Assembly (NCBI GenBank): GCA_019637295.1
Contig: JAHBVX010000006.1
Location: 372,001-436,000, forward strand
DNA: 64,000 bases
Direction of reading: 5' to 3'
From: Polyangiaceae bacterium
GTDB lineage: Bacteria; Myxococcota_A; Polyangia; Polyangiales; Polyangiaceae
Shown: positions 1 through 64,000 of the stretch, piece after piece
Layout of the letters: each line of letters opens with the position of its first letter
Numbering within the stretch: the first letter of the stretch is position 1
Made by a program: the position numbers and the translations under genes
The notes under the pieces: model-generated
The model's database searches: none
What the model was told of the DNA's origin: nothing
The model's input: only the letters and a program-made list of their open reading frames with translations

Positions 1-175
1 ACCGAGAGCAGGGCGCTCCGCCAGCCCCACCCTTGCCCGCCGACGCGTCAGGGCCTCCGGCGCCCGACCCACCGACTCCCCCCGTCGACGTGCTTGCGCT
101 CGACCCTCCCGAGCTAGCGTCCGTCGAATTGTCGTCCGTGTTGGAGGCGCAGGCGGCAGTACCGAGAAGCACCAA
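1..175 (-). CDS. Gly/Ser-rich lipoprotein, 5' part only (cut by window edge)
   Basis: The minus strand here reads as the N-terminus of a secreted lipoprotein. A short hydrophobic stretch ends in the lipobox LLGTAAC, followed by an Asp/Ser-rich spacer and then Gly/Ser repeats such as GGVGGSGAGG. This is the same build as the gene 31 nt upstream (207-860), so the two are probably a co-transcribed tandem pair. I place the start at the TTG at 175; a GTG at 172 is equally possible, and a GGAGGAGG run at 189-196 (minus strand) is a likely but rather distant ribosome site. The signal peptide is short from either start, so the true start is uncertain. The C-terminal domain lies outside the window and no function can be given. 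Confidence 0.55.
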   Translation of the reverse strand, partial: MVLLGTAACASNTDDNSTDASSGGSSASTSTGGVGGSGAGGPDASAGKGGAGGAPCSR

Positions 176-206
176 GTACGCTTTCGTTCCTCCTCCAAGT
201 AAGCGC

Positions 207-860
207 TCAAGACGAACAGAAGCAGCAGTTGGTTGGCAGGCAGAGCCCGACGTTTTGCCCGGTGAGCAGGCAGGCGGCGGTGCACACGAACTGGCTCGCC
301 GCATCGGAAAAGTTGCAGGGCATGGCGCAGCCGCTGCTCCCGCCGGTGCCGGTGCTGCCGCCGGTGCCGGGAGAGCCGCCGCTGCCGCTCTGCGGAACGC
401 AGCTGCTGCCGCTCTTGACGTAGCCCGACACACAGTCGAAGTCGCACTGATCGCCGGTACACTTCAGGTTCGCGTTGCTGATGGCGCCGCAGGGCGTGCA
501 GGTCGTGGTCGAACAGCCGACGCCCGGACTGGGCGGGACACACAAGCCACCGCAGCTCTTCTCGCCGCCGCTGCAGCCGCCGCTGCCGCCGGTGGCCGCG
601 CCGCCGCTGCCGGGCGCTCCGCCCGAGGGCTGGCCGCCGCTGCCGCTGCCCGCCGCGCCACCCGAGGCGCCCGCGCTGCCGCCGCCCGCGCCTTGCCCCG
701 CGCCGCCGCCGGTGGGGTTGTCCGTCTTGCCGCCGACGGCGGCCGCGCCGGCGCTGCCCCCGCTGCTGCCGCCCCCCGAGCCTTCATCGTCGAGGGTCTC
801 GCCCGTCGCGCAGCCCGCGACCAACCCGAACGACACCAAGAATGACCACCCACGCAGCAC
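207..860 (-). CDS. Gly-rich, Cys-rich secreted lipoprotein
   Basis: A predicted 217-residue lipoprotein with a GTG start at 860. The N-terminus is a signal peptide ending in the lipobox GLVAGC. A linker of about 85 residues made almost only of Gly, Ser, Ala and Pro follows. Next is a Cys-rich domain with about ten cysteines (GGLCVPPSPGVGCSTTTC and C-D-F-D-C patterns) that resembles small EGF/notch-like disulphide modules, and a final Cys-rich segment ending NCCFC. The linker suggests an extended stalk that holds the disulphide-rich head away from the membrane. It lies directly upstream of a second lipoprotein of the same build. The start is chosen because the signal sequence begins there; longer in-frame extensions look like antisense sequence. 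The ligand is unknown. Confidence 0.75.
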   Translation of the reverse strand: MLRGWSFLVSFGLVAGCATGETLDDEGSGGGSSGGSAGAAAVGGKTDNPTGGGAGQGAGGGSAGASGGAAGSGSGGQPSGGAPGSGGAATGGSGGCSGGEKSCGGLCVPPSPGVGCSTTTCTPCGAISNANLKCTGDQCDFDCVSGYVKSGSSCVPQSGSGGSPGTGGSTGTGGSSGCAMPCNFSDAASQFVCTAACLLTGQNVGLCLPTNCCFCSS

Positions 861-949
861 GGAGCGAGCATAGCAAAAAGCCGCTCGCGGTCCCGGCCGC
901 CGGTGGATGGACCGGGTATCTTGTCGCACCTTATATGCGGATGTAGGTG

Positions 950-1843
950 TCAGCCGCTCGCGCGCCGGCCCGACAGCCCGAGCACCGTGAGGGGCTCGTC
1001 GCTGAGCGATACGGTGGTGACGTCGCCCAGCTCGACGTTGATCCGTTGGTAGGGGCCGTCCAGAAACAGGCACGACTCGGTCATCATGCTCTCGGCGACC
1101 ACCGCCTCGTCCGGCTCGATGAGCACACGCAACAGGCGATAGCGGCGCCCAAACGGGGCGTAGGGCTCGCGCACGACGAGCTGTAGCCGGCGTGAGCGCA
1201 GCGGCAGCACGCGCCCGCCGGCGCTGCGCTGCGCCGCCGTGGAGCCCGCAGCCGGTCCCACCCAGAAGCCGCTCGAGCGCTGCTCTTCCCGGCGCCCCTG
1301 ATGGGTCAACAAGTAGCGCGAGGTAGCGGCCGGCGAGGCGTGGCAGAACAGCGCTTCGTTGAGCACGCGTCGCGAGCGCACGCGACCGTTGACCGCCACG
1401 CTCATGCGCTCGAGGCGCATGCTCTGCAAGCTGCCATCCAGCGCGCCGCGGAGCATCTTGACGATGTTGCTGCGACGCGCAGCACAAAAGAACCCCACGC
1501 TGAAGCGCGGCGCGCTGTTGACCCCGAGCAAGGGTACTCGACTGACGTTGTGCGACGCCGCGAGCAGGGTGCCGTCGCCGCCCACGGCGACGACCAGCGC
1601 TGCATCTCCGGGATCGAACGCCGCGTGGGAGCCGCGCAGCATGATCGCGCGCGCGCCCAGCTTGTCGAGCGCCTCCGAGACCGCATCGACGGTCCTCAGG
1701 TGTTCGTCGTGCGCCGAGAGCCAGTTACGCACCGCGGGGGCACCGCGCCTCACCAACCGGCGCGCGTGCGGATCGCCCTCCTCTTCGACGTAGCGGCGAT
1801 ACGCCGAGCGCTTCGCGACGATGATCACGCGCGGCGGGCTCAT
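950..1843 (-). CDS. nadK: NAD kinase family protein
   Basis: ATP-NAD kinase family (phosphorylates NAD to NADP in the cytoplasm), 297 residues, the usual length. The diagnostic GGDGT motif is at residues 88-92 in AVVAVGGDGTLL-like context. The NE substrate-binding motif follows (LNEALFCHASPAATSRY) and then the conserved glycine-rich WVGPAAGSTAA loop. It starts with ATG at 1843 and overlaps the stop codon of the upstream NUDIX gene in an ATGA junction, so the two are probably translated together. A nucleotide-pool role for the pair fits this arrangement. The C-terminal part is more divergent than in typical NadK, so a diacylglycerol- or sphingosine-kinase-like relative is a less likely alternative. 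Confidence 0.85.
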   Translation of the reverse strand: MSPPRVIIVAKRSAYRRYVEEEGDPHARRLVRRGAPAVRNWLSAHDEHLRTVDAVSEALDKLGARAIMLRGSHAAFDPGDAALVVAVGGDGTLLAASHNVSRVPLLGVNSAPRFSVGFFCAARRSNIVKMLRGALDGSLQSMRLERMSVAVNGRVRSRRVLNEALFCHASPAATSRYLLTHQGRREEQRSSGFWVGPAAGSTAAQRSAGGRVLPLRSRRLQLVVREPYAPFGRRYRLLRVLIEPDEAVVAESMMTESCLFLDGPYQRINVELGDVTTVSLSDEPLTVLGLSGRRASG

Positions 1844-2517
1844 GGCAGGATTTCCAGCAAGCGGCGCGCGGCCAGCTCGGTCTTGGCGTCTTCGACCTCA
1901 CCGCGCCGGCACGCCTCGAGCAGCTCCGTCAGCGGCACGTCGATCACGGCGCCGGCGTGCTCCAGGGGAGAGCCGTCATTCTCGGGCTGTCTGCGCGACG
2001 CGGGAACGACGGGTACGTGAAAGAAGAAGTGACGCTCGCCCACGACCCCCGGCGCGGGGAACGTGCTCGGACCGAGCGGCGCGAGCGCCTCCGGGTCGAG
2101 CGCGAAGCCGAGCTCTTCTTCGACTTCGCGCGCGGCGGCCTGACGCACACCGGCCAGCGACTGCTCGGAGGCTTCCACCAGGCCCGCGGGCAGCTCCCAG
2201 GCAGAACCGAGCTCGGCGCTCTCGGTCAGCGGCGAGCGCGCGCGATCCCGCAGCGCGACGGGTGGCCGCACCACGCTGCGCAGGAACACTCGTCGCGTGC
2301 CGGCGGGGTCGACGAAGTGCGCGGCGACGACTACCGCGTCGAGGGCGGGCCGATCCACCTCGTCGTACAAGAACGGCTCGCTCACGGTCCCGTCCGGGTA
2401 GTGGGCGCGGCAGCGCCGCCGCAGCAGGCGCAGGAAGCCGCCTGGATCCGGCGGCGAGGAGTCTTCGACCACCTCGATCCGGATGTGCGGCGGTGGCGGC
2501 AGCAAGCGTCGGCTCAT
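1840..2517 (-). CDS. NUDIX hydrolase, ADP-ribose pyrophosphatase-like
   Basis: A 225-residue NUDIX protein. The Nudix box is recognisable (ELPAGLVEASE then AAAREVEEELGF) but it has about four extra residues between the G-x5-E part and the R-E-V-x-E-E part. Members with a WELPAG-like sequence before the box commonly hydrolyse ADP-ribose or related dinucleotides; the real substrate cannot be read from sequence. I chose the ATG at 2517 because upstream in-frame sequence looks non-coding. The stop codon overlaps the start of the NAD kinase gene (ATGA), pointing to a nucleotide-turnover operon. Its 5' end is divergent from the HEAT-protein gene at 2605. Confidence 0.85.
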   Translation of the reverse strand: MSRRLLPPPPHIRIEVVEDSSPPDPGGFLRLLRRRCRAHYPDGTVSEPFLYDEVDRPALDAVVVAAHFVDPAGTRRVFLRSVVRPPVALRDRARSPLTESAELGSAWELPAGLVEASEQSLAGVRQAAAREVEEELGFALDPEALAPLGPSTFPAPGVVGERHFFFHVPVVPASRRQPENDGSPLEHAGAVIDVPLTELLEACRRGEVEDAKTELAARRLLEILP

Positions 2518-2604
2518 GTTCGGAGCGCCTTTCGGCCGGGCGCCATAGTGGACTTGCCCACGCCGGCACCCGAGGGTACATCGCACGCTGGTCTGGGGAG
2601 AATC

Positions 2605-3462
2605 ATGAACATGCGTCACAGGCAGCAAATCGGGCTCGCGTTGGTGCTCGGCGCCCTCGCTTCTGGACTACCAGCGGCCGTCACCGCGCAGCCCAAACCC
2701 AAGGCCGGCGCGAAGGCGCTCGATCTGGCGCGGCTGCAGGCAGCGCTCGAGAGCGGGGACGAGAAGCGCGCGCTCGAAGCGCTCAGCACCATCGACGGCG
2801 CGGGCGCCGCCGGCAAGGCAGCGGCGCCTCTGGTGCAGGGGCTGCTCGCGCGGGGAGCCAACGCACCCCTGCTCGGCCGCGCCATCGAGGTGTGCGGCGG
2901 TCTCGGCGTGGAGAGCTGCAGCGCGCCCATCGCGCCGTATCTACGTCACCGAATGCCTCAGGTCCGCCGCGCCGCGGCCAAGGCGCTGATCGACACCAAG
3001 GGTCCGGTCGCCGTCCGCGCGCTCAGCGCCGCGCTGCGCAGCCCGGATCCGCAGGTGCGCGGCATCGCGGCGAGCGGCCTCGGCTCGCTGCGCGCGCACG
3101 ACGCGCTGCCCGACTTGTTCAAGGCGCTCTCGCTCAAGGTGAGCGAGGCGGCCACATCCATCGGGCAGCTGTGCAAGCCGGAGGAGTGCGAGAAGTTCGC
3201 CACGCTGCTCGGCAAGCAGCCCTTCGACGTGATGACCAGCGGGTTCGATCAGATCTTGTTTCGACCGACCGCGGAGGTGCCGGACGATCAAAAGATCCGG
3301 ATCGTGGGGCGGCTTCGTGAGCTGGGCACCAAGGACGCAGGAAACTATTTGGCGGAGGTCGCGTCGCGCTGGCCGGCGAACGGCAGCAAGCGCGTGAAGC
3401 AGGCGATCGATGGCGCTGTCAAAGCGCTCGGCGGCAGGGCGAGCTCGGAGGACGACGAATGA
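2605..3462 (+). CDS. secreted HEAT-repeat protein
   Basis: A 285-residue protein with a cleavable-looking signal peptide (basic MNMRHRQQ, then hydrophobic LALVLGALASGLPAAVTA). Helical repeats of HEAT/armadillo type follow, with motifs such as PQVRRAAAKALIDTKG and PDPQVRGIAASGLGSL around residues 115-175. HEAT repeats act as protein-binding scaffolds; the partner is unknown, but the next gene also has helical repeats and overlaps it by ATGA, so the two products probably work together in the envelope. An alternative ATG six bases downstream (2611) sits at a slightly better distance from the GGGGAG at 2595-2600. Confidence 0.75.
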   Translation: MNMRHRQQIGLALVLGALASGLPAAVTAQPKPKAGAKALDLARLQAALESGDEKRALEALSTIDGAGAAGKAAAPLVQGLLARGANAPLLGRAIEVCGGLGVESCSAPIAPYLRHRMPQVRRAAAKALIDTKGPVAVRALSAALRSPDPQVRGIAASGLGSLRAHDALPDLFKALSLKVSEAATSIGQLCKPEECEKFATLLGKQPFDVMTSGFDQILFRPTAEVPDDQKIRIVGRLRELGTKDAGNYLAEVASRWPANGSKRVKQAIDGAVKALGGRASSEDDE

Positions 3463-5222
3463 GAGCGCTAGCCGCCATCGGACTCTCGCTCGCTGCGACG
3501 AGCTGCAGCGGAGCGGCCTCCCAAGCCGGCCGTGTGTTCACCGCGAACTGGCAGAACGACGGCGGAAAGGGCATCGCGGCGGTACACACCGCCGTGGGCT
3601 CGGCGCCGCTCGCGCCAGGCCCCGGGCTCGCCGTCGGGGTGACGAAGAGCGGACTGAGCGCCGCGCTGCTCGACGGCAAAGGGAGCTGGAAGTACGCGGG
3701 CAAGGTCGACGCGCTGCCCACCATCAGCGGCGACGTCGTGGTGCTCACCACGGGCGGCGAGGTCGTCGCGCTCGACGCGCGCACCGGCGCCAAGCTCTGG
3801 AGCGTGTCGAGCCAAGGGCGCAGCCTACGCGGCGCGGGGGACGACGGCTCGACCACCGTCGTCAGCCTCGGCGCGCCTGGCGGCGGACGCAGCCTGCTGC
3901 TCGCCGTGGTGCGCGACGGCAAAGTGACGCTGAAGCTCGAGCCCGAGCCCGAGATCGGCACCCCCGCCATTCAAGGCGGCATCGCGTTCGTGCCTTGGTC
4001 CAATCAGTACGTGTCCGCCGTGGACGTCGCGGCCGGTAGCGAAGCCGGCCGACTGCTCTTGCGCGAGCAGGTCAGCCACGCCGTCAACGTCTCGGGCAAG
4101 CTCTACTTCGGTGAGCTGAGCTTGATCGCGTTCGACGAGCGTATCGGACAGGCGACCGCGGGCGGCGCGACCCGCGTCACGCTGCCGATGCGAGAGCTGC
4201 CCGGCAAGCCCGCTTGGTTCACGGACGGCGCCACCGTGCAGCCCAAGAGCGGGACGGCGCGCGAGCGCATCCGCCTGTACGCGCGACCCGACGGCGCGGC
4301 GATCGGCGGCGGTCGCTTCGCCGCCACGTACTTCCGCGTCGTCATGGGACTGGGCGCGACTGACGCGACGCTGAACTGGGTCGTCACGGCGGACTCGGAC
4401 GTGCTCGGCGGCGCTGCCGCGAAGGGTGGCTTCGCCTTCTGTACCGCGAGCGGCCAGGTGCTGCTGCGCGACGAGACCGGCGGCGACGCAGGCAGCGTGT
4501 CGCTCGGCGGCGAGGTGAGCGGCTGCGTGGTGCAGGCCGGCAGCTTCGCGCTGTCGACGGGCAAACCCCCGCTGCCCCTGGCGCAGCAGATCGCCCGCGC
4601 GCTCGAGGCGCGGTCGGCGGACATGGTCGTCGCGCAGCGCTTCCTGCTGCGCGAGCTGGGCGCACTGCAAGACGCCTTCGTGACCAAGGTGCTGATCGAT
4701 CTGGCAGAGAACCCGCGCACCTCGCCCCTGTTGCTGGAAGATGGGCGCCAGCTGCTCGCCGCTCGTCGGTCCGGCGCGGAACACATGCTCGAGGCCCTCA
4801 GCAAGCACTACGACTTCCTCACGGACACGGTGCGTCCACCGCCGGTGGGGCCGCTGGCGGATGCGCTGGCTGCCATGAACGAGAAGCGCGGCGCCACGCT
4901 GCTCGCCAAGCACCTGAACGACCCCGCGAACAGCGCGGACGACATCCAGCGCGCCGCCCGCGCCCTCGACAAGCTCGCGGACAGCTCAGAGGCCGACGAG
5001 CTCAAGACGTTCTTCGCCCTGTACCGCGCGACCGCGGATCAGAAGGAGCTGGTCAGCGCCGTCATCTCCGTGGCGCGCGCGATCGTGCGCGTCGGCGGCG
5101 ACGAGGGCAAGCGCATCGTGCGCGACGCCGCGCGTGATCCGCTCACGCACCCCGACATCCAAGCCGGCCTCGCCCCATTGGTCGTGCCGGAGCCCGCGGA
5201 CAAGGCAGCTCAGCAGAAGTAG
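3459..5222 (+). CDS. PQQ-like beta-propeller lipoprotein with helical C-terminal half
   Basis: A 587-residue lipoprotein (signal MRALAAIGLSLAATSC with a lipobox ending at Cys16). The first 370 residues resemble PQQ/BamB-type beta-propeller blades: repeated hydrophobic strands and the typical motif VVALDARTGAKLW near residues 105-117. The last 200 residues are alpha-helical and look like HEAT-type repeats. It overlaps the upstream HEAT gene by 4 nt. The pair would form a membrane-attached scaffold at the periplasmic side. No catalytic residues are visible; a role in outer-membrane assembly like BamB is possible but not shown. Confidence 0.7.
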   Translation: MRALAAIGLSLAATSCSGAASQAGRVFTANWQNDGGKGIAAVHTAVGSAPLAPGPGLAVGVTKSGLSAALLDGKGSWKYAGKVDALPTISGDVVVLTTGGEVVALDARTGAKLWSVSSQGRSLRGAGDDGSTTVVSLGAPGGGRSLLLAVVRDGKVTLKLEPEPEIGTPAIQGGIAFVPWSNQYVSAVDVAAGSEAGRLLLREQVSHAVNVSGKLYFGELSLIAFDERIGQATAGGATRVTLPMRELPGKPAWFTDGATVQPKSGTARERIRLYARPDGAAIGGGRFAATYFRVVMGLGATDATLNWVVTADSDVLGGAAAKGGFAFCTASGQVLLRDETGGDAGSVSLGGEVSGCVVQAGSFALSTGKPPLPLAQQIARALEARSADMVVAQRFLLRELGALQDAFVTKVLIDLAENPRTSPLLLEDGRQLLAARRSGAEHMLEALSKHYDFLTDTVRPPPVGPLADALAAMNEKRGATLLAKHLNDPANSADDIQRAARALDKLADSSEADELKTFFALYRATADQKELVSAVISVARAIVRVGGDEGKRIVRDAARDPLTHPDIQAGLAPLVVPEPADKAAQQK

Positions 5223-5237
5223 CGGGCTCTGGGGCTC

Positions 5238-5259
5238 GTGCTCGCTAGGGCTCGAGCAC
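5238..5259. terminator. possible bidirectional hairpin between convergent genes
   Basis: A perfect 7-bp inverted repeat (GTGCTCG / CGAGCAC) with an 8-nt loop sits where the propeller gene (+) and vapC (-) converge. There is only a short T run after it, so termination is a guess. Confidence 0.3.
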
Positions 5260-5676
5260 TTTGAACCTTCCGAACACGTGGAAGTCCCGCGCGTTGGTGG
5301 TGAGTATGGAGGCGATGTCGTTCGACAGGTAGGTTGCCGCGAGCAACGTGTCGAGCAGGCGCTTGCGTCCGAGATCGTGCTCGCGCAGCCAACCAAGGAA
5401 CAAGGGCGCGGTGCGTTCACCCGGTAACGCTGCGACGATCTCCTTGGCGGTCCACCAGCGCTCTGCGCGCTCACGTGCGTGGGTCATCGTCAGGGGCTTG
5501 CTGAAGCGCCGGGGATCGGTGACCACGTGGATGAACTCGGCGAGCACCTGCGGCGCGAGCGCGAGGCCGTCGCCGCCGTCGAGGAGCCGCGCGACGAGTG
5601 CACGGGCCGCTCCGTGTGAGGGATGGCCGCTGACCTCTCGTGCCACGAGCAGGCTCGTGTCTACCCCGTGAATCAC
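5245..5676 (-). CDS. vapC: PIN-domain toxin (VapC-like)
   Basis: A 143-residue PIN-domain ribonuclease of the VapC type, which inhibits growth by cutting structured RNA when not bound by its antitoxin. The acidic active-site positions are visible: Asp in HGVDTSLLVA near the N-terminus, Glu in VLAEFIHV, Asp in KRLLDTLLAATYLSND and Asp in TTNARDF. It starts with GTG and overlaps the antitoxin stop codon (GTGA), the standard coupling in these modules. It is convergent with the propeller lipoprotein gene. The module may be functional; nothing is truncated. Confidence 0.85.
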   Translation of the reverse strand: MIHGVDTSLLVAREVSGHPSHGAARALVARLLDGGDGLALAPQVLAEFIHVVTDPRRFSKPLTMTHARERAERWWTAKEIVAALPGERTAPLFLGWLREHDLGRKRLLDTLLAATYLSNDIASILTTNARDFHVFGRFKVLEP

Positions 5677-5903
5677 CCGAGCATTTCCTCGAGCAGATCG
5701 TCCTCTGGCGAGAGCGGGCGCAAGACCTTGCCCACGTCGAGTGGATCGAGCTCCCGCACGCTCCCTCTGCGCTCCGTCCAGCGCTGCCGATAGGCCTCCA
5801 TCGCCTCGCGGATCAGCTCCGCAGCGGTCCTATCCTGGCGCTTTGCGTAGTCTTGGAACTCCAGATAGGTGGGCTCTGATACATTTATTGTGATGGTCTT
5901 CAT
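5673..5903 (-). CDS. vapB: ribbon-helix-helix antitoxin (VapB-like)
   Basis: A 76-residue protein with a ribbon-helix-helix N-terminus: the beta strand KTITINVSE, then helices LEFQDYAKRQD and TAAELIREAMEAYRQRW. Such antitoxins bind their own promoter with the N-terminal fold and wrap the toxin with the acidic C-terminal tail (here LSPEDDLLEEMLG). The stop overlaps the toxin start by four bases. The start codon ATG at 5903 lies inside an AT-rich repeat cluster that probably forms the autoregulatory operator. Confidence 0.8.
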   Translation of the reverse strand: MKTITINVSEPTYLEFQDYAKRQDRTAAELIREAMEAYRQRWTERRGSVRELDPLDVGKVLRPLSPEDDLLEEMLG

Positions 5904-5922
5904 ATGTATGACGAAATGTATC
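5878..5922. promoter_or_regulatory. operator-like repeats over the vapBC start
   Basis: A perfect 9-bp inverted repeat (GATACATTT at 5878-5886, AAATGTATC at 5914-5922) brackets the antitoxin start codon. On the coding strand two direct copies of ATACAT lie 12 bp apart just before the ATG. The AT-rich composition stands out in this GC-rich genome. Ribbon-helix-helix antitoxins usually bind such spaced repeats, so autoregulation is the likely role (inference). Confidence 0.5.
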
Positions 5923-6129
5923 TTGCGCCACGGCGCTGTCAACCGAGGTCTCTGCTCAACGCGCCGCTCCGCACCCGCGCTGGGCCGACTGGCCCGTCTC
6001 GTCGGTGAGGTACTGCGCGGCGCCGCGCCGCTCCCGCGCCGGACCGACAACGAACGGGGGGTCGCTCGCCCCTTTGGCGTCCACCTGCATCCCCTGCGGC
6101 GCACGGGCCAGCGCGCACCGCGGGGAGCT

Positions 6130-6627
6130 TCAGCCGTCTTCGATCCGGATACGAGCGCGCGGCGGGGCGGGCTCGTCACCTGAGTCCGCTCCCTTCGCTG
6201 CGGGCTCGCTCTGCGCCGCTTCGGCGGGCTGCTCGGTCGTGCTCGCGGTGGGCTCGTCGTCGCGCATCGCCTTGCCCACGATCGTCTCGACGCGGTCGGC
6301 GATCCGCTCCACGACGCTGAGCAGCTCGCGGCCCGCGTCCTCTGCCACCTCCTCGATGTGTCGCGGGTCGAGGTTCTTTGCGGCCTTCTTGCCGAGGGCG
6401 CCCACCTTCTTGGCATCGAGCGACTCGAGGCTCTCGAGCGCCCGGCGACCGGCTTGTTCGATCCGCGTTGGGTCCACCTTGCGCACGGCCTTGCGCGCGG
6501 CACGCAGCATCAGCTCGAGGCCATCCGCGAGGTCCCGACTGGCGCTGCTGGCGGGGGGCGATGACGACGCGGGCGGCGGCGAGGCGGCGGGGGGCTCGGA
6601 CTTCCGGGGGCCATCGGAGCTGGACAT
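6130..6627 (-). CDS. hypothetical protein, amphipathic-helix rich
   Basis: I do not recognise a family. The 165-residue product has a Ser/Pro/Ala-rich N-terminus (residues 1-30), a central region of charged helices (for example RKAVRKVDPTRIEQAGRR and LGKKAAKNLDPRHIEEV), and an acidic Thr/Glu/Ala tail ending RIRIEDG. There is no signal peptide, membrane segment or cysteine. The DPxxIE motif occurs twice, so the helical part may be an internal duplication. The start is the ATG at 6627; an upstream in-frame start at 6663 adds only a basic stretch. It is divergent from the serine acetyltransferase gene. Confidence 0.55.
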   Translation of the reverse strand: MSSSDGPRKSEPPAASPPPASSSPPASSASRDLADGLELMLRAARKAVRKVDPTRIEQAGRRALESLESLDAKKVGALGKKAAKNLDPRHIEEVAEDAGRELLSVVERIADRVETIVGKAMRDDEPTASTTEQPAEAAQSEPAAKGADSGDEPAPPRARIRIEDG

Positions 6628-6792
6628 GGGCGCTAAGGTGCACACCCTGCGGCGGGGCCGCAATCGCTGGGCGGCTGAAATTCCGAGGACTTGGCGCAGA
6701 TTTCTTGCTCCAGTGGTTGACGAAGGTCGCGAGGGACCTTAACTCCGTCCCCCCCAGCGAGCGCCCTGCGCGCGCGGGGGAAGGCTAAAGTG

Positions 6793-7761
6793 ATGCGAGC
6801 TACCCTCCCCCGCCGTCCGCCCCAGAAGCCCTCGGGCGATCTGTTTCGCGCCCTCCCGTACATGACCCGCCCGCTCATCCGCATCGACGAACTCGAACGC
6901 ACCATCGATGGGGTGGTGCAGAGCTACGACGGCGGGGAGGAGATCAACAACCTCGAGAGCGCGGCGCTCCCCAACAAACGCGCGGTGATCGACGCGTTCA
7001 ACCACCTCAAGCCCGTCATCTTCATGGGCTTCTACGCCACGCGCTCACTCTCTCGCTCGAACCTGCGCCACTCGGTCAGCGAGCACTTGTACCCGGCATA
7101 CGAGATCCTCGTCGAGCAGATCGCCCGCGCGGTCACCTACGAGGAGCGCATCGGCCGCGTCGACATCGCGCGCGCGGAGGGTTGGAACGAAGAGGTGGTG
7201 CTGGGATTGTTCGAGGCCCTCCCCGACCTCCGGCGGGCGTTGAACACGGACGTGCTCGCCGCCTACGACGGGGACCCGGCCGCCAAGAGCATCGAGGAGA
7301 TCGTGTTCTCGTATCCGGCCATCGAGGCCATCACCGCGCACCGCTTGGCGAACGTGCTGTATCGCGCGCAGGTGCCGATGATTCCACGCATCATCAGCGA
7401 GTACGCCCACGGCAAGACGGGCATCGACATCCACGCTGGCGCCACCATCGGCGATCGCTTCTTCGTGGATCACGGCACCGGGGTGGTCATCGGGGAGACC
7501 AGCGTCATCGGCAACAACGTCAAGATCTACCAGGGCGTCACCTTGGGCGCGCTCAGCACGCGGCGCGGAGACCGGCCGATGGATGGCGTGGCCCGGCGTC
7601 ACCCCACCCTCGAAGACGACGTGACCATCTACTCGGGCGCCACCATCCTCGGCGGAGAGACGGTCATCGGCCGGGGCGCGGTGATCGGCGGCAATCAGTG
7701 GATCACCGAGTCCGTCGCCCCCGGCGCCCGGATCTTCGGCAAGAGCCGCGGCGAAGTGTAG
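6793..7761 (+). CDS. cysE: serine O-acetyltransferase
   Basis: Transfers acetyl from acetyl-CoA to L-serine, the first step of cysteine synthesis in the cytoplasm. The 322-residue protein has a long helical N-terminal domain and a C-terminal left-handed beta-helix built of hexapeptide repeats (IDIHAGATIGDRFFVDHG, GVVIGETSVIGNNVKIYQG, ILGGETVIGRGAVIGGN). The catalytic His/Asp pair is in the FVDHGTG segment. Length and architecture match the EpsC/SrpH-type long form rather than the short E. coli CysE. A GTG directly before the ATG could also be used. It is monocistronic as far as visible. Confidence 0.9.
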   Translation: MRATLPRRPPQKPSGDLFRALPYMTRPLIRIDELERTIDGVVQSYDGGEEINNLESAALPNKRAVIDAFNHLKPVIFMGFYATRSLSRSNLRHSVSEHLYPAYEILVEQIARAVTYEERIGRVDIARAEGWNEEVVLGLFEALPDLRRALNTDVLAAYDGDPAAKSIEEIVFSYPAIEAITAHRLANVLYRAQVPMIPRIISEYAHGKTGIDIHAGATIGDRFFVDHGTGVVIGETSVIGNNVKIYQGVTLGALSTRRGDRPMDGVARRHPTLEDDVTIYSGATILGGETVIGRGAVIGGNQWITESVAPGARIFGKSRGEV

Positions 7762-7773
7762 TCCGCGAGCCGT

Positions 7774-8433
7774 TCAGCGCCCGGGCAAGATCGCGGGCAG
7801 TATGGACTCGGCGACGCGATGCAGCTCGGGGCCGAGCTGCTCCGTCGTGAGCTGGCCGAGCACGGCCCAGCGCGTGACCTGCAGGCTGAGGGCACCCACC
7901 AGGCTCCACGCGAGCGCCTCCGGGTCCGCCGCGTCGATCTTGCCCTCCCGAGTCAGAGCCTCGAGCCTCGACGCGAGGAGCGCGGCGAGGGATGCGTACA
8001 GTTGCCCGAGGGTATGGGCGACCGGCGCGGTCGCGGAGCCGTCCGTGAGCGCGATGCGCACGAGCGCTCGGCGCGGCCCGAGCACCGTCACCAGCACGTC
8101 CACGCCGCGACGAAAGCCGTCCTCCACGCTACTCGACTCCGCCAGCTCCTCGCGCGCGCGACCGTTCAGCTCCTCGAGCAGCGCCGCGAGCAGCTGTCGT
8201 AGAACCTCTTCCTTGGTGGCGAAGCGCGCATAGAACGCGGTAGTGGAGACCCGCGCCGCCGCCATGAGCTGCCGGAGCGACGTGTCCGCGTAGCCCCGCT
8301 CGGCGAACTCACGCTCGGCCGCCGCCAGAATGTCGTCGCTGCTCGGGCGCTGACGCTTGCGTCGCGTGGGCACGCTCGCAGGCTGCGCGTGAGCCCGACT
8401 CGGGTCAACGCCGAGGGTCCCCTCCGCGGTCAT
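7774..8433 (-). CDS. TetR-family transcriptional regulator
   Basis: A 219-residue regulator with a classic TetR helix-turn-helix at about residues 32-78 (ILAAAEREFAERGYADTSLR, then VSTTAFYARFATKEEVL). A helical ligand-binding domain follows. The N-terminal 30 residues are an extra basic extension. Its ATG overlaps the stop codon of the protease gene at 8430-9737, so it is probably expressed with it. It may control that operon or respond to envelope stress; no effector can be inferred. Confidence 0.9.
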   Translation of the reverse strand: MTAEGTLGVDPSRAHAQPASVPTRRKRQRPSSDDILAAAEREFAERGYADTSLRQLMAAARVSTTAFYARFATKEEVLRQLLAALLEELNGRAREELAESSSVEDGFRRGVDVLVTVLGPRRALVRIALTDGSATAPVAHTLGQLYASLAALLASRLEALTREGKIDAADPEALAWSLVGALSLQVTRWAVLGQLTTEQLGPELHRVAESILPAILPGR

Positions 8434-9737
8434 GCCGAACCAGCACGCCTGCGTCGCGCGAGCAGCGTGAGAGCCGCCAGGCCGAGGAGCCAAGCGCGCG
8501 CTGGCGGCTCGCCGCGGTCGCCGACGCCACAGCCGCCTTCGCTGCCCTGCGCCGTGACGGAGGTCTGCGAGCTGTTGCCGTTGCTCGACGCGGCGCCGGC
8601 GCCGATCTCGGCGTCCTCCCACTCGTAGCCTTCGATGCCATCCTCCCCGCCCGCGGCGCCGCTCCCGGCTCCGCCGGCGATGCCACCCTGGCCGGCGCCA
8701 CCGCTCATGCCCGCCCCACCCGCCGCGCCGCCGCCACTGCCGCCCGTCGCGTCGCCGCCGCTGCCACCCGTCGCGCTGCCACCCGTCCCGCCCGTCGCGC
8801 CGCCGGTGCCGGTGCCGCCGCTGCCCGTGCCGCCGCTGCCCGTGGTGCCCCCCGAGCCCGTCGTGGGCGGTGAGCCGTAGAGCAACGCGATGGCGTTCAG
8901 ATCGCCGCTCGTGAGCACCCACTCGTGGTTGATGGTCGCACCCGCCTTGGTGAGCAGCACGGCCTTGTCGTTCACGCGGCAGCCGGCGAGATCGCGGTAG
9001 GTGCGATAGTGCATCACGGACTTGATGTTGTAGCTGCCGAGCAGCACGCAGTCCGAGCAGGCGCTGAACTGATACTTGCAGTTTGCCGTGTTCACGATGT
9101 TTCCCGAGAGGACCTGGACGTGAGTCCCTCGATCCTTGCGCTTGTGCTCGTGCTCGAGGCCCAGCACGTGCCCGAGCTCGTGGCGAATCACGGTCAAGTA
9201 CTCCGGGTTGCGGAGGTAGAGATCGAGGACCTTCCCGGAGCGGTAGCCCACGAAGGAGACGCGTGGACTGCCCGCGCTCACCTGCACGTACGCCGTGTCG
9301 CTGCTGGTCGCCTTCTCGAAGCGAACCCGGTTCTGGGTCTTGGTCTGCCACTCGCTCATGGCCGACAACAGGCGGCTCTTCGTCGTCGCGTTGACCGCGG
9401 ACCCAATCTTGTAAGGCACGCGCCCCTTCGGCCAGATGCGGTTCTTGCCCGCCGCGGTCGGCGGCGCGCCGAGCCCCTGGGGGTTCGAGCCCGGCCCGAG
9501 CAGCGCGGCCTCCCCGTCGCCTTCGTCCATCACGCACTCGTCGCCGATCGCGTCGCAGTCCGGCTCCTCGGGCGGGCAGACCGGCGCGTGGGTGTCCACC
9601 GCGCACTCCCCGGAAGCGCAGGGGTCATCCACCGCCGCCGACCGGCCGTCTTCCGCGCCGCTACAACCCAGGACGCCGGCAGCGCCTGCCGCCAGAGCCG
9701 AGCCAATCCATGGAAACCGCGTGAAAATCCCTGACAT
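8430..9737 (-). CDS. astacin-like metalloprotease lipoprotein with MYXO-CTERM-like tail
   Basis: A 435-residue secreted zinc protease. The catalytic site HELGHVLGLEHEHKRKDR starts at residue 186 and fits the metzincin signature HExxHxxGxxH with the astacin-type Glu and R-x-D-R after it; the Met-turn is SVMHYR. The N-terminus has a signal peptide with a lipobox-like GVLGC. After the catalytic domain comes a Gly/Ser/Thr/Ala-rich linker of roughly 90 residues, then a C-terminal GGCGVGDRG segment, a hydrophobic helix (AWLLGLAALTLLA) and RRRR, the shape of a MYXO-CTERM surface-sorting tail. The product probably degrades extracellular peptides. It is translationally coupled to a TetR regulator. Confidence 0.85.
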   Translation of the reverse strand: MSGIFTRFPWIGSALAAGAAGVLGCSGAEDGRSAAVDDPCASGECAVDTHAPVCPPEEPDCDAIGDECVMDEGDGEAALLGPGSNPQGLGAPPTAAGKNRIWPKGRVPYKIGSAVNATTKSRLLSAMSEWQTKTQNRVRFEKATSSDTAYVQVSAGSPRVSFVGYRSGKVLDLYLRNPEYLTVIRHELGHVLGLEHEHKRKDRGTHVQVLSGNIVNTANCKYQFSACSDCVLLGSYNIKSVMHYRTYRDLAGCRVNDKAVLLTKAGATINHEWVLTSGDLNAIALLYGSPPTTGSGGTTGSGGTGSGGTGTGGATGGTGGSATGGSGGDATGGSGGGAAGGAGMSGGAGQGGIAGGAGSGAAGGEDGIEGYEWEDAEIGAGAASSNGNSSQTSVTAQGSEGGCGVGDRGEPPARAWLLGLAALTLLARRRRAGSA

Positions 9738-9786
9738 GTGCCCTCCAGAGCTCTGAGTCTGACAGAGCCGGGGCCGGCGTCAACCT

Positions 9787-9807
9787 AAAAAGCACACGAG
9801 TGTTTTT
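9787..9807 (-). terminator. rho-independent terminator after the Nif3-like gene
   Basis: On the minus strand AAAAACAC, a TCGT loop and GTG-C-TTTTT form an 8-bp stem with one wobble pair, directly after the stop codon of the gene at 9812-10621. It is followed by the next gene's leader. The A/T-rich patch is conspicuous in this genome. Confidence 0.5.
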
Positions 9808-9811
9808 ATTT

Positions 9812-10621
9812 TTAGACGGTGCTCAGCGGGTCCCGGTCCCGGCGGGCCACCCTGACCTCGAGCTCGCCCCGAGCCAGGTCTTCGAGGCGCCGCGCCAGGA
9901 TGGGCAGGTATCCACGCTCGGTGTTGCTGTGACCACAGAGCACCACGCTCGCGCCCCGGGCGACCCTCTCGCGTACGTCGTGGTGGCGCATCTCGCCGGT
10001 CAGCAGCAGGTCCGCGGTGGCCGTCGCGAGCACCGAGCCGCCGGCTCCCGCGCAGACGGCGACGGAACGCACCGGCTCGCCGCTCGCGTGACGCTCGCTC
10101 TGCGCGAGCTGCACGTACGGCAGCTGTAGGTGCGCCTTGATCCGCTGCACGAGGGCGTCGACAGCGAGCGGCTCGGCGAGCTCCACGCGACGACCGAGGC
10201 CGACGTGTGGATCGTCCGGCGTGATCCGGCTCAACGGCTCCACTCTGCCGCTCCCCACTGCGCTCGCGAGCCAGTCGTTCACCCCGCCTGCTGCGGCGTC
10301 GAGCGCCGTGTGCGGCGAATAGAGCGCGAGGCCAGCGCGCACCGCCTGCAGGATCACGCGCTCCTCCGGGACGGACTGACGCAAGCGCTCGAGCGGCTTG
10401 AACAAGGGCGGATGGTAGGCCACCACGAGATCCACGCGTCGCTCGGACGCCTCGGCCAACACCGCGTCGGTCAGATCGATGGTGCACAGCACTCGGCCCA
10501 CCCCGAGCGCGGGGTTGCCGTTGGGATCCACCAACAGTCCCACCTTGTCCCAGCTCTCCGCGTAGCGCAGCGGCGCGATGTTCTCGAGCAGCTCGAGCAG
10601 ACGGGCCAGCACCAGTGCCAT
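9812..10621 (-). CDS. Nif3-like dinuclear metal-centre protein
   Basis: A 269-residue member of the Nif3/YbgI (DUF34) family. Visible hallmarks are the N-terminal APLRYAESWDKVGLLV, the metal-binding VVAYHPPLF motif (His), SPHTALDAAAGGVND, and the C-terminal LLTGEMRHHDV and CGHSNTERGYL (His and Glu ligands). The family forms hexameric rings with two metals per site; a GTP cyclohydrolase-like or damage-control role has been proposed, but the reaction is not firmly known. The start ATG at 10621 fits the family N-terminus. Divergent from the DUF1592 gene. Confidence 0.85.
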   Translation of the reverse strand: MALVLARLLELLENIAPLRYAESWDKVGLLVDPNGNPALGVGRVLCTIDLTDAVLAEASERRVDLVVAYHPPLFKPLERLRQSVPEERVILQAVRAGLALYSPHTALDAAAGGVNDWLASAVGSGRVEPLSRITPDDPHVGLGRRVELAEPLAVDALVQRIKAHLQLPYVQLAQSERHASGEPVRSVAVCAGAGGSVLATATADLLLTGEMRHHDVRERVARGASVVLCGHSNTERGYLPILARRLEDLARGELEVRVARRDRDPLSTV

Positions 10622-10754
10622 GCGCGGCGGAGCATACCCGCTTCGGGCCGGCTGAACAGGGAAGGAGCCGCCGCCGTGAGCGCTCACCGTGTGTGAATCC
10701 CGATAGATGCAGGCGCGATTTCGGCCTGCCGGGTGGATCCAGTAGACTTCCGTC

Positions 10755-12317
10755 ATGGCCAGTCTGCGTAGCTTGTGCCTGGCCCTGGTCGCCTCTGGAT
10801 GCGTCGGGCTGATCGCGGAGCCGGATGGCCAGTCCGTCGACGGCACGGATCCCGGCGATCCGCGCCTCGAGGCGCGGGTCTGGCGATTGACGCCGGAGCA
10901 GTACAACCGCGAGGTGCAGCGCTTCTTTCCGGGAGCACCCGCCGTCGCGCTGCCGGCGGGCGGGAGCGCGTATGGGCTCAGCAACATCGCGGCGACCGCG
11001 CGGATCGATCTGGGCAACGCTTCTCAGTTCAGCGAGGCCGCGCGCTCCATCGGCGAGTGGGTGGCCAAGCAGGGGGCGGGCGCCGCGCGCTGCGAGACGT
11101 TCGGGACCACCGCGTGCGTCGATACCGTCCTCGACTGGTTGCCCGCGGAGGCGTACCGACGGCCGCCGACCGCCGCCGAGAAGGCGGAGCTTCGCGCCGT
11201 CTACGACGACCTGGTTACGGAGTACGGCGCAGAGTGGGCGTTCTCCGCGCTGGTGCGCGTGGTCCTGCTGTCGCCACAGTTCCTGTATCGCTCCGAGGTC
11301 GGCCCCAGCGGCAAGGGAGTCGTGAAGCTGGACGACTTCGAGATCGCGTCGTTGATGTCGTTCTCGCTGACGGACGAAGGGCCCGACGCGGCGCTGCTCG
11401 ATGACGCGAAGGCGGGCAAGCTGCGCGAGCCGGCGGAGCGAGAGAAGCACGCCCGCCGGCTGATGGATCGATCGACCCGGATCTGGCAGCGCTTCTTCTG
11501 GGAGTGGCTGAAGCTTGCCACTCTGGAGAGCCAAGGGGTGGAGACCGAGCTCGCGCCCTCCCTCGTGGCGGCGCTGGAGGACGAGTACCACGCGTTCGTC
11601 GACAACATCGTGGTGAAAAGCCGCGGCAAGCTGTCGGACCTCTTCACCTCGTCGGTGACCTGGGGCAGCCCCGAGGTCGCGGCGCACTACGGCGTGACGC
11701 ACCCCGGGGGCGGCGTCGCTCCCCTGAACCTCGATCCCAACCAGCGCGGCGGGCTGCTCACCCTGGGAGCCTGGCTGGTGGCCCACGGCAAGAAGGGGCG
11801 CGACAACGTGGTGCGGCGCGGCATGGGCGTATACCGCGACGCGATGTGCCAGAACATCAAGGCGCTCCCCATCGATCTCGAGGAGGCGCTGAAGGAGCTC
11901 GTCGGCGCAGATGCCACGATCAAGGAGATCGCCCAGGCCCGGGCCGCCGATCCGGTGTGCGGCGGTTGCCACGAGACGTCGGATCCCGTTGGGCTCGCGT
12001 TCGAGAGCTTCGCCGGCGACGGCCGCTTCCAGACCGTGTACACGGATGGCAAGCCGGTGGAGGCAGCCGTGGTCCTGGACGGCGCTTCGTACGACAACGC
12101 GCCGCAGGTGGCCGCGGCGATCGCCGAGGACGAGCGCTTCCAGCACTGCTTGGTCGAGCGCTTCGGTAACTTCGTCATGGGCGCCGAGTTCGGCGCGCCG
12201 ATCGAGGTACGCGCGTCGGCCGCGGCGTACCAAGCTTTCAGAGACAGCGGCGGGTCCTTCGAGGAGCTGCTCGTCGCCATCGTGAAGGATCCGGCCTTCA
12301 TCGAGAGGAGGAAGTAG
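10755..12317 (+). CDS. DUF1592/DUF1588/DUF1585-type secreted protein
   Basis: A 520-residue protein with a signal peptide that ends in a lipobox-like VASGC. It carries the domain string typical of DUF1592 proteins of myxobacteria and planctomycetes: an N-terminal LTPEQYNREVQ region (DUF1587-like), YRRPPTAAEKAEL, VVLLSPQFLYRSE, an RGGLLTLGAWL region (DUF1588-like) and a C-terminal domain with a CGGCHE motif followed by DPVGLAFESFAGDGRF. The CxxCH looks like a c-type haem site, but the rest of the protein is not a cytochrome. It is followed after two bases by its usual partner, a DUF1552 protein. The biochemical role of the pair is unknown. Confidence 0.85.
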   Translation: MASLRSLCLALVASGCVGLIAEPDGQSVDGTDPGDPRLEARVWRLTPEQYNREVQRFFPGAPAVALPAGGSAYGLSNIAATARIDLGNASQFSEAARSIGEWVAKQGAGAARCETFGTTACVDTVLDWLPAEAYRRPPTAAEKAELRAVYDDLVTEYGAEWAFSALVRVVLLSPQFLYRSEVGPSGKGVVKLDDFEIASLMSFSLTDEGPDAALLDDAKAGKLREPAEREKHARRLMDRSTRIWQRFFWEWLKLATLESQGVETELAPSLVAALEDEYHAFVDNIVVKSRGKLSDLFTSSVTWGSPEVAAHYGVTHPGGGVAPLNLDPNQRGGLLTLGAWLVAHGKKGRDNVVRRGMGVYRDAMCQNIKALPIDLEEALKELVGADATIKEIAQARAADPVCGGCHETSDPVGLAFESFAGDGRFQTVYTDGKPVEAAVVLDGASYDNAPQVAAAIAEDERFQHCLVERFGNFVMGAEFGAPIEVRASAAAYQAFRDSGGSFEELLVAIVKDPAFIERRK

Positions 12318-12319
12318 CC

Positions 12320-13777
12320 ATGCTCAGTCGACGACGACTCGTCCTCGGTGGGTCGGCCGCGCTCGCGGCGCTGAGCCTGGGCCTGGGCCGGAGGACGGCT
12401 CGAGCCGCCGTCCCCGCGGGCCCGGTGCGCTTCCTTGCGGTTCGCACGCCCCACGGCGTCGATCGCGACTACTGGATCCCGCGCAACTCCAACGGGAGCG
12501 AGCCGCTCACGCCGGACGAAGCGCTGTCGGGTCTCACCTTCGAGTACGAGAACTCGATCTTGAACCCCCTGATGCCGTGGCGGGACCAGATCACCATCCT
12601 GGACGGCCTCGACACGCAGTGCATCAAAGAGGGTACGCGCTCGGGCCTGAACACGAACCACGGCCACAACGAGCAGGGCACCCTGCTGACCGGGGCTCAG
12701 GCGCCGGCGGATCGTGAGGGCGACTTCGACAATCACCCGTCGCTCGACTTCTACCTGCACGGCCTCCTGGGCGCGCCCGTGCTCCCGACCGCCAGCGTCG
12801 CGGGCGCCGGCACGTGGAAATGCATGAGCTTCGACGCCACGGGTACGGGGCGCACCCCGGTCACCAGCCCGAGCGCGCTGTTCCAGCAGGCCTTCCCGGC
12901 GGACTTCAAGCCACCGGATCCGGGCGACCCGGTGGTCGACTACACCAACGGCGACAATCGCATCATCAACGCCGGTCAAGCGCAGCTGGCCGCGCTCGAG
13001 GCCCGGCTGCAAGGCGTCGAGAAGGACAAGCTCGCCGCGCATCGCGAGGCGATGAAGGCGCTGCTCAAGACCGGCAATCAACCGCCGCTCGCGCACTGCA
13101 CCACCAGCGGCACCGACGTGCCGTCCGTCAACGGGAACATCGGCAACTACACCATGGTCGAGCCCATCGCGCGCGCCCACGCGGCGGTGATCGCGCAGGC
13201 GTTCGCCTGCGGCCGCTCGATGTGCGCCACGCTGCGGATCCTGGACGACTACCCGAATTTCTACACCGAGGTTCCCGAGGTGCAGGCCTCCGGGGCCGCC
13301 GCGCTCTACGGCGCCGACTTCCGCTATCACGAGAACCTCGTGCACGACTACTGGGGCGCGAGCGGGAGCACTCTGACCACCTTGCGCCAGGGCTACTGCG
13401 GAGGTCTGCGCTGGGCCGCGGGACACTTCGCCGCCGTGCTCGACGAGTTCTCCAAGGTGATCGATCCGCTCGATCCGAACGGCGGCACGATGCTGGATAA
13501 CACCGTGATCTTCTGGCACAGCGAGTTCGGGCATGACGGGCACGACAACCAGCACACCCGCCACCCCGCGGTGATCGCCGGCGGCGGCAATCGCACGCTG
13601 CGCCTCGGTCGCTACCTGCGCCTGCGCAACATCAACAGCACCCAGCGCGTGCCGCACAACAAGCTCCTCACCAGCATCTGCCACGCCGTGGGTCAGACCC
13701 ACGTGAACTTCTTCGGCGATCGCGATCTGAAGGACAATCCGGCGTACCAGGGGCCGCTCGAGATGTTGATGGTCTGA
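12320..13777 (+). CDS. DUF1552 protein exported by Tat
   Basis: A 485-residue protein with a twin-arginine signal (SRRRLVLGGSAALAALSLGL), so it should be folded, possibly with cofactor or metal, before export. The body matches DUF1552: the opening FLAVRTPHGVDRDYW, the HGHNEQGTLLTG segment and the HSEFGHDGHDNQHTRHP His/Asp-rich segment, which could bind metal as in alkaline-phosphatase/sulfatase-like folds. The start codon follows AGGAGG at good spacing and comes two bases after the DUF1592 stop, a conserved gene order that implies a joint function. Confidence 0.85.
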   Translation: MLSRRRLVLGGSAALAALSLGLGRRTARAAVPAGPVRFLAVRTPHGVDRDYWIPRNSNGSEPLTPDEALSGLTFEYENSILNPLMPWRDQITILDGLDTQCIKEGTRSGLNTNHGHNEQGTLLTGAQAPADREGDFDNHPSLDFYLHGLLGAPVLPTASVAGAGTWKCMSFDATGTGRTPVTSPSALFQQAFPADFKPPDPGDPVVDYTNGDNRIINAGQAQLAALEARLQGVEKDKLAAHREAMKALLKTGNQPPLAHCTTSGTDVPSVNGNIGNYTMVEPIARAHAAVIAQAFACGRSMCATLRILDDYPNFYTEVPEVQASGAAALYGADFRYHENLVHDYWGASGSTLTTLRQGYCGGLRWAAGHFAAVLDEFSKVIDPLDPNGGTMLDNTVIFWHSEFGHDGHDNQHTRHPAVIAGGGNRTLRLGRYLRLRNINSTQRVPHNKLLTSICHAVGQTHVNFFGDRDLKDNPAYQGPLEMLMV

Positions 13778-13788
13778 GCCGGGTCCCC

Positions 13789-14433
13789 ATGGCAGCTCGA
13801 CGGTTCAGTGCGGGACTCGCCCTGACCATGGCGTGCGCGCCCTCGGCTCCGCTGGGAGGCCCAGCCCGCGGCTCGCAGAGCGAGCCCAGCCCGGAGGGGC
13901 GACCACCTGCGCAACAGGCGCCGAGCTTCGCGCTCGAGATCCACGCCGAGCCCGTAGGCGTGATCTACGAGTACTCCGCGCTCGCGGCGCGGCTCGACGC
14001 GGGGGGCGGCGGCCCGGTGGCGCTGCGCCTGGAGGGCGCGGACATGGCTCGCGCCGCGGTGGGGCCGGCGCCCAGCGCGATGATCCAGCTCGAGCTCACG
14101 GCGGCCGCCTCGGCCCGGTTTCGCTCCGCGTTTCCCCAGTTCTCCGAGACGCTGCCCTTCCGTGTGCTGCTCGGTGGCGAAGAGGCGTTCATCGGCGTGC
14201 TCTACACGGCGATCGGCGCGGCTGCGATCCAGACACCGGTGCTGCACGTGGTGGCGCCGGGGCAAGCGGGGCCGGTCAGCCTCGTGCTCGGCGCGCAGCA
14301 GGGCGTCGCGTACGGCGTGAGCTCCCCCGAGGCCGCCGCCCGACTGGACACGCCCCAGCTGCGAGAGGCCCTGCGCGCCCGCGCCCTGCTGCAAGAGCGG
14401 CGCGAGCCGCTGCGATTCGTCTTCGCGCCCTGA
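13789..14433 (+). CDS. hypothetical lipoprotein
   Basis: A 214-residue product with a signal peptide ending in the lipobox-like ALTMAC. A Pro/Ser-rich spacer precedes a compact mixed alpha/beta domain from about residue 45 onward, with no cysteine or known catalytic motif. It follows the DUF1552 gene by 11 bases and probably belongs to the same transcript. I do not recognise the family. Confidence 0.6.
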   Translation: MAARRFSAGLALTMACAPSAPLGGPARGSQSEPSPEGRPPAQQAPSFALEIHAEPVGVIYEYSALAARLDAGGGGPVALRLEGADMARAAVGPAPSAMIQLELTAAASARFRSAFPQFSETLPFRVLLGGEEAFIGVLYTAIGAAAIQTPVLHVVAPGQAGPVSLVLGAQQGVAYGVSSPEAAARLDTPQLREALRARALLQERREPLRFVFAP

Positions 14434-14485
14434 ATCCAGGCTCCGCACCTTGGCGCTGCCGCGCGGGAGGTTATGCTGCGCGGCC

Positions 14486-15037
14486 GTGACAGAGACCCTA
14501 TCCTTCGCGGGCCGGCTTGCGCTGGCCTGGGTGTGCTTCTTCCGAGTGCTGTTCGACGGTGCGCTGGCCGCCCGGGTGCGCAGGGTGCTCACCTCCGAGC
14601 CCGCCGCGCTCCCGGAGCCGCCAGCTCCAGCCTCCCCGCCGGAGGTGGTGCGCTCCGAGCCGACCGCCGCGCTTCAGCTGCTCGCGGTGCTGCAGCGGGA
14701 AGGGCGTCTGGTGGACTTCTTACAGCAGGACGTGGCCTCGTTCTCGGATGAGGACATCGGCGCCGCAGCTCGGGTGGTACACGAGGGCTGTCGGCGCGCG
14801 CTCGGCTCTCATGCCACTGTCGTGCGGGTGATGACCGAGCCCGAGGGCGCGAGCGTCACGGTCGAGGAGGGCTACGACGCGGCTCGGCTCAAGCTCGTGG
14901 GCAACGTCGGCGGAAAGGGCGCGCTGCGGGGTCTCTTGCGTCATGCCGGTTGGCGCGTGGAGAGTCTTCGGCTCCCGGAGCTCGTGGGTGACCACGACGC
15001 CTCCATCGTTGCCCCCGCCGAAGTGGAGATCGAGTGA
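14486..15037 (+). CDS. DUF2760 protein
   Basis: A 183-residue protein. The N-terminus has a hydrophobic stretch (LALAWVCFFRVLF) that may anchor it to the membrane. The rest matches DUF2760: LQLLAVLQREGRLVDFLQQD, then VVHEGCRRAL, VTVEEGYDAARLKLVGNVGG and LRHAGWRVESLRLPEL. DUF2760 genes are often found directly before Hsp70-family genes, as here, so it may be a client adaptor or regulator of these chaperones (inference). I chose GTG at 14486; an in-frame TTG at 14450 would add 12 residues. It overlaps the next start. Confidence 0.75.
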   Translation: MTETLSFAGRLALAWVCFFRVLFDGALAARVRRVLTSEPAALPEPPAPASPPEVVRSEPTAALQLLAVLQREGRLVDFLQQDVASFSDEDIGAAARVVHEGCRRALGSHATVVRVMTEPEGASVTVEEGYDAARLKLVGNVGGKGALRGLLRHAGWRVESLRLPELVGDHDASIVAPAEVEIE

Positions 15038-16827
15038 TGCGCGCGGTCGTAGGCATCGACCTGGGCACCACGCACACGGCCGTCGCAACGCTGGATCTCG
15101 ACGCGCCCGGCGCGCTGCCGCTGGTGAGCTCTACGCCGCAGCTCGTCGCGCGAGGCCAGCTGGAAGAGCGAGCCTTGTTGCCCTCGTTCGTGTACTTCGC
15201 TCACGAGGGCGAGGGCGCGCTCGCGCTGCCCTGGGACGAGTCGCGGCGCTACTGCGTGGGGGAGCTGGCGCGCGCGCGCGCCGTCGAGGCGCCCGCACGC
15301 GTCATTTCCAGCGCCAAGAGCTGGCTCTGCCATCCCGGGGTGGATCGACGCGGGCCGCTGCTGCCCAGCGCCGCAGCGGATGACGTGGAGAAGATCTCGC
15401 CAGTCGAGGCCTCCTTTCGACTGCTCGATCACATCGTCGAGGCTTGGCAGACGACTCACCCCGAGGCGCTGTCCAGTCACCCGGTGATCCTCACCGTGCC
15501 TGCGTCCTTCGACGCGGCGGCCCGGGATCTGACCGTCGAGGCTGCGTACGCGGCGGGGCTCGAGGACGTGACGCTGCTGGAGGAGCCCCAAGCCGCGCTG
15601 TACGCCTGGATCGCGACGCAGGGAGAGCGCTTCCGCAAACATCTGTCGCCGGGGGACGTGGTGCTGGTCGTCGACATCGGCGGGGGCACGACGGACTTCT
15701 CTGCCATCGCTTGTCGGGAGCAGGGCGGCGCGCTGACACTGGAGCGCATCGCCGTGGGCGATCACATCTTGCTCGGCGGGGACAACATGGATCTCGCGCT
15801 CGCGCACCTGCTGGCGGGCAAGCTGTCCGCGCAGGGCAAGACGCTCGATCGCTTCCAGCTCGCCTCGCTGGCGCACGCCTGCCGAGCCGCCAAGGAGCAG
15901 GTGCTGTCGCCGGCGGCTCCCGAGCGGGTGGCGATCGCGATCGCGGGTCGAGGCTCGGCGCTGCTGGGCAACACCCTGCGGACCGAGCTGACCCGCGCGG
16001 AGGTGGAGGCGTCGCTGCTCGACGGCTTCTTCCCTGCGGTCGCGCGCGACGCGCGGCCCGCTGCTCGCGCGCGGGTGGGCTTGACGCAGCTCGGCCTGCC
16101 CTACGCCGCCGATCCGGCGATCACCAAGCACCTCGCCGCCTTTCTGACTCGGCAATCCGACGCGCTCGCGGACGGCCGGCCGCTGCTCAGGCCCACGGCG
16201 GTGCTCTTCAACGGGGGCGTGGTGAAGTCGACGGTGGTGCGGGAGCGGCTGCTGTCGGCGCTGAATGGCTGGCTGGTGGCCGACGGCGCGCCCCCCGTGC
16301 GCGTGTTGCCCGGCGAGGATCCGGAGCTGGCCGTCGCTCGCGGCGCGGCATTCTACGGCCGCGTGCAGGGCGGTCACGCGCTCAAGATCGTGAGCGCCAC
16401 GGCGCGCGCCTACTACGTGGGCATCGAGAGTCCCGCGCCCGCGGTTCCGGGCGTGGAGCCGCCCATCGCGGCGTTCTGCGTCGCGCCGTTCGGGATGGAT
16501 GAGGGCACCGCCGCCGAGCTCCCGCCCCACGAGCTCGGGGTCATCGTGGGAGAGCCGGTTCAGTTTCGCTTCTTCGGCAGCAGCGTGCGCCGGAGCGATG
16601 CCGCTGGGGCGCTGCTCGAGCAGTGGCCGGAGGGCGAGCTCGAGGAGCTCTGCCCCATCGAGGTGACCCTCCCGGCGGAAGGTCGCGCGGAGGGGGACGT
16701 GGTCCCGGTGCGCCTGCACGCCGCGATCACCCCGGTCGGCACCCTGCTGCTCGAGGCGTTGCCGCTCGAACCCCTGAGCGATGCCGAGCGCTGGAAGCTC
16801 GAGCTCGGCGTGCGCAGCGCGTCTTAG
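15037..16827 (+). CDS. Hsp70-family chaperone (first copy)
   Basis: A 596-residue Hsp70-like ATPase. The actin-like nucleotide fold is clear: phosphate 1 GIDLGTTHTAVA at residue 6, connect/phosphate 2 VVDIGGGTTDFSAIA near residue 210, and adenosine motif LFNGGVVKS near residue 390. The C-terminal substrate-binding part is shorter and divergent from DnaK, so this is a specialised paralog rather than the housekeeping chaperone. It is coupled to the upstream DUF2760 gene by a TGATG junction; an upstream GTG (15034) is an alternative start. A second, larger Hsp70 lies 2 kb downstream. Confidence 0.9.
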   Translation: MRAVVGIDLGTTHTAVATLDLDAPGALPLVSSTPQLVARGQLEERALLPSFVYFAHEGEGALALPWDESRRYCVGELARARAVEAPARVISSAKSWLCHPGVDRRGPLLPSAAADDVEKISPVEASFRLLDHIVEAWQTTHPEALSSHPVILTVPASFDAAARDLTVEAAYAAGLEDVTLLEEPQAALYAWIATQGERFRKHLSPGDVVLVVDIGGGTTDFSAIACREQGGALTLERIAVGDHILLGGDNMDLALAHLLAGKLSAQGKTLDRFQLASLAHACRAAKEQVLSPAAPERVAIAIAGRGSALLGNTLRTELTRAEVEASLLDGFFPAVARDARPAARARVGLTQLGLPYAADPAITKHLAAFLTRQSDALADGRPLLRPTAVLFNGGVVKSTVVRERLLSALNGWLVADGAPPVRVLPGEDPELAVARGAAFYGRVQGGHALKIVSATARAYYVGIESPAPAVPGVEPPIAAFCVAPFGMDEGTAAELPPHELGVIVGEPVQFRFFGSSVRRSDAAGALLEQWPEGELEELCPIEVTLPAEGRAEGDVVPVRLHAAITPVGTLLLEALPLEPLSDAERWKLELGVRSAS

Positions 16828-16843
16828 TGTTGACAGTACACTA
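16825..16843. promoter_or_regulatory. 19-bp palindrome before the NADAR remnant
   Basis: TAGTGT-TGACAGT-ACACTA is a perfect 6-bp inverted repeat with a 7-base centre. Its first three bases are the stop codon of the Hsp70 gene. The shape suits a dimeric repressor operator. An NAD-linked regulator would fit the NADAR context but this is a guess. Confidence 0.4.
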
Positions 16844-16860
16844 TTAGGGACGTACTCTGT

Positions 16861-17271
16861 GGCGTCGAAGGCGTTCGCTATGCGTCGGCCGAGCACTTCA
16901 TGATGGCGTCCAAGGCGCGTGTCTTCGGCGAGGACGCGCTCGCGCGGGTGCTCCGCTCGCCGGATCCCGCTGCGGCGAAGCGCATCGGGCGCGAGGTGCG
17001 AGGCTTCGACTCCGCGCTGTGGCAAGCCCGCTCGTTCGAGCTGGTCGTGGAGGGCAATCTCCACAAGTTCCGCGCGAACCGCGAGCTCGGCGACTATCTG
17101 CTGTCCACGGCGCCGGCCCTGCTCGTCGAAGCAAGCCCTCGGGAACGCATCTGGGGCATAGGCTTGGGCCCGAGCAACCCCGACGCCCGGGACCCGACCC
17201 GGTGGCGTGGCCGCAACCTGCTCGGCTTCGCCTTGACCGAGGTCAGGAGACAGCTCGCACCAGCGGGCTGA
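16861..17271 (+). pseudogene. NADAR-domain protein, 5' truncated
   Basis: The reading frame from 16861 matches a NADAR domain (YbiA-like, acting on N-glycosidic bonds of ADP-ribose or riboflavin precursors): GVRYASAEHFMMASKARVFG, then AKRIGREVRGFD, LHKFRANREL, LLVEASPRERIWGIGLG and RWRGRNLLGFALTEVR. The usual N-terminal 20-25 residues, with the F-S-N-F-type segment, are missing. The frame is closed by a stop at 16831 and there is no ATG, GTG or TTG before the ATG at 16900, which lies after the conserved S-A-E-H-F. From that ATG only a 123-residue partial domain would be made. A small deletion at about 16844-16860 is the simplest explanation. Confidence 0.65.
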
Positions 17272-17394
17272 AGCGCTGCGCAGCCCTTGCCTCCGCGGCG
17301 CCGACAGCACGCAGCGAGTGCGCGGTGAGGGCTCCAGCATTGGGGTTTTCAGCTCCGGATCCGAGTCGGCACGCAGGTTGCTGGAGGTTCAGCC

Positions 17395-18825
17395 GTGGTG
17401 CTCGCCGATCCCTCCGTGCTGACCTCCACGGTCCCCTCTGCGCCGGTGCTGACGGTCGGCGCGGTGCTGTCGGACACCTACCGGGTCGTGCGCTCACTCG
17501 CGGAGGGCGGCATGGGCGCGGTGTACGAGGCGGAGCACCTTCGCCTCGGCCGGCGCGTCGCGATCAAGGTGTTGCGCGACGAGTTCAGGCGTCATCCGGA
17601 CGCGCTCGCGCGCTTCCGGCGCGAAGCGGAGACCGTCGGCCAGCTCAACAACCCCCACATCGTCCAGGTCTTCGACGTTCACGAGACGGCCGCGGGCGAC
17701 CCGTACTTCGTGATGGAGTTCTTGGAGGGTGAGTCCCTCGCGAGCCGCTTGCACCGTGACGGGCGCCTCGCCATGGCAGACGCGCTGTTGATCACGTCGC
17801 AGCTCGCGTCGGGTCTGGCCTCCGCGCACCAGCAAGGCGTCGTCCATCGTGATCTGAAGCCAGAGAACGTGTTCCTGGTCACGGTCCCGGATCGCCCGGT
17901 GTTCGCCAAGATCCTCGACTTCGGCATCGCGTCGGCGCGCCACGACAGGCCGCGGGTCACGCGCGACAACGAGCTGCTCGGTACGCCCGAGTACATGGCG
18001 CCCGAGCAGGTCCACGGGACTCACGCCGCGGATCATCGCGTCGATCAGTTCTCGCTGGCGGTGGTGTTCTACGAGATGGTGACTGGCAGCGTTCCGTTCA
18101 AGGGCGAAGACGCGATGGCGATCCTGTATCGTGTCGTGCACGAGGAGCCAGTGCCGCTCACGAAGGCCTCGCCCTGGGTGCCCGCGGTGTTCGACGCCGT
18201 GCTCGCGCGCGCGCTGGCCAAAGACCCCACCCAGCGCTTTCCGAGCGTCTCGCAGTTCTCTTGGGCGCTCGAGAACGCCGCCCGTCACGTGGGCGTCTCT
18301 CGCACCAAGCGCGCGCTGCCCAGCGACGTGCCTCACGCGACCGAGCACGTCACGCCGCCCTCGAGCCCCACCAGCCTGCGACCTACCCCGGCGCGAGATC
18401 CACACCAAGAGCAAGTGCGCATCCTGGAGCGAGCGGGGCGCTTGTACGACAACGCCGTAGCCTCGCTGAAGGGAGACCAGCTCGACGATGCGGTGTATGC
18501 CGCAGAGAAGCTGTTCGACCTGGCCGTTCACCACCGCGACGCGGGCCTCTACGAGTTGATGGGTCGCGCCATGCCCACCCTCGACCTCATCTTCGAGCAA
18601 CGCTTGGGGCCGCCCACGACCCGCCTCAGCTGCGTGGACTGCGATCCCAGACGGCTGAACCTCACGCCCAACGCCGCGCGCCTGCTCGCCATCGTTGACG
18701 GCGGTGCATCCGTGGCCGACGTGCTCGCCGGCTCGGGGATGCCTCGCCGCGACACGGTGAGGATGCTCGCGGGCCTGCTGCGACGCGGCGCGCTCCGGGC
18801 GTCGCCGGGCACGGGCCGAGCCTAG
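17395..18825 (+). CDS. Ser/Thr protein kinase (Hanks type)
   Basis: A 476-residue soluble kinase. The catalytic domain covers residues 28-300: glycine loop LAEGGMGAVYEAEH, Lys58 in VAIKVLRD, HRDLKPENVFL with catalytic Asp153, DFGIAS, and the APE motif in GTPEYMAPEQV. After a Pro/Ser-rich linker there is a C-terminal helical region of about 130 residues containing LSCVDC and a winged-helix-like end (ASVADVLAGSGMPRRDTVRM). No membrane segment is seen. It has a good GGAGG site 7 bases before the GTG start. It sits between two Hsp70 genes, so regulation of the chaperone system by phosphorylation is plausible but not shown. Confidence 0.9.
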   Translation: MVLADPSVLTSTVPSAPVLTVGAVLSDTYRVVRSLAEGGMGAVYEAEHLRLGRRVAIKVLRDEFRRHPDALARFRREAETVGQLNNPHIVQVFDVHETAAGDPYFVMEFLEGESLASRLHRDGRLAMADALLITSQLASGLASAHQQGVVHRDLKPENVFLVTVPDRPVFAKILDFGIASARHDRPRVTRDNELLGTPEYMAPEQVHGTHAADHRVDQFSLAVVFYEMVTGSVPFKGEDAMAILYRVVHEEPVPLTKASPWVPAVFDAVLARALAKDPTQRFPSVSQFSWALENAARHVGVSRTKRALPSDVPHATEHVTPPSSPTSLRPTPARDPHQEQVRILERAGRLYDNAVASLKGDQLDDAVYAAEKLFDLAVHHRDAGLYELMGRAMPTLDLIFEQRLGPPTTRLSCVDCDPRRLNLTPNAARLLAIVDGGASVADVLAGSGMPRRDTVRMLAGLLRRGALRASPGTGRA

Positions 18826-18881
18826 CGCTCTCGCTTTCGATTGCCCGCGACGTCGCGTCCGCGTAGTACCCGTCCGCGCGG

Positions 18882-21629
18882 ATGAAATCGCCGTTCATCG
18901 TCGGGATCGACCTGGGCACGACCCACTCGGTCGTCGCGTGCGCGCGTGGCGAGGAACCTGCGTCGATCTTCGACGTGCCGCAGCTCGTCGGGCTGCACGA
19001 GGTCGAGGCGCGCCCGCTCTTGCCCTCGTTCCTGTACGCCGCGACGGACGCCGAGTCACCTCGGGACCTCTGGGGTGACGCGCCCTGGGTCGTCGGGGAG
19101 CTGGCGCGCCGGCGGGGCCGGGAGGTCCCCGGGCGCCTCGTCAGCAGCGCCAAGAGCTGGCTCTGCCACGAGCGCGTGGACCGGACCGCGGCCATCTTGC
19201 CGTGGGGCACGGACGACGAGTCGCAGCCACGCCTCTCACCGGTTGACGCGAGCGCGCGTCTGCTGGCTCACATTCGCGCCGCGTGGGACGCGGCGCACCC
19301 GGAGGCCGGGCTTCGGGCTCAGCTCGTGGTGCTCACCGTGCCTGCGAGCTTCGATCAAGTGGCGCGCGAGCTGACGCTCCAGGCCGCCGAGCGTGTTGGC
19401 CTCACGGTGCGCCTGCTCGAGGAGCCGCAGGCGGCGTTCTACGACTACTTCGCCAACGCCGGTCGTGATGCGCTGGAGTTGCTGGTGGCGACACGCAGCG
19501 AGGCGAGCGTCCTGGTAGTCGATGTCGGCGGCGGCACTACGGATCTGACGCTCATCCGCGTGGCTCGCTCGCCCGACGCTGCCCTCGGGGTGACTCGCAC
19601 CGCCGTAGGCCGTCACTTGTTGCTCGGTGGGGACAACTTCGATCTGGCCCTGGCGCATCAGCTCGAGGCGCGCCTCGCCGGAGCCGCGTCGCGCCTACCA
19701 CCAGCTCGTTTCGTCGAGCTGACTCTGGCGTGCCGCGGCGCCAAGGAGCGACTGCTTGGACCGGACGCCCCCGAGTCGGTGGCCATCGCGCTCGCCGACC
19801 GGGGCTCCCTGTTGGTTGGCAGCACGCTGCGCGCAGAGCTCGGTCGCGAGGAGACCGAGCGCGCCGTACTCGACGGCTTCTTTCCGCTGGTGGGGCGGGA
19901 CGCCGAGCTCGCTCGCCCCCGCGGCGGGCTGGTGGCGTTCGGGTTGCCGTACGAGACCGACCCGGCGATCACTCGCCACGTCGCGGCGTTCTTGGCGCGA
20001 CACCTCGCGCCGTCCGACTCCATCGACGCGGTGCTGCTCAACGGCGGAGTGTTCAACTCGCCGGGCATCACGGCGCGGATGCTCGAGGCCATCGCGCAGC
20101 TGCAGTACGGGTCCCCGGCTCGCTTGCCCGAGTCGAACCCGGATCTCGCCGTCGCGCTGGGGGCGGTGGCTCACGGCCGCGCGCTGCTTGGACGGGGAAC
20201 GCTGATCGGCGGCGGCAGCGCCCGGGGCTATTTCGTGGGCGTCGAGGCCGAGGGACCGGTGAAGCGCGCCGTCTGCGTAGTGCCGCGAGGGGCCGCTGAG
20301 GGCGAGCGGCATCGAGTCGAGCAACAGCGGTTCGTCCTGCGCGTGGGCAAGCCCGTGCGCTTCGACGTCTACTCGCGCGACAGCGGCAACGTCGCTCGCG
20401 CGGGCGAGGTCGTGGAGGTGTCGGATGCCGCGTTCGAGCGCTTGGCGCCCGTGGCGCTGACGTTCCACACGGAGGACGCGGCTGGGGAGCTGCCCGTGGT
20501 CCTCGAGGGCGAGGTCACGTCGGTGGGTACGCTGGATCTGTCCTGCGTCGAGTCGAGCTCCGAGCAGTCGCCGCAGCCACGGCGCTTTCGGCTGGCGTTC
20601 GACCTGCGCGCGGACGCGGAGCAGACCGACCCCGAGGAGCGAGCGCGCCAGTCGCTGAGGCCAGGTCGCACCAGCCTCAGGCCCGAAGGGGCGCGCTTCG
20701 AACGAGCCTGCGAGGCGCTCGAGCAAGTGTTCGGCAAGGGACGCGGCGACGTGAAGCAGCGCGCCGTCAAGGATCTCTGGCGAGAACTCGAGCGACTCCT
20801 CGGCGAGCGCGGCTCCTGGAGCGGCGAGCTCGCGCGCGCGTTGTTCGACACGCTCTCGCCGCACGAGAAGAGTCGGCGGCGGTCGGCCGATCACGAGCGC
20901 GTGTTCTGGATGCTGGCGGGCTTTCTGCTACGTCCCGGCTACGGCCATCCGCTCGACGGCCGTCGGATCGAGACGATCGCGCCGCTGTTCGAGCCTGGCT
21001 TGACCTTCGCGGGCGAAGCGCGGGGCTGGCAACAGCTCTGGATCGCGTGGCGGCGGCTGGCCGGAGGGCTCGACGAAGCGCGACAGACGCGCATTCGCGA
21101 TCGCATCGATCCGTTCCTTGCCGTCGAGGGACAGGGCGGCAAGAAGCCCAAGGGGTTCAAGCCCCAGGCCTGGGACGAGATGCTCGAGCTCGGCGCGGCC
21201 CTCGAGCGCATGCCCTGGCAGCGACGCGCGCAGCTCGGCGAGTGGCTCATCGAGCGAAGCTTCTCGGATCGCAATCCGCGCTTGTGGTCCGCGATCGGGC
21301 GGCTGGGAGCTCGCATCCCCACCTACGCCAGCGCGCATCACGTCGTCCCTCCGCGGGTCGCAGAGCAGTGGGTGGATCACGTGCTGCGCGAGAAGTGGGC
21401 CGAGCAGCCCCTGGCCCCGCGGGCAGCGCGGGATCTCGCGCGCGTCAGCGGCGATCGGGCGCGGGATCTCGCGGAGTCCGTGCGCGCCAAGGTCGAGCGA
21501 GCGCTGCGCGACCACGGCGCGGACGAAGAGTGGCTGAGGTCCGTGCGTGAGCACGTGCCGCTCGACGATCGGGACCGCGCCGAGTTCTTCGGTGCGGACG
21601 TGCCGGCAGGGCTGCGGCTGGTGGAGTGA
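18882..21629 (+). CDS. Hsp70-family chaperone with DUF3731 C-terminus
   Basis: A 915-residue fusion. Residues 1-560 form an Hsp70-like ATPase and substrate domain (GIDLGTTHSVVACARG, VVDVGGGTTDLTLI, AVLLNGGVFNSPG). The C-terminal 350 residues match DUF3731, an all-helical extension (GKGRGDVKQRAVKDLWREL, LFDTLSPHEKSRRRSADHER, WMLAGFLLRPGYGHPLD). This long form is normally found next to a shorter Hsp70 and a DUF2760 gene; here the kinase gene and NADAR remnant come between them. It probably works with the shorter copy as a dedicated chaperone pair with unknown client. Confidence 0.9.
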   Translation: MKSPFIVGIDLGTTHSVVACARGEEPASIFDVPQLVGLHEVEARPLLPSFLYAATDAESPRDLWGDAPWVVGELARRRGREVPGRLVSSAKSWLCHERVDRTAAILPWGTDDESQPRLSPVDASARLLAHIRAAWDAAHPEAGLRAQLVVLTVPASFDQVARELTLQAAERVGLTVRLLEEPQAAFYDYFANAGRDALELLVATRSEASVLVVDVGGGTTDLTLIRVARSPDAALGVTRTAVGRHLLLGGDNFDLALAHQLEARLAGAASRLPPARFVELTLACRGAKERLLGPDAPESVAIALADRGSLLVGSTLRAELGREETERAVLDGFFPLVGRDAELARPRGGLVAFGLPYETDPAITRHVAAFLARHLAPSDSIDAVLLNGGVFNSPGITARMLEAIAQLQYGSPARLPESNPDLAVALGAVAHGRALLGRGTLIGGGSARGYFVGVEAEGPVKRAVCVVPRGAAEGERHRVEQQRFVLRVGKPVRFDVYSRDSGNVARAGEVVEVSDAAFERLAPVALTFHTEDAAGELPVVLEGEVTSVGTLDLSCVESSSEQSPQPRRFRLAFDLRADAEQTDPEERARQSLRPGRTSLRPEGARFERACEALEQVFGKGRGDVKQRAVKDLWRELERLLGERGSWSGELARALFDTLSPHEKSRRRSADHERVFWMLAGFLLRPGYGHPLDGRRIETIAPLFEPGLTFAGEARGWQQLWIAWRRLAGGLDEARQTRIRDRIDPFLAVEGQGGKKPKGFKPQAWDEMLELGAALERMPWQRRAQLGEWLIERSFSDRNPRLWSAIGRLGARIPTYASAHHVVPPRVAEQWVDHVLREKWAEQPLAPRAARDLARVSGDRARDLAESVRAKVERALRDHGADEEWLRSVREHVPLDDRDRAEFFGADVPAGLRLVE

Positions 21630-21686
21630 CGACCCAAGGGGGAGGGCTCCGCGCCGGCCCTGAAATATCGCGAGCCCCCGCGGCGA

Positions 21687-22280
21687 ATGGGAGGGAGGAT
21701 GCTTCCGCTCGGGATGGCGCTACCACCCCCTGTCTTCATGGCCCCACCGCCCGACGAACCCGCCGAGGGGCTCGCCAGCCTGCGCCCGGTGATCCGGGCG
21801 GTGGTCACGCGCGTGCTCGGCGCGGGAGCGAGCCGCGCGGACGTGGAGGACTGCACCAGCGAGACCTTCCGCCGGGCGCTCGAGGGTCAGAGCCGCCTGC
21901 AACCGGGCGCGCCCCTCGGGCCCTGGGTCGTCGGCATCGCGCGCCATGTCGCGCTCGACGCGGGCCGCGCCCGGTCGCGGTCTTTGGCACGGACGGGCCG
22001 CAGCCGTGACGCAGAGGGCGACGGACTCGATGCGGTGCCGGACTCAGGGCCAGCGCCGGACCTGCTCGTGCAACGAGCCGAGGTTCAGTCGAAGGTGCGC
22101 GCCGCCCTGGCGGAGCTGAGCGATGACCAGCGCCGGGCGCTGGAGCTGTTTCACCTCGAGGGCCTGGCGTATCGCGAGATCGCGGCGCGGCTGGAGGTCC
22201 CGCTCGGCACCGTGTGCACCTGGGTGGCCCGCGGTCGACGCGCCCTCGCTCGAGCATTCCCCGAAGGAAGAGACGCATGA
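21687..22280 (+). CDS. ECF-type RNA polymerase sigma factor
   Basis: A 197-residue sigma-70 family factor. Region 2 is at about residues 28-95 (SRADVEDCTSETFRRALE, LGPWVVGIARHVALDAGRAR). Region 4 is at about residues 130-190 (LAELSDDQRRALELFHLEGL, AYREIAARLEVPLGTVCTWV). Several starts are possible (21687, 21699, 21714, 21738); the SD-like GGGAGG at 21693-21698 is best placed for a start later than 21687, so the N-terminus is uncertain. It overlaps the anti-sigma gene by ATGA. Confidence 0.85.
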   Translation: MGGRMLPLGMALPPPVFMAPPPDEPAEGLASLRPVIRAVVTRVLGAGASRADVEDCTSETFRRALEGQSRLQPGAPLGPWVVGIARHVALDAGRARSRSLARTGRSRDAEGDGLDAVPDSGPAPDLLVQRAEVQSKVRAALAELSDDQRRALELFHLEGLAYREIAARLEVPLGTVCTWVARGRRALARAFPEGRDA

Positions 22281-22768
22281 CTCGACTCGAACTCGAACTG
22301 GTCTTTGCTCCGGATGGCCACCTGCGCGACGAGGCTCTGGTCGCGTTGGGGGACGGCCAGACGGAGATCGTGCCCAGCGAAGCCCTCTCGCACCTCGAGG
22401 GCTGCAGCACGTGCGAAGCGCGCCTCGGCGAGCAGGCGCTGTGGTCGCTCGAGGCCCGCGCCGCGCTCGAGCTGGTGGCAGCGGAGCGCGCCGGCGCACG
22501 CTTCCCTTGGCTCGTCGTCACGCTCGCGGCCGCTGTCGCGCTCGCGGGGCTCGTCCCCGCGCTGCCGGAGGTCATGGCGCTTCCGGCCCTGCTCACTCAC
22601 GGACTGCCCGTGCTGCTCAAGGCGCTGGGCGCGGCGCTCCGTCACGCACCCTCCGACACGTCACTGCTCGGCGTGTGGGTAGCCGTCACCGTCATGGCCA
22701 CGCTGTTGGCCGTCGTGCTCAGCCGCATCGCGCCTCGGCACATCGCCTGGAGAGGAACCGACCGATGA
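22277..22768 (+). CDS. membrane anti-sigma factor (zinc-finger type)
   Basis: A 163-residue protein with a short cytoplasmic N-terminus carrying HLEGCSTCEARL, the H-x3-C-x2-C pattern of zinc-binding anti-sigma domains, then two hydrophobic segments (FPWLVVTLAAAVALAGLV and LGVWVAVTVMATLLAVVL). It overlaps the sigma gene upstream and the STN-domain gene downstream by four bases each. It should hold the ECF factor inactive at the membrane until a signal releases it. Confidence 0.75.
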   Translation: MTRLELELVFAPDGHLRDEALVALGDGQTEIVPSEALSHLEGCSTCEARLGEQALWSLEARAALELVAAERAGARFPWLVVTLAAAVALAGLVPALPEVMALPALLTHGLPVLLKALGAALRHAPSDTSLLGVWVAVTVMATLLAVVLSRIAPRHIAWRGTDR

Positions 22769-24042
22769 AGCTCGCGCTGGTCGTCATCATCATCACTCTC
22801 ACCTGGCTCGCGCCGTTCGCGGCGAGCGCCGAGATCCGTCGGGAGGGCGAATGGCCCAGCGACGATCCTTCAGTGTCGCTCGAGCTGGAGCAAACGCCGC
22901 GCTCCGAGGCTCTCAAGCAGCTCGCCAAGGCAGCAGGCTGGAGCATCGTCGTGGACTCACCGAGCCGGGACTTGATCGATGTGCGGGTGCAGGACCAACC
23001 CGCCAGCCGGGTGCTCGAGATCCTGCTCTCGGATCGCGCGTACCGCGTCTCTCGTGAGGGCTCGCTGCTGCACGTGCGGCTCGAGCCCGCGCCCGCGGTC
23101 GCCCCCCCCGAGCCGGCCGAGCCGCCCGCGGCGGCGGCGGCGACGGCTGCTGCTCCCACACCGCCGGCTCCGATCCTGTCCGCCGCACCTCCGCCCGCGG
23201 CGCCGACGGGCAAGCGCGGCGACGATCGCATCGTGACGGGCGGCCGGACGCGCGTGGAAGCCGGCGAGGTCGTCCGCGATCTGGTGATCATGGGTGGACG
23301 CGCCGAGGTGCTCGGGCACGTCACCGGAGATCTGTCGATCATGGGCGGCAGCGCGACGCTTCGCCCCGGCGCCCGAGTGGACGGCGACGCCACCGTGCTG
23401 GGCGGCACCCTGTCCATCGAGGACGACGCGAGCATCGCGGGCAACGTCGCCGTGCTCGGCGGGAAGGTCGACCGCAAGGATGGCAGCGATGTCGGCAAGA
23501 TCTCCACCAGCGCGCTCACTCGCGCCAGCAGCGAGGGCAAGGGCTTGCTCGCAGGCATCAGCCGTGCGCTCTCTCGAACCGCGCTGTTGTTCGTGTTCGG
23601 CGCGGTGCTCCTCGCGCTGGCCACACGGCGCATGGAGGACATGGAGAAGGAGGTGGCGGCTCGACCGATGCGCACCTTCGCGCTCGGCGTCGTGGGCCTG
23701 CTGCTGGCGGCGATCGCCGTGCTCGTGCTCACGGTCTCGATCGTTGGCATCCCGCTCGCCGCCGTGGGCGCCATCGCCGCCGTCGTCGCGACCTACGTCG
23801 GGATCGCCGCCGTGCTCGGTACGCTGGGCGGCGCGTTGATCCACCACAAGACGGACAACGCCTACGCTCACCTGGCGGTGGGGTGCGCCGCGTATCTCCT
23901 GCTGTCGTCGCTGCCGTGGATCGGCGGGCTCGTCACGCTGCTCGTCGTCGTCTCCGGCTTCGGCGCCATCATCGCGACGCGCGGAGCGGGCTTCTACCGC
24001 AAGCGGGTGGAGCGCGGGCCCTACCGCACCGCGGGGACGTGA
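22765..24042 (+). CDS. STN-domain / bactofilin-like membrane protein
   Basis: A 425-residue protein. A signal peptide is followed by an STN-like domain at residues 30-110 (LEQTPRSEALKQLAKAAGWS, then VDSPSRDLIDVRVQDQPASR), the short domain found in secretins and TonB transducers. A Pro/Ala linker leads to a beta-helix-like stretch of glycine-led strands (VIMGGRAEVLGHVTGDLSIM and VLGGTLSIEDDASIAGN) similar to bactofilins or polymer-forming proteins. The last 160 residues hold several transmembrane helices. As the third gene of the sigma/anti-sigma operon it is likely the signal sensor or a target of the system (inference). Confidence 0.7.
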   Translation: MKLALVVIIITLTWLAPFAASAEIRREGEWPSDDPSVSLELEQTPRSEALKQLAKAAGWSIVVDSPSRDLIDVRVQDQPASRVLEILLSDRAYRVSREGSLLHVRLEPAPAVAPPEPAEPPAAAAATAAAPTPPAPILSAAPPPAAPTGKRGDDRIVTGGRTRVEAGEVVRDLVIMGGRAEVLGHVTGDLSIMGGSATLRPGARVDGDATVLGGTLSIEDDASIAGNVAVLGGKVDRKDGSDVGKISTSALTRASSEGKGLLAGISRALSRTALLFVFGAVLLALATRRMEDMEKEVAARPMRTFALGVVGLLLAAIAVLVLTVSIVGIPLAAVGAIAAVVATYVGIAAVLGTLGGALIHHKTDNAYAHLAVGCAAYLLLSSLPWIGGLVTLLVVVSGFGAIIATRGAGFYRKRVERGPYRTAGT

Positions 24043-24059
24043 CCGCGGCGGCGCCTCGG

Positions 24060-24662
24060 TCAGCTGGCGCCGCAGTAGCTCTGGGGCAGCCCGCACTGTG
24101 CCACCGCGCAGGGCGCGAGGCTGCCGCAAGACGTGTCGTTGAAGCAGCCGACGCATGCCGGGGAAGGCGTCGTCGAGTTGCAGCCCGTGAGGCACTCGGA
24201 CATGGGCAAGCCGGGGCAGCACGCCGTGAGCTGCGCGCAGGTCGTGTTGCAGTTGGTGCTCGGGGCTCCGCCGGAGCCGGTTGAGCCACCGCTGCCCGTC
24301 GACGAACACGCGCCCGACATGCACGTCGCGGTAAACTGGCAGGTCCCCGCCGACGACGTGCACGAGCCGCTCGCGCTGGTGCCGCTCAAGCTAGCCGTGC
24401 AGCTCGTGTCGCTGGACGAGAAGTTGAGCGAGCCGCCGCTGACCGTGCCCTGGTAGGCATCGCCGCTCGGCGAGCACACCACCGTCACGCTACAGCCGTT
24501 CTGGCTGACGCTGCAGGACGAGTCGATGCACGAGCCGCTCAGCGCCCAGGAGCCCGCGACCTGCGGGCAGCTCCCGGTCCCTCCGCTTCCGCCACCCGAG
24601 CTACAGCCCCAAACCGCTCCGACGCTCGCCAGGCCCACGACCACCACGCTGATCCAACGCAT
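24060..24662 (-). CDS. Cys-rich secreted lipoprotein
   Basis: A 200-residue lipoprotein with signal MRWISVVVVGLASVGAVWGC and a Gly/Ser spacer (SSGGGSGGTG). The first domain (about residues 30-115) is Ser/Thr-rich beta with paired cysteines (SGSCIDSSCSVSQNGCS). After a short GSGGSTGSGG linker comes a second Cys-rich domain (NCNTTCAQLTACC, CLTGC, CVGCF) with at least ten cysteines, like the disulphide modules in other lipoproteins in this window. It is convergent with the STN-domain gene. Function unknown. Confidence 0.7.
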   Translation of the reverse strand: MRWISVVVVGLASVGAVWGCSSGGGSGGTGSCPQVAGSWALSGSCIDSSCSVSQNGCSVTVVCSPSGDAYQGTVSGGSLNFSSSDTSCTASLSGTSASGSCTSSAGTCQFTATCMSGACSSTGSGGSTGSGGAPSTNCNTTCAQLTACCPGLPMSECLTGCNSTTPSPACVGCFNDTSCGSLAPCAVAQCGLPQSYCGAS

Positions 24663-24799
24663 GGCGGGGCAGTACCACTGACCTGAGGTATCCGCCAGCG
24701 GGCGAGCTGAACACCGCTGGCGACGGGACACGCCGACATAGCCGAGGTTGCCGCGCGCACCGCGGCCCGCGTCGAGCGCATTCTGCGCACGCACGGCCG

Positions 24800-25080
24800 T
24801 CCACGCCGCCCAGGTCGGCTGGCGGAGGGGTCTCGACCTGGGGCGCTTCGTATCCCCGCGTACCGCTCACTGCGATTGACCCGAGGAACCGTTCGAAGTC
24901 AGGTTGCCCCCGCTCGAACACCTCGGGCCGTGAGTGGTACACGGCCATCAAGAGCACAGGGTACTCGTATCGGGCTCGAAACTGGCGGTGCTCCATCGTG
25001 AAGCCAGGACGGCTGAACACCACCCGCAAGCGTGCTTCAGGGGTGGGCTGATCAACGTGCCAAGGTGATGGTGGCCTCAT
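24800..25080 (-). pseudogene. fragment of a DcrB/PsbP-like protein
   Basis: A piece of real-looking coding sequence without proper ends: RLRVVFSRPGFTMEHRQF, FRARYEYPVLLMAVYHSRPE and PDFERFLGSIAVSGTR. The latter resembles the C-terminal F-x-x-F-L-x-S-I pattern of small DcrB/PsbP-like domains. The upstream part is replaced by the antisense of transposase remnant 1 at about 25080, so the gene seems cut by that insertion. Family assignment is tentative. Confidence 0.35.
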
Positions 25081-25084
25081 GACG

Positions 25085-25420
25085 GTGCGTGCAGCCCACC
25101 GGCGAAGGTCCCTGCGCTCGGATGCCTTGCCCTTCGCCGTGGTCTCGCTCGATGGCAAGTCAACGGGGATTTCGTCCTGCAACGACGGTCGCGCAGCGCC
25201 AAACCGGTGAGTCCGAGCGCGTTGGTCGGTGCGGTGCGCACCATCACAAGCACCCTGATCAGCAACTCCGCCAAGCCCTGCATCGACGTCTTTCCCGTCC
25301 CGGCTCGCACCAACGAGATGGGGGCATTCTCTGCAGCGCTCGCCCAACTGATGACGACCCATCCCGCGCTCGATATTCGTCTCGTCTCCTACGACGCCGG
25401 CGCCGCTTCGCTCGCTATGT
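25085..25420 (+). mobile_element. DDE transposase remnant 1
   Basis: Two frames together read as the middle of a DDE transposase: LPFAVVSLDGKSTGI (first catalytic Asp region) in one frame, ended by a stop at about 25207, then RTITSTLISNSAKPCID and TNEMGAFSAALAQLM, LVSYDAGAASLA (second Asp) in another. It breaks off at about 25420. Positions 25321-25415 are nearly identical to 30263-30354 (five substitutions and a 3-base gap), so both come from the same IS type (ISAs1/IS4-like; exact family not settled). Confidence 0.6.
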
Positions 25421-25450
25421 ACCGTCACCCGGTTGCTCTTCATCGGATCA

Positions 25451-25490
25451 ATGGTGGGCCGGGTGGGGCCGGGTGGGGCCGGGTGGGCCA
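25451..25490. repeat. 10-bp tandem repeat
   Basis: About three and a half copies of a G-rich decamer (unit GGGTGGGGCC) directly follow transposase remnant 1. It probably arose by slippage at the broken end; no function is evident. Confidence 0.7.
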
Positions 25491-25570
25491 CGCCTTGACA
25501 CACTTGCGTTGACCGGTCACCCTTCAACGCTCAGCGCCAGTTCCGTGACTGAAAGGGGGTGGCCGTGATC

Positions 25571-25610
25571 AAGCCAAGCCAAGCCAAGCCAAGCCAAGCC
25601 AAGCCAAGCC
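25571..25610 (+). repeat. pentanucleotide microsatellite (AAGCC)x8
   Basis: Eight perfect copies of AAGCC lie between a strong SD plus GTG (AAGGGGG at 25553-25559, GTG at 25565) and the hydrophobic core of a lipoprotein signal peptide. A 5-bp unit changes the frame with each gain or loss, the layout of a phase-variable contingency locus. Confidence 0.9.
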
Positions 25611-25619
25611 CTGCTGTCG

Positions 25620-27637
25620 ATGATCGTGCTTGGATGTAGCCCCGCAGGGTTCGAGCATGAGCGCCAGGCGCGCGCCGTGATGGCGCCGATTCCGCAGGTG
25701 GAGGCGAACGCGCTCGGCGGGGAGTGCGTCGGGGTAGTGGCGTCGGTCGGCAACGTCGAGTACCGCTACGCCCAGATCAAGGCGAAGCTGTATCTGTGCG
25801 ACATCGATGGGGACAGCCCGGGCAAGCTCTGGGGCGTCGATTCGGTCACGGGCGCGCCCGTCGACCTCGCGCAGGTCCGAGCGGACGACGACGCTGGGTA
25901 CATGCAGCAGGGTCGGCTGCAGAGTGACTTGCGCGCGCTGCTGGAGTCGAGCAGCGCCGACGCGCGGCACACGGTCGATCTGTGGCTGCGCGCCGATCTC
26001 GATGACGCGGCAGACGACAAGGATGACGCCACCGCCCAAGCCGCTGCCACGCAGGCGCTGTCGTCGAGCCTGCGGCCGGCGGCCGACGCGGTGCTGGCTC
26101 AAGTCGCCAAGCTTCCAAGCGTGAGCGTGAAGTCGGACAAGAGCACGTTCGAACACCTGCCCATCCCTATCATCACCATCGAGGGCAGCGCGCAGGACAT
26201 CCTCGCCATTGCGGACGGCCCGCTGATCTCGCACGTGTCACCGGCGCTCGACCAACTCCGTGACGACGAGTTGTTCTCGGAGAACTACATCCAGTCCACG
26301 TACATCAACAGCATCTCCGGGTTGCTTGGCCTGGACGGCACAGGCATCACCATCGGCAATCTGGAGGGCGCCTCGCCGGACTCGTGGGCCAATCTGGTGC
26401 CCTCGGGCCCCTGTACCAGCACCAAGTGCGCGTGCGTTCACGGCAAGACGGGTCCGCACTCGCGGACCACACAGGGCGTCGTATCTCCGTGACCGTGTGG
26501 CAAGGGAGCGCGCGCGACGCGAGCGTGCTGGCGGCAAACTTCGACGCGGACGCCTCCCCACCCTGCTCCTTCACGGACGCGGTGAACTGGGCGGAACAGC
26601 GCGGGGTCAACGTTCTCAGTCGCTCGGCGCCCTGCGACTGCGCAGAGAGTCCGTGCGCGTTCCCGGGCCGGCTGCTCGATTACGTCGCGACCGTCTCGCC
26701 CTACCCGTTCGTCGCCTGCGCGTCGGGCAACGCGCGCTCCGTACAGGACGGCGGCGATGGGGAGGGTAGCGACGAGATCTCGCGGGCCGCCATCTACAAC
26801 GGCGTGGGCGTCACGGGAGCCGAACCGGACACCCCCTCGCGTGCCCTGCTCACGCGGTACGTGCCCGGGCAGACCCAGAACCGGGTGGGAGGAGCGAACG
26901 GCTGGGAGCTGCCCAGCATCGCGGCGCCTTCCCGATCCCTCGACACCGCGGGCCCCAACCCTGGACAGATCGAAGTGGTCAGCGCCACGAGCGCCTCCAC
27001 GCCGGTGGTGGCCGGTATCGCCGCGTCCATGATGGAACTGAACCCAGCGATGAAGACTCGCCCGGAGGGGCTCATCCCGGGGCTCATGGTCTCGGCGGAC
27101 GAGAACGTGGACGACGACCTCGGCGGCGTGTGGCCAATGAACCTCCACGACGGCCGCGACGACCACGACGGCGCCGGCGCGGTGAACGCAGTGGGCGCTT
27201 ACTGGGTGCTGCGGCCGCAAGCCAAGATGAACGGCGGCAACACGGCGGTGAAGTACGGTCATGACTTCGGCGGCATCTCCAGCGCGGGCCTGCCTCAAGG
27301 CCAGTGGTACGGGGAGATCTACAACGCCAGCGTGCCCGCGGGCGCCACCTTGCGCGCCGGGCTCATGCTGATGGCCAAAGTCACCTGCGGCTCGACCGCG
27401 ACCCAGACGAACTGTAGCCCGCAGACGCACCCGTTCGCCTGGCTCGCGTTCACCCGAAACGGCTCCGCCGTCAGCGGCTCCGCCAACTCGTTCAACAACA
27501 TTCAATTCGCGGGCTACAAGAACACCAGCGGCTCGACCGAGACCATCCAGCTCAAGTTCATGGTGCTGGACTGGAACGGCATCAGCTCCACCACCTACTG
27601 GGGAATCGCATGGACCTCCGAAGGCACCAGCAATTGA
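25620..27637 (+). pseudogene. subtilisin-like (S8) protease lipoprotein, frameshifted
   Basis: Two frames make one S8-type protease. The first frame (to the stop at 26490-26492) has an N-terminal region of about 235 residues, then LDGTGITIGNLEGASPD, where the catalytic Asp region would be, and GPHSRTTQGVV, the His region. The second frame (from about 26480 to 27637) continues with SVTVWQGSARDASVLAANFD and holds the Ser motif SATSASTPVVAGIAASMMEL, then a beta-rich C-terminal domain. A one-base loss between about 26476 and 26492 explains the break. The ATG at 25620 leaves only MIVLGC of the signal peptide; the full signal would run through the AAGCC repeat, which is out of frame with the good GTG at 25565. 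Confidence 0.65.
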
Positions 27638-28314
27638 CGCGAGCGGCTCGGGTGCTGCTCGTCGGGGCGCTCTTGGCGCTGCCCTTCGGCGCGTGCAGCT
27701 CGCCCATCGAGAGCACAGAGGGTGACGCCTCCACCGGCGGCGGGGGGAGTGGGGGAGCGCCCGCCGGCGGCACCGGCGGCGCCGATGCCAGCTCCGGTGG
27801 CGTGGGCGGCGGGGCCACGGGCGGCTGGGGCGGGTACGCGTTCGGACACTGCGACGTGCCCACGCCGAGCAGTTGTTCGCTGGAGCAGACATGCAAGCAG
27901 CTCGGGTGCGGCCAGGGCTGGGCGCGGCTCGATACCAGCGGCTGCTTGCGCGCGAACTGCAAGGCCGACGAGGACTGTGCGCCGGGGGAGCGATGCATCT
28001 CGCCGCACCTGGTGGCGCTGGGGTGCTTCGGGTCCCGCCTGGAAGGCGGATGCTTTGTCCACGAGCCGACCGGTGACTGCCTTTGCACGCTCACCGCCGA
28101 CTGCCGCGGACCGCTGCTCTGCGTACCGCTCACGGTGGCGCCGCCCGAGAGCGACTGCAGCTACCCGGCCGAGCACATGACCTGCCTAGCTCTGATGGAC
28201 GCGACAGAGGCGCTCCTCGGCGCGTCATCGATCACAACCGGCGCAGCGAAGGACGCCATGCAAGCCTGCTACGACAAGCTGAAGCCGGAGCTAGCGAAGC
28301 TGGGCTGCGAGTAG
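27610..28314 (+). CDS. Cys-rich secreted lipoprotein
   Basis: A 234-residue lipoprotein: basic N-terminus, hydrophobic ARVLLVGALLALPFGAC with lipobox, then a Gly/Ser/Ala linker of about 45 residues, and a disulphide-rich domain with about 14 cysteines (CKADEDCAPGERCIS, DCLCTLTADCRGPLLC). The repeated C-x(2-6)-C-x(4-6)-C spacing is like the Cys-rich modules of other myxobacterial surface proteins. The ATG overlaps the end of the protease frame by 28 bases, so the two may have formed an operon; a TTG at 27634 is an alternative start. Confidence 0.7.
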   Translation: MDLRRHQQLTRAARVLLVGALLALPFGACSSPIESTEGDASTGGGGSGGAPAGGTGGADASSGGVGGGATGGWGGYAFGHCDVPTPSSCSLEQTCKQLGCGQGWARLDTSGCLRANCKADEDCAPGERCISPHLVALGCFGSRLEGGCFVHEPTGDCLCTLTADCRGPLLCVPLTVAPPESDCSYPAEHMTCLALMDATEALLGASSITTGAAKDAMQACYDKLKPELAKLGCE

Positions 28315-28418
28315 CCACTCCGGACGAGCGCCCACCCCGTTGAGGCCAGTTGCTCGAACATCGGGCCGACGCCGAGGTCGAGGCGACGCTCCGGCGGCTG
28401 AAGAAGTAACCTGACGTC

Positions 28419-28570
28419 GTGCTCGCCGCACTCGAAGACGCCAGAGAACTCGCCCGCGAGGCGTACCGCATCTTCTCCGACCGGGGCGCGCGGCTGCTCG
28501 CGGCGTCCATCGCCTTCTACGCGCTGCTCAGCGTCGTGCCCATACTCGTCATCGCGCTTGCGGCGGCGGC
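28419..28570 (+). pseudogene. YihY/BrkB family N-terminal stub
   Basis: The first 47 or so codons read as the N-terminus of a YihY/BrkB (formerly RNase BN) membrane protein: REAYRIFSDRGARLLAASIA then FYALLSVVPILVIAL. Family members have about 300 residues and six membrane helices, but here the frame runs after a GCG run into unrelated low-complexity sequence (about 28571-28833) with no further recognisable coding. It is a truncated relic. Confidence 0.6.
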
Positions 28571-28833
28571 GGCGGCGCGTAGGAAGATCGAACTGCCAAA
28601 ACCTGTCCAGTTCTCGGGCGCGGGACCGTGGGGCGGGAGTGGGCTGGGGTCGAGAACCGGGTACGACCTCACGGATGGGGTGGTGCTGGGGTGGTGCGCG
28701 CGCGGGCCGGTGCGGAGGCGAGGTCGAATGGGAGTGGGTAGGCGCACCTTCGCCTCTGGGGAGGTCGCTCGGGCGCTGACCTCACCTGCTCGCCACTCCG
28801 AACGGCAACTGCATCTGTTCGGACGGGCTCGGC

Positions 28834-29199
28834 TCAACAGATGACCAGCTCGAGTTCTGCATCGATGCGCTCGAGGTCCGCCGGGTCGCTGGTCACGACC
28901 TTCGCCGAGTGTCGCCGCGCAAGCAGAGCGACGCTCGCGTCGATCACGTCGCGCGTCCTGCTCTTGCCACACAACACGCCGGACGCCTGCGCTTCCTCGG
29001 TGTCGAGTGGCTGAACCTGTATTACGCCCGAGGCCAGCAGGCGGGCGAGACGGGCCTGTCGTTTGCCATCGCGCCATACCTGCCCAACGACGCCCGCGGG
29101 TGTATGCAGCGCAATGTTTCGTGCAGCGGCCAGCTCCACGAGCGTCCGAACCTTCCTGTCATTTCGCTCGAACGCTATCAGGGCTCCGGCATCGAGCAC
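28834..29199 (-). CDS. vapC: PIN-domain toxin (VapC-like), second locus
   Basis: A 121-residue PIN-domain nuclease. The N-terminal strand VVLDAGALIAFERND carries the first active-site Asp. TRDVIDASVALLARR and VVTSDPADLERI carry the other acidic residues. It starts with GTG overlapping the antitoxin stop by one base (TAGTG). It belongs to a different PIN subfamily from the locus at 5.2 kb (GVVGQVWRDGKRQARLARLL is typical of its clade). It is the best-preserved gene pair of the decayed island. Confidence 0.8.
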   Translation of the reverse strand: MLDAGALIAFERNDRKVRTLVELAAARNIALHTPAGVVGQVWRDGKRQARLARLLASGVIQVQPLDTEEAQASGVLCGKSRTRDVIDASVALLARRHSAKVVTSDPADLERIDAELELVIC

Positions 29200-29426
29200 T
29201 ACATGCCCAGGACGCGCCGTGCCCACTCTTGTTCCTTCTTCGTTGCAGGACCATTCTCGGCCTTCATCTCCGCCAACAGCGCGGCGAGGTCCTCCCGTCG
29301 AGCCTTTTCCTCCATGGCGGCATCCACCCAGGCGCTGACCGACTTGGCCCGCCCGCGCTTCACTTGCTTCTCGGCCTTCTCCAACACCTGGCGTCCGACC
29401 GTCACCGTTACTCGCGCCTTCTGCAT
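29199..29426 (-). CDS. vapB: ribbon-helix-helix antitoxin, second locus
   Basis: A 75-residue antitoxin with N-terminal strand KARVTVTVGRQVL, a basic helix (KAEKQVKRGRAKSVSAWVD) and a charged C-terminal helical tail that should bind the toxin. The ATG at 29426 is preferred over an upstream GTG (29456) because it directly starts the DNA-binding fold and sits inside the operator-like repeat. Confidence 0.75.
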   Translation of the reverse strand: MQKARVTVTVGRQVLEKAEKQVKRGRAKSVSAWVDAAMEEKARREDLAALLAEMKAENGPATKKEQEWARRVLGM

Positions 29427-29438
29427 ACGAAATGCATA
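29422..29438. promoter_or_regulatory. operator-like direct repeat at the second vapBC
   Basis: On the coding strand two copies of TATGCA are 11 bp apart with TTTCG between them, covering the antitoxin start codon. The first vapBC locus has the same plan (ATACAT twice, 12 bp apart, TTCGTC between). One helical turn spacing suits binding of ribbon-helix-helix dimers side by side. Confidence 0.4.
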
Positions 29439-29744
29439 CTCCACTCGCGGCCTCACGGCAAGCGTCGCAAGCGCTGAAGCACAGCCTTTCTACGGCTTGC
29501 GGCCTGCGCGAGCCGCTGTGGAATCCCCGAAGAGCCGAAGAGGGATGGCGTGAGGGTCCCGGCGTTGGGGGCTCGCGGCAACGAACCGCGTTGCTGTGTG
29601 AGTCGCGATACGGGCGGGCTGAACCGTCGTCGCGGGCTAGGGCATCTGCTCGAAGTTTCCCAACGAGTGATTTCACGCGGCGAGGCCTGAGGGTATGTGG
29701 GTTTTGTTGCTCCCCCGCGTTGTGCGTCGTGTAGCGGCTCGCCG
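29439..29744. other. no gene recognised
   Basis: About 300 bases between the antitoxin leader and the intron remnant. I see no conserved coding frame, hairpin terminator or RNA gene here; it is probably the flank into which the intron or its host element inserted. Confidence 0.4.
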
Positions 29745-29816
29745 GTCGAGTAGAGGCCCCCGATCTCTCGGGGGCCCCTCTCACAGAACCGGACTCGTGG
29801 GCCTCACATCCGGCTC
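29745..29816 (-). mobile_element. group II intron 3' end (domains V and VI)
   Basis: On the minus strand positions 29816-29786 fold as domain V: lower helix GAGCCGGA / TCCGGTTC with the conserved AGC triad and G-U wobble, a 2-base AG bulge, and upper helix TGTG / CACG. The next bases to 29745 fold as domain VI: a long GC stem (GGGGCCCCCGA / TCGGGGGCC) followed by CTACTCGAC, the usual branch-point/3' splice-site ending. The loop of domain V is not a clean GNRA. No reverse-transcriptase frame is found upstream, so this is a remnant. Confidence 0.6.
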
Positions 29817-29949
29817 TTCGGGATGTCGACGTCCTCGACGGCCTCTACGTTGCGGAGCCTCATGTGTGGTCTCTCGCGCTAATCCACCGCCCGCCCGTCA
29901 CGCTCTGTCGTGACGCGCCCGGGGAGATCCCTCGCGCTGCCTCGACGGT

Positions 29950-30262
29950 GGGGGCTCGAAGAGTGGCACCTCGGTTCCTGCGAGGCGCAGCCGATGGGCG
30001 AGGTAGGGCCCCATCTCGTCACGAGCGAGACCGCGGACGTGGGCACGCACGACGCTGCGCTGCGCGAGCGCGTCGAGGGCGGCCATGCTCATGCGGCGGC
30101 GCAACTCCGGGTGGCCGACGAGGACCACGGTGAGGCGGTTCTCGGAGTCCATCGCGTAGTTGGTGAGCAGCCGCAGATCCTCGAGCAACTCGGTTCGCAG
30201 GTGATGAGCCTCATCGACGATCAGCACGGGGCGGAGGCGGTTCTCCGCGCAGAGCCTGGATA
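29950..30262 (-). pseudogene. ExeA/TniB-like transposition ATPase fragment
   Basis: The frame encodes the C-terminal half of an AAA ATPase: Walker B in RPVLIVDEAHHLRTELLEDL, then LTNYAMDSENRLTVVLVGHP (sensor I region), LDALAQRSVVRAHVRGLARD and PYLAHRLRLAGTEVPLF. The N-terminal part with the Walker A loop is missing: at 30262 the sequence jumps into the oppositely oriented transposase remnant 2. It also ends abruptly after LFEP at about 29950. Such ATPases accompany transposases (general secretion pathway ExeA-like annotation is common). Confidence 0.6.
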
Positions 30263-30584
30263 GGGGCATTCTCTGCTGCGCTCGACCAACTGATGACGAC
30301 CTATCCCGCGCTCGATGTTCGTCTCGTCGCCTACGACGCCGGCGCTTCGCTCGCCAACGCCAGCGCCGTGGTCGAGCGGCACTTGCACTACCTCTTCTGT
30401 CTGCGTCCTGCGCCGCATCGTCTTCACCCTGCTCGCGATCTATCGCGCCATCACGCAACGCTCGGATGAGCGACGCCAGATGCCGTGGAAGCTCCTGCTC
30501 GAGGAGATATGGACCGTGCTCATCACTGCGTCACCCGAAGCGTTGCTTGGGCTTCGACATCGCCCGCTCGCGCCTTCGGGATGA
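30263..30584 (+). mobile_element. DDE transposase remnant 2
   Basis: The 5' part (30263-30354) matches remnant 1 almost base for base. The protein reads AFSAALDQLMTTYPALDVRL, VAYDAGASLANASAVVERHL and HYLFCLRP in one frame, then in another frame a C-terminal transposase piece, VFTLLAIYRAITQRSDERRQ and PWKLLLEEIWTVLITASPEA. The frame break at about 30410 and the missing middle indicate an internal deletion. The following 260 bases to 30845 hold no recognisable gene. Confidence 0.6.
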
Positions 30585-30845
30585 GCGCCATGGCTGACTC
30601 CAAACAGGGCTGACGCCCACACCATGATCCAGATACCGGCGTCCTGGCCGACCGTCCCCGTCTCCCGCACGCCAAGTAGCGGGAGACGCCTTCGCTCGCC
30701 CTGATGCCAGCCGCCTCCGTTGAGCGGCCCCCGATTCGGCTCCAACGACCGACCACGCGAACTCGCCCCAGGGGACCACCGATCAAAGGTGCAGGCTACA
30801 CCCGACGCCCTTCCCTCCGGGCCCTGCCTTTGGCACGCTAGGCGG

Positions 30846-31478
30846 ATGGGCCGGCGCGACGAGGGCGGGGGGGCAGCCGTGAGCGAAGTGCGCGCGTGGC
30901 TCGTCGATCTGGACGGCACGCTGTATCGCCCCGGACCGGTCAAGCTTCGGATGGCGCTAGCCCTCGTCCTGGGAGGCGCGCGGGTCGTGCCTACGCTGCG
31001 CAGGTTTCGCCGAGAGCACGAGCTGCTGCGGAGCGAGCTCGATCACGACGTGGACAGTCCGTTCCTGGAGCAGGTCGAGCGCACCGCGCGCGCCTTGGGC
31101 AGCAGCCCGGCGGAGGTGGAGGTGATCGTGCGCGAGTGGATGGTCGCCCGCCCCTGCGGTCACCTGCGCCGTCACGCGCGACACGAGCTGCTCGGAGAGA
31201 TCGAGCGCTTCCGGCAGAGCGGCGGGCAGACCGCGCTCGTGAGCGACTATCCCGCGCGCGACAAACTGCGCGCGCTCGAGGCAGATCGTCTGTTCGACGT
31301 GGTGGTCGCCAGCGGCGAGCCCGACGGGCCACCTCGACTCAAGCCGCACCCCGCCGGCTACTTGCGCGCCGCAGAGCGGCTCGGCGTTCCCCCGTCCGCG
31401 TGCCTGGTCATCGGCGACCGAGACGACGCCGACGGTGTCGCCGCGCGGCGCGCGGGCATGCAGTTCCGGCTCGTGTAG
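30846..31478 (+). CDS. HAD-family hydrolase
   Basis: A 210-residue haloacid dehalogenase-like phosphatase. Motif I is WLVDLDGTLY with the nucleophile Asp; motif II is around TALVSDYPA; motif III Lys is in LKPHPAGYLRAAERLG; motif IV is CLVIGDRDDADGVAARRAG. The helical cap between motifs I and II is typical of phosphoglycolate/phosphoserine phosphatase-like enzymes; the substrate is unknown. The start could also be the GTG at 30879, which gives a compact N-terminus just before motif I. Confidence 0.85.
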   Translation: MGRRDEGGGAAVSEVRAWLVDLDGTLYRPGPVKLRMALALVLGGARVVPTLRRFRREHELLRSELDHDVDSPFLEQVERTARALGSSPAEVEVIVREWMVARPCGHLRRHARHELLGEIERFRQSGGQTALVSDYPARDKLRALEADRLFDVVVASGEPDGPPRLKPHPAGYLRAAERLGVPPSACLVIGDRDDADGVAARRAGMQFRLV

Positions 31479-31530
31479 CGTCGATCGCCATGTTAGGTTG
31501 CTCGGGCGCGAGATTGAGAATGGAGTCCGT

Positions 31531-32382
31531 GTGACGAACGACACTGGCGGCAAGATCGCCACCGAGTTCTTGGGTCGCTGCATGCACCACGCGATGGCCT
31601 CCGGCGTCCACACGCCCCAGTCCTTCGCCAAGCACTTCCCTGCGCTCGCCCGTGCGCGGGTGCCGCAGTACGCCAAAGTGGCCGAGTTCGAGGACGCGGT
31701 CCGGGTGTGGTCGTTCCTCACGTCCATCCCCTTCTGGCGCGTCTCGAAGCAGCGCGATCGCGGCACTTTTTCGCGGGCGCACGCCCTGGTCAAGGGCGCC
31801 GTCGAGGCCGCGCTCGCGCTCGAGTTGGTCAGCCCTCGCTCGCTGGTGCTGGACGTGGGCGTGGAGGTCATCCTCGAGCACTTCCCCCGCGCGCTCCTGG
31901 CCAAGAACATCCACAACGCGCTCACGCGCGGCGAGCGCGGGGCAGCCATGACCCACGCCATGCTGCTGGGGCCCGAGCCCGTCGAGACGCTGACCCTGTC
32001 GGTTCCGCTCGCCATCGTGTGGGAGCAAGTCATCGAGCCGCTGGCGCAGCGCTTGGGGTTCACCGGCAACGCGCCCGGCGGCGGCGTGGGCACGACGAAC
32101 CGCCGCGCGCTCGACGCGCTGCTGCGCACCAAGACGGGCACGACGATGGAGCTCGACGTGTCCGAGCTCGAGCTCGACGAACCGGACAGACCTCGCACGG
32201 GCGCGACCATGCAGCTGCGCACCTCGGACATCCTGCAGGGCTCGATCCCACCGCCGAAGCGGCCTGGGAGGCCGTCGGCTGCGCCGAAGCGAGCGTCGCT
32301 ACGTCCGCGAGATCCGCGCGCCGAGGTGAGCGAGCCGCCGCGCCGCGGCCCGCCACCGCTACCGCGCTCCGAGAAGCGCTGA
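31531..32382 (+). CDS. conserved hypothetical protein
   Basis: A 283-residue protein of unknown family. Residues 1-200 look like an alpha-helical globular domain (IATEFLGRCMHHAMASGVHT, VRVWSFLTSIPFWRVSKQRD). The last 85 residues are low complexity: Thr/Leu-rich acidic segments and a Pro/Arg-rich basic tail. No signal peptide. The GTG at 31531 has a GGAG site upstream at proper distance. It converges with the lipoprotein gene at 32385, leaving only two bases between stops. Confidence 0.6.
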   Translation: MTNDTGGKIATEFLGRCMHHAMASGVHTPQSFAKHFPALARARVPQYAKVAEFEDAVRVWSFLTSIPFWRVSKQRDRGTFSRAHALVKGAVEAALALELVSPRSLVLDVGVEVILEHFPRALLAKNIHNALTRGERGAAMTHAMLLGPEPVETLTLSVPLAIVWEQVIEPLAQRLGFTGNAPGGGVGTTNRRALDALLRTKTGTTMELDVSELELDEPDRPRTGATMQLRTSDILQGSIPPPKRPGRPSAAPKRASLRPRDPRAEVSEPPRRGPPPLPRSEKR

Positions 32383-32384
32383 GC

Positions 32385-33425
32385 TCAGCAGGGGCAGTGC
32401 CAGACCGTCGAGGTCACATCCACGGTCAGCCACTCGTCGCCGCGCTTCGAGCGCACGGCGCCGTCGCTCACGAACGAGAGAGCTGCCCCGTGCTCCACGA
32501 TGTCGCTCGCAGACTCCTCCGACTCTTCCACGTTGCGCGTCACGAGGCCGCTCGAGGTCAGCTCCCAGAGGACCGTCAGCGCGCCGTGAAAGTCGCCGCA
32601 GCCGTCGCCAGCGCGGGTGGCGACCCGCAGCAAGGTACGCCCGGACGCGGCGTGACGAAAGAGCGCGAAGGTCGTGCTCGCCGAGTAGTCGCGCCAGGCG
32701 CTGGGTAGGGGCGCCTCCTCGGAGCGCCAGAAGTCGCCCTCCTCGTAGCGCGCCTGGATCGCGTGGTACGCGGGCAGCGCCGTCATGGCCTCGAGCGCGC
32801 GAGCCTCGAGGTCGAGGGACAGCGTCAGGTCATCGCGCAGCGAGAAGTGCAGGCCCGCGCGCTCGTCGAGCTGCGCGAAGGTGGCGCCGAAGCAGGAGCC
32901 GCGCTCAACGTACAGCGAGGCGGCCACCACCGCCCGCGGAAGACCCTCGGACCAGTCCTCGGCTTGGTCACCATAGCGCTCGACCGCCGTGCGCTCGACG
33001 AGCCACGGGTCGGAAAGCGTCGCGACGCACACCTCTCCGCGAGGTCCGTGGACCCGCACGCGCTGGCCGAGCAACGCCAGGGCGGCCTCGCCCAGCTCCG
33101 TATCGGCGATGGGCCGACGACCGACGCGCTCGGCGGACATGGGCAGCGTCACGTCCGCCAGTCCCGTCACGCCATCCCTCAGCTCCGGATCGGCGTCGAT
33201 GACCACCATGGGCTCCCCCGCGTGAACCATGAGCAGCACCGGGCTCGGCGCCGGCTCGCTGGCGACGCCGGCGGGCTCGACCAGCGGCTCGGTCGGCGCC
33301 TCGGCCGCGCTCGGAGCGAGCGCGGGGAGCTCGAAGCCGACGGTCTCGGTCTCCGACGCGTCGCCCACGTCGGCTCCGCAGCTACACAGCACGAGGGCGA
33401 GCGAGAGGATGGGGAGGGTCTTCAT
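32385..33425 (-). CDS. hypothetical lipoprotein
   Basis: A 346-residue lipoprotein (MKTLPILSLALVLCSC with lipobox ending at the second Cys). A Pro/Ala/Glu-rich spacer of about 45 residues follows, then a mixed alpha/beta domain with scattered cysteines (GEVCVATL, RGSCFGATF, GDGCGDFHG, WHCPC at the end). The DGCGDFHGALTVLWEL segment is the most distinctive. I do not recognise the family. Confidence 0.6.
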   Translation of the reverse strand: MKTLPILSLALVLCSCGADVGDASETETVGFELPALAPSAAEAPTEPLVEPAGVASEPAPSPVLLMVHAGEPMVVIDADPELRDGVTGLADVTLPMSAERVGRRPIADTELGEAALALLGQRVRVHGPRGEVCVATLSDPWLVERTAVERYGDQAEDWSEGLPRAVVAASLYVERGSCFGATFAQLDERAGLHFSLRDDLTLSLDLEARALEAMTALPAYHAIQARYEEGDFWRSEEAPLPSAWRDYSASTTFALFRHAASGRTLLRVATRAGDGCGDFHGALTVLWELTSSGLVTRNVEESEESASDIVEHGAALSFVSDGAVRSKRGDEWLTVDVTSTVWHCPC

Positions 33426-33438
33426 GCCGGCGGTCCTT

Positions 33439-34419
33439 TCACGCTCCGTGCCGTCCGGGGACGGGCGGATCTCCTGTGGTTTCTCGCCGCGGCGCGCCGC
33501 CGTCGTGTGTCCCCGAGGACGCGACGTGTCCGCGGGGCCACGACAGGAAGCTCCCTCCTCGGCGCGCAGCGACGATGACCACGCCGACGACGATGGTCGC
33601 GCCCGCGACCAGAGAGCGGCCGGTCGGCAGGTCGTCGAGCAGAAAGTATGCGGCGACGCTGGCGACGACGGGCTGCAAGTAGACGTAGGTGGCGACCACC
33701 GAGCTCTCGATGCGGCCGAGCGCGTAGGCGTTGAGCAGGTACGTGGTCAGGGTCGCGCCGAACAGCACGAAGGCAAGCGCGCCATAGGTCCAGCTCGGCA
33801 GCGAGAGCCAGCTGACGGCCCACACGGCCGTCCAGGTGAAGGGCAGGGCCTCGAGCATGCCGAAAAGGAAGATCCACGCCACCGTCGCCACGGAGCCAAC
33901 TCGCGCGATAACCGGTCGCGCGAGCACCAGGTAGCTCGCGTATACGCTAGCGTTGACCACGAGCATCAGGTTTCCGATCATGCGACGGCTCGACGGATCG
34001 AAGCGCTCGACCTCCAGCAGTATGGCCGCTCCAATCAGCGCGATCACGACACCGAAGACGCGACGCGCGTCGAGGCGCTCCAGGCGCAGCGCGCGCGCCA
34101 CCAGGACGCTGACCGCCGGGACCAACAGGATCGACAGCGACGCGTTCACCGGGCCCGCGCGATGCAGGCCCTCGGCGAACAGGAGTTGGTTGATGCTGAT
34201 GCCCAGGGCCGCCAGCAGCGCGAGCCGCAGCAGGTCCCCGCCAGAGGGCAGCGGTCGAAACAGCACGCCCGTCGCCAGCACGAGCAGAGGCGCTCCGAGC
34301 AGCAGCCGGAACCCGATCAGCGCCGCCGGCGGCATGACCCCGAGCACCATGGCGCCGGCGACCGGCCACAGGCCGAACAGGAGCTGTACGGTCAGCAGCG
34401 CGAGGTGGACGCGAATCAA
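33439..34419 (-). CDS. EamA/DMT-family transporter
   Basis: A 326-residue inner-membrane protein with ten hydrophobic segments arranged as two EamA repeats (first repeat starts LALLTVQLLFGLWPVAGAMV; second LMLVVNASVYASYLVLARPV). Ends with a basic/Pro-rich cytoplasmic tail. The family exports metabolites or drugs; the substrate cannot be inferred. The best start is TTG at 34419, which overlaps the stop codon of the diguanylate cyclase gene (TTGA), so the two are likely co-translated. Confidence 0.8.
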   Translation of the reverse strand: MIRVHLALLTVQLLFGLWPVAGAMVLGVMPPAALIGFRLLLGAPLLVLATGVLFRPLPSGGDLLRLALLAALGISINQLLFAEGLHRAGPVNASLSILLVPAVSVLVARALRLERLDARRVFGVVIALIGAAILLEVERFDPSSRRMIGNLMLVVNASVYASYLVLARPVIARVGSVATVAWIFLFGMLEALPFTWTAVWAVSWLSLPSWTYGALAFVLFGATLTTYLLNAYALGRIESSVVATYVYLQPVVASVAAYFLLDDLPTGRSLVAGATIVVGVVIVAARRGGSFLSWPRGHVASSGTHDGGAPRRETTGDPPVPGRHGA

Positions 34420-36548
34420 GCTGCGTGACCGTGCATCCTCGGGGACCAGACCGAGACGCGGTTGCGACCGCCGCGCTTGGACGCGTACAGAGCCTCGTCC
34501 GTCGCCTTGAACAGCGCATCCCAGTCCTTGCCCGCGGCGGGGAACGTGGCCACACCCACCGAGCACTTCACTTGTAGTGGGCCCTGGTCCGTCTGGAACA
34601 CGGTGGCCGCGAGCTCGGTGCGGATCCGCTCGGCCAGCAGGGTCGCGCCCTCCGAGTCGGTCTGCTCGCACACCACCACGAACTCCTCACCGCCGAAGCG
34701 ACCGACCACGTCCGTATCGCGCTTCACGCGCCGCAGGATGTCACCCAGGCCCTTGATGACCACGTCGCCGACGTCGTGGCCGTAGGTGTCGTTCACGGAC
34801 TTGAAGTTGTCGATGTCCGTCACCAGCACGCTCAGCGGCTTGCCGAAGCGATTGGCGCTCTTGAGCTTGAGGTGGGCCATCTCGATCAGCGCCCGCTTGT
34901 TGCAGAGCCCCGTGAGCCCGTCCGTCGTGGCGAGCTCCTCCAGTCGCTTGACCATGCGGGCGTTCGCCAGCGACACGGCCACGTGGCTGGCGAGCACCTC
35001 GAGGATCGGGCGCACGCTGTCGCCGAAGGCGCCGCGCCGGCGCGAGCCGAGCACGAGGGTTCCGAGCGCGCGCTCGTGGACTACGAGCGGAAGCACGAGC
35101 AACGACGGCATGGCCGGCGGACAGACGCGACGGGTAAACACCACCTGGCGCGCGGGATCGTAGTCACCGCGGTAGGGCAGCGGGTGACGGTTCTTGACCA
35201 CCATCGAGACCAGCCCCGCGTTGTGCCGGAAGCGCTGACCGACCAGCTCCTCCGCCTCGCCGCTGACCGCCACGATTTCGTGCTCGCCGCAGCTGCGATC
35301 GAGCAACGTGACGGCCGCGAAGTCGAAGGAGGTGAACTCGCGCGCGCTGGCGACGCACGCCTCCACCACGTCGAGCTCCGTCGTCGCGCTCGCGAGCAGA
35401 TCGACCGCGCGATAGAGCTTGCCCTGCTCGATCTTCGCCCGCTCGAGCTGCGCGAAGATGCGTTCATTCTCGATCGCCCGCAGCACGAAGTGAGTCGCGC
35501 CGTTCACCAGTTCCTCTTCTTCGCTGGTGAAGGGCTCGCTTCCCGGGCGGTCCACGACCAGGAGCCCGCGCGGGTGGACGCCCTCCAGCACCGGCGCGGC
35601 GCAGACCGCGCCTACCTCGGGCAGCGCGGCGTAGTACGGGGTGTGCTGCCCCGACCGCTCGCCGTGAACGCTGACGGTCTGCCCCTGGGACAGTGCGGCC
35701 GCGAAGATCCCGTCCTTGGCGCTGAAGGGGCCCGGGGCGATGCCGTCCTCGCTGCTGGACAGCTCCTGAATGGTGAGCTTGGTCCGACTCCCGTCCAGCC
35801 ACAGGAGCGCGGCCGTGCGCAGCGACAGCGAACGCCTGAGCAGATCGAGGGCGTAGGTGACCGCCTGATGGATCTCGTCGACGCCCGAGCGCATCAGGCG
35901 CTCCTCGTCGCTGGGCGGCGCCACCGAAGCTCGGTCGACGGCGGCGCTCGGCGCCCCAAGCAGCCGATAGGAGCGCGCGGCCTGCTTCATGCGCTCGATC
36001 TCGCCGGCGATCCGGCGCTTGCTCAGCTCGCGCACGCGGGCGATCTCGGCGCGAAACACGAGCAAGTTGAGCAGCGCGAACACCCCCATGAGCGAAGCGT
36101 GGGGCCACAGCTCGTCCACCGACTTGCCGAGGGCGACGACCGAGAGACCAGCCTCCGTGAGCACGGTGAACGCGACCGTACCCAGCGCCGCGGACGGACG
36201 CGCGAAGGCGGCGGCGATCATCACCAACGCGTACAGCATCGGATAGAAGGGACCATCGAGCCGACCCGGCAAGTGCAGGATGACGGCGAACAGCACCACC
36301 ACCAGGTGCGAGAACAGCTCGAAGTCGAGGCGCGCCGTGGCCTGCGGAGAGAGACGGCCCAGGCGCCTCACGATCCGAAACCCGAGCGAGACGACCACGC
36401 CGGCCGCCACCGCGAGCGCGTGCCAGGCGACCTGCCGGTGCTCGGCGTAGTGGACGAGGTAGGCCGCCGCCGCGACGCTGATCCCCGTACCCGCCGCGCG
36501 CGCGCCGAGTTGCTGCAGCAGGAGCGCCGGGCGGACGAGTGGATCCAT
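34416..36548 (-). CDS. membrane diguanylate cyclase with GAF-like sensors
   Basis: A 710-residue c-di-GMP synthase. Residues 1-170 hold about six membrane helices. Two GAF-like regions follow (about 225-365 and 385-535). The C-terminal GGDEF domain has the active-site GGEEF at residues 619-623, and an RDTD inhibitory I-site five residues before it, so it should be both active and product-inhibited. The stretch LATTDGLTGLCNKRAL is the usual domain start. Co-translated with the EamA transporter. Confidence 0.9.
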   Translation of the reverse strand: MDPLVRPALLLQQLGARAAGTGISVAAAAYLVHYAEHRQVAWHALAVAAGVVVSLGFRIVRRLGRLSPQATARLDFELFSHLVVVLFAVILHLPGRLDGPFYPMLYALVMIAAAFARPSAALGTVAFTVLTEAGLSVVALGKSVDELWPHASLMGVFALLNLLVFRAEIARVRELSKRRIAGEIERMKQAARSYRLLGAPSAAVDRASVAPPSDEERLMRSGVDEIHQAVTYALDLLRRSLSLRTAALLWLDGSRTKLTIQELSSSEDGIAPGPFSAKDGIFAAALSQGQTVSVHGERSGQHTPYYAALPEVGAVCAAPVLEGVHPRGLLVVDRPGSEPFTSEEEELVNGATHFVLRAIENERIFAQLERAKIEQGKLYRAVDLLASATTELDVVEACVASAREFTSFDFAAVTLLDRSCGEHEIVAVSGEAEELVGQRFRHNAGLVSMVVKNRHPLPYRGDYDPARQVVFTRRVCPPAMPSLLVLPLVVHERALGTLVLGSRRRGAFGDSVRPILEVLASHVAVSLANARMVKRLEELATTDGLTGLCNKRALIEMAHLKLKSANRFGKPLSVLVTDIDNFKSVNDTYGHDVGDVVIKGLGDILRRVKRDTDVVGRFGGEEFVVVCEQTDSEGATLLAERIRTELAATVFQTDQGPLQVKCSVGVATFPAAGKDWDALFKATDEALYASKRGGRNRVSVWSPRMHGHAA

Positions 36549-36648
36549 TCGACGCTGGCGCTATCAGGTTTGGCGGCGAGGGGCCCAGTTTCCGGACAGC
36601 GAAGCCGAAGGTGCCCGGGGCCGCGGCGGCGGATAGACTGGGCGGCGG

Positions 36649-38094
36649 ATGAAGCCAGGTCTGCGCCTCCAGATCCTGTTGCTCCTGGGCGGCCTGCTCG
36701 CCCTCGCGTTCATTCCGCTATTCCTGGCGGTGGCCACCTACACCAGCGTCACGCTGCGAGACATTCGGGTTCAGAGTGCTCGCTCATTGGGTCGCGCGGT
36801 GGCGGGTCATGTCGCGGAGGCGCGGGCACGTCGCCCGCCCGGAGAGCTACGCAGCCTGCTCGATGCGGAGATCGGCACCGAGGGCGTGGAGGCGATCGCG
36901 CTGTACGACACGAGCGGCGAGCCGCAGGTGCGCCTGGGGGATCCCGTGATCGTCGATGCGCTCGGCCGGCGCTTCGAGGCGCACAAGGAAGATCTGTTCG
37001 AGCTCACCGGCACCCACGGTCGCGCGATCGCCGTCGCGCTGCCCGACGCGCGCGGACTGGTGATCGCGGTCGTGCGAGCCGACGACACCTCGACGCGCGC
37101 AGCTCCCCTCGTGCGCCTGGTCGGTCTGTACACCGGCGTGGGCGCGCTGGCCCTGCTGGTCGCGGCCTACTTCGCGTTGACGCGCTTGATCGTCCGACCC
37201 CTCGACCACCTGTCACGGGCTGCGGAGCGCGTCGCGGGGGGCTCGCGTCGCTTCGAGATCCCGATCAGCGGCGCTCGTGAGCTGGGGGAGCTGGGGCAGA
37301 GCCTCAAGACCATGACCGACAAACTGGTCTCCGAGGAGCTCGCCCTCCGGCGCAAGGTCGACGAGGTCGAGGCCGCCACGGCGCGGCTGGCAGAAGCCCA
37401 AGATCGCCTCGTGCGCTCCGAGCGCCTGGCGTCGGTGGGCCGCTTGGCCGCGGGCCTGGCCCACGAGATCGGCAACCCCATCGCGGCGCTGATCGGGATG
37501 CAGGATCTCTTGATCGAAGGCGGACTGGACGAGGCCGAGCAGCGCGACTTTCTACGCCGCATGCAGCGCGAGACGGAGCGGATTCATCGCATCCTCAAGG
37601 ACCTGCTGCAGTTCGCGCGGCCCGGAGCTCGCCTTGACGATGAGTCGGGCTCGCCGGGCGACCTCGAGTCGGCCATCTATGACACCGTCGCGCTCGTGAG
37701 TCCGCAGCAGTCGCTCGAGGACGTGGCGCTCGCGGTCGACGTGGCTCCCGAGCTGGCTCAGGTCACCCTCAGCCGCGAACACCTCGTGCAGGTGATCTTG
37801 AACCTGGTGCTGAACGCGGCGGACGCCGTGGGCAAAGGCGGCTCCATCACCGTGCGGGCAAGGGCGGGCGAGTCCTGCGTGCGACTCGAGGTCGAGGACG
37901 ATGGTCCGGGGGTCGCGACCGAGGTGAAGGATCGTCTATTCGAGCCGTTCGTGACGACCAAGGAGGTCGGCAAGGGCACGGGGCTGGGGCTCGCGGTGTG
38001 CCGCGGTTTGGTGGAGGCCTCGGGAGGCAGCATCACCTGGGACGAGAGCTTCGCCGGCGGAGCGCGCTTCGTAGTCGACCTGCCGATCGCCTGA
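36649..38094 (+). CDS. sensor histidine kinase with HAMP domain
   Basis: A 481-residue kinase: N-terminal membrane helix (LLLGGLLALAFIPLFLAVAT), periplasmic sensor domain of about 110 residues, second helix (GVGALALLVAAYFALTRLIV), HAMP (RPLDHLSRAAERVAGGSRRF) and coiled coil. The H box GLAHEIGNP has His272. The ATPase has the N box NLVLNAADAV, G1 DDGPGV, F FEPFVTTK and G2 GTGLGLAV. No response regulator is adjacent. Confidence 0.9.
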   Translation: MKPGLRLQILLLLGGLLALAFIPLFLAVATYTSVTLRDIRVQSARSLGRAVAGHVAEARARRPPGELRSLLDAEIGTEGVEAIALYDTSGEPQVRLGDPVIVDALGRRFEAHKEDLFELTGTHGRAIAVALPDARGLVIAVVRADDTSTRAAPLVRLVGLYTGVGALALLVAAYFALTRLIVRPLDHLSRAAERVAGGSRRFEIPISGARELGELGQSLKTMTDKLVSEELALRRKVDEVEAATARLAEAQDRLVRSERLASVGRLAAGLAHEIGNPIAALIGMQDLLIEGGLDEAEQRDFLRRMQRETERIHRILKDLLQFARPGARLDDESGSPGDLESAIYDTVALVSPQQSLEDVALAVDVAPELAQVTLSREHLVQVILNLVLNAADAVGKGGSITVRARAGESCVRLEVEDDGPGVATEVKDRLFEPFVTTKEVGKGTGLGLAVCRGLVEASGGSITWDESFAGGARFVVDLPIA

Positions 38095-38107
38095 GGCGTA
38101 GGGGGGT

Positions 38108-38770
38108 TCACTTCCGTTCGACGAACGGGTCGAGGATGTCCGAGCCGCCTTTGGGCGCGGCAGGCTTCGGCTTGGGCGCAGCAGGCTTCGGCTCGGGCTT
38201 GGGCGCGGCAGGCGGCGTTGCGGCACTGGGCGGCGGCTCCGGGTCAGCCGCCGGAGCCGCTGCACCCGCCGCCGGGGCATCGAAGAAGCGCTCCACCTTG
38301 TCCGCCAGTGCGCGGTCGTTGAGGAGCCGGCTGATCGTCCCGTCTCCCGTCGTGGCGGCGTTCAGGAGCTTCTCGAGCGACTCCATCGCGCGCTGGGTGC
38401 TCGCTCCAGTCACGTTCTCGCGCACGCAGCTGACCTCGCTGCCGGCCCGCAGCTCGTCCCGGCCGTCGCCCGCGCCCACCTCGATCACCAGGTGTGCTTC
38501 GCTGCCCATGCCAAAGAACCCGATCCGGACACAGTCGGCGCTCGCGAGGCGGAAGCTCTGCTCACCGCCGACAGCGAACGCGACCTTGGCGCGACTCCCG
38601 TCGAGGCTGACCCCGTTCACGCGGCCCACCCGCACGCCGGCCACGTACACCGCGGCTCCCGTCTGCAGGCCCGAGGCGGTCTCGAAGTGCGCCGTGTAGT
38701 CGGCGCGAGAGGGTTGGGCGTCGCAGGCGACGAGGGCCGCGCAGGCGAGCAGGCGTGCGAGTCGGTTCAT
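38108..38770 (-). CDS. MCE/MlaD-domain lipoprotein
   Basis: A 220-residue lipoprotein (MNRLARLLACAALVAC). Residues 22-115 form an MCE domain as in MlaD (GLQTGAAVYVAGVRVGRVNG, then VEFAV-like strands and HLVIEV), which in other bacteria binds phospholipids for transport between membranes. A short helical part follows, then a C-terminal Pro/Ala/Lys repeat tail. No Mla ABC-transporter genes are adjacent, so its partner is elsewhere. Convergent with the histidine kinase gene. Confidence 0.75.
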   Translation of the reverse strand: MNRLARLLACAALVACDAQPSRADYTAHFETASGLQTGAAVYVAGVRVGRVNGVSLDGSRAKVAFAVGGEQSFRLASADCVRIGFFGMGSEAHLVIEVGAGDGRDELRAGSEVSCVRENVTGASTQRAMESLEKLLNAATTGDGTISRLLNDRALADKVERFFDAPAAGAAAPAADPEPPPSAATPPAAPKPEPKPAAPKPKPAAPKGGSDILDPFVERK

Positions 38771-38943
38771 GGCCCCATCTTTACCCCCGAACTCGAGGAA
38801 AGACAGCGGCGGAGCGCCTCCCCGCACCAGTCGCCCTGCGGCGAGGCGCTGGCCCGACCGGGCCGCGGGAACTTGCGCGGCTTGTCGGCGTCTGTGTTCC
38901 GCGTTACCGGCCTTCGATCGATCCCTTGGCACCGGAGAACCCC

Positions 38944-41160
38944 ATGTCCCTTCCCAAAGCCTCCCTCCTGCGTGTTTCCGCGTCTTCGTGCACCCGTCTC
39001 GCGCTGTTCTCCGCGCTACTCGGCACGGCGGGCTGCGCAGGCAGCTCGGCACAGCCGGCGACTCCCGAGTCGGTGCTGCCGCTTCGAACCCTGCGACTGT
39101 ACGAGACCGGCGTGGGCTACTTCGAGCGCTCCGGCGCCCTGGCTGGAGACTCCAGCATGGTGCTGCCGGTCCCAACCGGACACCTCGACGACGCCCTCAA
39201 GACCCTGGTGGTGATCGGCGGCGGCACCGTCCACGGCGTCGAGTTCACCAGCAGCCTGAGCAAGGGGCTCGCCCGCAAGCTCGCGGGGCTGCCCGCCGGG
39301 GACGATCCGATCACCTATCGCGCGCTGCTCGCGAGTCTGAAGGGGGCACGGGTCGAGCTGCGGCTGAGCGAAGCTGCGCCCGGCGGTCGCGCGACGATCG
39401 AGGGACGCCTCGTCGAGGTGCTCGAGCCCACCGCCGAGGAGCTCGAGGCCTCCAAGCCGCACGTGATCAAGGGGGATGGCTCGACCGAGGACGGCAAGCC
39501 GGAGAAGCTCGACTTGACCCTGCTCGTGGTCGGGACCGACGGCGAGCTCCGCCGCATCGGCGCGGGCCACGTCGTCGGCGTGCGACCCCTCGACTCGCAC
39601 TTCGTCGAGCGCATGGGCTCGGCGCTCGACGCGCTCGGCGGCAGAGGCGCACAGACGTTGCGAACGCTCAGGCTGCTCGCGGCCAGCAGCAAGCCGGTGA
39701 CGCTCGGCTACCTCGCCGAGGCGCCCCTGTGGCGCACGAGCTACCGCCTGGTGCTCGACTCCAAGGAGCCCCGTGGGGTGCTCCAGGGCTGGGCCCTGCT
39801 GCACAACGACACGGAGGAGCACTGGAAGGGTGTGCGCGTGGAGCTGGTCAATGGCCGTCCTGACTCGTTCTTGTATCCGCTCGCTGCGCCCCGCTACGGC
39901 CGCCGCCCGCTCGCGGAGCCCGAAGAGAAGCTGTCCACCGTTCCGCAGCTGCTCGACACGACGGTGGATCAGCTCTGGGGCGACCACGACGAGGACGGGT
40001 CGACGAGCGGCGGCGGAACCGGGACTGGCTACGGCTACGGCTCGGGGCACGGACGCCTCGGTGGCAGCCACGCCAGTCGCGCCCCGCAGGTTCGGATGGG
40101 GGCGACGACGGTCGGCTCGAGCGACGCACTGCGCATCGGCAACCTGGCCGAGATCGCGTCCGCGGAGGGCGTCGAGGCGGGCGCGCTGTTCAGCTACAAG
40201 CTCGCGCAGCCCATCGAGCTGCGCGCTCACGGCTCCACGCTGGTGCCGTTCCTGAGTTCGGAGGTCGGGGCCACGCGGATCACCTGGTTTACGCGTCCAG
40301 GGGAGACGGGTCGCAGCGCGCTGCGCTTCCTCAACTCGACCCGGCAGACGCTGCCGGCTGGCCCCATCGCCATCTTCGAGGCAGGCGGCTTCGGCGGCGA
40401 AGCGGGGCTCGATCGATTGAAGCCGAACGAGCGCGCCTTCGTGCAGTTTGGCTCGGACATGGACGTGGAGCTCGAGACCCTCGAGGCCAAGAGCGAGGAT
40501 GAGCCGCGCCGTTTGTCCTTCGAGAAGCAGCTCTTGGTGGAGGACTTCGTGCGCAACCACCAGCGCCGATACACGCTCAAGAACCGCAGCGGGTTGGCGC
40601 GCACGGTGTACCTCGAGCTCGATGTGGTCCTGAACTCGAAGGTAGACGGCGCCGACGAGCTGGACTTCGACCGGGAGCGCGGCCGCGCCCTGGCGACCTT
40701 CCGTGCGGCGCCGAGCAGCAGCGTCGAGCGCAAGCTCACGATCGTAGAGGGTCTCAGGCGATCGACGCGGGTCTCGTCCATCACCGCCAAGCAACTCGAG
40801 GACCTCGCGAGCTGGGACAAAGTGCCCGCGACCGATCGAGCGCTGGCCTCTGCGGCCGCCAAGCACCTCCGCACCGCGGAGGCGCGGGTCAAGGAGAGGG
40901 GCGAGGCCAGCGAGCAACTCAAGGAGGTGGAGCAAGACCTGGAGCGCTTGCGCAAACACCTGGAGGCCCTCGGGGAAAAGACCGCGGGCGCCGGCGCCAA
41001 CCCCATCGTGACGCGCATCCTCACCGCCGAGGATCGGCTCGCCGCGCTGCGAAAGAAGATCAAGGACCTCGAGCTCGCCGAACAAGACGCGCGCAAGCTC
41101 GCCGAGGGGGTGCTCGAGAAGCTAGAGAAGCCGCCGGAGCCACCGAAGGTGACCCCGTGA
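38944..41160 (+). CDS. DUF4139-type lipoprotein
   Basis: A 738-residue lipoprotein (signal with lipobox LLGTAGC). It resembles DUF4139 proteins: an N-terminal region with LRLYETGVGYFERSG and HLDDALKTLVV, and a central mucoidy-inhibitor-like domain (WRTSYRLVLDSKEP, GWALLHNDTEEHWKGVRVEL, VNGRPDSFLYPL). A Gly-rich insert (GTGTGYGYGSGHGRLGG) lies near residue 360. The last 130 residues are a long charged coiled coil. DUF4139 proteins are thought to act in the envelope; the exact role is not known. Confidence 0.8.
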   Translation: MSLPKASLLRVSASSCTRLALFSALLGTAGCAGSSAQPATPESVLPLRTLRLYETGVGYFERSGALAGDSSMVLPVPTGHLDDALKTLVVIGGGTVHGVEFTSSLSKGLARKLAGLPAGDDPITYRALLASLKGARVELRLSEAAPGGRATIEGRLVEVLEPTAEELEASKPHVIKGDGSTEDGKPEKLDLTLLVVGTDGELRRIGAGHVVGVRPLDSHFVERMGSALDALGGRGAQTLRTLRLLAASSKPVTLGYLAEAPLWRTSYRLVLDSKEPRGVLQGWALLHNDTEEHWKGVRVELVNGRPDSFLYPLAAPRYGRRPLAEPEEKLSTVPQLLDTTVDQLWGDHDEDGSTSGGGTGTGYGYGSGHGRLGGSHASRAPQVRMGATTVGSSDALRIGNLAEIASAEGVEAGALFSYKLAQPIELRAHGSTLVPFLSSEVGATRITWFTRPGETGRSALRFLNSTRQTLPAGPIAIFEAGGFGGEAGLDRLKPNERAFVQFGSDMDVELETLEAKSEDEPRRLSFEKQLLVEDFVRNHQRRYTLKNRSGLARTVYLELDVVLNSKVDGADELDFDRERGRALATFRAAPSSSVERKLTIVEGLRRSTRVSSITAKQLEDLASWDKVPATDRALASAAAKHLRTAEARVKERGEASEQLKEVEQDLERLRKHLEALGEKTAGAGANPIVTRILTAEDRLAALRKKIKDLELAEQDARKLAEGVLEKLEKPPEPPKVTP

Positions 41161-41279
41161 TCGGTCGCGTCGCTGGCGACCCGCCGCCGGCGGCCAGCGG
41201 CCGCCACCCGGACGACTGCTGCTTTCTGGGGTGAATTGAGCTGCGCTGCGCTGGCACGGCGCTGGCTAAGCGTCGGCGC

Positions 41280-41645
41280 ATGAACAAGACGCTCATTGCC
41301 ACCTTCACCACCACCACTGCGCTGCTGCTTGGCTGCCTGGCCCTGCTGGCCCGCACCAGTGAGCCGACACCCGCGCCCGGCCCGAGCGCTCCTGCTTCGC
41401 CGCTCCCAGCAACACCCGAGTCGCGGCCACCTGCCCTGCCCGAGGTGATCGAGCTCGAGGAGCTTCGCGTGGTGGCTCGACCCCGGTCCCGCCCGCGAGC
41501 GACCCCGAGCTCCGCGCCCCCGACGCCGCCGGCCCGTGAGCTCGTGGCGTGCTCCGAGTGGCGTGAGCTCGGCCCGGTGTACAGCGTTCGCGAGGGAGAG
41601 CAGCCACGGCAGCGGCGAGTGCAGACGCTGTGCATGGCGCCGTGA
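41280..41645 (+). CDS. small membrane-anchored Pro-rich protein
   Basis: A 121-residue protein with one hydrophobic N-terminal segment (LIATFTTTTALLLGCLALLA) and then a Pro/Ala/Arg-rich region; two cysteines (ELVACSEW, TLCMAP) near the C-terminus could form a disulphide. It overlaps slightly with possible upstream starts of the following kinase gene. Function unknown. Confidence 0.5.
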   Translation: MNKTLIATFTTTTALLLGCLALLARTSEPTPAPGPSAPASPLPATPESRPPALPEVIELEELRVVARPRSRPRATPSSAPPTPPARELVACSEWRELGPVYSVREGEQPRQRRVQTLCMAP

Positions 41646-41716
41646 CGACGCTCGAGCTCGACCGAGTGCCAAGTGGGCTGTGCGCCATGCCACTTGTTGG
41701 GTATCGTGCCGCGCTC

Positions 41717-42877
41717 ATGGGGGACACCCGGCCAGCTCACCGCCACCCGGCCACGCTTCCGCGCGAGTTCCTCGCGGAGATCGTCGACTGCATCGCCCAC
41801 CCGATCTTCGTGAAGGACCGAGCGTTTCGCTTCGTGCTCCTCAACCGGGCGTTCGCAGAGATGGCCGGCTACCCGCGGGAACGGATGCTCGGCAAGACCG
41901 ACTTCGACTTCTTCCCGGAGAGCGAGGCGCGCTTCTTCCGCGAGAAGGATGTGGAGATGTTCGGCGGAGGGCAGACCGTGAAGATCGACGCCGAGCCGAT
42001 CACCGACGCGGCGGGTCAGCGTCACATCTTGTCCACCACGAAGGTCCCGCTCCGCGACGAGCACGGCGAGATCACCCACCTGGTCGGCATCATCCACGAC
42101 ATCACGCACCTCAAGGACGTGGAGGACCGGCTCCGGATCGCGAACGAGGAGCTCGAGTCCCGCATCGAGACCCGGACCCAAGAGCTGGCGCGGACCCAGG
42201 AGCTCTTGCTCACGCAGGAGCGCATGGCGGTGCTGGGGCAGCTCGCGGGCGGTCTGGCTCACCAGATCCGAAACCCACTCGGGGCCATCAGCAACGTGGC
42301 GTTCGTGCTGCGCCGACGCCTTCACGGCGCGCAGTCACCCGACGTCGAACGCGCAATCGAGATCCTGCTCGAGGAGATCCAGCGCGCCAATCGCATCGTC
42401 ACGGATTTGGTCGAGTATGCTCGCCTGCGCTCGCCGAGGCTACAGCGTGTCGGTATCCCGGAGCTGCTGGCCGACCTGGAGCTGTCGCGCCTTCTGCCGC
42501 CGGGTGTGCGACTCGTCGAGCGCGTCGGCACGGTACCCTGCGTCGAGGCGGATCCGGTGCAAGTGCTGGAGGCTCTGGGCAACATCGTGCGCAACGCGGT
42601 GGAGGCCATGTCGGGTCACGGTCAGCTCACGATAGAGGCGCGGCGCGAGGGCGAGTTCGTGGTGCTCGCGCTGACCGACACTGGACCCGGCGTGCTCGAG
42701 TCGATGGAGCACCGGCTGTTCGAGCCGCTGGTCACGACCAAGGCGGACGGGTTCGGGCTTGGGCTCACCACTGCGCGCAACTTGATCGAGAACCAGGGCG
42801 GCAGCCTCGCCTACCAGCGGGCTCACCCGCCGGGGGCCCGCTTCGAGGTCCGCCTGCCGATCCTGCGATCCGCCTAG
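41717..42877 (+). CDS. PAS-domain histidine kinase
   Basis: A 386-residue soluble kinase. The PAS domain covers residues 20-135 (IAHPIFVKDRAFRFVLLNRA, MLGKTDFDFFPESEA, and the PAC motif at HLVGIIHDITHL). A coiled coil leads to the H box GGLAHQIRNPLG with His182. The ATPase has NIVRNAVEAM, TDTGPGV and GLGLTTA. I prefer the ATG at 41717; ATGs at 41630 and 41687 would overlap the previous gene. Soluble PAS kinases sense redox, light or small ligands; none can be named here. Confidence 0.85.
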   Translation: MGDTRPAHRHPATLPREFLAEIVDCIAHPIFVKDRAFRFVLLNRAFAEMAGYPRERMLGKTDFDFFPESEARFFREKDVEMFGGGQTVKIDAEPITDAAGQRHILSTTKVPLRDEHGEITHLVGIIHDITHLKDVEDRLRIANEELESRIETRTQELARTQELLLTQERMAVLGQLAGGLAHQIRNPLGAISNVAFVLRRRLHGAQSPDVERAIEILLEEIQRANRIVTDLVEYARLRSPRLQRVGIPELLADLELSRLLPPGVRLVERVGTVPCVEADPVQVLEALGNIVRNAVEAMSGHGQLTIEARREGEFVVLALTDTGPGVLESMEHRLFEPLVTTKADGFGLGLTTARNLIENQGGSLAYQRAHPPGARFEVRLPILRSA

Positions 42878-42963
42878 CGCCCCCATCGAGAGATTCTGGG
42901 GTGCGCACCCGAGGCCTCCGGGATCTGTGGCCCCTGCCCGGGCCCTCCGGTATCGTGGGGTCG

Positions 42964-44181
42964 ATGCCCACGGGGAGATCGTGGCTGGCGTGGGACAAGG
43001 CCCACCTGGCCTTGTCGCGCATGGAGGTCGACGCAGCCGAGCCGTCGCTGTCCGGGGCCCTCGAGCGCACCGCGCGCCTGGCGGTGCGAATGCTGCAGGT
43101 CGATCGGGTTGGCGTGTGGCTCGTCGATCACGCGGCGCGACAGCTGTCGTGCATCTATCAGTTCGACCGCGAGCCCGGGGCCCCAAAGATCCGAGTCCTC
43201 GGCGAGGTCGACCTGGCGGCCTACCTGGCGGCGATGGACGAGCACCGCTTCATCGTCGCCGACGACGCGCGTGTGCACCCCTTCACCCGCGAGCTGCGCG
43301 AGCACTACCTCGAGCCGCTGGGCATCACGTCCATGCTCGACGCGCCCATCTTCCGGGGACAAGAGCTCGTGGGCGTGGTTTGTCACGAGAGTCGCGGGGC
43401 TAGGCGGAGCTGGTCGACGGACGAGCGGTATTTCGCTGGCTCCGTGGGCGACGTCGTCGCGCTGTTCATGGAGCAGCACGCGCGCCTCGCTCTGGAGACA
43501 GACCTTCGCGTCAAGGAGGCAGCGCTGCAGCGTGCGGAGCGACTGAACGGCGTGGCGCGCCTCGCTGCCGGCGTGGCTCATGACTTCAACAACCTGCTCA
43601 CGGTGGTGAGCTCCCTGGCAGAGCGCGGCGCGTCGACGTCGCCGACGGCGGACTGTCGCGCGGCGTTCCAGGAGATCCACGACACGAGCGCGCGCGCCGC
43701 GCAGCTCGCCGAGCGGCTGCTGCGTTTCGGACGCGGCGTCCCGCTGTCCACTCGACCCTCGAGCCCCAACGCCGTGGTGCAGGGTGTTCTCCGCTTGCTG
43801 CGCAGCGTGGCGCGCGGGACGACCCTACGACTGGACCTCCAAGCCGAGGACTCCGCGGTGCTCGTGGACGCGGTGCAGCTCGAACAGGTTCTCGTCAACC
43901 TGGTGACGAACGCGGTGGAGGCCGGGAGCAAGAACGTCACCGTGCGGACTCGGCGCGAGAATGGCTCGGTCGTGCTCGAGGTCGAGGACGACGGCGAGGG
44001 GATGAGCGCGGAGGTGCAGCACCAGATCTTCGAGCCGCTGTTCACCACCAAAGAGAGCGGCACGGGTCTGGGTCTGCCCACCGTCGTCAGCCTGGCCGAG
44101 AGCACGGGCGGTCGGGTGACGGTGCAGAGCGCCGAGGGTCAGGGCACGACGGTGAGGGTGTATCTGCGCGCCACCGCCTGA
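42964..44181 (+). CDS. GAF-domain histidine kinase
   Basis: A 405-residue soluble kinase. The GAF domain is at residues 25-175 (LERTARLAVRMLQVDRVGVW, LGITSMLDAPIFRGQELVGV, VCHESRGARRSWS). The H box GVAHDFNNLL has His206, the HDFNN type usual in hybrid kinases. The ATPase has NLVTNAVEAG, DDGEGM, FEPLFTTK and GTGLGLPTV. It directly follows another soluble kinase gene; neither has a receiver domain or an adjacent response regulator. Confidence 0.85.
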   Translation: MPTGRSWLAWDKAHLALSRMEVDAAEPSLSGALERTARLAVRMLQVDRVGVWLVDHAARQLSCIYQFDREPGAPKIRVLGEVDLAAYLAAMDEHRFIVADDARVHPFTRELREHYLEPLGITSMLDAPIFRGQELVGVVCHESRGARRSWSTDERYFAGSVGDVVALFMEQHARLALETDLRVKEAALQRAERLNGVARLAAGVAHDFNNLLTVVSSLAERGASTSPTADCRAAFQEIHDTSARAAQLAERLLRFGRGVPLSTRPSSPNAVVQGVLRLLRSVARGTTLRLDLQAEDSAVLVDAVQLEQVLVNLVTNAVEAGSKNVTVRTRRENGSVVLEVEDDGEGMSAEVQHQIFEPLFTTKESGTGLGLPTVVSLAESTGGRVTVQSAEGQGTTVRVYLRATA

Positions 44182-44184
44182 GCG

Positions 44185-45678
44185 TCAGGGTCGCGGGCAA
44201 CGCCACAGGGTCGCGTCACCCTCGTCGCCCAGCACCACGCAGCGCTCGGGTAGCGCCGGTCGAGTGTGCCGTCGCGCGAGCACGTAGCTGTGCGGCGCGC
44301 GCTCGAAGACGGCCTCCAGATCCTCGCCCGCGTCCGCCCCATAGATCGGGCGGCTTCGCTTGCGCAGGATGCACAGCCGTACGGGACAGTTGCCGGCATC
44401 CTGTCCCGGGAACGCGCGTGCCAAGCGCCAGGAGGGCTCCGCGATGGCGTAGTAGGGCAGCACGATCACCGGCGCCGCTGGATCGTCCGCGACGATCCCG
44501 AGCAGACCAGGCAGTGGCAGCCCGGTGTTCACCTCCGCCAGCGTGGTGGAGCGGTCGTAGTAGCCCGGCAGCGCGGCCACGTTGAGCGCCACCAGGCCGC
44601 CCCCAAGCAAGAGCCGAAGTCGCGTCGCCACGGCAAAAATCCCCAGCGCGATGAGCAAGAACGGAACCGCGTGCAGGACGTAGCGGGCCCGCACGGACGT
44701 GACCACCGCACCGAGCAACGCCACCGCGAGCGTCACCAGCACGACGGCGACCACCCGCGCCGTGAGCGCCGTCCGGAAGCGAAGCGACAACAGCGCGGCA
44801 CAGAGCAACAGGGCTCCGCCTGGGCCACCCGCGACTCCGCCGAGCATCCGCAGAGATTGAACCAACGCGTCTGCAGCGCCGCTCGGCGAGTGAGGACCGC
44901 CGCCGATGCCCAGGCTCAACGACGACGCCGCGATGGGCACGTAGAAGGCGAGCACACCTAGCGCGCCAACAAACGCCGTGACCACGCCCACGCGTCGCGC
45001 CGGATCCCTCCGCACGAGCCACAGCGAGACGGCGGCGTCCGCCACCAGCGGTGCGATGGCGAGGTACTCCGCGCTCGCGGCCAGCACGCAAGCGAGCGTG
45101 TACGCCCAGTAGTCCAGGCTGCGTGCGCGCTGAAGCGCGCGCGAGAGCGCGAGATGGGCCGCGAGCAGACCACACGCGAGCAGCGCATAGCCCCGCGCGA
45201 GCTGCGACGAGTGCAGCATCGCCGGCGCGGTGGCGACCAAGAGTCCCACGAGCGCTGCGGCGCGCGGCTCGACGCGACGAGCGATGGCGAACGCGAGCGC
45301 AACGGAGACCACGCCGGCCAGCACGCTGACCTGCCGCGCCGCCACGACGTCGACCTCTCCTCCGGCGAACCAGGTCATCGCCAGCAGGGGCAGCGGCGGG
45401 TGCAGCCGCGCGTCGCGCTCCGAGATCCACTCGCCCAGCGTCCGCATACCCAGCCCCACGGGCTCGTCGTTGTCGATCACCCGCGCCTCGAGGCCCACGA
45501 GCCGCAGGCCGAGCGCGAGCAGCACCAGCAGCACCAGCGCGAGCACGTCCCGCTCGGTGTACCGCGGCCCGCCGGCCGCGGGCAGCGGGCTCGACGCCCA
45601 GCGGGTGCGCAACCACCCGAGCAGCGCGGCTCCGACGCACCCCACGAGCAACGTCAGCCAGGGAAACGCGACGCTCAA
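44185..45678 (-). CDS. GT39/ArnT-like membrane glycosyltransferase
   Basis: A 497-residue inner-membrane protein with about ten transmembrane helices. The first large loop carries ARVIDNDEPVGLG and ERDARLHPPLPLLAMTWFAG, the acidic and H-P-P-L motifs of GT39/PMT/ArnT-type enzymes that use polyprenyl-phosphate sugars. The C-terminal 100 residues are a periplasmic domain with cysteine pairs (GNCPVRLCILRKR). Acceptor and sugar are unknown. Convergent with the GAF kinase gene, three bases apart. Confidence 0.75.
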   Translation of the reverse strand: MSVAFPWLTLLVGCVGAALLGWLRTRWASSPLPAAGGPRYTERDVLALVLLVLLALGLRLVGLEARVIDNDEPVGLGMRTLGEWISERDARLHPPLPLLAMTWFAGGEVDVVAARQVSVLAGVVSVALAFAIARRVEPRAAALVGLLVATAPAMLHSSQLARGYALLACGLLAAHLALSRALQRARSLDYWAYTLACVLAASAEYLAIAPLVADAAVSLWLVRRDPARRVGVVTAFVGALGVLAFYVPIAASSLSLGIGGGPHSPSGAADALVQSLRMLGGVAGGPGGALLLCAALLSLRFRTALTARVVAVVLVTLAVALLGAVVTSVRARYVLHAVPFLLIALGIFAVATRLRLLLGGGLVALNVAALPGYYDRSTTLAEVNTGLPLPGLLGIVADDPAAPVIVLPYYAIAEPSWRLARAFPGQDAGNCPVRLCILRKRSRPIYGADAGEDLEAVFERAPHSYVLARRHTRPALPERCVVLGDEGDATLWRCPRP

Positions 45679-45705
45679 GCGGTCACCGCCCCTGCCGCCA
45701 CGACG

Positions 45706-47313
45706 TCAGCTCACCGCTTTGCGGAGCTTCTCGGCGTTCGTGATCAAGTCCCGCAAGACGGCGTCCTGGCGACGCGCCGCGTCTTCGATGCGCTGCGCCG
45801 CCGAGAGCGCTTGCTCGATGCTGCGGGTCTGCTGGCGGTGCGCCGCGTTGAGCTGGTTGACCATGTGGCTGATGCTCTCGATGGCCTGGGTGATCTGCCG
45901 GCCGCCACGCGTCTGCTCCTGACTCGAGCGCTCCACCTGCTGGCTGATGGCGCGCATCTTCTCGCTGCTCTTCATGATCAGCTCGGAGCCCCGCGCCTGC
46001 TGCGCGGTCGCGGCAGCGATCTGCTGCACCGTCTCGGCGATACGGCCGATCGCGTCGGTGACCTGCTTGCTCCCCTTGGCTTGCTCCACGGTGGCGCGCG
46101 CGATGGCCCGCACCATGTTGGTGCTCTTCTGGCTGCTCTCCAAGATCTTCTTGAGCGCGCGCTCTGCTTCGTTCGACACTTCGACGCCGCGATCCACGTT
46201 CTGAGCGCCACGCTCCACCGCCTGGATCGCGTTCTTGCTCTCGGACTGGATGGTCTTGATCAGATCCGCGATCTCTTTGGTGCTGGCGCCCGCGCGCTCG
46301 GCGAGATCCTTGATCTCGTCGGCCACCACGGCGAAGCCCTTGCCGTGCTCGCCCGCTTGAGCCGCGATGATGGCGGCGTTGAGCGCGAGCAGGTTGGTCT
46401 GTTCCGCGACTTCGTCGATGACGTTCAGGATCTGGCCAATGGCCTCGATGCGAAAGCCAAGGTTGCTGATCACGGACACAGCCTCTTGGCTGCTCTCTTT
46501 GATGCGATAAATCTCGCCGATGGTCTTGAGGATGGCCTCGGCACCACGCTCGGCGTCGTGCGCCACTTCTTCCGACAGGCGTGCGGTCTCGTTGGCGTTG
46601 GACTGTACCTGGTCGATGGACACGTCCATCTGGTTCATGCTGCTGCTCGTCTCCTCGGCGGTGAGCGACAGCGCGTCGACGTTCTTGGCGACTTCTTTGA
46701 TCGAGAACGCCATCTCCTCGATGGAGGCGACGCTCTCCCGCACACTGGCGGCGAGCTCGACGATGTTCTCCGCGACTTCGTCGTTGGTCGCGGTCATCTC
46801 CAGGATGGATGAACTCGACTCCTCCGCGCTGGCCGCGAGCACCTCCACGTGCTGAGCGATCTCGCGCAGCGACGAGGTCATCTCCTTCACGGTGCGCGAG
46901 GCCTGCTCGCTGGCGTCGATCTGCGAGGCGATGCCGTCCGTCAGACCGCGCAGGCTCTCGTTCAACGAGCGGTTGGCGTCGTCCACCGCGCCGGCTCGTT
47001 GCTCGTCCCGCTCGGAGAGCTCGCCCAGCGCGGACTGCACGGCGTCGAGTTGGGCGTACACGCGCTGCACGGCGGGGCTCGCCTCGGGGGGCGCCTCCAC
47101 GCTCTTGCCGTCCAGCACACGGCCCAGCGCCTGAGCGACGCGCTCGAGCTCGTCCGTACCCCCGGAGCCGCCGCTGAACACCACCGCGAGGAGGCCGGCC
47201 GCAGCCACGAGGCCGACGGCGACCACGTCCCCCTTGAGCGCGACGATAGCGACGACCGCGAGCGCGGCGATGCCGACGAGACCGAGAACTTGCGTCTGGC
47301 TGAGGCGATTCAT
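45706..47313 (-). CDS. methyl-accepting chemotaxis protein
   Basis: A 535-residue chemoreceptor. Two closely spaced hydrophobic segments at residues 8-46 ([20 protein letters not shown] onward) anchor it with almost no periplasmic part, so it should sense cytoplasmic or membrane signals. The rest is a long coiled coil ending in the signalling hairpin [20 protein letters not shown] and [20 protein letters not shown], which binds CheA/CheW. Heptad repeats with Glu/Gln pairs are likely methylation sites. No che genes are nearby. Confidence 0.9.
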
Positions 47314-47422
47314 GACCCGATGGGGCCGTGCGGCGAGAGCCGGCTGCCCGAAGGTCGGCAGGTTACTGGCCGGATGTGCTCGCCAACAAGCCTTTAGCGC
47401 CGGGCGGGCGATCGAGCGCGCC

Positions 47423-48049
47423 CTAGCGCCCGAGCTGGGCGTAGGGCAGGTGGCGATCCGACGCCACGGGCTTGCACTTGGGTGCCGCGCACAGCGTCCA
47501 CGCCGGGGGTAGGAGCCGGTCTCGATGCGCGGCCGGAGCGGCGTCTGGGCCGGGCTTCGCTGGAGGCCGGGCGGCGGGCTGCCAGGGCCGAGCCAGGGAG
47601 GGGGCAGCGGGCGGAGCGCTCGCCGCGGGCTGGGCCGGCGGAGTGCTCGGCCGGGCAACCGCGTCACGACGCGGGGCAGCTCGGGGCGGTGCCGCTGGCG
47701 GCGCGCTTGCGGAGGGCTGCCAAGGCTGGGCGTGGGGGCCAGCAGGGGCAGGTGACGCCGGCTGGGCCGGCTGCCGCGGCTGGGTAAACGGCGCGGACGG
47801 GGCCGCGTGGCCCCGAGGGCTGCCTGCGACGTTCACCGGCTGGACGGGGGGCGCGTGCGCCATGCGCCCAGGAGTTGGCGGGGCGGGGGCCAGCCCAGGC
47901 TGCTGCGGGGCTGCGGGGCCGTAGGCGTGTGGACCCGCGTGAACGACGTTGCGAGTCGACTGGTAGTGCGCCGAGTCCCCGACCGAGTGGAGGGTGAGCG
48001 AGCACCCGGGGGCGAAAGCAAGGAGGGCAAGCAAGCTCAGGGGACGCAT
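47423..48049 (-). CDS. Pro/Ala-rich lipoprotein
   Basis: A 208-residue lipoprotein ([16 protein letters not shown]). Most of the protein is low-complexity Pro/Ala/Gln sequence ([20 protein letters not shown] type), which is probably an extended wall-spanning linker. The last 30 residues ([20 protein letters not shown]) contain a Cys pair. It starts directly after the stop of the hydrolase gene upstream, so it is the last gene of a three-gene operon. Confidence 0.65.
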
Positions 48050-48922
48050 CTAGTTCATTAGACGCTGGCTGCTGCGCAAACCTTCCCCCGGCTGGCCCCC
48101 CCAGCGGGGATCGTCCCGCACCAGCCAGCGCAAGTGAGCCGCGGCGCGCTCGCCCATCGCCCCGACGTAGGTGTGGCCGCCACCTCGGACGTGCTCGAAG
48201 CGCACTGCGACGCCAGCGCGCTCGAGCATACCTCGGGCCCGCGCCGCTCGATCGGCGCAGTGTGCGATACCGCACAAGAGCACGACGCCCGCGCCCGACT
48301 GCGCCGCGTAGCGCCGGGCCGCGCGGGCGTTCCAGTCGTCGAACCCACCCTCGACCAGCAACAGGCGCGGGAAGCGCGAGGGGTGCTCCTGGGTGAACAA
48401 GAGCCCCATCGTCGCGCCCTGCGAGTAGCCCATGTACACCAGGCCCTCGGGATCGACGCGTGGGTGAGCGCCGCCCAGGGCATCGAGCGCCGCGACGAGC
48501 TCCGCACCGAGCGCGTAGTGGTGACGATAGAACCAGCCCGTGTCGGGCGATCGGTTCATGGGCACGCCGCGCGGACACAGCACGAACGCGTGCCGTCCGA
48601 TGTGTGCTTGCCAGAAGGCGCACAGCTCCTCCGCGCGATCGCCGGCGCCGTGGGCGGCGACGAGCAGCGGTCGCCGGTCGCTGCCGGGCGGGGCCGAGAC
48701 GATCGCCGGACGGTGCCCGGGGACTGTGAGCTCCTCGAACTCGGGCTCCTGCTCCGGCGCGAGCGGCTTCGCGCCTTGCGCCGGAGGGACCGGCGCGACG
48801 CGCGGGTCCGAGGCGGTCGGTCGCTCGGGGCCCTGCGCCGGGCTCTCACCGGGACTGACGACAGGAGGTGGCGCAGCGGCACATGCCCAGAGGAGCAGGC
48901 CGACGAGCGCGCGAGCGGTCAC
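48050..48922 (-). CDS. secreted alpha/beta-hydrolase lipoprotein
   Basis: A 290-residue lipoprotein (RALVGLLLWAC lipobox) with a Pro/Glu-rich spacer, then an alpha/beta-hydrolase domain from about residue 80: oxyanion region LLVAAHGAGD, nucleophile elbow GLVYMGYSQGATMG with Ser, and a C-terminal GGGHTYVGAMGER His. It resembles dienelactone-hydrolase/esterase-like enzymes. The GTG start overlaps the stop of the propeller-like gene (GTGA). Substrate unknown, probably extracellular. Confidence 0.8.
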   Translation of the reverse strand: MTARALVGLLLWACAAAPPPVVSPGESPAQGPERPTASDPRVAPVPPAQGAKPLAPEQEPEFEELTVPGHRPAIVSAPPGSDRRPLLVAAHGAGDRAEELCAFWQAHIGRHAFVLCPRGVPMNRSPDTGWFYRHHYALGAELVAALDALGGAHPRVDPEGLVYMGYSQGATMGLLFTQEHPSRFPRLLLVEGGFDDWNARAARRYAAQSGAGVVLLCGIAHCADRAARARGMLERAGVAVRFEHVRGGGHTYVGAMGERAAAHLRWLVRDDPRWGGQPGEGLRSSQRLMN

Positions 48923-51453
48923 TTCCACTCCACGCGAATCCGCCGAACACGCCCGACGCCTTCCGATGCGTCCAGCACGAGGAGCTCGTCCCCCGCCAGC
49001 GCGACCCGCGAAGAGCGCACCGCGGCTCGACCGAACGTCAACAAGGGGCGCGCGTCCCCCGGACTTCGCCCCAGGGTCCAGAGCCCCGCGACGACGCTGG
49101 CGCGACCGGCGATGTCGCCGAGCGCCACGAGGCGACAGCGGTCGCCGTCGCACTCCACGCCGGCGGCGGTGGCGTCGAAGCCCGGCGCGCGCCAGGTGGT
49201 GACGTTGCCCTTCACTTTGCCGTCGGCGGTGAGCACCGCGAGCTTGACCGCCGAGAGCCCGTCCGGTGTCGACGCGACCCACGCCAACAGCGGCCCCTGG
49301 GTCGTCTGCGCGAAGGTGGGACCGAAGGAGTGCTCTGCGTCCAACACCGTGGGCGTGCCGATCGCCGAAGCATCCGCCGCGGCGAGCTTGATCAGGTGTA
49401 GGGACTCCTGACCGGCGCCAGGGCTGGGAGCCGCGTCACTCCAGGCTGCCCACACATCGCTGCCCGCGGCATGCAGCGCCACTCCACTGGCTGATCCCTT
49501 GCTCTTGGTGATGCGCTTATCCGGCCCGACTCGCTGCAGCTGGCGATTGACGCGCGCGGCGTAGACCTCCGGATCGCCGTCGCGCTCGTCGATCCAGGCC
49601 AGGATGAAGCCGTCACCCGCTCCGACGACGGCTACGTCGCTCTTCTCGCCGCGGCTGCGCGTCAACATCTGTTGCCGCAGCTTCTTCCCCGCGTCGTCCA
49701 CCATGGTCACGAAGAGCTGGGGGAGCTGGTTGTCGAGCGCCGTCCAGGCCACGAGCGTCTCGCCGTGCTGCGGGTCGGACGCGAGGGCAACGCCGCCCAA
49801 GGATCGCGCGCGGAACGACAACAGCGTGGGCTCGGCCCCCGGGCGCGCCACGTGGAGCTCCGCGCGGGGCGGATCGAAGCGACCGTCCGGGGCCGGCCGG
49901 GGCAAGCGCTTGTAGGGAGTGCTGGGGTCGAAGTAGGTGAGCCACGCGCCGAGCTTCGCGCTCTTGGTCCGGCTGAGCGCTACCTGCGAGAGCGGCGCGG
50001 CGGTTCGAGCGATGGTCTCCACCGAGCCCAGCGCAGGGGGCTCCCGCTCCACCAGCGCAGACGCGGGCTGCCAAGAGCTCTCGGCGCGCTCGAACCTGAC
50101 CGCGAACACGTCGGCGGGGGCGCCATCGGTCGCTGCGAGCGCGAGACAACCCTTGGTCGAGCACGACAGGCCCCAGGCCAGGGGCGCCTCCGCACCCATC
50201 AGCGGCGCGAGCAGCAGCGGCGTACTCGTCTTGACAGCGAGTTTGTCATTCAGCTCGACGAACGTCGTGACGGCCGGCTCGCTGCAGGCCACGCCCCGCT
50301 TGCAGGGGCGAGCCAGCGTGAGCGCGGCCAGTCCGGAAGCAGTCGCGACCAGCTCCGGGACGCCGCCGTCGCCGCTCTCGAAGGACAACGTGGCTTGCGC
50401 CGCGCTCAGACGATCCGTGAGCGCCGCCGCGCGGAAGGTGCGGCTTCCGGCGCGCTGCTCCAACGCCTCCTCCCAGACCAAGTAGGTGCGCGAGCCGCCG
50501 TCTGCGGGCGAGACCAGACGAATGAGGGACTGCTCGCCCCTTGGCGGCGTGATCGGCGCGGGCTTGGAGGTGAGCTTGCCCGCCGCGTCGACGCGCGCGG
50601 TGACGACCCGAGGTTCACCGTCGGTTCGATCGGACCACGCCAGGACGAACTGGTCTCCGGCGGCGACCATGTCGAGATCCGGCTCCGCCGAGGCCGCCGC
50701 TGTGACCGAGGTGGTCGTCGCGACCTGCGAGTCGCCGAGACGGATGACGTCCACCGGACCCAGGGCGGTGCCCGTCGCGCGCACGACCGAGACCGCGACC
50801 GTCCCGCCCAACGTCGCCGTCTGCCAGGCGCGCACGTCGCTGGCGACGACGAACGCCCCCTCGCGTCCTCGCTTGCGAGCCATGACGTCCGCGCGATCGC
50901 CGCGCTCGCCTTCGGCGCGCACCGCCCACAGGGCGTAGTCCAGGGTCCAATCCAGCCACAGCAGCCGTCCCTCCACCTCGGCCATCTGCTCGGGCCCGCT
51001 CTGCCGGCGACCTTCGGCGTCGAGCTGCCACACGTCCACTCGGTGGCCCTCGCTCAGCGGCGTAGAGGCGATCAACGCGTAGCCCGTGGGGGTGGGATTG
51101 AGCGCGACGAGACCGATGTCGTTCGCCGCGACCCCGAGCGTGACGATGTCACCCATGGGCTCCCCCTGCGCGTTGATGCGCAACGTCTTCCACCGGCGCT
51201 TGCCGTCGGAGAGCTCCGCGAAGCACAAGAGCCGCGCGTCCCCGCGACGCGCGACGTAGGGGCCATAGGTGCCCGACGGAACGCTCGCCAGCAGCGTGGC
51301 GCCAAGACCGCGGCCAACTCGCTGCTTGTCGGCGGCGCGGGCACCGGCGCGGGCGCCGTGCGGGTCGAGTGGCTCGCCGCTCCCGCCGCCGCCCGCGCAG
51401 GCGCACAGGCCGAAGACCAGGCCGAGCGCGCTCGGGAGCATGCGAGAAATCAT
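48919..51453 (-). CDS. large repeat-containing lipoprotein (propeller-like)
   Basis: An 844-residue lipoprotein (LGLVFGLCAC lipobox). The body is all-beta with many repeats of the type FVLAWSDRTDGEPRVVTARV, FILAWIDERDGDPEVYAARV and TLVAWTALDNQLPQLFVTMV, spaced by 70-100 residues. The W-x-D-x-R-D-G-(D/E)-P pattern is typical of bacterial surface beta-propellers. It is the first gene of an operon with a hydrolase and a Pro-rich lipoprotein, and is divergent from a histidine kinase gene. It probably binds a polymer or partner at the cell surface. ATG at 51453 is chosen; ATG at 51441 is possible. Confidence 0.7.
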   Translation of the reverse strand: MISRMLPSALGLVFGLCACAGGGGSGEPLDPHGARAGARAADKQRVGRGLGATLLASVPSGTYGPYVARRGDARLLCFAELSDGKRRWKTLRINAQGEPMGDIVTLGVAANDIGLVALNPTPTGYALIASTPLSEGHRVDVWQLDAEGRRQSGPEQMAEVEGRLLWLDWTLDYALWAVRAEGERGDRADVMARKRGREGAFVVASDVRAWQTATLGGTVAVSVVRATGTALGPVDVIRLGDSQVATTTSVTAAASAEPDLDMVAAGDQFVLAWSDRTDGEPRVVTARVDAAGKLTSKPAPITPPRGEQSLIRLVSPADGGSRTYLVWEEALEQRAGSRTFRAAALTDRLSAAQATLSFESGDGGVPELVATASGLAALTLARPCKRGVACSEPAVTTFVELNDKLAVKTSTPLLLAPLMGAEAPLAWGLSCSTKGCLALAATDGAPADVFAVRFERAESSWQPASALVEREPPALGSVETIARTAAPLSQVALSRTKSAKLGAWLTYFDPSTPYKRLPRPAPDGRFDPPRAELHVARPGAEPTLLSFRARSLGGVALASDPQHGETLVAWTALDNQLPQLFVTMVDDAGKKLRQQMLTRSRGEKSDVAVVGAGDGFILAWIDERDGDPEVYAARVNRQLQRVGPDKRITKSKGSASGVALHAAGSDVWAAWSDAAPSPGAGQESLHLIKLAAADASAIGTPTVLDAEHSFGPTFAQTTQGPLLAWVASTPDGLSAVKLAVLTADGKVKGNVTTWRAPGFDATAAGVECDGDRCRLVALGDIAGRASVVAGLWTLGRSPGDARPLLTFGRAAVRSSRVALAGDELLVLDASEGVGRVRRIRVEWK

Positions 51454-51546
51454 GGCGCCCGAAGCTAAACAGCTCGGGTCCACCGGAGGCAAGCCAGAGC
51501 GGACTGACGGCGGGTGAGTCGCTCGGATTTCGTCTACGATGCCCGC

Positions 51547-53205
51547 GTGACCTTGGCGCAGAGGCTCAGCCTGGCGATCGGGATCGTGACGGTGCTGTGC
51601 ATCGTGGCCCTCAGCCTTGGGGTTCGACAGGCGTGGAGTCAGGCGGAGGAGGAGCGCTTTCGTGAGCAAGGGCTGGCCGCCTTCGAACGCGCGCAGGCGG
51701 AGATTCAGTCCCAGGTCCGACAACTGCCCGACTTGATCGGGCCGCTGTGCGCGCACGATCCCGTGGTGGACAGCGCGCTAGTGGGCCTACAGTCCGGGGA
51801 TTTGGACTCGCGTCGGCTGTCCCTCAGCGTGCGCACGCCCGAGCTCATGAAGGCCCTTCGGCTCGACGAGCTGGTGCTGCTCACCAGCGCTGGCGAGATC
51901 CTGGGCTCGGGCCACGACGAGGGGACGGTCGGCAGTCGGGCTCCGGAGCGAGCGCGGTCCATGGCTGGGGAGGTCGGGTCTCGACTGCGACTGACGGAGC
52001 CGCTCGCAGTCGAGAGCTGGTGCGTTCGACCGAGCCCGCGCGACGCCAAGCTCTGGGTCGGGCTGTACGCGGCGCGTCACGTCGGTCCCACCATCGAGTC
52101 GGTCGCCCGCGCTCACGGGCTGTCGCTGTCGCTGAGCCCGCCCCTGGGAGCCGACTCGAGCCTGGTCATCGAGCGTCGTATCAGTGATCTGGACGCGACC
52201 CTGTACGCCACCGCGTCGCGGGTTCCGCTCGCCAACGCCCTGGCGCGACTCGACTCCACGTTGATCGCCGTGGGAGCGGGCACGTTGCTGCTGGCGCTGC
52301 TGGCTGGCTTGGTGCTGTCGCGCGGGCTCGCTCAGCCCATCGTCTCGCTCGCGCGCGAGGCGCGGGAGGTCGTCCGCGGTGAACCCAAACCCGTCACGAC
52401 GCGCGGCGGGCGCGAGCTGCGTGCGCTGGCAGAGGCATTCAATCAAGCGATCGCAGACCTGACGGGCCTCCGCAAACGCTTGGCCGCGACCGAGCGCATC
52501 GCCGCACGCCGCGAGATCGCCCGCCGAGTCGCGCACGAGATCAAGAACCCCCTCGCCCCCATTCGGGCAGCTGTAGAGACCTTGCGCCGGCTGCGCGCGC
52601 GCAACGACCCGGCCTTCGACGAGTACTTCGACGAGGCCACGCACACGGTGCTGGAGGAGGTCACTCGCATCAACAACATCGTCACGGAGTTCACCCGCTT
52701 CGCGCGGCTGCCACCACCCAATCCCGAGCTGATGGACGCCGAGGAGGTCGTGAGGCGGGTAGTCGGTCTACACGCGAACAGCGGCGCGAAGCTCGAGCTC
52801 GAGGTCCGCCCGGTGCCGAAGATCCACGCCGATCGCGACCAGCTGGTGCAAGTGCTCACGAACTTGATCCAGAACGCGATCGACGCCGCGAGCAGTCGAC
52901 CCGGGCCCACGGTCTGGGTCTCCCTGGGGCCGTTCGGTGACGCGCGAGTGCGGTTCGTCGTCTCGGACAACGGGCCAGGCGTCGCCCCAGAGATGCGCGA
53001 CCGGCTGTTCGAGCCCTACGCCACGACCAAAGACACGGGCACCGGGCTCGGCCTGGCCATCGTGCAGCGGATCGTGGTCGAGCACGGTGGCGAGATCCAC
53101 TATGCGGACCGCCCCGCCGGCGGGGCGAAGTTCTCCGTGGTGCTGCCCGTGAGCGGACCCACCCTGCTCCCCGAGGCGCCGCCGGTGACCAAGACCGGGA
53201 CTTGA
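51547..53205 (+). CDS. NtrY-like sensor histidine kinase
   Basis: A 552-residue kinase with an N-terminal membrane helix (LSLAIGIVTVLCIVALSLGV), a periplasmic sensor of about 200 residues, a second helix (LIAVGAGTLLLALLAGLVLS), HAMP (RGLAQPIVSLAREAREVVRG) and an H box RRVAHEIKNPLAPIR with His330, the variant typical of NtrY-type kinases. The ATPase has NLIQNAIDAA, DNGPGV and GTGLGLAIV. A GTG at 51514 would add 11 residues. There is no partner regulator nearby. Confidence 0.85.
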   Translation: MTLAQRLSLAIGIVTVLCIVALSLGVRQAWSQAEEERFREQGLAAFERAQAEIQSQVRQLPDLIGPLCAHDPVVDSALVGLQSGDLDSRRLSLSVRTPELMKALRLDELVLLTSAGEILGSGHDEGTVGSRAPERARSMAGEVGSRLRLTEPLAVESWCVRPSPRDAKLWVGLYAARHVGPTIESVARAHGLSLSLSPPLGADSSLVIERRISDLDATLYATASRVPLANALARLDSTLIAVGAGTLLLALLAGLVLSRGLAQPIVSLAREAREVVRGEPKPVTTRGGRELRALAEAFNQAIADLTGLRKRLAATERIAARREIARRVAHEIKNPLAPIRAAVETLRRLRARNDPAFDEYFDEATHTVLEEVTRINNIVTEFTRFARLPPPNPELMDAEEVVRRVVGLHANSGAKLELEVRPVPKIHADRDQLVQVLTNLIQNAIDAASSRPGPTVWVSLGPFGDARVRFVVSDNGPGVAPEMRDRLFEPYATTKDTGTGLGLAIVQRIVVEHGGEIHYADRPAGGAKFSVVLPVSGPTLLPEAPPVTKTGT

Positions 53206-53212
53206 CCGAACC

Positions 53213-53797
53213 TCAGGCCTTGGACAACCGCTGCAGGATGCCCTTCGAGGCAACCTTGAGCGTCTCGAACACGCCCGCGCCGGTGCGCGCGCTGGCTTCG
53301 ACCTCCGGGGCGCGACTGGGGTTCAGAGCGCGACTCAGCTCTTCCACGGGCATCGCGTTCGGCAGGTCCCGCTTGTTGTACTGCACCACGTAGGGCATGT
53401 CGCTGAAGTCGAGCCCGTGCTCGCGCAGGTTGAAATGCAGGTTGTCGAGGCTCTCCTGGTTGGCCTCGAAGCGCTCTTCCTGCGAGTCCGCGACGAAGAC
53501 CACGCCATCGGCCCCCTTCAGGATGAGCTTGCGGCTCGCATCGTAGAAGACCTGTCCGGGCACCGTGTACAGGTGGAACCGCAGCTTGAACCCGCGCACC
53601 TGCCCGAGCTCGAGCGGCATGAAGTCGAAGAACAGCGTGCGCTCGCTCTCGGTGGCCAAGGAGATGAGCTTGCCCTTGGCCTGCTCGGAGCTGCGCTCGA
53701 AGACGTACTGCAGGTTGGTCGTCTTCCCGCACAAACCGGGCCCGTAGTAGACCAACTTGCAGTTGATCTCCTTGCTCATGTGATTGATGAAGCTCAT
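53213..53797 (-). CDS. mglA: MglA-type small GTPase
   Basis: A 194-residue Ras-like GTPase very similar to MglA, which sets the leading pole for gliding and type IV pilus motility. The P loop [12 protein letters not shown] is at residues 17-28, the signature [18 protein letters not shown] near residues 78-95, and the NKRD base-recognition motif at residues 141-144. Length matches MglA (about 195). In M. xanthus mglB precedes mglA; here a TerB-like gene is upstream instead (15 bases), so this could be an MglA paralog with a different partner. Confidence 0.9.
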
Positions 53798-53812
53798 GGG
53801 TGGGTCTCGAGA

Positions 53813-54361
53813 TCAGGAGCTGAGGGCGGCTCGCAGGCGCCCGACGACCTCGGTCACTGCGGCGGCGGCGACGCCCTCAGCCATGCCCAGGTCACTGCAC
53901 AGCTCGGATAGCACATCCGCCTCGGGTTCGGCGAGCTTGCCGTCCGCGAGCGCAACCAGAACCGCGAAGCCGAGCGCGTCCTTGCGGCTCGCGTCATCGG
54001 TGAAGTCGGCGGCGGCACGGCGCAGGCGCTCCCGTCGTCCGAGCACACTGCACGCAGCTTCCAGATCGCGAAAATGCGTCTCGAGCACGTCGGCTGTCGC
54101 CTCTCGCCCGGTGGCCTGCTCGAGCAAGTCGGCCAGGGCAGCGCACTCCTCGTCCGCGAAGCCGTCAGCGGACGCCACGAGGTAGGCTACCTCGAGCAGC
54201 GAGACGAAGCGCGCGGCCTCCGTCGTCGCCTCGTCGTGTTTGACGGCGTGTGCGCCGTGCTTCAACGCCTCCGCGGCCTCCGCGACGTCGAGCGCGGTAC
54301 AGACCGCCGCCCGCAACGCAGCTTGTTCGAACTCGCTCAAATCGACCTGTGCAATCCCCAT
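53813..54361 (-). CDS. TerB-like helical protein
   Basis: A 182-residue all-helical protein. The stretches FVSLLEVAYLVASADGFADE and EECAALADLLEQATG, and later ALGFAVLVALADGKLAEPEA followed by VLSELCSDLGM, are two TerB-type repeats with the acidic ADG-x-x-x-x-E metal site. TerB folds bind metal and act as membrane or signalling scaffolds. It lies directly upstream of mglA in the same direction and is likely in its operon, which suggests a link to polarity control. Confidence 0.7.
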   Translation of the reverse strand: MGIAQVDLSEFEQAALRAAVCTALDVAEAAEALKHGAHAVKHDEATTEAARFVSLLEVAYLVASADGFADEECAALADLLEQATGREATADVLETHFRDLEAACSVLGRRERLRRAAADFTDDASRKDALGFAVLVALADGKLAEPEADVLSELCSDLGMAEGVAAAAVTEVVGRLRAALSS

Positions 54362-54454
54362 CCGCCGGACTTGCCACGGGGCGGAGCGCCCCGCAATGCG
54401 GCGCGACGGGCGATCGCGACCCGCTCGGGATTGAGCTAGACTCGCTCGCTGGCG

Positions 54455-55546
54455 ATGCGGCTCGTCCTTCCCTCGTTCATGCTCCTGGCGATGGCGGGGT
54501 GCTCCTTGCTCGCGCCGGGGGACGAGGAGCTCTCGGGTGGGACGCCCGAGGGCGGCGCAGGTGGCGGGTCCGGCGGCGCGCCCAGCGGTGGCGCCGGGGG
54601 GAGCGGTGGGACCGGAGGAACCGGCGGCGGGCCCAGCGGCGGCGCTGGAGGCAGCGGCGCCGGAGCTAGCGGCGGCGGCGCTCCCGCCGGCGGTGGCGGA
54701 ACGGGAGGCTCCGCGTGCACGCCGACGTCGGGTACGGCCGCAGCGCGTCCGGTGGAACTGTATGTGCTGCTCCATCGCAGCGGAGGCCCGGGACCTTTCT
54801 CTACGATCAAGAACCAGGTCAGCCAGTTCGTGAACGCGAGCGCTTCGAGCGGGGTCTCGGTGGGGCTGCAGTACGTGCCCGCCACGTCCGCCGCGCAGGA
54901 CTGCCTGGGCGCCGGGTACTCGACTCCGGCTGTACCGTTCGGTCTGCTCCCTCAACACGCGGCCGCGATCGACGCTTCGTTGTCGGCCACGAGCATCAAC
55001 ACGGGCGGCTTGTTCGAGGGGGCCGCGCACGGGTTGGCGTCCGTCGGCGCAACCCGGGTCGCGGCCAGCCCCGACGCGCAGTTCAGCGCGGTGCTGGTCC
55101 CCACGAGCGAACAGTACGGCTGCTCCTCGAGCGCTCCTGCCGTGGCCACGATCCTGGCCTCCGCGTGGCCCACGGTCTCCACCTACGTCGTTCCGCTCTC
55201 GGGCGCATTGGGCGCAGCCGCGGATCAGTGGGCCGCCGCCGGGGGCACGGTGGACCGACTCGGCACCGGCTCGCTCAGCGACCTGCAGTCCGCGCTTGCG
55301 CAGGCCAAGCGCCCCTGCCAGTTCGCGCTCCCCGCCGGGGTGCCGGCCACGAACGTCCAGCTGACACTGAACGCGAGCTCGTCCCTGGCGCTGCCGTACC
55401 GCAGCACCGCCGGGCAGTGCGGCGGCAGCGACGGCTGGTTCGTCGCCCCAGCCAGCGCCCAGACCGCGGTGCTGTGCCCCGTGTCGTGCCGCAAGGCGAT
55501 CGCGAGCTCGGGCACCAGCGTGGACTTCGCGACGACCTGCGACTGA
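54455..55546 (+). CDS. Gly-rich lipoprotein with vWA-like domain
   Basis: A 363-residue lipoprotein (LLAMAGC lipobox). A linker of about 65 residues is nearly all Gly/Ser/Ala/Pro. The globular part (about residues 85-363) begins ARPVELYVLLHRSGGPG and resembles a von Willebrand A-type fold in which the MIDAS aspartate position D-x-S is changed (LLHRS). It continues with VSVGLQYVPATSAAQDC and TYVVPLSGALGAAADQWAAA. The cysteines are probably paired. Metal binding may be lost; adhesion is a plausible role. Confidence 0.65.
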   Translation: MRLVLPSFMLLAMAGCSLLAPGDEELSGGTPEGGAGGGSGGAPSGGAGGSGGTGGTGGGPSGGAGGSGAGASGGGAPAGGGGTGGSACTPTSGTAAARPVELYVLLHRSGGPGPFSTIKNQVSQFVNASASSGVSVGLQYVPATSAAQDCLGAGYSTPAVPFGLLPQHAAAIDASLSATSINTGGLFEGAAHGLASVGATRVAASPDAQFSAVLVPTSEQYGCSSSAPAVATILASAWPTVSTYVVPLSGALGAAADQWAAAGGTVDRLGTGSLSDLQSALAQAKRPCQFALPAGVPATNVQLTLNASSSLALPYRSTAGQCGGSDGWFVAPASAQTAVLCPVSCRKAIASSGTSVDFATTCD

Positions 55547-55598
55547 CCCATAGCCAGGCGGGCGGACTTGACGGACACTGCCGAGCGCGGAGGTGATC

Positions 55599-56429
55599 AT
55601 GATCGCGGCGGTGCTTCTCGAGTCGAAGAGTTGGGCGGGAGTGATGGTCGCGAGTCTCGCCCTGCTCGGCTGTGGGTCGGACGACCCTGCCGGCGGCGGG
55701 GGCAACGGCGGCTCCGGCGCAACCGGAGGCAGCGGAGCCAGCGGCGGCACCGGCGGCGGCGCCAGCGGCGGCAGCGGGCCGACCATCAGCTACTCCGGCG
55801 TGATGAATCAGCTCGGCATCACCGGGCAGACGCCGCTCCCCGGCGCGAAGGTGTGCATCGAAGGCCACGCCGACGTGTGCGCCACGACGGCGACGGACGG
55901 TGCGTTCACCCTCGCCGGCGTACCGGCCAACGCCGAGCTCGCCGTGCGAGCGTCACTCGAGAGCTACCACGACTCGCTCACGTTCCTGCTCACGGGCGAC
56001 GAGGATCAGTCCGGGCTCACCGCGATCATGGTCAGCCGAGCGACGGTCGGCCTCCTGTATCCAGCGGCGGGGTTCGGCTCCTACGACGAGACCAAGGGCA
56101 GCTTCGGCGTGAGCGTGCTCACCCCGGACGCCGAAGCCACCAGCGGCTTCGCCTCGCTCGAGGGGGCGAGCGTGACGCTGGTCACCGGCGCGGGAACCGG
56201 ACCCGTGTACGCGAGCGACTCGGGCATCCCGGACTCCGCGCTCACCGCGACGTCGAAGAATGGTGTTGGCTTGTTCGGCGCGGTGACGCCTGGCGAGGTC
56301 GCCGTCAACGCCGCCAAGGACGCGACGACCTGCAAGCTCGGCCCCGTCGGGTGGCCCACGGCGAGCGCCCACGCACGCGGTTTGGTCGAGGCGGACGTGA
56401 TCAGCTTCGTGACGGTGCTCTGCGAGTAG
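55599..56429 (+). CDS. Gly-rich lipoprotein with carboxypeptidase-regulatory-like fold
   Basis: A 276-residue lipoprotein with an unusually strong SD (GGAGGTGAT, 5 bases before the ATG at 55599). Signal MVASLALLGC, then a Gly/Ser/Thr linker of about 45 residues. The domain starts PLPGAKVCIEGHADVCATTA and TDGAFTLAGVPANAELAVRA, which matches a carboxypeptidase-regulatory (CarboxypepD_reg) beta sandwich; a second such unit appears near residue 180 (SLEGASVTLVTGAG). Such domains are common in surface proteins. Tandem with the previous lipoprotein gene. Confidence 0.65.
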   Translation: MIAAVLLESKSWAGVMVASLALLGCGSDDPAGGGGNGGSGATGGSGASGGTGGGASGGSGPTISYSGVMNQLGITGQTPLPGAKVCIEGHADVCATTATDGAFTLAGVPANAELAVRASLESYHDSLTFLLTGDEDQSGLTAIMVSRATVGLLYPAAGFGSYDETKGSFGVSVLTPDAEATSGFASLEGASVTLVTGAGTGPVYASDSGIPDSALTATSKNGVGLFGAVTPGEVAVNAAKDATTCKLGPVGWPTASAHARGLVEADVISFVTVLCE

Positions 56430-56469
56430 TCGGCGCCGAATTGACTGGGCACGCGCGGCGTCGTGATCG

Positions 56470-59430
56470 ATGCTCCGCGGGGCCGTGTATCAGATCGTCC
56501 AGCACGAGGTCTTCTCCGAGGCGACCTTCTCGTGGGAGGTGTTCGCGCCCGACATAGCGCAGGCCGCACAGCCAGGTCAGTTCGTCATGCTTCGTCTGCA
56601 CGAGCAGGGCGAGCGCATCCCGCTGACCATCGCGGACTTCGATCGACGACGAGGTACGGTCACGTTGGTCATCCAGGCGCTCGGTCGGTCCACGCGCGAG
56701 ATGCTCTCCAACTACGGCCAGGGGGATTGGTTCCTGGACCTGGTGGGCCCCCTCGGCGTCCCCAGCGAGATCGACGAGCCCGGCCACGTCGTGCTGGTGG
56801 GCGGCGGCCTGGGCGTCGCGCCCATCTACCCCCAGGCCCGCGCGTTCAAGGCAGCCGGCCACCGCGTGACCAGCATCATCGGCTTTCGCAGCAAGGACCT
56901 GGTGTTCTGGGAGGACCGCTTCCGCGCCATCAGCGACGAGGTCATCGTGTGCACGGACGACGGCAGCTACGGGCGAGCCGGGCGGGTCACGGACGCCCTC
57001 GCCGAGGTGATCGCCGCCGTACCACCCCCGGCGCGGGTCATCGCCATCGGGCCGCTGCCCATGATGCGCGCCGTATCCGACGTGACGCGACCGAGCGGCA
57101 TCCTCACCGTCGTCAGCTTGAACGCCATCATGGTGGACGGCACGGGCATGTGCGGCTCCTGCCGGGTGACCATCGGCGGCGAGGTTCGTTTCGCGTGCGT
57201 GGATGGCCCCGACTTCGACGCTCACGCCGTGGATTTCGACGAGCTGGCGGTGCGCCAGCGACGGTTCCGCGGGTCGGAAGCACGAGCCGAGCGAGACTAT
57301 GCGCACGTCTGCAACCTGGAGACGCAGCTCTTCGAGCAGGGCAAGCGCAACTACAAGAAGCTCGCGGCGGTCTCCCCCACCGCCACGCCCATGGCCGAGC
57401 GGCCCGCGCTCGCGCGTGCGCAGAGCTTCGACGAGGTCGGGCTGGGCTACACCGAGGCACAAGCCTTGCTCGAGGCAGAGCGTTGTATCCAGTGCGTGCG
57501 ACCCACCTGCGTCGCCGGCTGCCCTGTCAGCATCGACATCCCACGCTTCATTCGGCACGTGTTGGTGCGCGACCTGCCGGGTGCGCTCTCGGTGATCCAC
57601 GAGAGCAACCTGTTCCCCGCCGTCTGCGGGCGCGTCTGTCCCCAGGAGAGCCAGTGCGAGGCACAGTGCATCCTGCACAAGAAGATGGAGCCCGTGGCCA
57701 TCGGGCGGCTCGAGCGCTTCGTCGGTGATCACGCGCCAACGCCCCTGGGCGAGCCCGTCGCCAAGCGCCCCGACAGGGGCCGCGTCGCCATCGTGGGCTC
57801 GGGTCCGGCGGGGCTCGCGTGCGCGGGTGACCTGGCCCGAGAGGGAGTGGAGGTCGTGGTCTACGAAGCGCTGCACGTCGTCGGCGGCGTGCTGCGCTAT
57901 GGCATCCCGAGCTTTCGGCTGCCGCGCGAGTCGATCGAGAAGGAGATCCGCGCGCTCGAGCAGCTCGGCGTACGCTTCGAGGTCAACAAGGTCGTCGGTC
58001 GCACCTTCACGCTGCAGCAATTGCTCGGCGAGATGGACTTCTCGGCCGTGTTCGTCGCCACCGGGGCGGGTTATCCGGTGTTCCTCGGTCTGCCGGGTGA
58101 GGGGGCGGGCCAGGTGCTCAGCGCCAACGAGTTTCTCACTCGCGTCAACTTGATGGGCGGGGATCGCTTCCCGTACCGCGACACCCCCGTCGAGCTTGGC
58201 GAATCCGTGGTCGTGATCGGCGCCGGCAACACCGCCATGGATTGCCTGCGCGTCGCGAAGCGACTGGGCGTGGGCGAGGTGCGCTGCGTCTACCGACGCA
58301 CCGAAGCGGAAGCGCCGGCGCGCGCCGAAGAGCTGCGGCATGCACGCGAGGAGGGCATCGAGTTTCACTTTCTCCGTGCGCCAACGGAGGTGCTGCTGGA
58401 CGAGCAGCAGAACGTCAGAGCCGTTCGCTGCCAGCACATGGAGCTCGGCGAGCCCGACGCCACCGGACGCCGCCGCCCGGTTCCCGTGGAGAGCCAGTTC
58501 ACCGACTTTGCTGCCACGACCGTCATCTACGCCCTCGGCACGCGCGCCAACCCCATCGTCCCGCGCTCTAGTCAGGACCTGAAGCTGACCCAGTGGGGCT
58601 ACATCGAGGCGGATCCGGCGACGCAAGCCACCAGCATCCCGGGGGTATTTGCGGGCGGCGACATCGTCACCGGCGGCGCCACGGTGATCTTGGCTCTAGG
58701 CGCGGGGCGGCGCGCGGCTCGGCACATCAGCGCGTACCTGGCAGCGCGAGCGTGGCCGCCGCCGGTCGTCGACGATGGCCACGACGAGTTCCCGGCCGGC
58801 GAGGGCAAGTGCCCGCGCTGCCACGGTCGGATCGAAGCCGGGGAACCCTACGTCTGCTGCGCGGGAGCCACCATCCGCTGGCAGTGCCTCTCGTGCCACA
58901 AGGTCCACGAGGGCTTCGCCTTTCCCTTCGGTCGCTGCTCCGCGTGCGGAGGCAAGCTCGCCCGCGAGCACGAGACCCACGCCCCGGACGATCTAGCCCG
59001 CGAAGCCGTACAGCAGGCGATGGAGATCGAGCTCGGCGGCTACGCGTTCTACGACCAGGGCGCCAAGACTACGGCGGATCCGGAGCTTGGGGACATGTTC
59101 CGGCGCCTCGCGGCCATGGAGCGCGAGCACCTCGAGTTGCTCGCCGCGCGCTACCACATCGCTACCCCCGAGCTCACGGGCGCTCCCAGCACTCCTGCGC
59201 TGTACATGGCTGCGGACGCCCCGCCCTCGAGTCCGCTGGAGTTACTCGCGCTCGCGCTGGCGATGGAGGAGCGCGCCAAGGCCTTCTTCGCCGAGCGCAC
59301 CGCGGGGCTCACGCGCGGCAGCGCCGTGTGGCGCATGTACCGCGAGCTCGAGGCCGAAGAACACGAGCACGTCGCCTTGATCGAGACGGAGATCCAGCGC
59401 CGACAGGGCGGCAAGCGGGGGCTGTTGTGA
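56470..59430 (+). CDS. NfnA-NfnB-zinc ribbon-rubrerythrin fusion oxidoreductase
   Basis: A 986-residue multidomain redox protein. Residues 1-285: SudB/NfnA-like FAD and NAD(P) domain with GGGLGVAPIYP and the 2Fe-2S motif DGTGMCGSCRV...FAC. Residues 325-760: GltD/NfnB/SudA-like unit with Fe-S cysteines CIQCVRPTCVAGCP and CGRVCPQESQCEAQC, FAD-binding VAIVGSGPAGLACAGDL, NAD(P)-binding VVVIGAGNTAMDCLRVAKRL and FAGGDIVTGGATVI. Residues 780-835: double zinc ribbon (CPRCHGR, CLSCHK, CSACGG). Residues 836-980: ferritin-like domain with EREHLELLAARYH and EEHEHVALIE. The first two parts form an electron-bifurcating NADH:ferredoxin NADP reductase in anaerobes; here a peroxide-reducing rubrerythrin-like tail is attached. 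Confidence 0.8.
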   Translation: MLRGAVYQIVQHEVFSEATFSWEVFAPDIAQAAQPGQFVMLRLHEQGERIPLTIADFDRRRGTVTLVIQALGRSTREMLSNYGQGDWFLDLVGPLGVPSEIDEPGHVVLVGGGLGVAPIYPQARAFKAAGHRVTSIIGFRSKDLVFWEDRFRAISDEVIVCTDDGSYGRAGRVTDALAEVIAAVPPPARVIAIGPLPMMRAVSDVTRPSGILTVVSLNAIMVDGTGMCGSCRVTIGGEVRFACVDGPDFDAHAVDFDELAVRQRRFRGSEARAERDYAHVCNLETQLFEQGKRNYKKLAAVSPTATPMAERPALARAQSFDEVGLGYTEAQALLEAERCIQCVRPTCVAGCPVSIDIPRFIRHVLVRDLPGALSVIHESNLFPAVCGRVCPQESQCEAQCILHKKMEPVAIGRLERFVGDHAPTPLGEPVAKRPDRGRVAIVGSGPAGLACAGDLAREGVEVVVYEALHVVGGVLRYGIPSFRLPRESIEKEIRALEQLGVRFEVNKVVGRTFTLQQLLGEMDFSAVFVATGAGYPVFLGLPGEGAGQVLSANEFLTRVNLMGGDRFPYRDTPVELGESVVVIGAGNTAMDCLRVAKRLGVGEVRCVYRRTEAEAPARAEELRHAREEGIEFHFLRAPTEVLLDEQQNVRAVRCQHMELGEPDATGRRRPVPVESQFTDFAATTVIYALGTRANPIVPRSSQDLKLTQWGYIEADPATQATSIPGVFAGGDIVTGGATVILALGAGRRAARHISAYLAARAWPPPVVDDGHDEFPAGEGKCPRCHGRIEAGEPYVCCAGATIRWQCLSCHKVHEGFAFPFGRCSACGGKLAREHETHAPDDLAREAVQQAMEIELGGYAFYDQGAKTTADPELGDMFRRLAAMEREHLELLAARYHIATPELTGAPSTPALYMAADAPPSSPLELLALALAMEERAKAFFAERTAGLTRGSAVWRMYRELEAEEHEHVALIETEIQRRQGGKRGLL

Positions 59431-59446
59431 TGCGCGCCCTCGGCGC

Positions 59447-59854
59447 TCACAGCGGCAGGTAGCCGCGGGCGCGGATCTGCTGCATCGAGCGCAGCATCCG
59501 GCTGCCCGGAGACTCGAGCTTGGCGGAGAGCGCTTCGAGACGCGGCACCTCACCCTGGTCGAGCCACACGCCACCGCAGCCGGTACAGCGATCGACGACC
59601 AGGGAGTCGAGAGCGCTGTAGCAGAGCTCCTCGAAGGGCCCGGCGCACTTGGGGCATTTCATGTCCGTCGCACGAGCGGTCGCGCGGGACTGCTCGAGGT
59701 CTGGAACATCGCGCGCGAGCTCGAAGTAGTACGCCACCTCGCCCGGGTCGAAGAACAGTCCCTTGCAGCCAGCGCAGAAGTCGAGCGTCACGCGCTCGGC
59801 CGAGTCGATCTCCCGGAGTTCGGCGGCGCACCGCGGACAAGTCAGGCTGGCCAT
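59447..59854 (-). CDS. TFIIB-type zinc-ribbon protein
   Basis: A 135-residue protein with two zinc ribbons of the zf-TFIIB type: LTCPRCAAEL with CAGCKGLFFDPGEV, and MKCPKCAGPFEEL with CTGCGGVWLDQGEV. The x-x-W/F-x-D-x-G-E motif after each C-x2-C is typical. The family is often annotated only by this domain; nucleic-acid or protein binding is likely. The start at 59854 (MASLTCPRC) is preferred; a start at 59890 would overlap the upstream stop. Confidence 0.75.
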   Translation of the reverse strand: MASLTCPRCAAELREIDSAERVTLDFCAGCKGLFFDPGEVAYYFELARDVPDLEQSRATARATDMKCPKCAGPFEELCYSALDSLVVDRCTGCGGVWLDQGEVPRLEALSAKLESPGSRMLRSMQQIRARGYLPL

Positions 59855-59879
59855 GGCGCCCAGCTTACGACCACGTCCC

Positions 59880-61481
59880 TCAGTTGTCACTGATGTACAG
59901 CTTGAGCGCGCCCGCAGCCGCGCGCCGATCGAAGGGTACGTCCGCCAGGGCGTCGCGTCGGGAGATGTCCTCGAACAGCTGCATCAAGAAGCTGTGGAAC
60001 GCGACGCATTCGTCGATGGCCTCCTCCAACCGATTCGGGTCGACCAGGTCCGTGTCTTGAAGTCGCGTCATGGCCCGGATGAACGCGTCGAAGCGCGGGT
60101 AGTCCGTGGCGCGCAGCAGCGGGTAGCCCATGGCGCGGAAGTAGGACAGGAACTCGCGCACGTACTGGAAGTTGTAGACGGGCGCCCAGCGGTCCTCCGC
60201 CGGTGAGTACTGCGCCTTGGTCGCGAAGGCGCGCACGATCTGGGCGAACATCCACACGTCTCGGCGCAAGCGCTCGCTGGTCTCTCGCGCCGCTGCGTGG
60301 TCGTCGAATACACCGTCCTCTTCGAGGGCGACGCCGAGCGCCTTGCCCAAGAACAAGATCGCGTTGCGCAGCGCGGGCCGCAGGCTGGATGACGCCGTGA
60401 GCAGCGCGGCGTGCAGCTCCGCGTCGCCCAGCATCCCCTCCGGGGACGGCAGATCGTGCTGAAAGACACGCCGCACCTCGAGCCGGAGGCTGCCCGCGAT
60501 GCCCTCGAGCGCGCTCTTGATGCCGAGCAGTCGGTGCCCCGAGGCGCGCAGGTGCGAGCTCTGCTCCAGCAAGCGACTGGCCGGCGTGCGCAGCAGATCC
60601 TGCTCGTAGCCCTGAGCGAGCAAGAGGCCCGAGCGGCGCCGCAGGTAGTCCGAGAGCGCGCGCGCGTCCGAGCGCAGCACGCTGAGCACCAGGTACGCAC
60701 GCCCAGCCGCGCGGCGGCGACGCCCTCCCACGTCCACCGCGATGCGCCCGAGGAGACGCACGTAGCGCAGCATGCGAAACAGCGCCAAGAACGTGAGGGC
60801 CACCAAGCGATGGGCGTGCTGCCCCGGCACGCTCCGGATCAGATCGAGCACCTGGCCCGAGCGAATGCGATCGAACTCGGGCCGAAACTCCAGCGCCGTG
60901 AGGGGGTTGAAGAACGTGTTGTGGTTCACCTCGCGCTGAACCGTGCCGAGTACGGCGTAGAACAGGCGGAATGGCACCCGCTGCCCGCGGAGCACGCCTT
61001 CCACCACCTCCACGGTGCTCGTGAGCGATTGACGGAGCGCGACCAAGCTGTCTTCGGGGGTCTGCTGCGCGGTGCCTTCTTGCGCCAACCGGGTGCGGAG
61101 GTTGTCTTCCGGGAGCACCGTCTCGAGATAGCGATGGAACACCAGCCGGCGATCCCGCGTGCCGAGCAGCTGCCGCGACAGCCCGAGCGCCCGGTGCAAG
61201 CCGTCTCGAAACAGCACGGTGGGTTGGCGGAAGTCGAGGGCGACGGTCGGCGTCCGGCGCAACTGACCGGGCTGATTGCGAGGGTTCGAGAAGCAAGCGC
61301 TGGCCTTGAGCAGCACCTCGAGCTCGAACAATGCTTCCTCCTTGCCGTCGAGCGCGAGCCCTTGAAACCACTGGTCGCGCAGCGTGCGCTGCTCGTGCGC
61401 GAGCGAACGCGTGCGGTCGAGCAGATCGCTGTAGGCATCGCCCTCGGGCAGCGTGCTCGGGCGAAGCGCGAGCTGAGCCAT
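59880..61481 (-). CDS. conserved hypothetical protein
   Basis: A 533-residue, mainly alpha-helical soluble protein with no known domain I can name. Arg-rich and hydrophobic segments (FLALFRMLRYVRLLGRIAVD, GGRRRRAAGRAYLVLSVL) may contact a membrane or nucleic acid. The C-terminal FQYVREFLSYFRAMGYPLL and DECVAFHSFLMQLFEDISRR are well ordered. It lies between a zinc-ribbon gene and an AgmX/PglI lipoprotein gene, all on the minus strand with short gaps. No signal peptide. Confidence 0.6.
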   Translation of the reverse strand: MAQLALRPSTLPEGDAYSDLLDRTRSLAHEQRTLRDQWFQGLALDGKEEALFELEVLLKASACFSNPRNQPGQLRRTPTVALDFRQPTVLFRDGLHRALGLSRQLLGTRDRRLVFHRYLETVLPEDNLRTRLAQEGTAQQTPEDSLVALRQSLTSTVEVVEGVLRGQRVPFRLFYAVLGTVQREVNHNTFFNPLTALEFRPEFDRIRSGQVLDLIRSVPGQHAHRLVALTFLALFRMLRYVRLLGRIAVDVGGRRRRAAGRAYLVLSVLRSDARALSDYLRRRSGLLLAQGYEQDLLRTPASRLLEQSSHLRASGHRLLGIKSALEGIAGSLRLEVRRVFQHDLPSPEGMLGDAELHAALLTASSSLRPALRNAILFLGKALGVALEEDGVFDDHAAARETSERLRRDVWMFAQIVRAFATKAQYSPAEDRWAPVYNFQYVREFLSYFRAMGYPLLRATDYPRFDAFIRAMTRLQDTDLVDPNRLEEAIDECVAFHSFLMQLFEDISRRDALADVPFDRRAAAGALKLYISDN

Positions 61482-61490
61482 CGAACGCCG

Positions 61491-62006
61491 TCAGGGCTTG
61501 AAGTTGAACGGATAGTTGACCGTCGTGTCCATGCCGCGGACGGACGGGGGGAACTTCAGTTTCTTCAGCTCGGCGACCGCGCACTTGACCACGTCCGGCG
61601 CCTTCAGGTCACTGCGCTCCGGGTTCATCTCTGCGCTCTTGACGGTGCCCTCGCCGTCGAGCGTGAAGGTGAGCGTCAGGGTGCCCGCGAGGGTCGGGAT
61701 CTCCTTGCGCAGCTTGTCGTAGCAGTCACGAAAGGGCTTGCGGTTGTCCACGATCACCTTCTGGATCGACTCGGTGTCGCGGTCCTTGGGCTCGCCGCTG
61801 GCCGAGTCCCCGCTCCCTTCACCCTCCGCGCCGCCGGCGGCCCCTTCGCCCGGCTCCGGGGCGATGTCCTCGCCCCCGGCCGCGGCGCCACCCACCGGAT
61901 CGTCTCCGCCGGTCTTCGCCGGCGGCTGCGAGCTGCAGCCCCAGAACCCGAGCACCCCGAGGAGCACCGCACCCGCTACGCCGTGGGCCACACTACATCC
62001 GTGCAT
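61491..62006 (-). CDS. AgmX/PglI C-terminal-domain lipoprotein
   Basis: A 171-residue lipoprotein (AVLLGVLGFWGC lipobox). A Gly/Glu/Ala-rich spacer (about residues 25-70) is followed by a TonB-like C-terminal domain: IQKVIVDNRKPFRDCYDKLR, LTLTFTLDGEGTVKSAEM and CAVAELKKLKFPPS. This matches the AgmX/PglI C-terminal domain seen in adventurous-gliding proteins of myxobacteria, where two conserved Cys (here in FRDCYD and VVKCAV) are usual. It may bridge envelope layers. ATG at 62006 has a better AGGA spacing than ATG at 62015. Confidence 0.75.
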   Translation of the reverse strand: MHGCSVAHGVAGAVLLGVLGFWGCSSQPPAKTGGDDPVGGAAAGGEDIAPEPGEGAAGGAEGEGSGDSASGEPKDRDTESIQKVIVDNRKPFRDCYDKLRKEIPTLAGTLTLTFTLDGEGTVKSAEMNPERSDLKAPDVVKCAVAELKKLKFPPSVRGMDTTVNYPFNFKP

Positions 62007-62352
62007 GGCCGCCATCCTACTGCGGATCGGGTCCTCGTGCACAGGCGCGCTCTCGGAAGCGTCAGCGTAAGCAGCGGTAATCATTGAACTCGAGCTTGCG
62101 GTCCAGGCACGTGCGGGTTGCTCCAGCCAGCCCATGCGGCGTTGGTAGCCAGACGGGACTGCGGAGTTCGAGTGGTGAGCGGGCGAGCTCGCCGTAGCCA
62201 GTCGAAGCCGCGCGTCGAGTTCAACGAACGGTGCTGCCCGCCGGACGGGCCTAGGATCCCGTGAGGGTTCGATCGCGCGCCGATCCGCGCTACACGCGTG
62301 GTCGTCGAGCTTCCGCTCCCGGGCGGAGTGCGTTCGAAGCAGGAGAGACACC
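62007..62352. other. intergenic region upstream of the thiolase
   Basis: About 345 bases without a convincing coding frame. It must contain the divergent promoters of the AgmX/PglI lipoprotein and the thiolase. I can point only to a small GCCCG/CGGGC hairpin near 62237-62253 and the SD (GGAG, about 62341-62344) before the thiolase ATG. Confidence 0.4.
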
Positions 62353-63543
62353 ATGACCCACCACGTGAATGAAGTCTTCATCGTCAGCGCGACGCGTACC
62401 CCGATTGGCTCGTACCTCGGGGCGCTGTCCACGGTCTCTGCGCCGCGACTCGGTGCCGCTGCGGTACGCGCCGCGGTCGAGCGCGCCGGCCTGAAGCCCG
62501 AGCAGATCGAGGAGGTGTTCCTCGGCAACGTGCTGTCAGCGGGCATCGGCCAGGCTCCCGCGCGGCAGGCGTCCCTGTACGCGGGCATCCCCGACTCGGT
62601 CCCCTGCACCACCGTGAGCAAGGTGTGCGGCTCGGGGCTGCAGTCGGTGATCCTGGCGGCGCGCGCGCTGATGCTCGGTGACGTGTCCGTGGCCGTCGCC
62701 GGCGGCATGGAGTCGATGTCGAACGTTCCCTACTACCTCGACAAGGCACGCGTCGGTTACCGCATGGGGGACGGCAAGCTCGTGGACGGAATGATCTTCG
62801 ATGGTCTGTGGGATCCGTACAAGGACTTCCACATGGGCAACGCCGGCGAGCTGTGCGCCAAGGAGTACGGACTCTCGCGCGAGGCGCAGGACGAGTTCGC
62901 GCGCGAGAGTTACCGGCGCGCGATGGCGGCGATCAACGAGGGCTCCTTCAAGTCCGAGATCGCTGCCGTGGAGGTCCCGCAGCGCAAGGGCGATCCGCTC
63001 GTCGTGAGCCAGGACGAAGAGCCGGGCCGGAGCGATCCGAGCAAGTTCGACAAGCTGCGGCCTGCGTTCACCAAAGACGGCACCATCACCGCCGCGAACG
63101 CTTCCACCATCAACGACGGCGCGTCGGCCCTGGTGCTGGCCACCGGCGAAGCGGTCAAGCAGCACGGGCTCACGCCGCTGGCTCGCGTGGTGGGCTACGG
63201 CGGCGCAGCCCAGGCGCCCGAGTGGTTCACGACCGCGCCGGCCAAGGCCATCGACGTGACCTTGAAGAAGCTCGGGCTTGGCGCGGGTGACGTGGACCTG
63301 TACGAGATCAACGAAGCCTTTGCGTGCGTGACCATGGCCTGCAACAAGCTCGCGGGCCTCGATCCGGAGCGCGTCAACGTGCGCGGCGGCGCCGTGGCCC
63401 TCGGTCACCCCATCGGCGCGTCGGGAGCGCGCATCTTGACCACGCTGATCTTCGCGCTGCGCGATCAGAAGAAGAAGCGCGGCCTGGCCACGCTGTGCAT
63501 CGGCGGCGGAGAGGCCGTGGCGGTCGTCGTCGAGAGCGTGTGA
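62353..63543 (+). CDS. atoB: acetyl-CoA C-acetyltransferase (thiolase)
   Basis: A 396-residue thiolase, full length. It joins or splits acetoacetyl-CoA in the cytoplasm, for beta-oxidation, ketone-body use or polyhydroxybutyrate synthesis. The acylated Cys92 is in CTTVSKVCGSGLQS; NEAFA, the catalytic His in GHPIGASGARIL and Cys382 in LCIGGGEAVA are all present. The start begins with the usual EVFIVSATRTPIG. It is followed 16 bases later by a metallo-beta-lactamase-fold gene in the same direction. Confidence 0.95.
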   Translation: MTHHVNEVFIVSATRTPIGSYLGALSTVSAPRLGAAAVRAAVERAGLKPEQIEEVFLGNVLSAGIGQAPARQASLYAGIPDSVPCTTVSKVCGSGLQSVILAARALMLGDVSVAVAGGMESMSNVPYYLDKARVGYRMGDGKLVDGMIFDGLWDPYKDFHMGNAGELCAKEYGLSREAQDEFARESYRRAMAAINEGSFKSEIAAVEVPQRKGDPLVVSQDEEPGRSDPSKFDKLRPAFTKDGTITAANASTINDGASALVLATGEAVKQHGLTPLARVVGYGGAAQAPEWFTTAPAKAIDVTLKKLGLGAGDVDLYEINEAFACVTMACNKLAGLDPERVNVRGGAVALGHPIGASGARILTTLIFALRDQKKKRGLATLCIGGGEAVAVVVESV

Positions 63544-63559
63544 GCGCCCTCACGGAGCC

Positions 63560-64000
63560 ATGCGCCCCGTCGAGTCGTTCGCAATCCCCCGTCACGCGGC
63601 ACGCACTCCGACCCTGCCGCCGGCGACCCATACGAACAGCTACGCCCTCGGCGAACGGGAGGTCCTGCTCGTCGAGCCGGCGACACCGTACGAGGACGAG
63701 CGGCGGCTGTGGGTCGAGTGGGCACGAGGCTTCACCAGTCGCGGGCAGCGCCTGGTGGCGTTGCTGCTGACCCACCACCACGCCGACCACGTGGGTGGCG
63801 CCGAGTTCTTCGCGGACGCCCTCGGGCTACCCATTTGGGCGCACGCCGAGACCGCGGCGCGGCTGCCGCAGCTGGCGATCGCGCGCCTGCTCGCCGACGG
63901 GGACGTGCTCGAGCTCGCCGGACCCACGCCGCAGCGCTGGGACGTGCTGCACACACCCGGCCACGCGCCGGGCCACGTGTGCCTGTTCGAGGCCGCGCTC
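63560..64000 (+). CDS. metallo-beta-lactamase-fold hydrolase, 5' part
   Basis: An open frame from ATG 63560 (GGAG site at 63554-63557) runs off the right edge after 147 codons. It has the MBL-fold metal motif LLLTHHHADHVGGAEFF (T-H-x-H-x-D-H) at about residues 73-89 and a second motif TPGHAPGHVCLFE. The N-terminal HTNSYALGEREVLLVEPATP is typical of glyoxalase II / LACTB2-like enzymes, so a thioesterase or nuclease-like hydrolase is possible. With the thiolase upstream, acyl-CoA metabolism is a fair guess. Confidence 0.8.
   Translation, partial: MRPVESFAIPRHAARTPTLPPATHTNSYALGEREVLLVEPATPYEDERRLWVEWARGFTSRGQRLVALLLTHHHADHVGGAEFFADALGLPIWAHAETAARLPQLAIARLLADGDVLELAGPTPQRWDVLHTPGHAPGHVCLFEAAL

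Follow-up and report, generated by a model that had tools for sequence, protein, structure and literature searches.

The window analyzed here is a 64,000-nucleotide stretch of DNA from a Polyangiaceae bacterium. On its plus strand, positions 56470 to 59430 hold one open reading frame (ORF) that starts with ATG, contains no internal stops, and encodes 986 amino acids. Its product joins, in a single chain, an NfnA/PyrK-type unit, an NfnB/GltD-type unit, a four-cysteine (Cys4) module, a rubredoxin-like module, and a ferritin-like bundle. Genes nearby in the window encode a sensor kinase, an MglA/Arf-like GTPase, a TerB-like protein, secreted proteins, a TFIIB-type zinc ribbon, and a thiolase. The small GTPase gene adjoins the TerB-like gene on the minus strand (53213-54472), and this pair sits upstream of the secreted-protein neighbors of the fusion gene. 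None of the window neighbors is peroxide-linked, and a neighborhood comparison of fusion-bearing genomes found no gene conserved beside the fusion between distant genera. An operon-based function was rejected on these two counts. The absence of conserved neighbors is as expected of a self-contained enzyme.

The preliminary description had proposed NfnA-like and NfnB-like units in one chain, followed by two zinc ribbons and a rubrerythrin-like domain. Pfam searches of the fusion protein matched DHODB_Fe-S_bind (residues 218-255, 3e-12), Fer4_20 (316-422, 7e-40), and Pyr_redox_2 (438-743, 3e-33); with PDB sequence matches to both Nfn subunits, they bear out the Nfn portion. The Rubrerythrin family also matched, at residues 845-893 (1.2e-4 with the whole protein and 1.7e-6 with the C-terminal piece), barely above the curated cut-off. 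Similarity of the C-terminal part to the rubrerythrin family is weak but significant. A full-length AlphaFold model of the fusion (pLDDT 68.7, pTM 0.41) is unfit for inter-domain distances or for tracing an electron route.

The architecture is already an NCBI database family and is not new to databases. NCBIfam NF009413 (PRK12775) has the same architecture end to end, and residues 6-986 of the query align with positions 1-1006 of the 1006-position model at 1475 bits. Although the alignment is full-length, this score falls short of the curated threshold of 1895 bits, which two relatives exceed (1964 and 1926 bits). The family name, "putative trifunctional 2-polyprenylphenol hydroxylase/glutamate synthase subunit beta/ferritin domain-containing protein", chains automatic labels, and the function it states is putative. 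The reading set out below corrects this misleading label of a conserved protein family. Searches of the open-access literature, by PRK12775 and by domains, found no published description or functional test of the architecture. A 2019 review of Nfn fusions distinguishes four patterns, A to D, none of which carries such a C-terminal domain (PMC6405883). The arrangement is unusual and testable, and it holds no surprise of principle.

The fusion was surveyed in genomes of Myxococcota. Full-length fusions occur in 16 of the genomes searched, including the source, which span 11 genera and seven families; the 15 other copies share 59-84% identity with the query over the full alignment. In a sample of 284 Myxococcota genomes, the C-terminal module was strongly matched in 15. 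Thirteen of these are fused, one (G030) carries the module as a separate gene, and one (G095) holds the module alone. In G030, 11 bp separate the end of a fused nfnAB from the start codon (ATG) of the separate module gene. The fused copies group in a tree of the Nfn core, with G030 as sister and five unfused Nfn pairs outside (support of 1.0 for fused copies plus G030 and 0.78 for fused copies alone, with a single outgroup). The simplest history suggested by these sequences is that the genes were neighbors first and fused later. Retention of a G030-type adjacency, followed by fusion, argues that both halves work together. Joining of two genes by an assembly or annotation error, a concern raised at the outset, is ruled out by the 16 fused copies and the split-gene relative. 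The plasmids searched contained Nfn and lacked the full fusion.

Two loci depart from this pattern. The stand-alone module of G095 (L060, 8552-9196, plus strand) comprises the Cys4, rubredoxin-like, and bundle parts; the search of this genome turned up no Nfn. About 2 kb upstream of L060 sits a gene resembling NuoH of complex I. The fusion of G147 (L062, 6903-9887, minus strand) has lost the first CxxC, E933, and E964 while keeping the Nfn part and the rubredoxin-like cysteines. This copy looks degenerate from the sequence and amounts to a natural di-iron-site mutant.

The Nfn half begins with an NfnA/NfnS/PyrK-like unit (residues ~5-270; 56482..57279, plus strand). Its PDB sequence matches include Pyrococcus furiosus NfnI-S (5jca_S, 2.3e-96 to 7e-95) and 4ylf_A (5e-75). 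The unit is predicted to hold FAD, an NAD(H) site, and a [2Fe-2S] cluster bound by D223, C228, C231, and C243, all of which are invariant in the fusions. The NfnB/NfnL/GltD-like unit (residues ~305-759; 57382..58746, plus strand) matches Thermotoga maritima NfnB (4ylf_B, 9.5e-144 to 1.7e-143) and P. furiosus NfnI-L (5jca_L, 6e-129 to 1e-128). Two [4Fe-4S] clusters, a bifurcating-type FAD, and an NADP(H) site are predicted for this unit, and eight cluster cysteines (339, 342, 347, 351, 386, 390, 396, and 400) are invariant in the fusions. Relative to NfnAB/NfnSL (4ylf, 5jca), the query has both subunits, all Fe-S ligands including the unusual Asp and Glu, and the NAD-site motifs in common. It differs in that its subunits are fused and followed by Cys4 and ferritin-like domains, which add about 220 residues. 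No second NfnAB pair was found in the source genome among the matches listed.

Both unusual ligands, D223 and E415, are present in 16 of 16 fusions and in unfused Nfn. E415 aligns with Glu126 of P. furiosus NfnL, a cluster ligand; when cysteine replaces this Glu126, the two branches become uncoupled (PMC9503767). An Asp on the [2Fe-2S] cluster and a Glu on the proximal [4Fe-4S] cluster also occur in Xfn (5vj7), so D223 and E415 are no proof of bifurcation. Xfn is not known to use NAD(H). Two motifs of the NAD(H) region, GFRSKDLVFW and DDGSYG, match NfnI in the query and are absent from Xfn 5vj7_B, and the score is 325.8 bits against NfnI compared with 177.2 bits against 5vj7_B. By these sequence criteria, the Nfn half resembles the bifurcating NfnI more closely than Xfn. 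The proposed NfnAB identity is well supported, and the support extends to the unusual ligand on each cluster type and to the NAD-site motifs of NfnI type.

Two Cys4 modules follow, at residues 781-797 and 806-826; the preliminary description had called them zinc ribbons. The first (58810..58860, plus strand) reads CPRC-x11-CC (C781, C784, C796, C797) and is conserved in 15 of 16 fusions. Its CxxC-CC pattern is desulforedoxin-like (PF06397), with a spacing of 11 instead of 15. In hhalign, the desulforedoxin comparison gave 18%, which lends this identity no support above a zinc-ribbon control at 30%. The second module (58870..58971, plus strand) reads WxCxxC-x13-CxxC, and its cysteines (C806, C809, C823, C826) are invariant in all 18 alignment rows. 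Here the zinc-ribbon label does not hold up well. The module reaches 95% in hhalign against rubrerythrin-type rubredoxin modules, with controls at 2.7% and 7.9%, which makes a short-spaced, rubredoxin-like iron center for electron transfer the most likely assignment, rather than a zinc ribbon. This assignment makes electron transfer to a di-iron site plausible. The module lies N-terminal to the bundle, in reverse order, and a rubredoxin in front of the bundle is the order described for "reverse-type" rubrerythrins (PMC5114695).

The C-terminal region (58987..59409, plus strand) was predicted to form a ferritin-like four-helix bundle. An AlphaFold2 model of the last 218 residues, built from an 18-row alignment (pLDDT 86.7, pTM 0.86), shows four long helices and, besides them, a small region with strands. 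E-x-x-H motifs occur at 884-887 and 964-967, with partner glutamates at 854 and 933. Four of these ligands are invariant in 16 of 16 fusions, and E933 and E964 are kept in 15, L062 being the exception. Conservation, motif positions, and the model helices together point to a complete symmetric di-iron set (E854, E884/H887, E933, E964/H967). The ferritin-like domain proposed earlier is thus upheld, including its second Glu/His pair.

The closer affinity of the bundle lies away from classical rubrerythrins. In these proteins, the seventh ligand is a second Glu at +3 from the one in helix C (E94xxE97). The corresponding position in the fusions, +3 from E933, is a nearly invariant Ala (A936), whereas the classical rubrerythrin L081 reads ENFE there, so the fusion bundle has no counterpart of the seventh ligand. 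Sequence matches in the PDB are 2fzf (1.8e-9) and 2oh3, titled COG1633 (8e-6). In hhalign, the bundle reaches 84% against L002, a COG1633-like protein of the same genome, and 1.4% against each of two classical rubrerythrins. Structural neighbors are led by bacterioferritins and include the COG1633 entry 2oh3, at VIA Z scores of 13.6-13.7, which for a modeled helical bundle are supportive but not specific. Classical rubrerythrins were not among the top structural rows, a result still compatible with a relation to them. Overall, the bundle resembles COG1633-like and bacterioferritin-like proteins. The term rubrerythrin-like remains apt for the four-helix bundle with two ExxH motifs and two glutamates and for the adjoining rubredoxin-like module, and misleads as to subfamily, seventh ligand, and module order.

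This affinity raises the question of iron handling, in which the bundle would act as a ferroxidase or in NAD(P)H-driven iron release, like ferritin or encapsulated ferritin. Bacterioferritins are the best structural neighbors, and there is weak sequence similarity to EncB/EncC cargo. However, four-helix similarity is generic, a Z of about 13 carries little weight for helical bundles, and a storage cage is unlikely to be assembled from chains whose N-terminal enzyme spans 770 residues. The neighbors include no iron-transport genes, and we regard such a role as quite improbable. The ligands themselves admit another function, since di-iron oxygenases, which are fed by FAD-2Fe-2S reductases, share the E/ExxH/E/ExxH pattern. 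The fusion could on that account be an O2-activating oxygenase or hydroxylase with an unspecified substrate, like soluble di-iron monooxygenases with an FAD/2Fe-2S reductase. Yet no oxygenase family was matched significantly in Pfam (COQ7 at E 0.18), a rubredoxin-like module beside the bundle is typical of rubrerythrins, and no pathway neighbors are conserved. An oxygenase is likewise a decidedly doubtful proposition.

We favor the hypothesis, at a probability of about 0.55, that the protein is a single-chain Nfn with its own di-iron peroxide (or O2) reductase, fed via the rubredoxin center. From the parts, their order, the conserved cofactor and di-iron ligands, and the evolutionary linkage of the halves, we infer the metal content, the oxidant, and every electron-transfer step as follows. 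Like NfnAB (NADH-dependent ferredoxin:NADP+ oxidoreductase), the Nfn core would pass electrons between the NADH, NADPH, and ferredoxin pools. With peroxide (or O2) present, electrons would exit, the probable point of departure being either the distal [4Fe-4S] cluster in the NfnB unit or the FAD in the NfnA unit, and hop singly to the rubredoxin-like Fe(Cys)4 center. This center would reduce the di-iron site in the four-helix bundle, which in turn may reduce H2O2 to water and, with less certainty, O2. The preliminary description had proposed that pyridine-nucleotide or ferredoxin electrons would be routed to peroxide; O2 or a different oxidant could serve in its place. The fusion would then take over from the two separate partners that reverse rubrerythrins need, NAD(P)H:rubredoxin reductase and rubredoxin. 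Matches to the COX1 family (four) and to the POR family (five) in the source genome make O2 exposure or respiration and a ferredoxin pool both likely.

Two clostridial systems provide precedents. Clostridium reverse rubrerythrin (revRbr) resembles the query, by its described order, in placing a short-spaced rubredoxin-like module before a di-iron bundle; the query differs in its COG1633-like bundle, its extra CxxC-CC module, and its fused electron donor. The separate reverse rubrerythrins of C. difficile perform NADH-linked H2O2/O2 reduction when NROR and rubredoxin are added (PMC7482061). The class F flavodiiron protein of the same species, FdpF, holds NADH:rubredoxin reductase, rubredoxin, and flavodiiron domains, all those needed, in one chain (PMC7482061). 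As proposed for the query, FdpF thus unites a pyridine-nucleotide reductase and a rubredoxin with a di-iron domain that reduces the oxidant, although this di-iron domain is unrelated (metallo-beta-lactamase-like plus flavodoxin) and its reductase is a simple NROR, not Nfn. These precedents, together with the domain and ligand evidence, the invariant rubredoxin-like module, and conservation across 11 genera, favor electron delivery from Nfn to the di-iron site.

Several observations argue against such delivery. A strongly oxidizing sink on a bifurcating enzyme should short-circuit it. L062 keeps the Nfn and rubredoxin-like parts without E933, E964, and the first CxxC, and in G095 the module stands alone with no Nfn found. 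The ligand set of the bundle is moreover of the bacterioferritin/COG1633 type and not that of proven peroxidases. Some of these points would suit a Nfn core that balances redox normally, with the Cys4 and ferritin-like part serving as a sensor or brake with little catalytic electron flow. An oxidized di-iron site or a lost metal would then signal oxidative stress and alter core activity. Such a role would avoid the energetic waste of a high-potential sink on a bifurcating enzyme, fits the retention of the rest of the chain in L062 after loss of two di-iron ligands and one Cys module, and accommodates the possible Zn in the first module. Nearly all members, in 11 genera, nevertheless keep the full di-iron set and the rubredoxin-like site, more than a sensor obviously needs, and the module of G095 stands alone, without Nfn. 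A sensor or brake is accordingly an unlikely explanation. A bolder variant, oxidant-driven electron bifurcation, seems exceedingly improbable, namely that the di-iron site is the high-potential acceptor that replaces or alternates with NAD+, such that H2O2/O2 reduction by one of two electron streams from NADPH drives the other to low-potential ferredoxin. If it were true, an aerobe-capable cell would make reduced ferredoxin at the expense of the oxidant.

Flavin-based electron bifurcation has its simplest model in Nfn, and what keeps enzymes of this kind from leaking electrons to strong oxidants is a standing question in the field. A complete Nfn, a rubredoxin-like relay, and a di-iron oxidant-reducing site in one chain would offer a built-in test of whether leakage is wanted or gated. 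If wanted, the arrangement would be a valve that drains NADPH and ferredoxin under oxidative stress. Were electrons to reach the oxidant in this way, one enzyme would link the NADH, NADPH, and ferredoxin pools to detoxification. For rubrerythrin-like proteins, many of which have no assigned electron donor, the fusion also offers a candidate.

Other ferritin-like genes of these genomes deserve mention. Aerobic-type rubrerythrins have been linked with a gene called RFO (PMC5114695). In the L002 region (G000, contig C20, 146741-148651), the COG1633-like ferritin-like gene lies less than 1 kb from a match to the POR family (2-oxoacid:ferredoxin oxidoreductase), on the opposite strand. A separate family of ferritin-like proteins of roughly 165 amino acids (L040, L041, L042, L044, L045) occurs in several Myxococcota, with repeated bundle halves, a conserved C-terminal W-x-x-x-x-x-F-[AS]-P-F motif, and no Cys modules.
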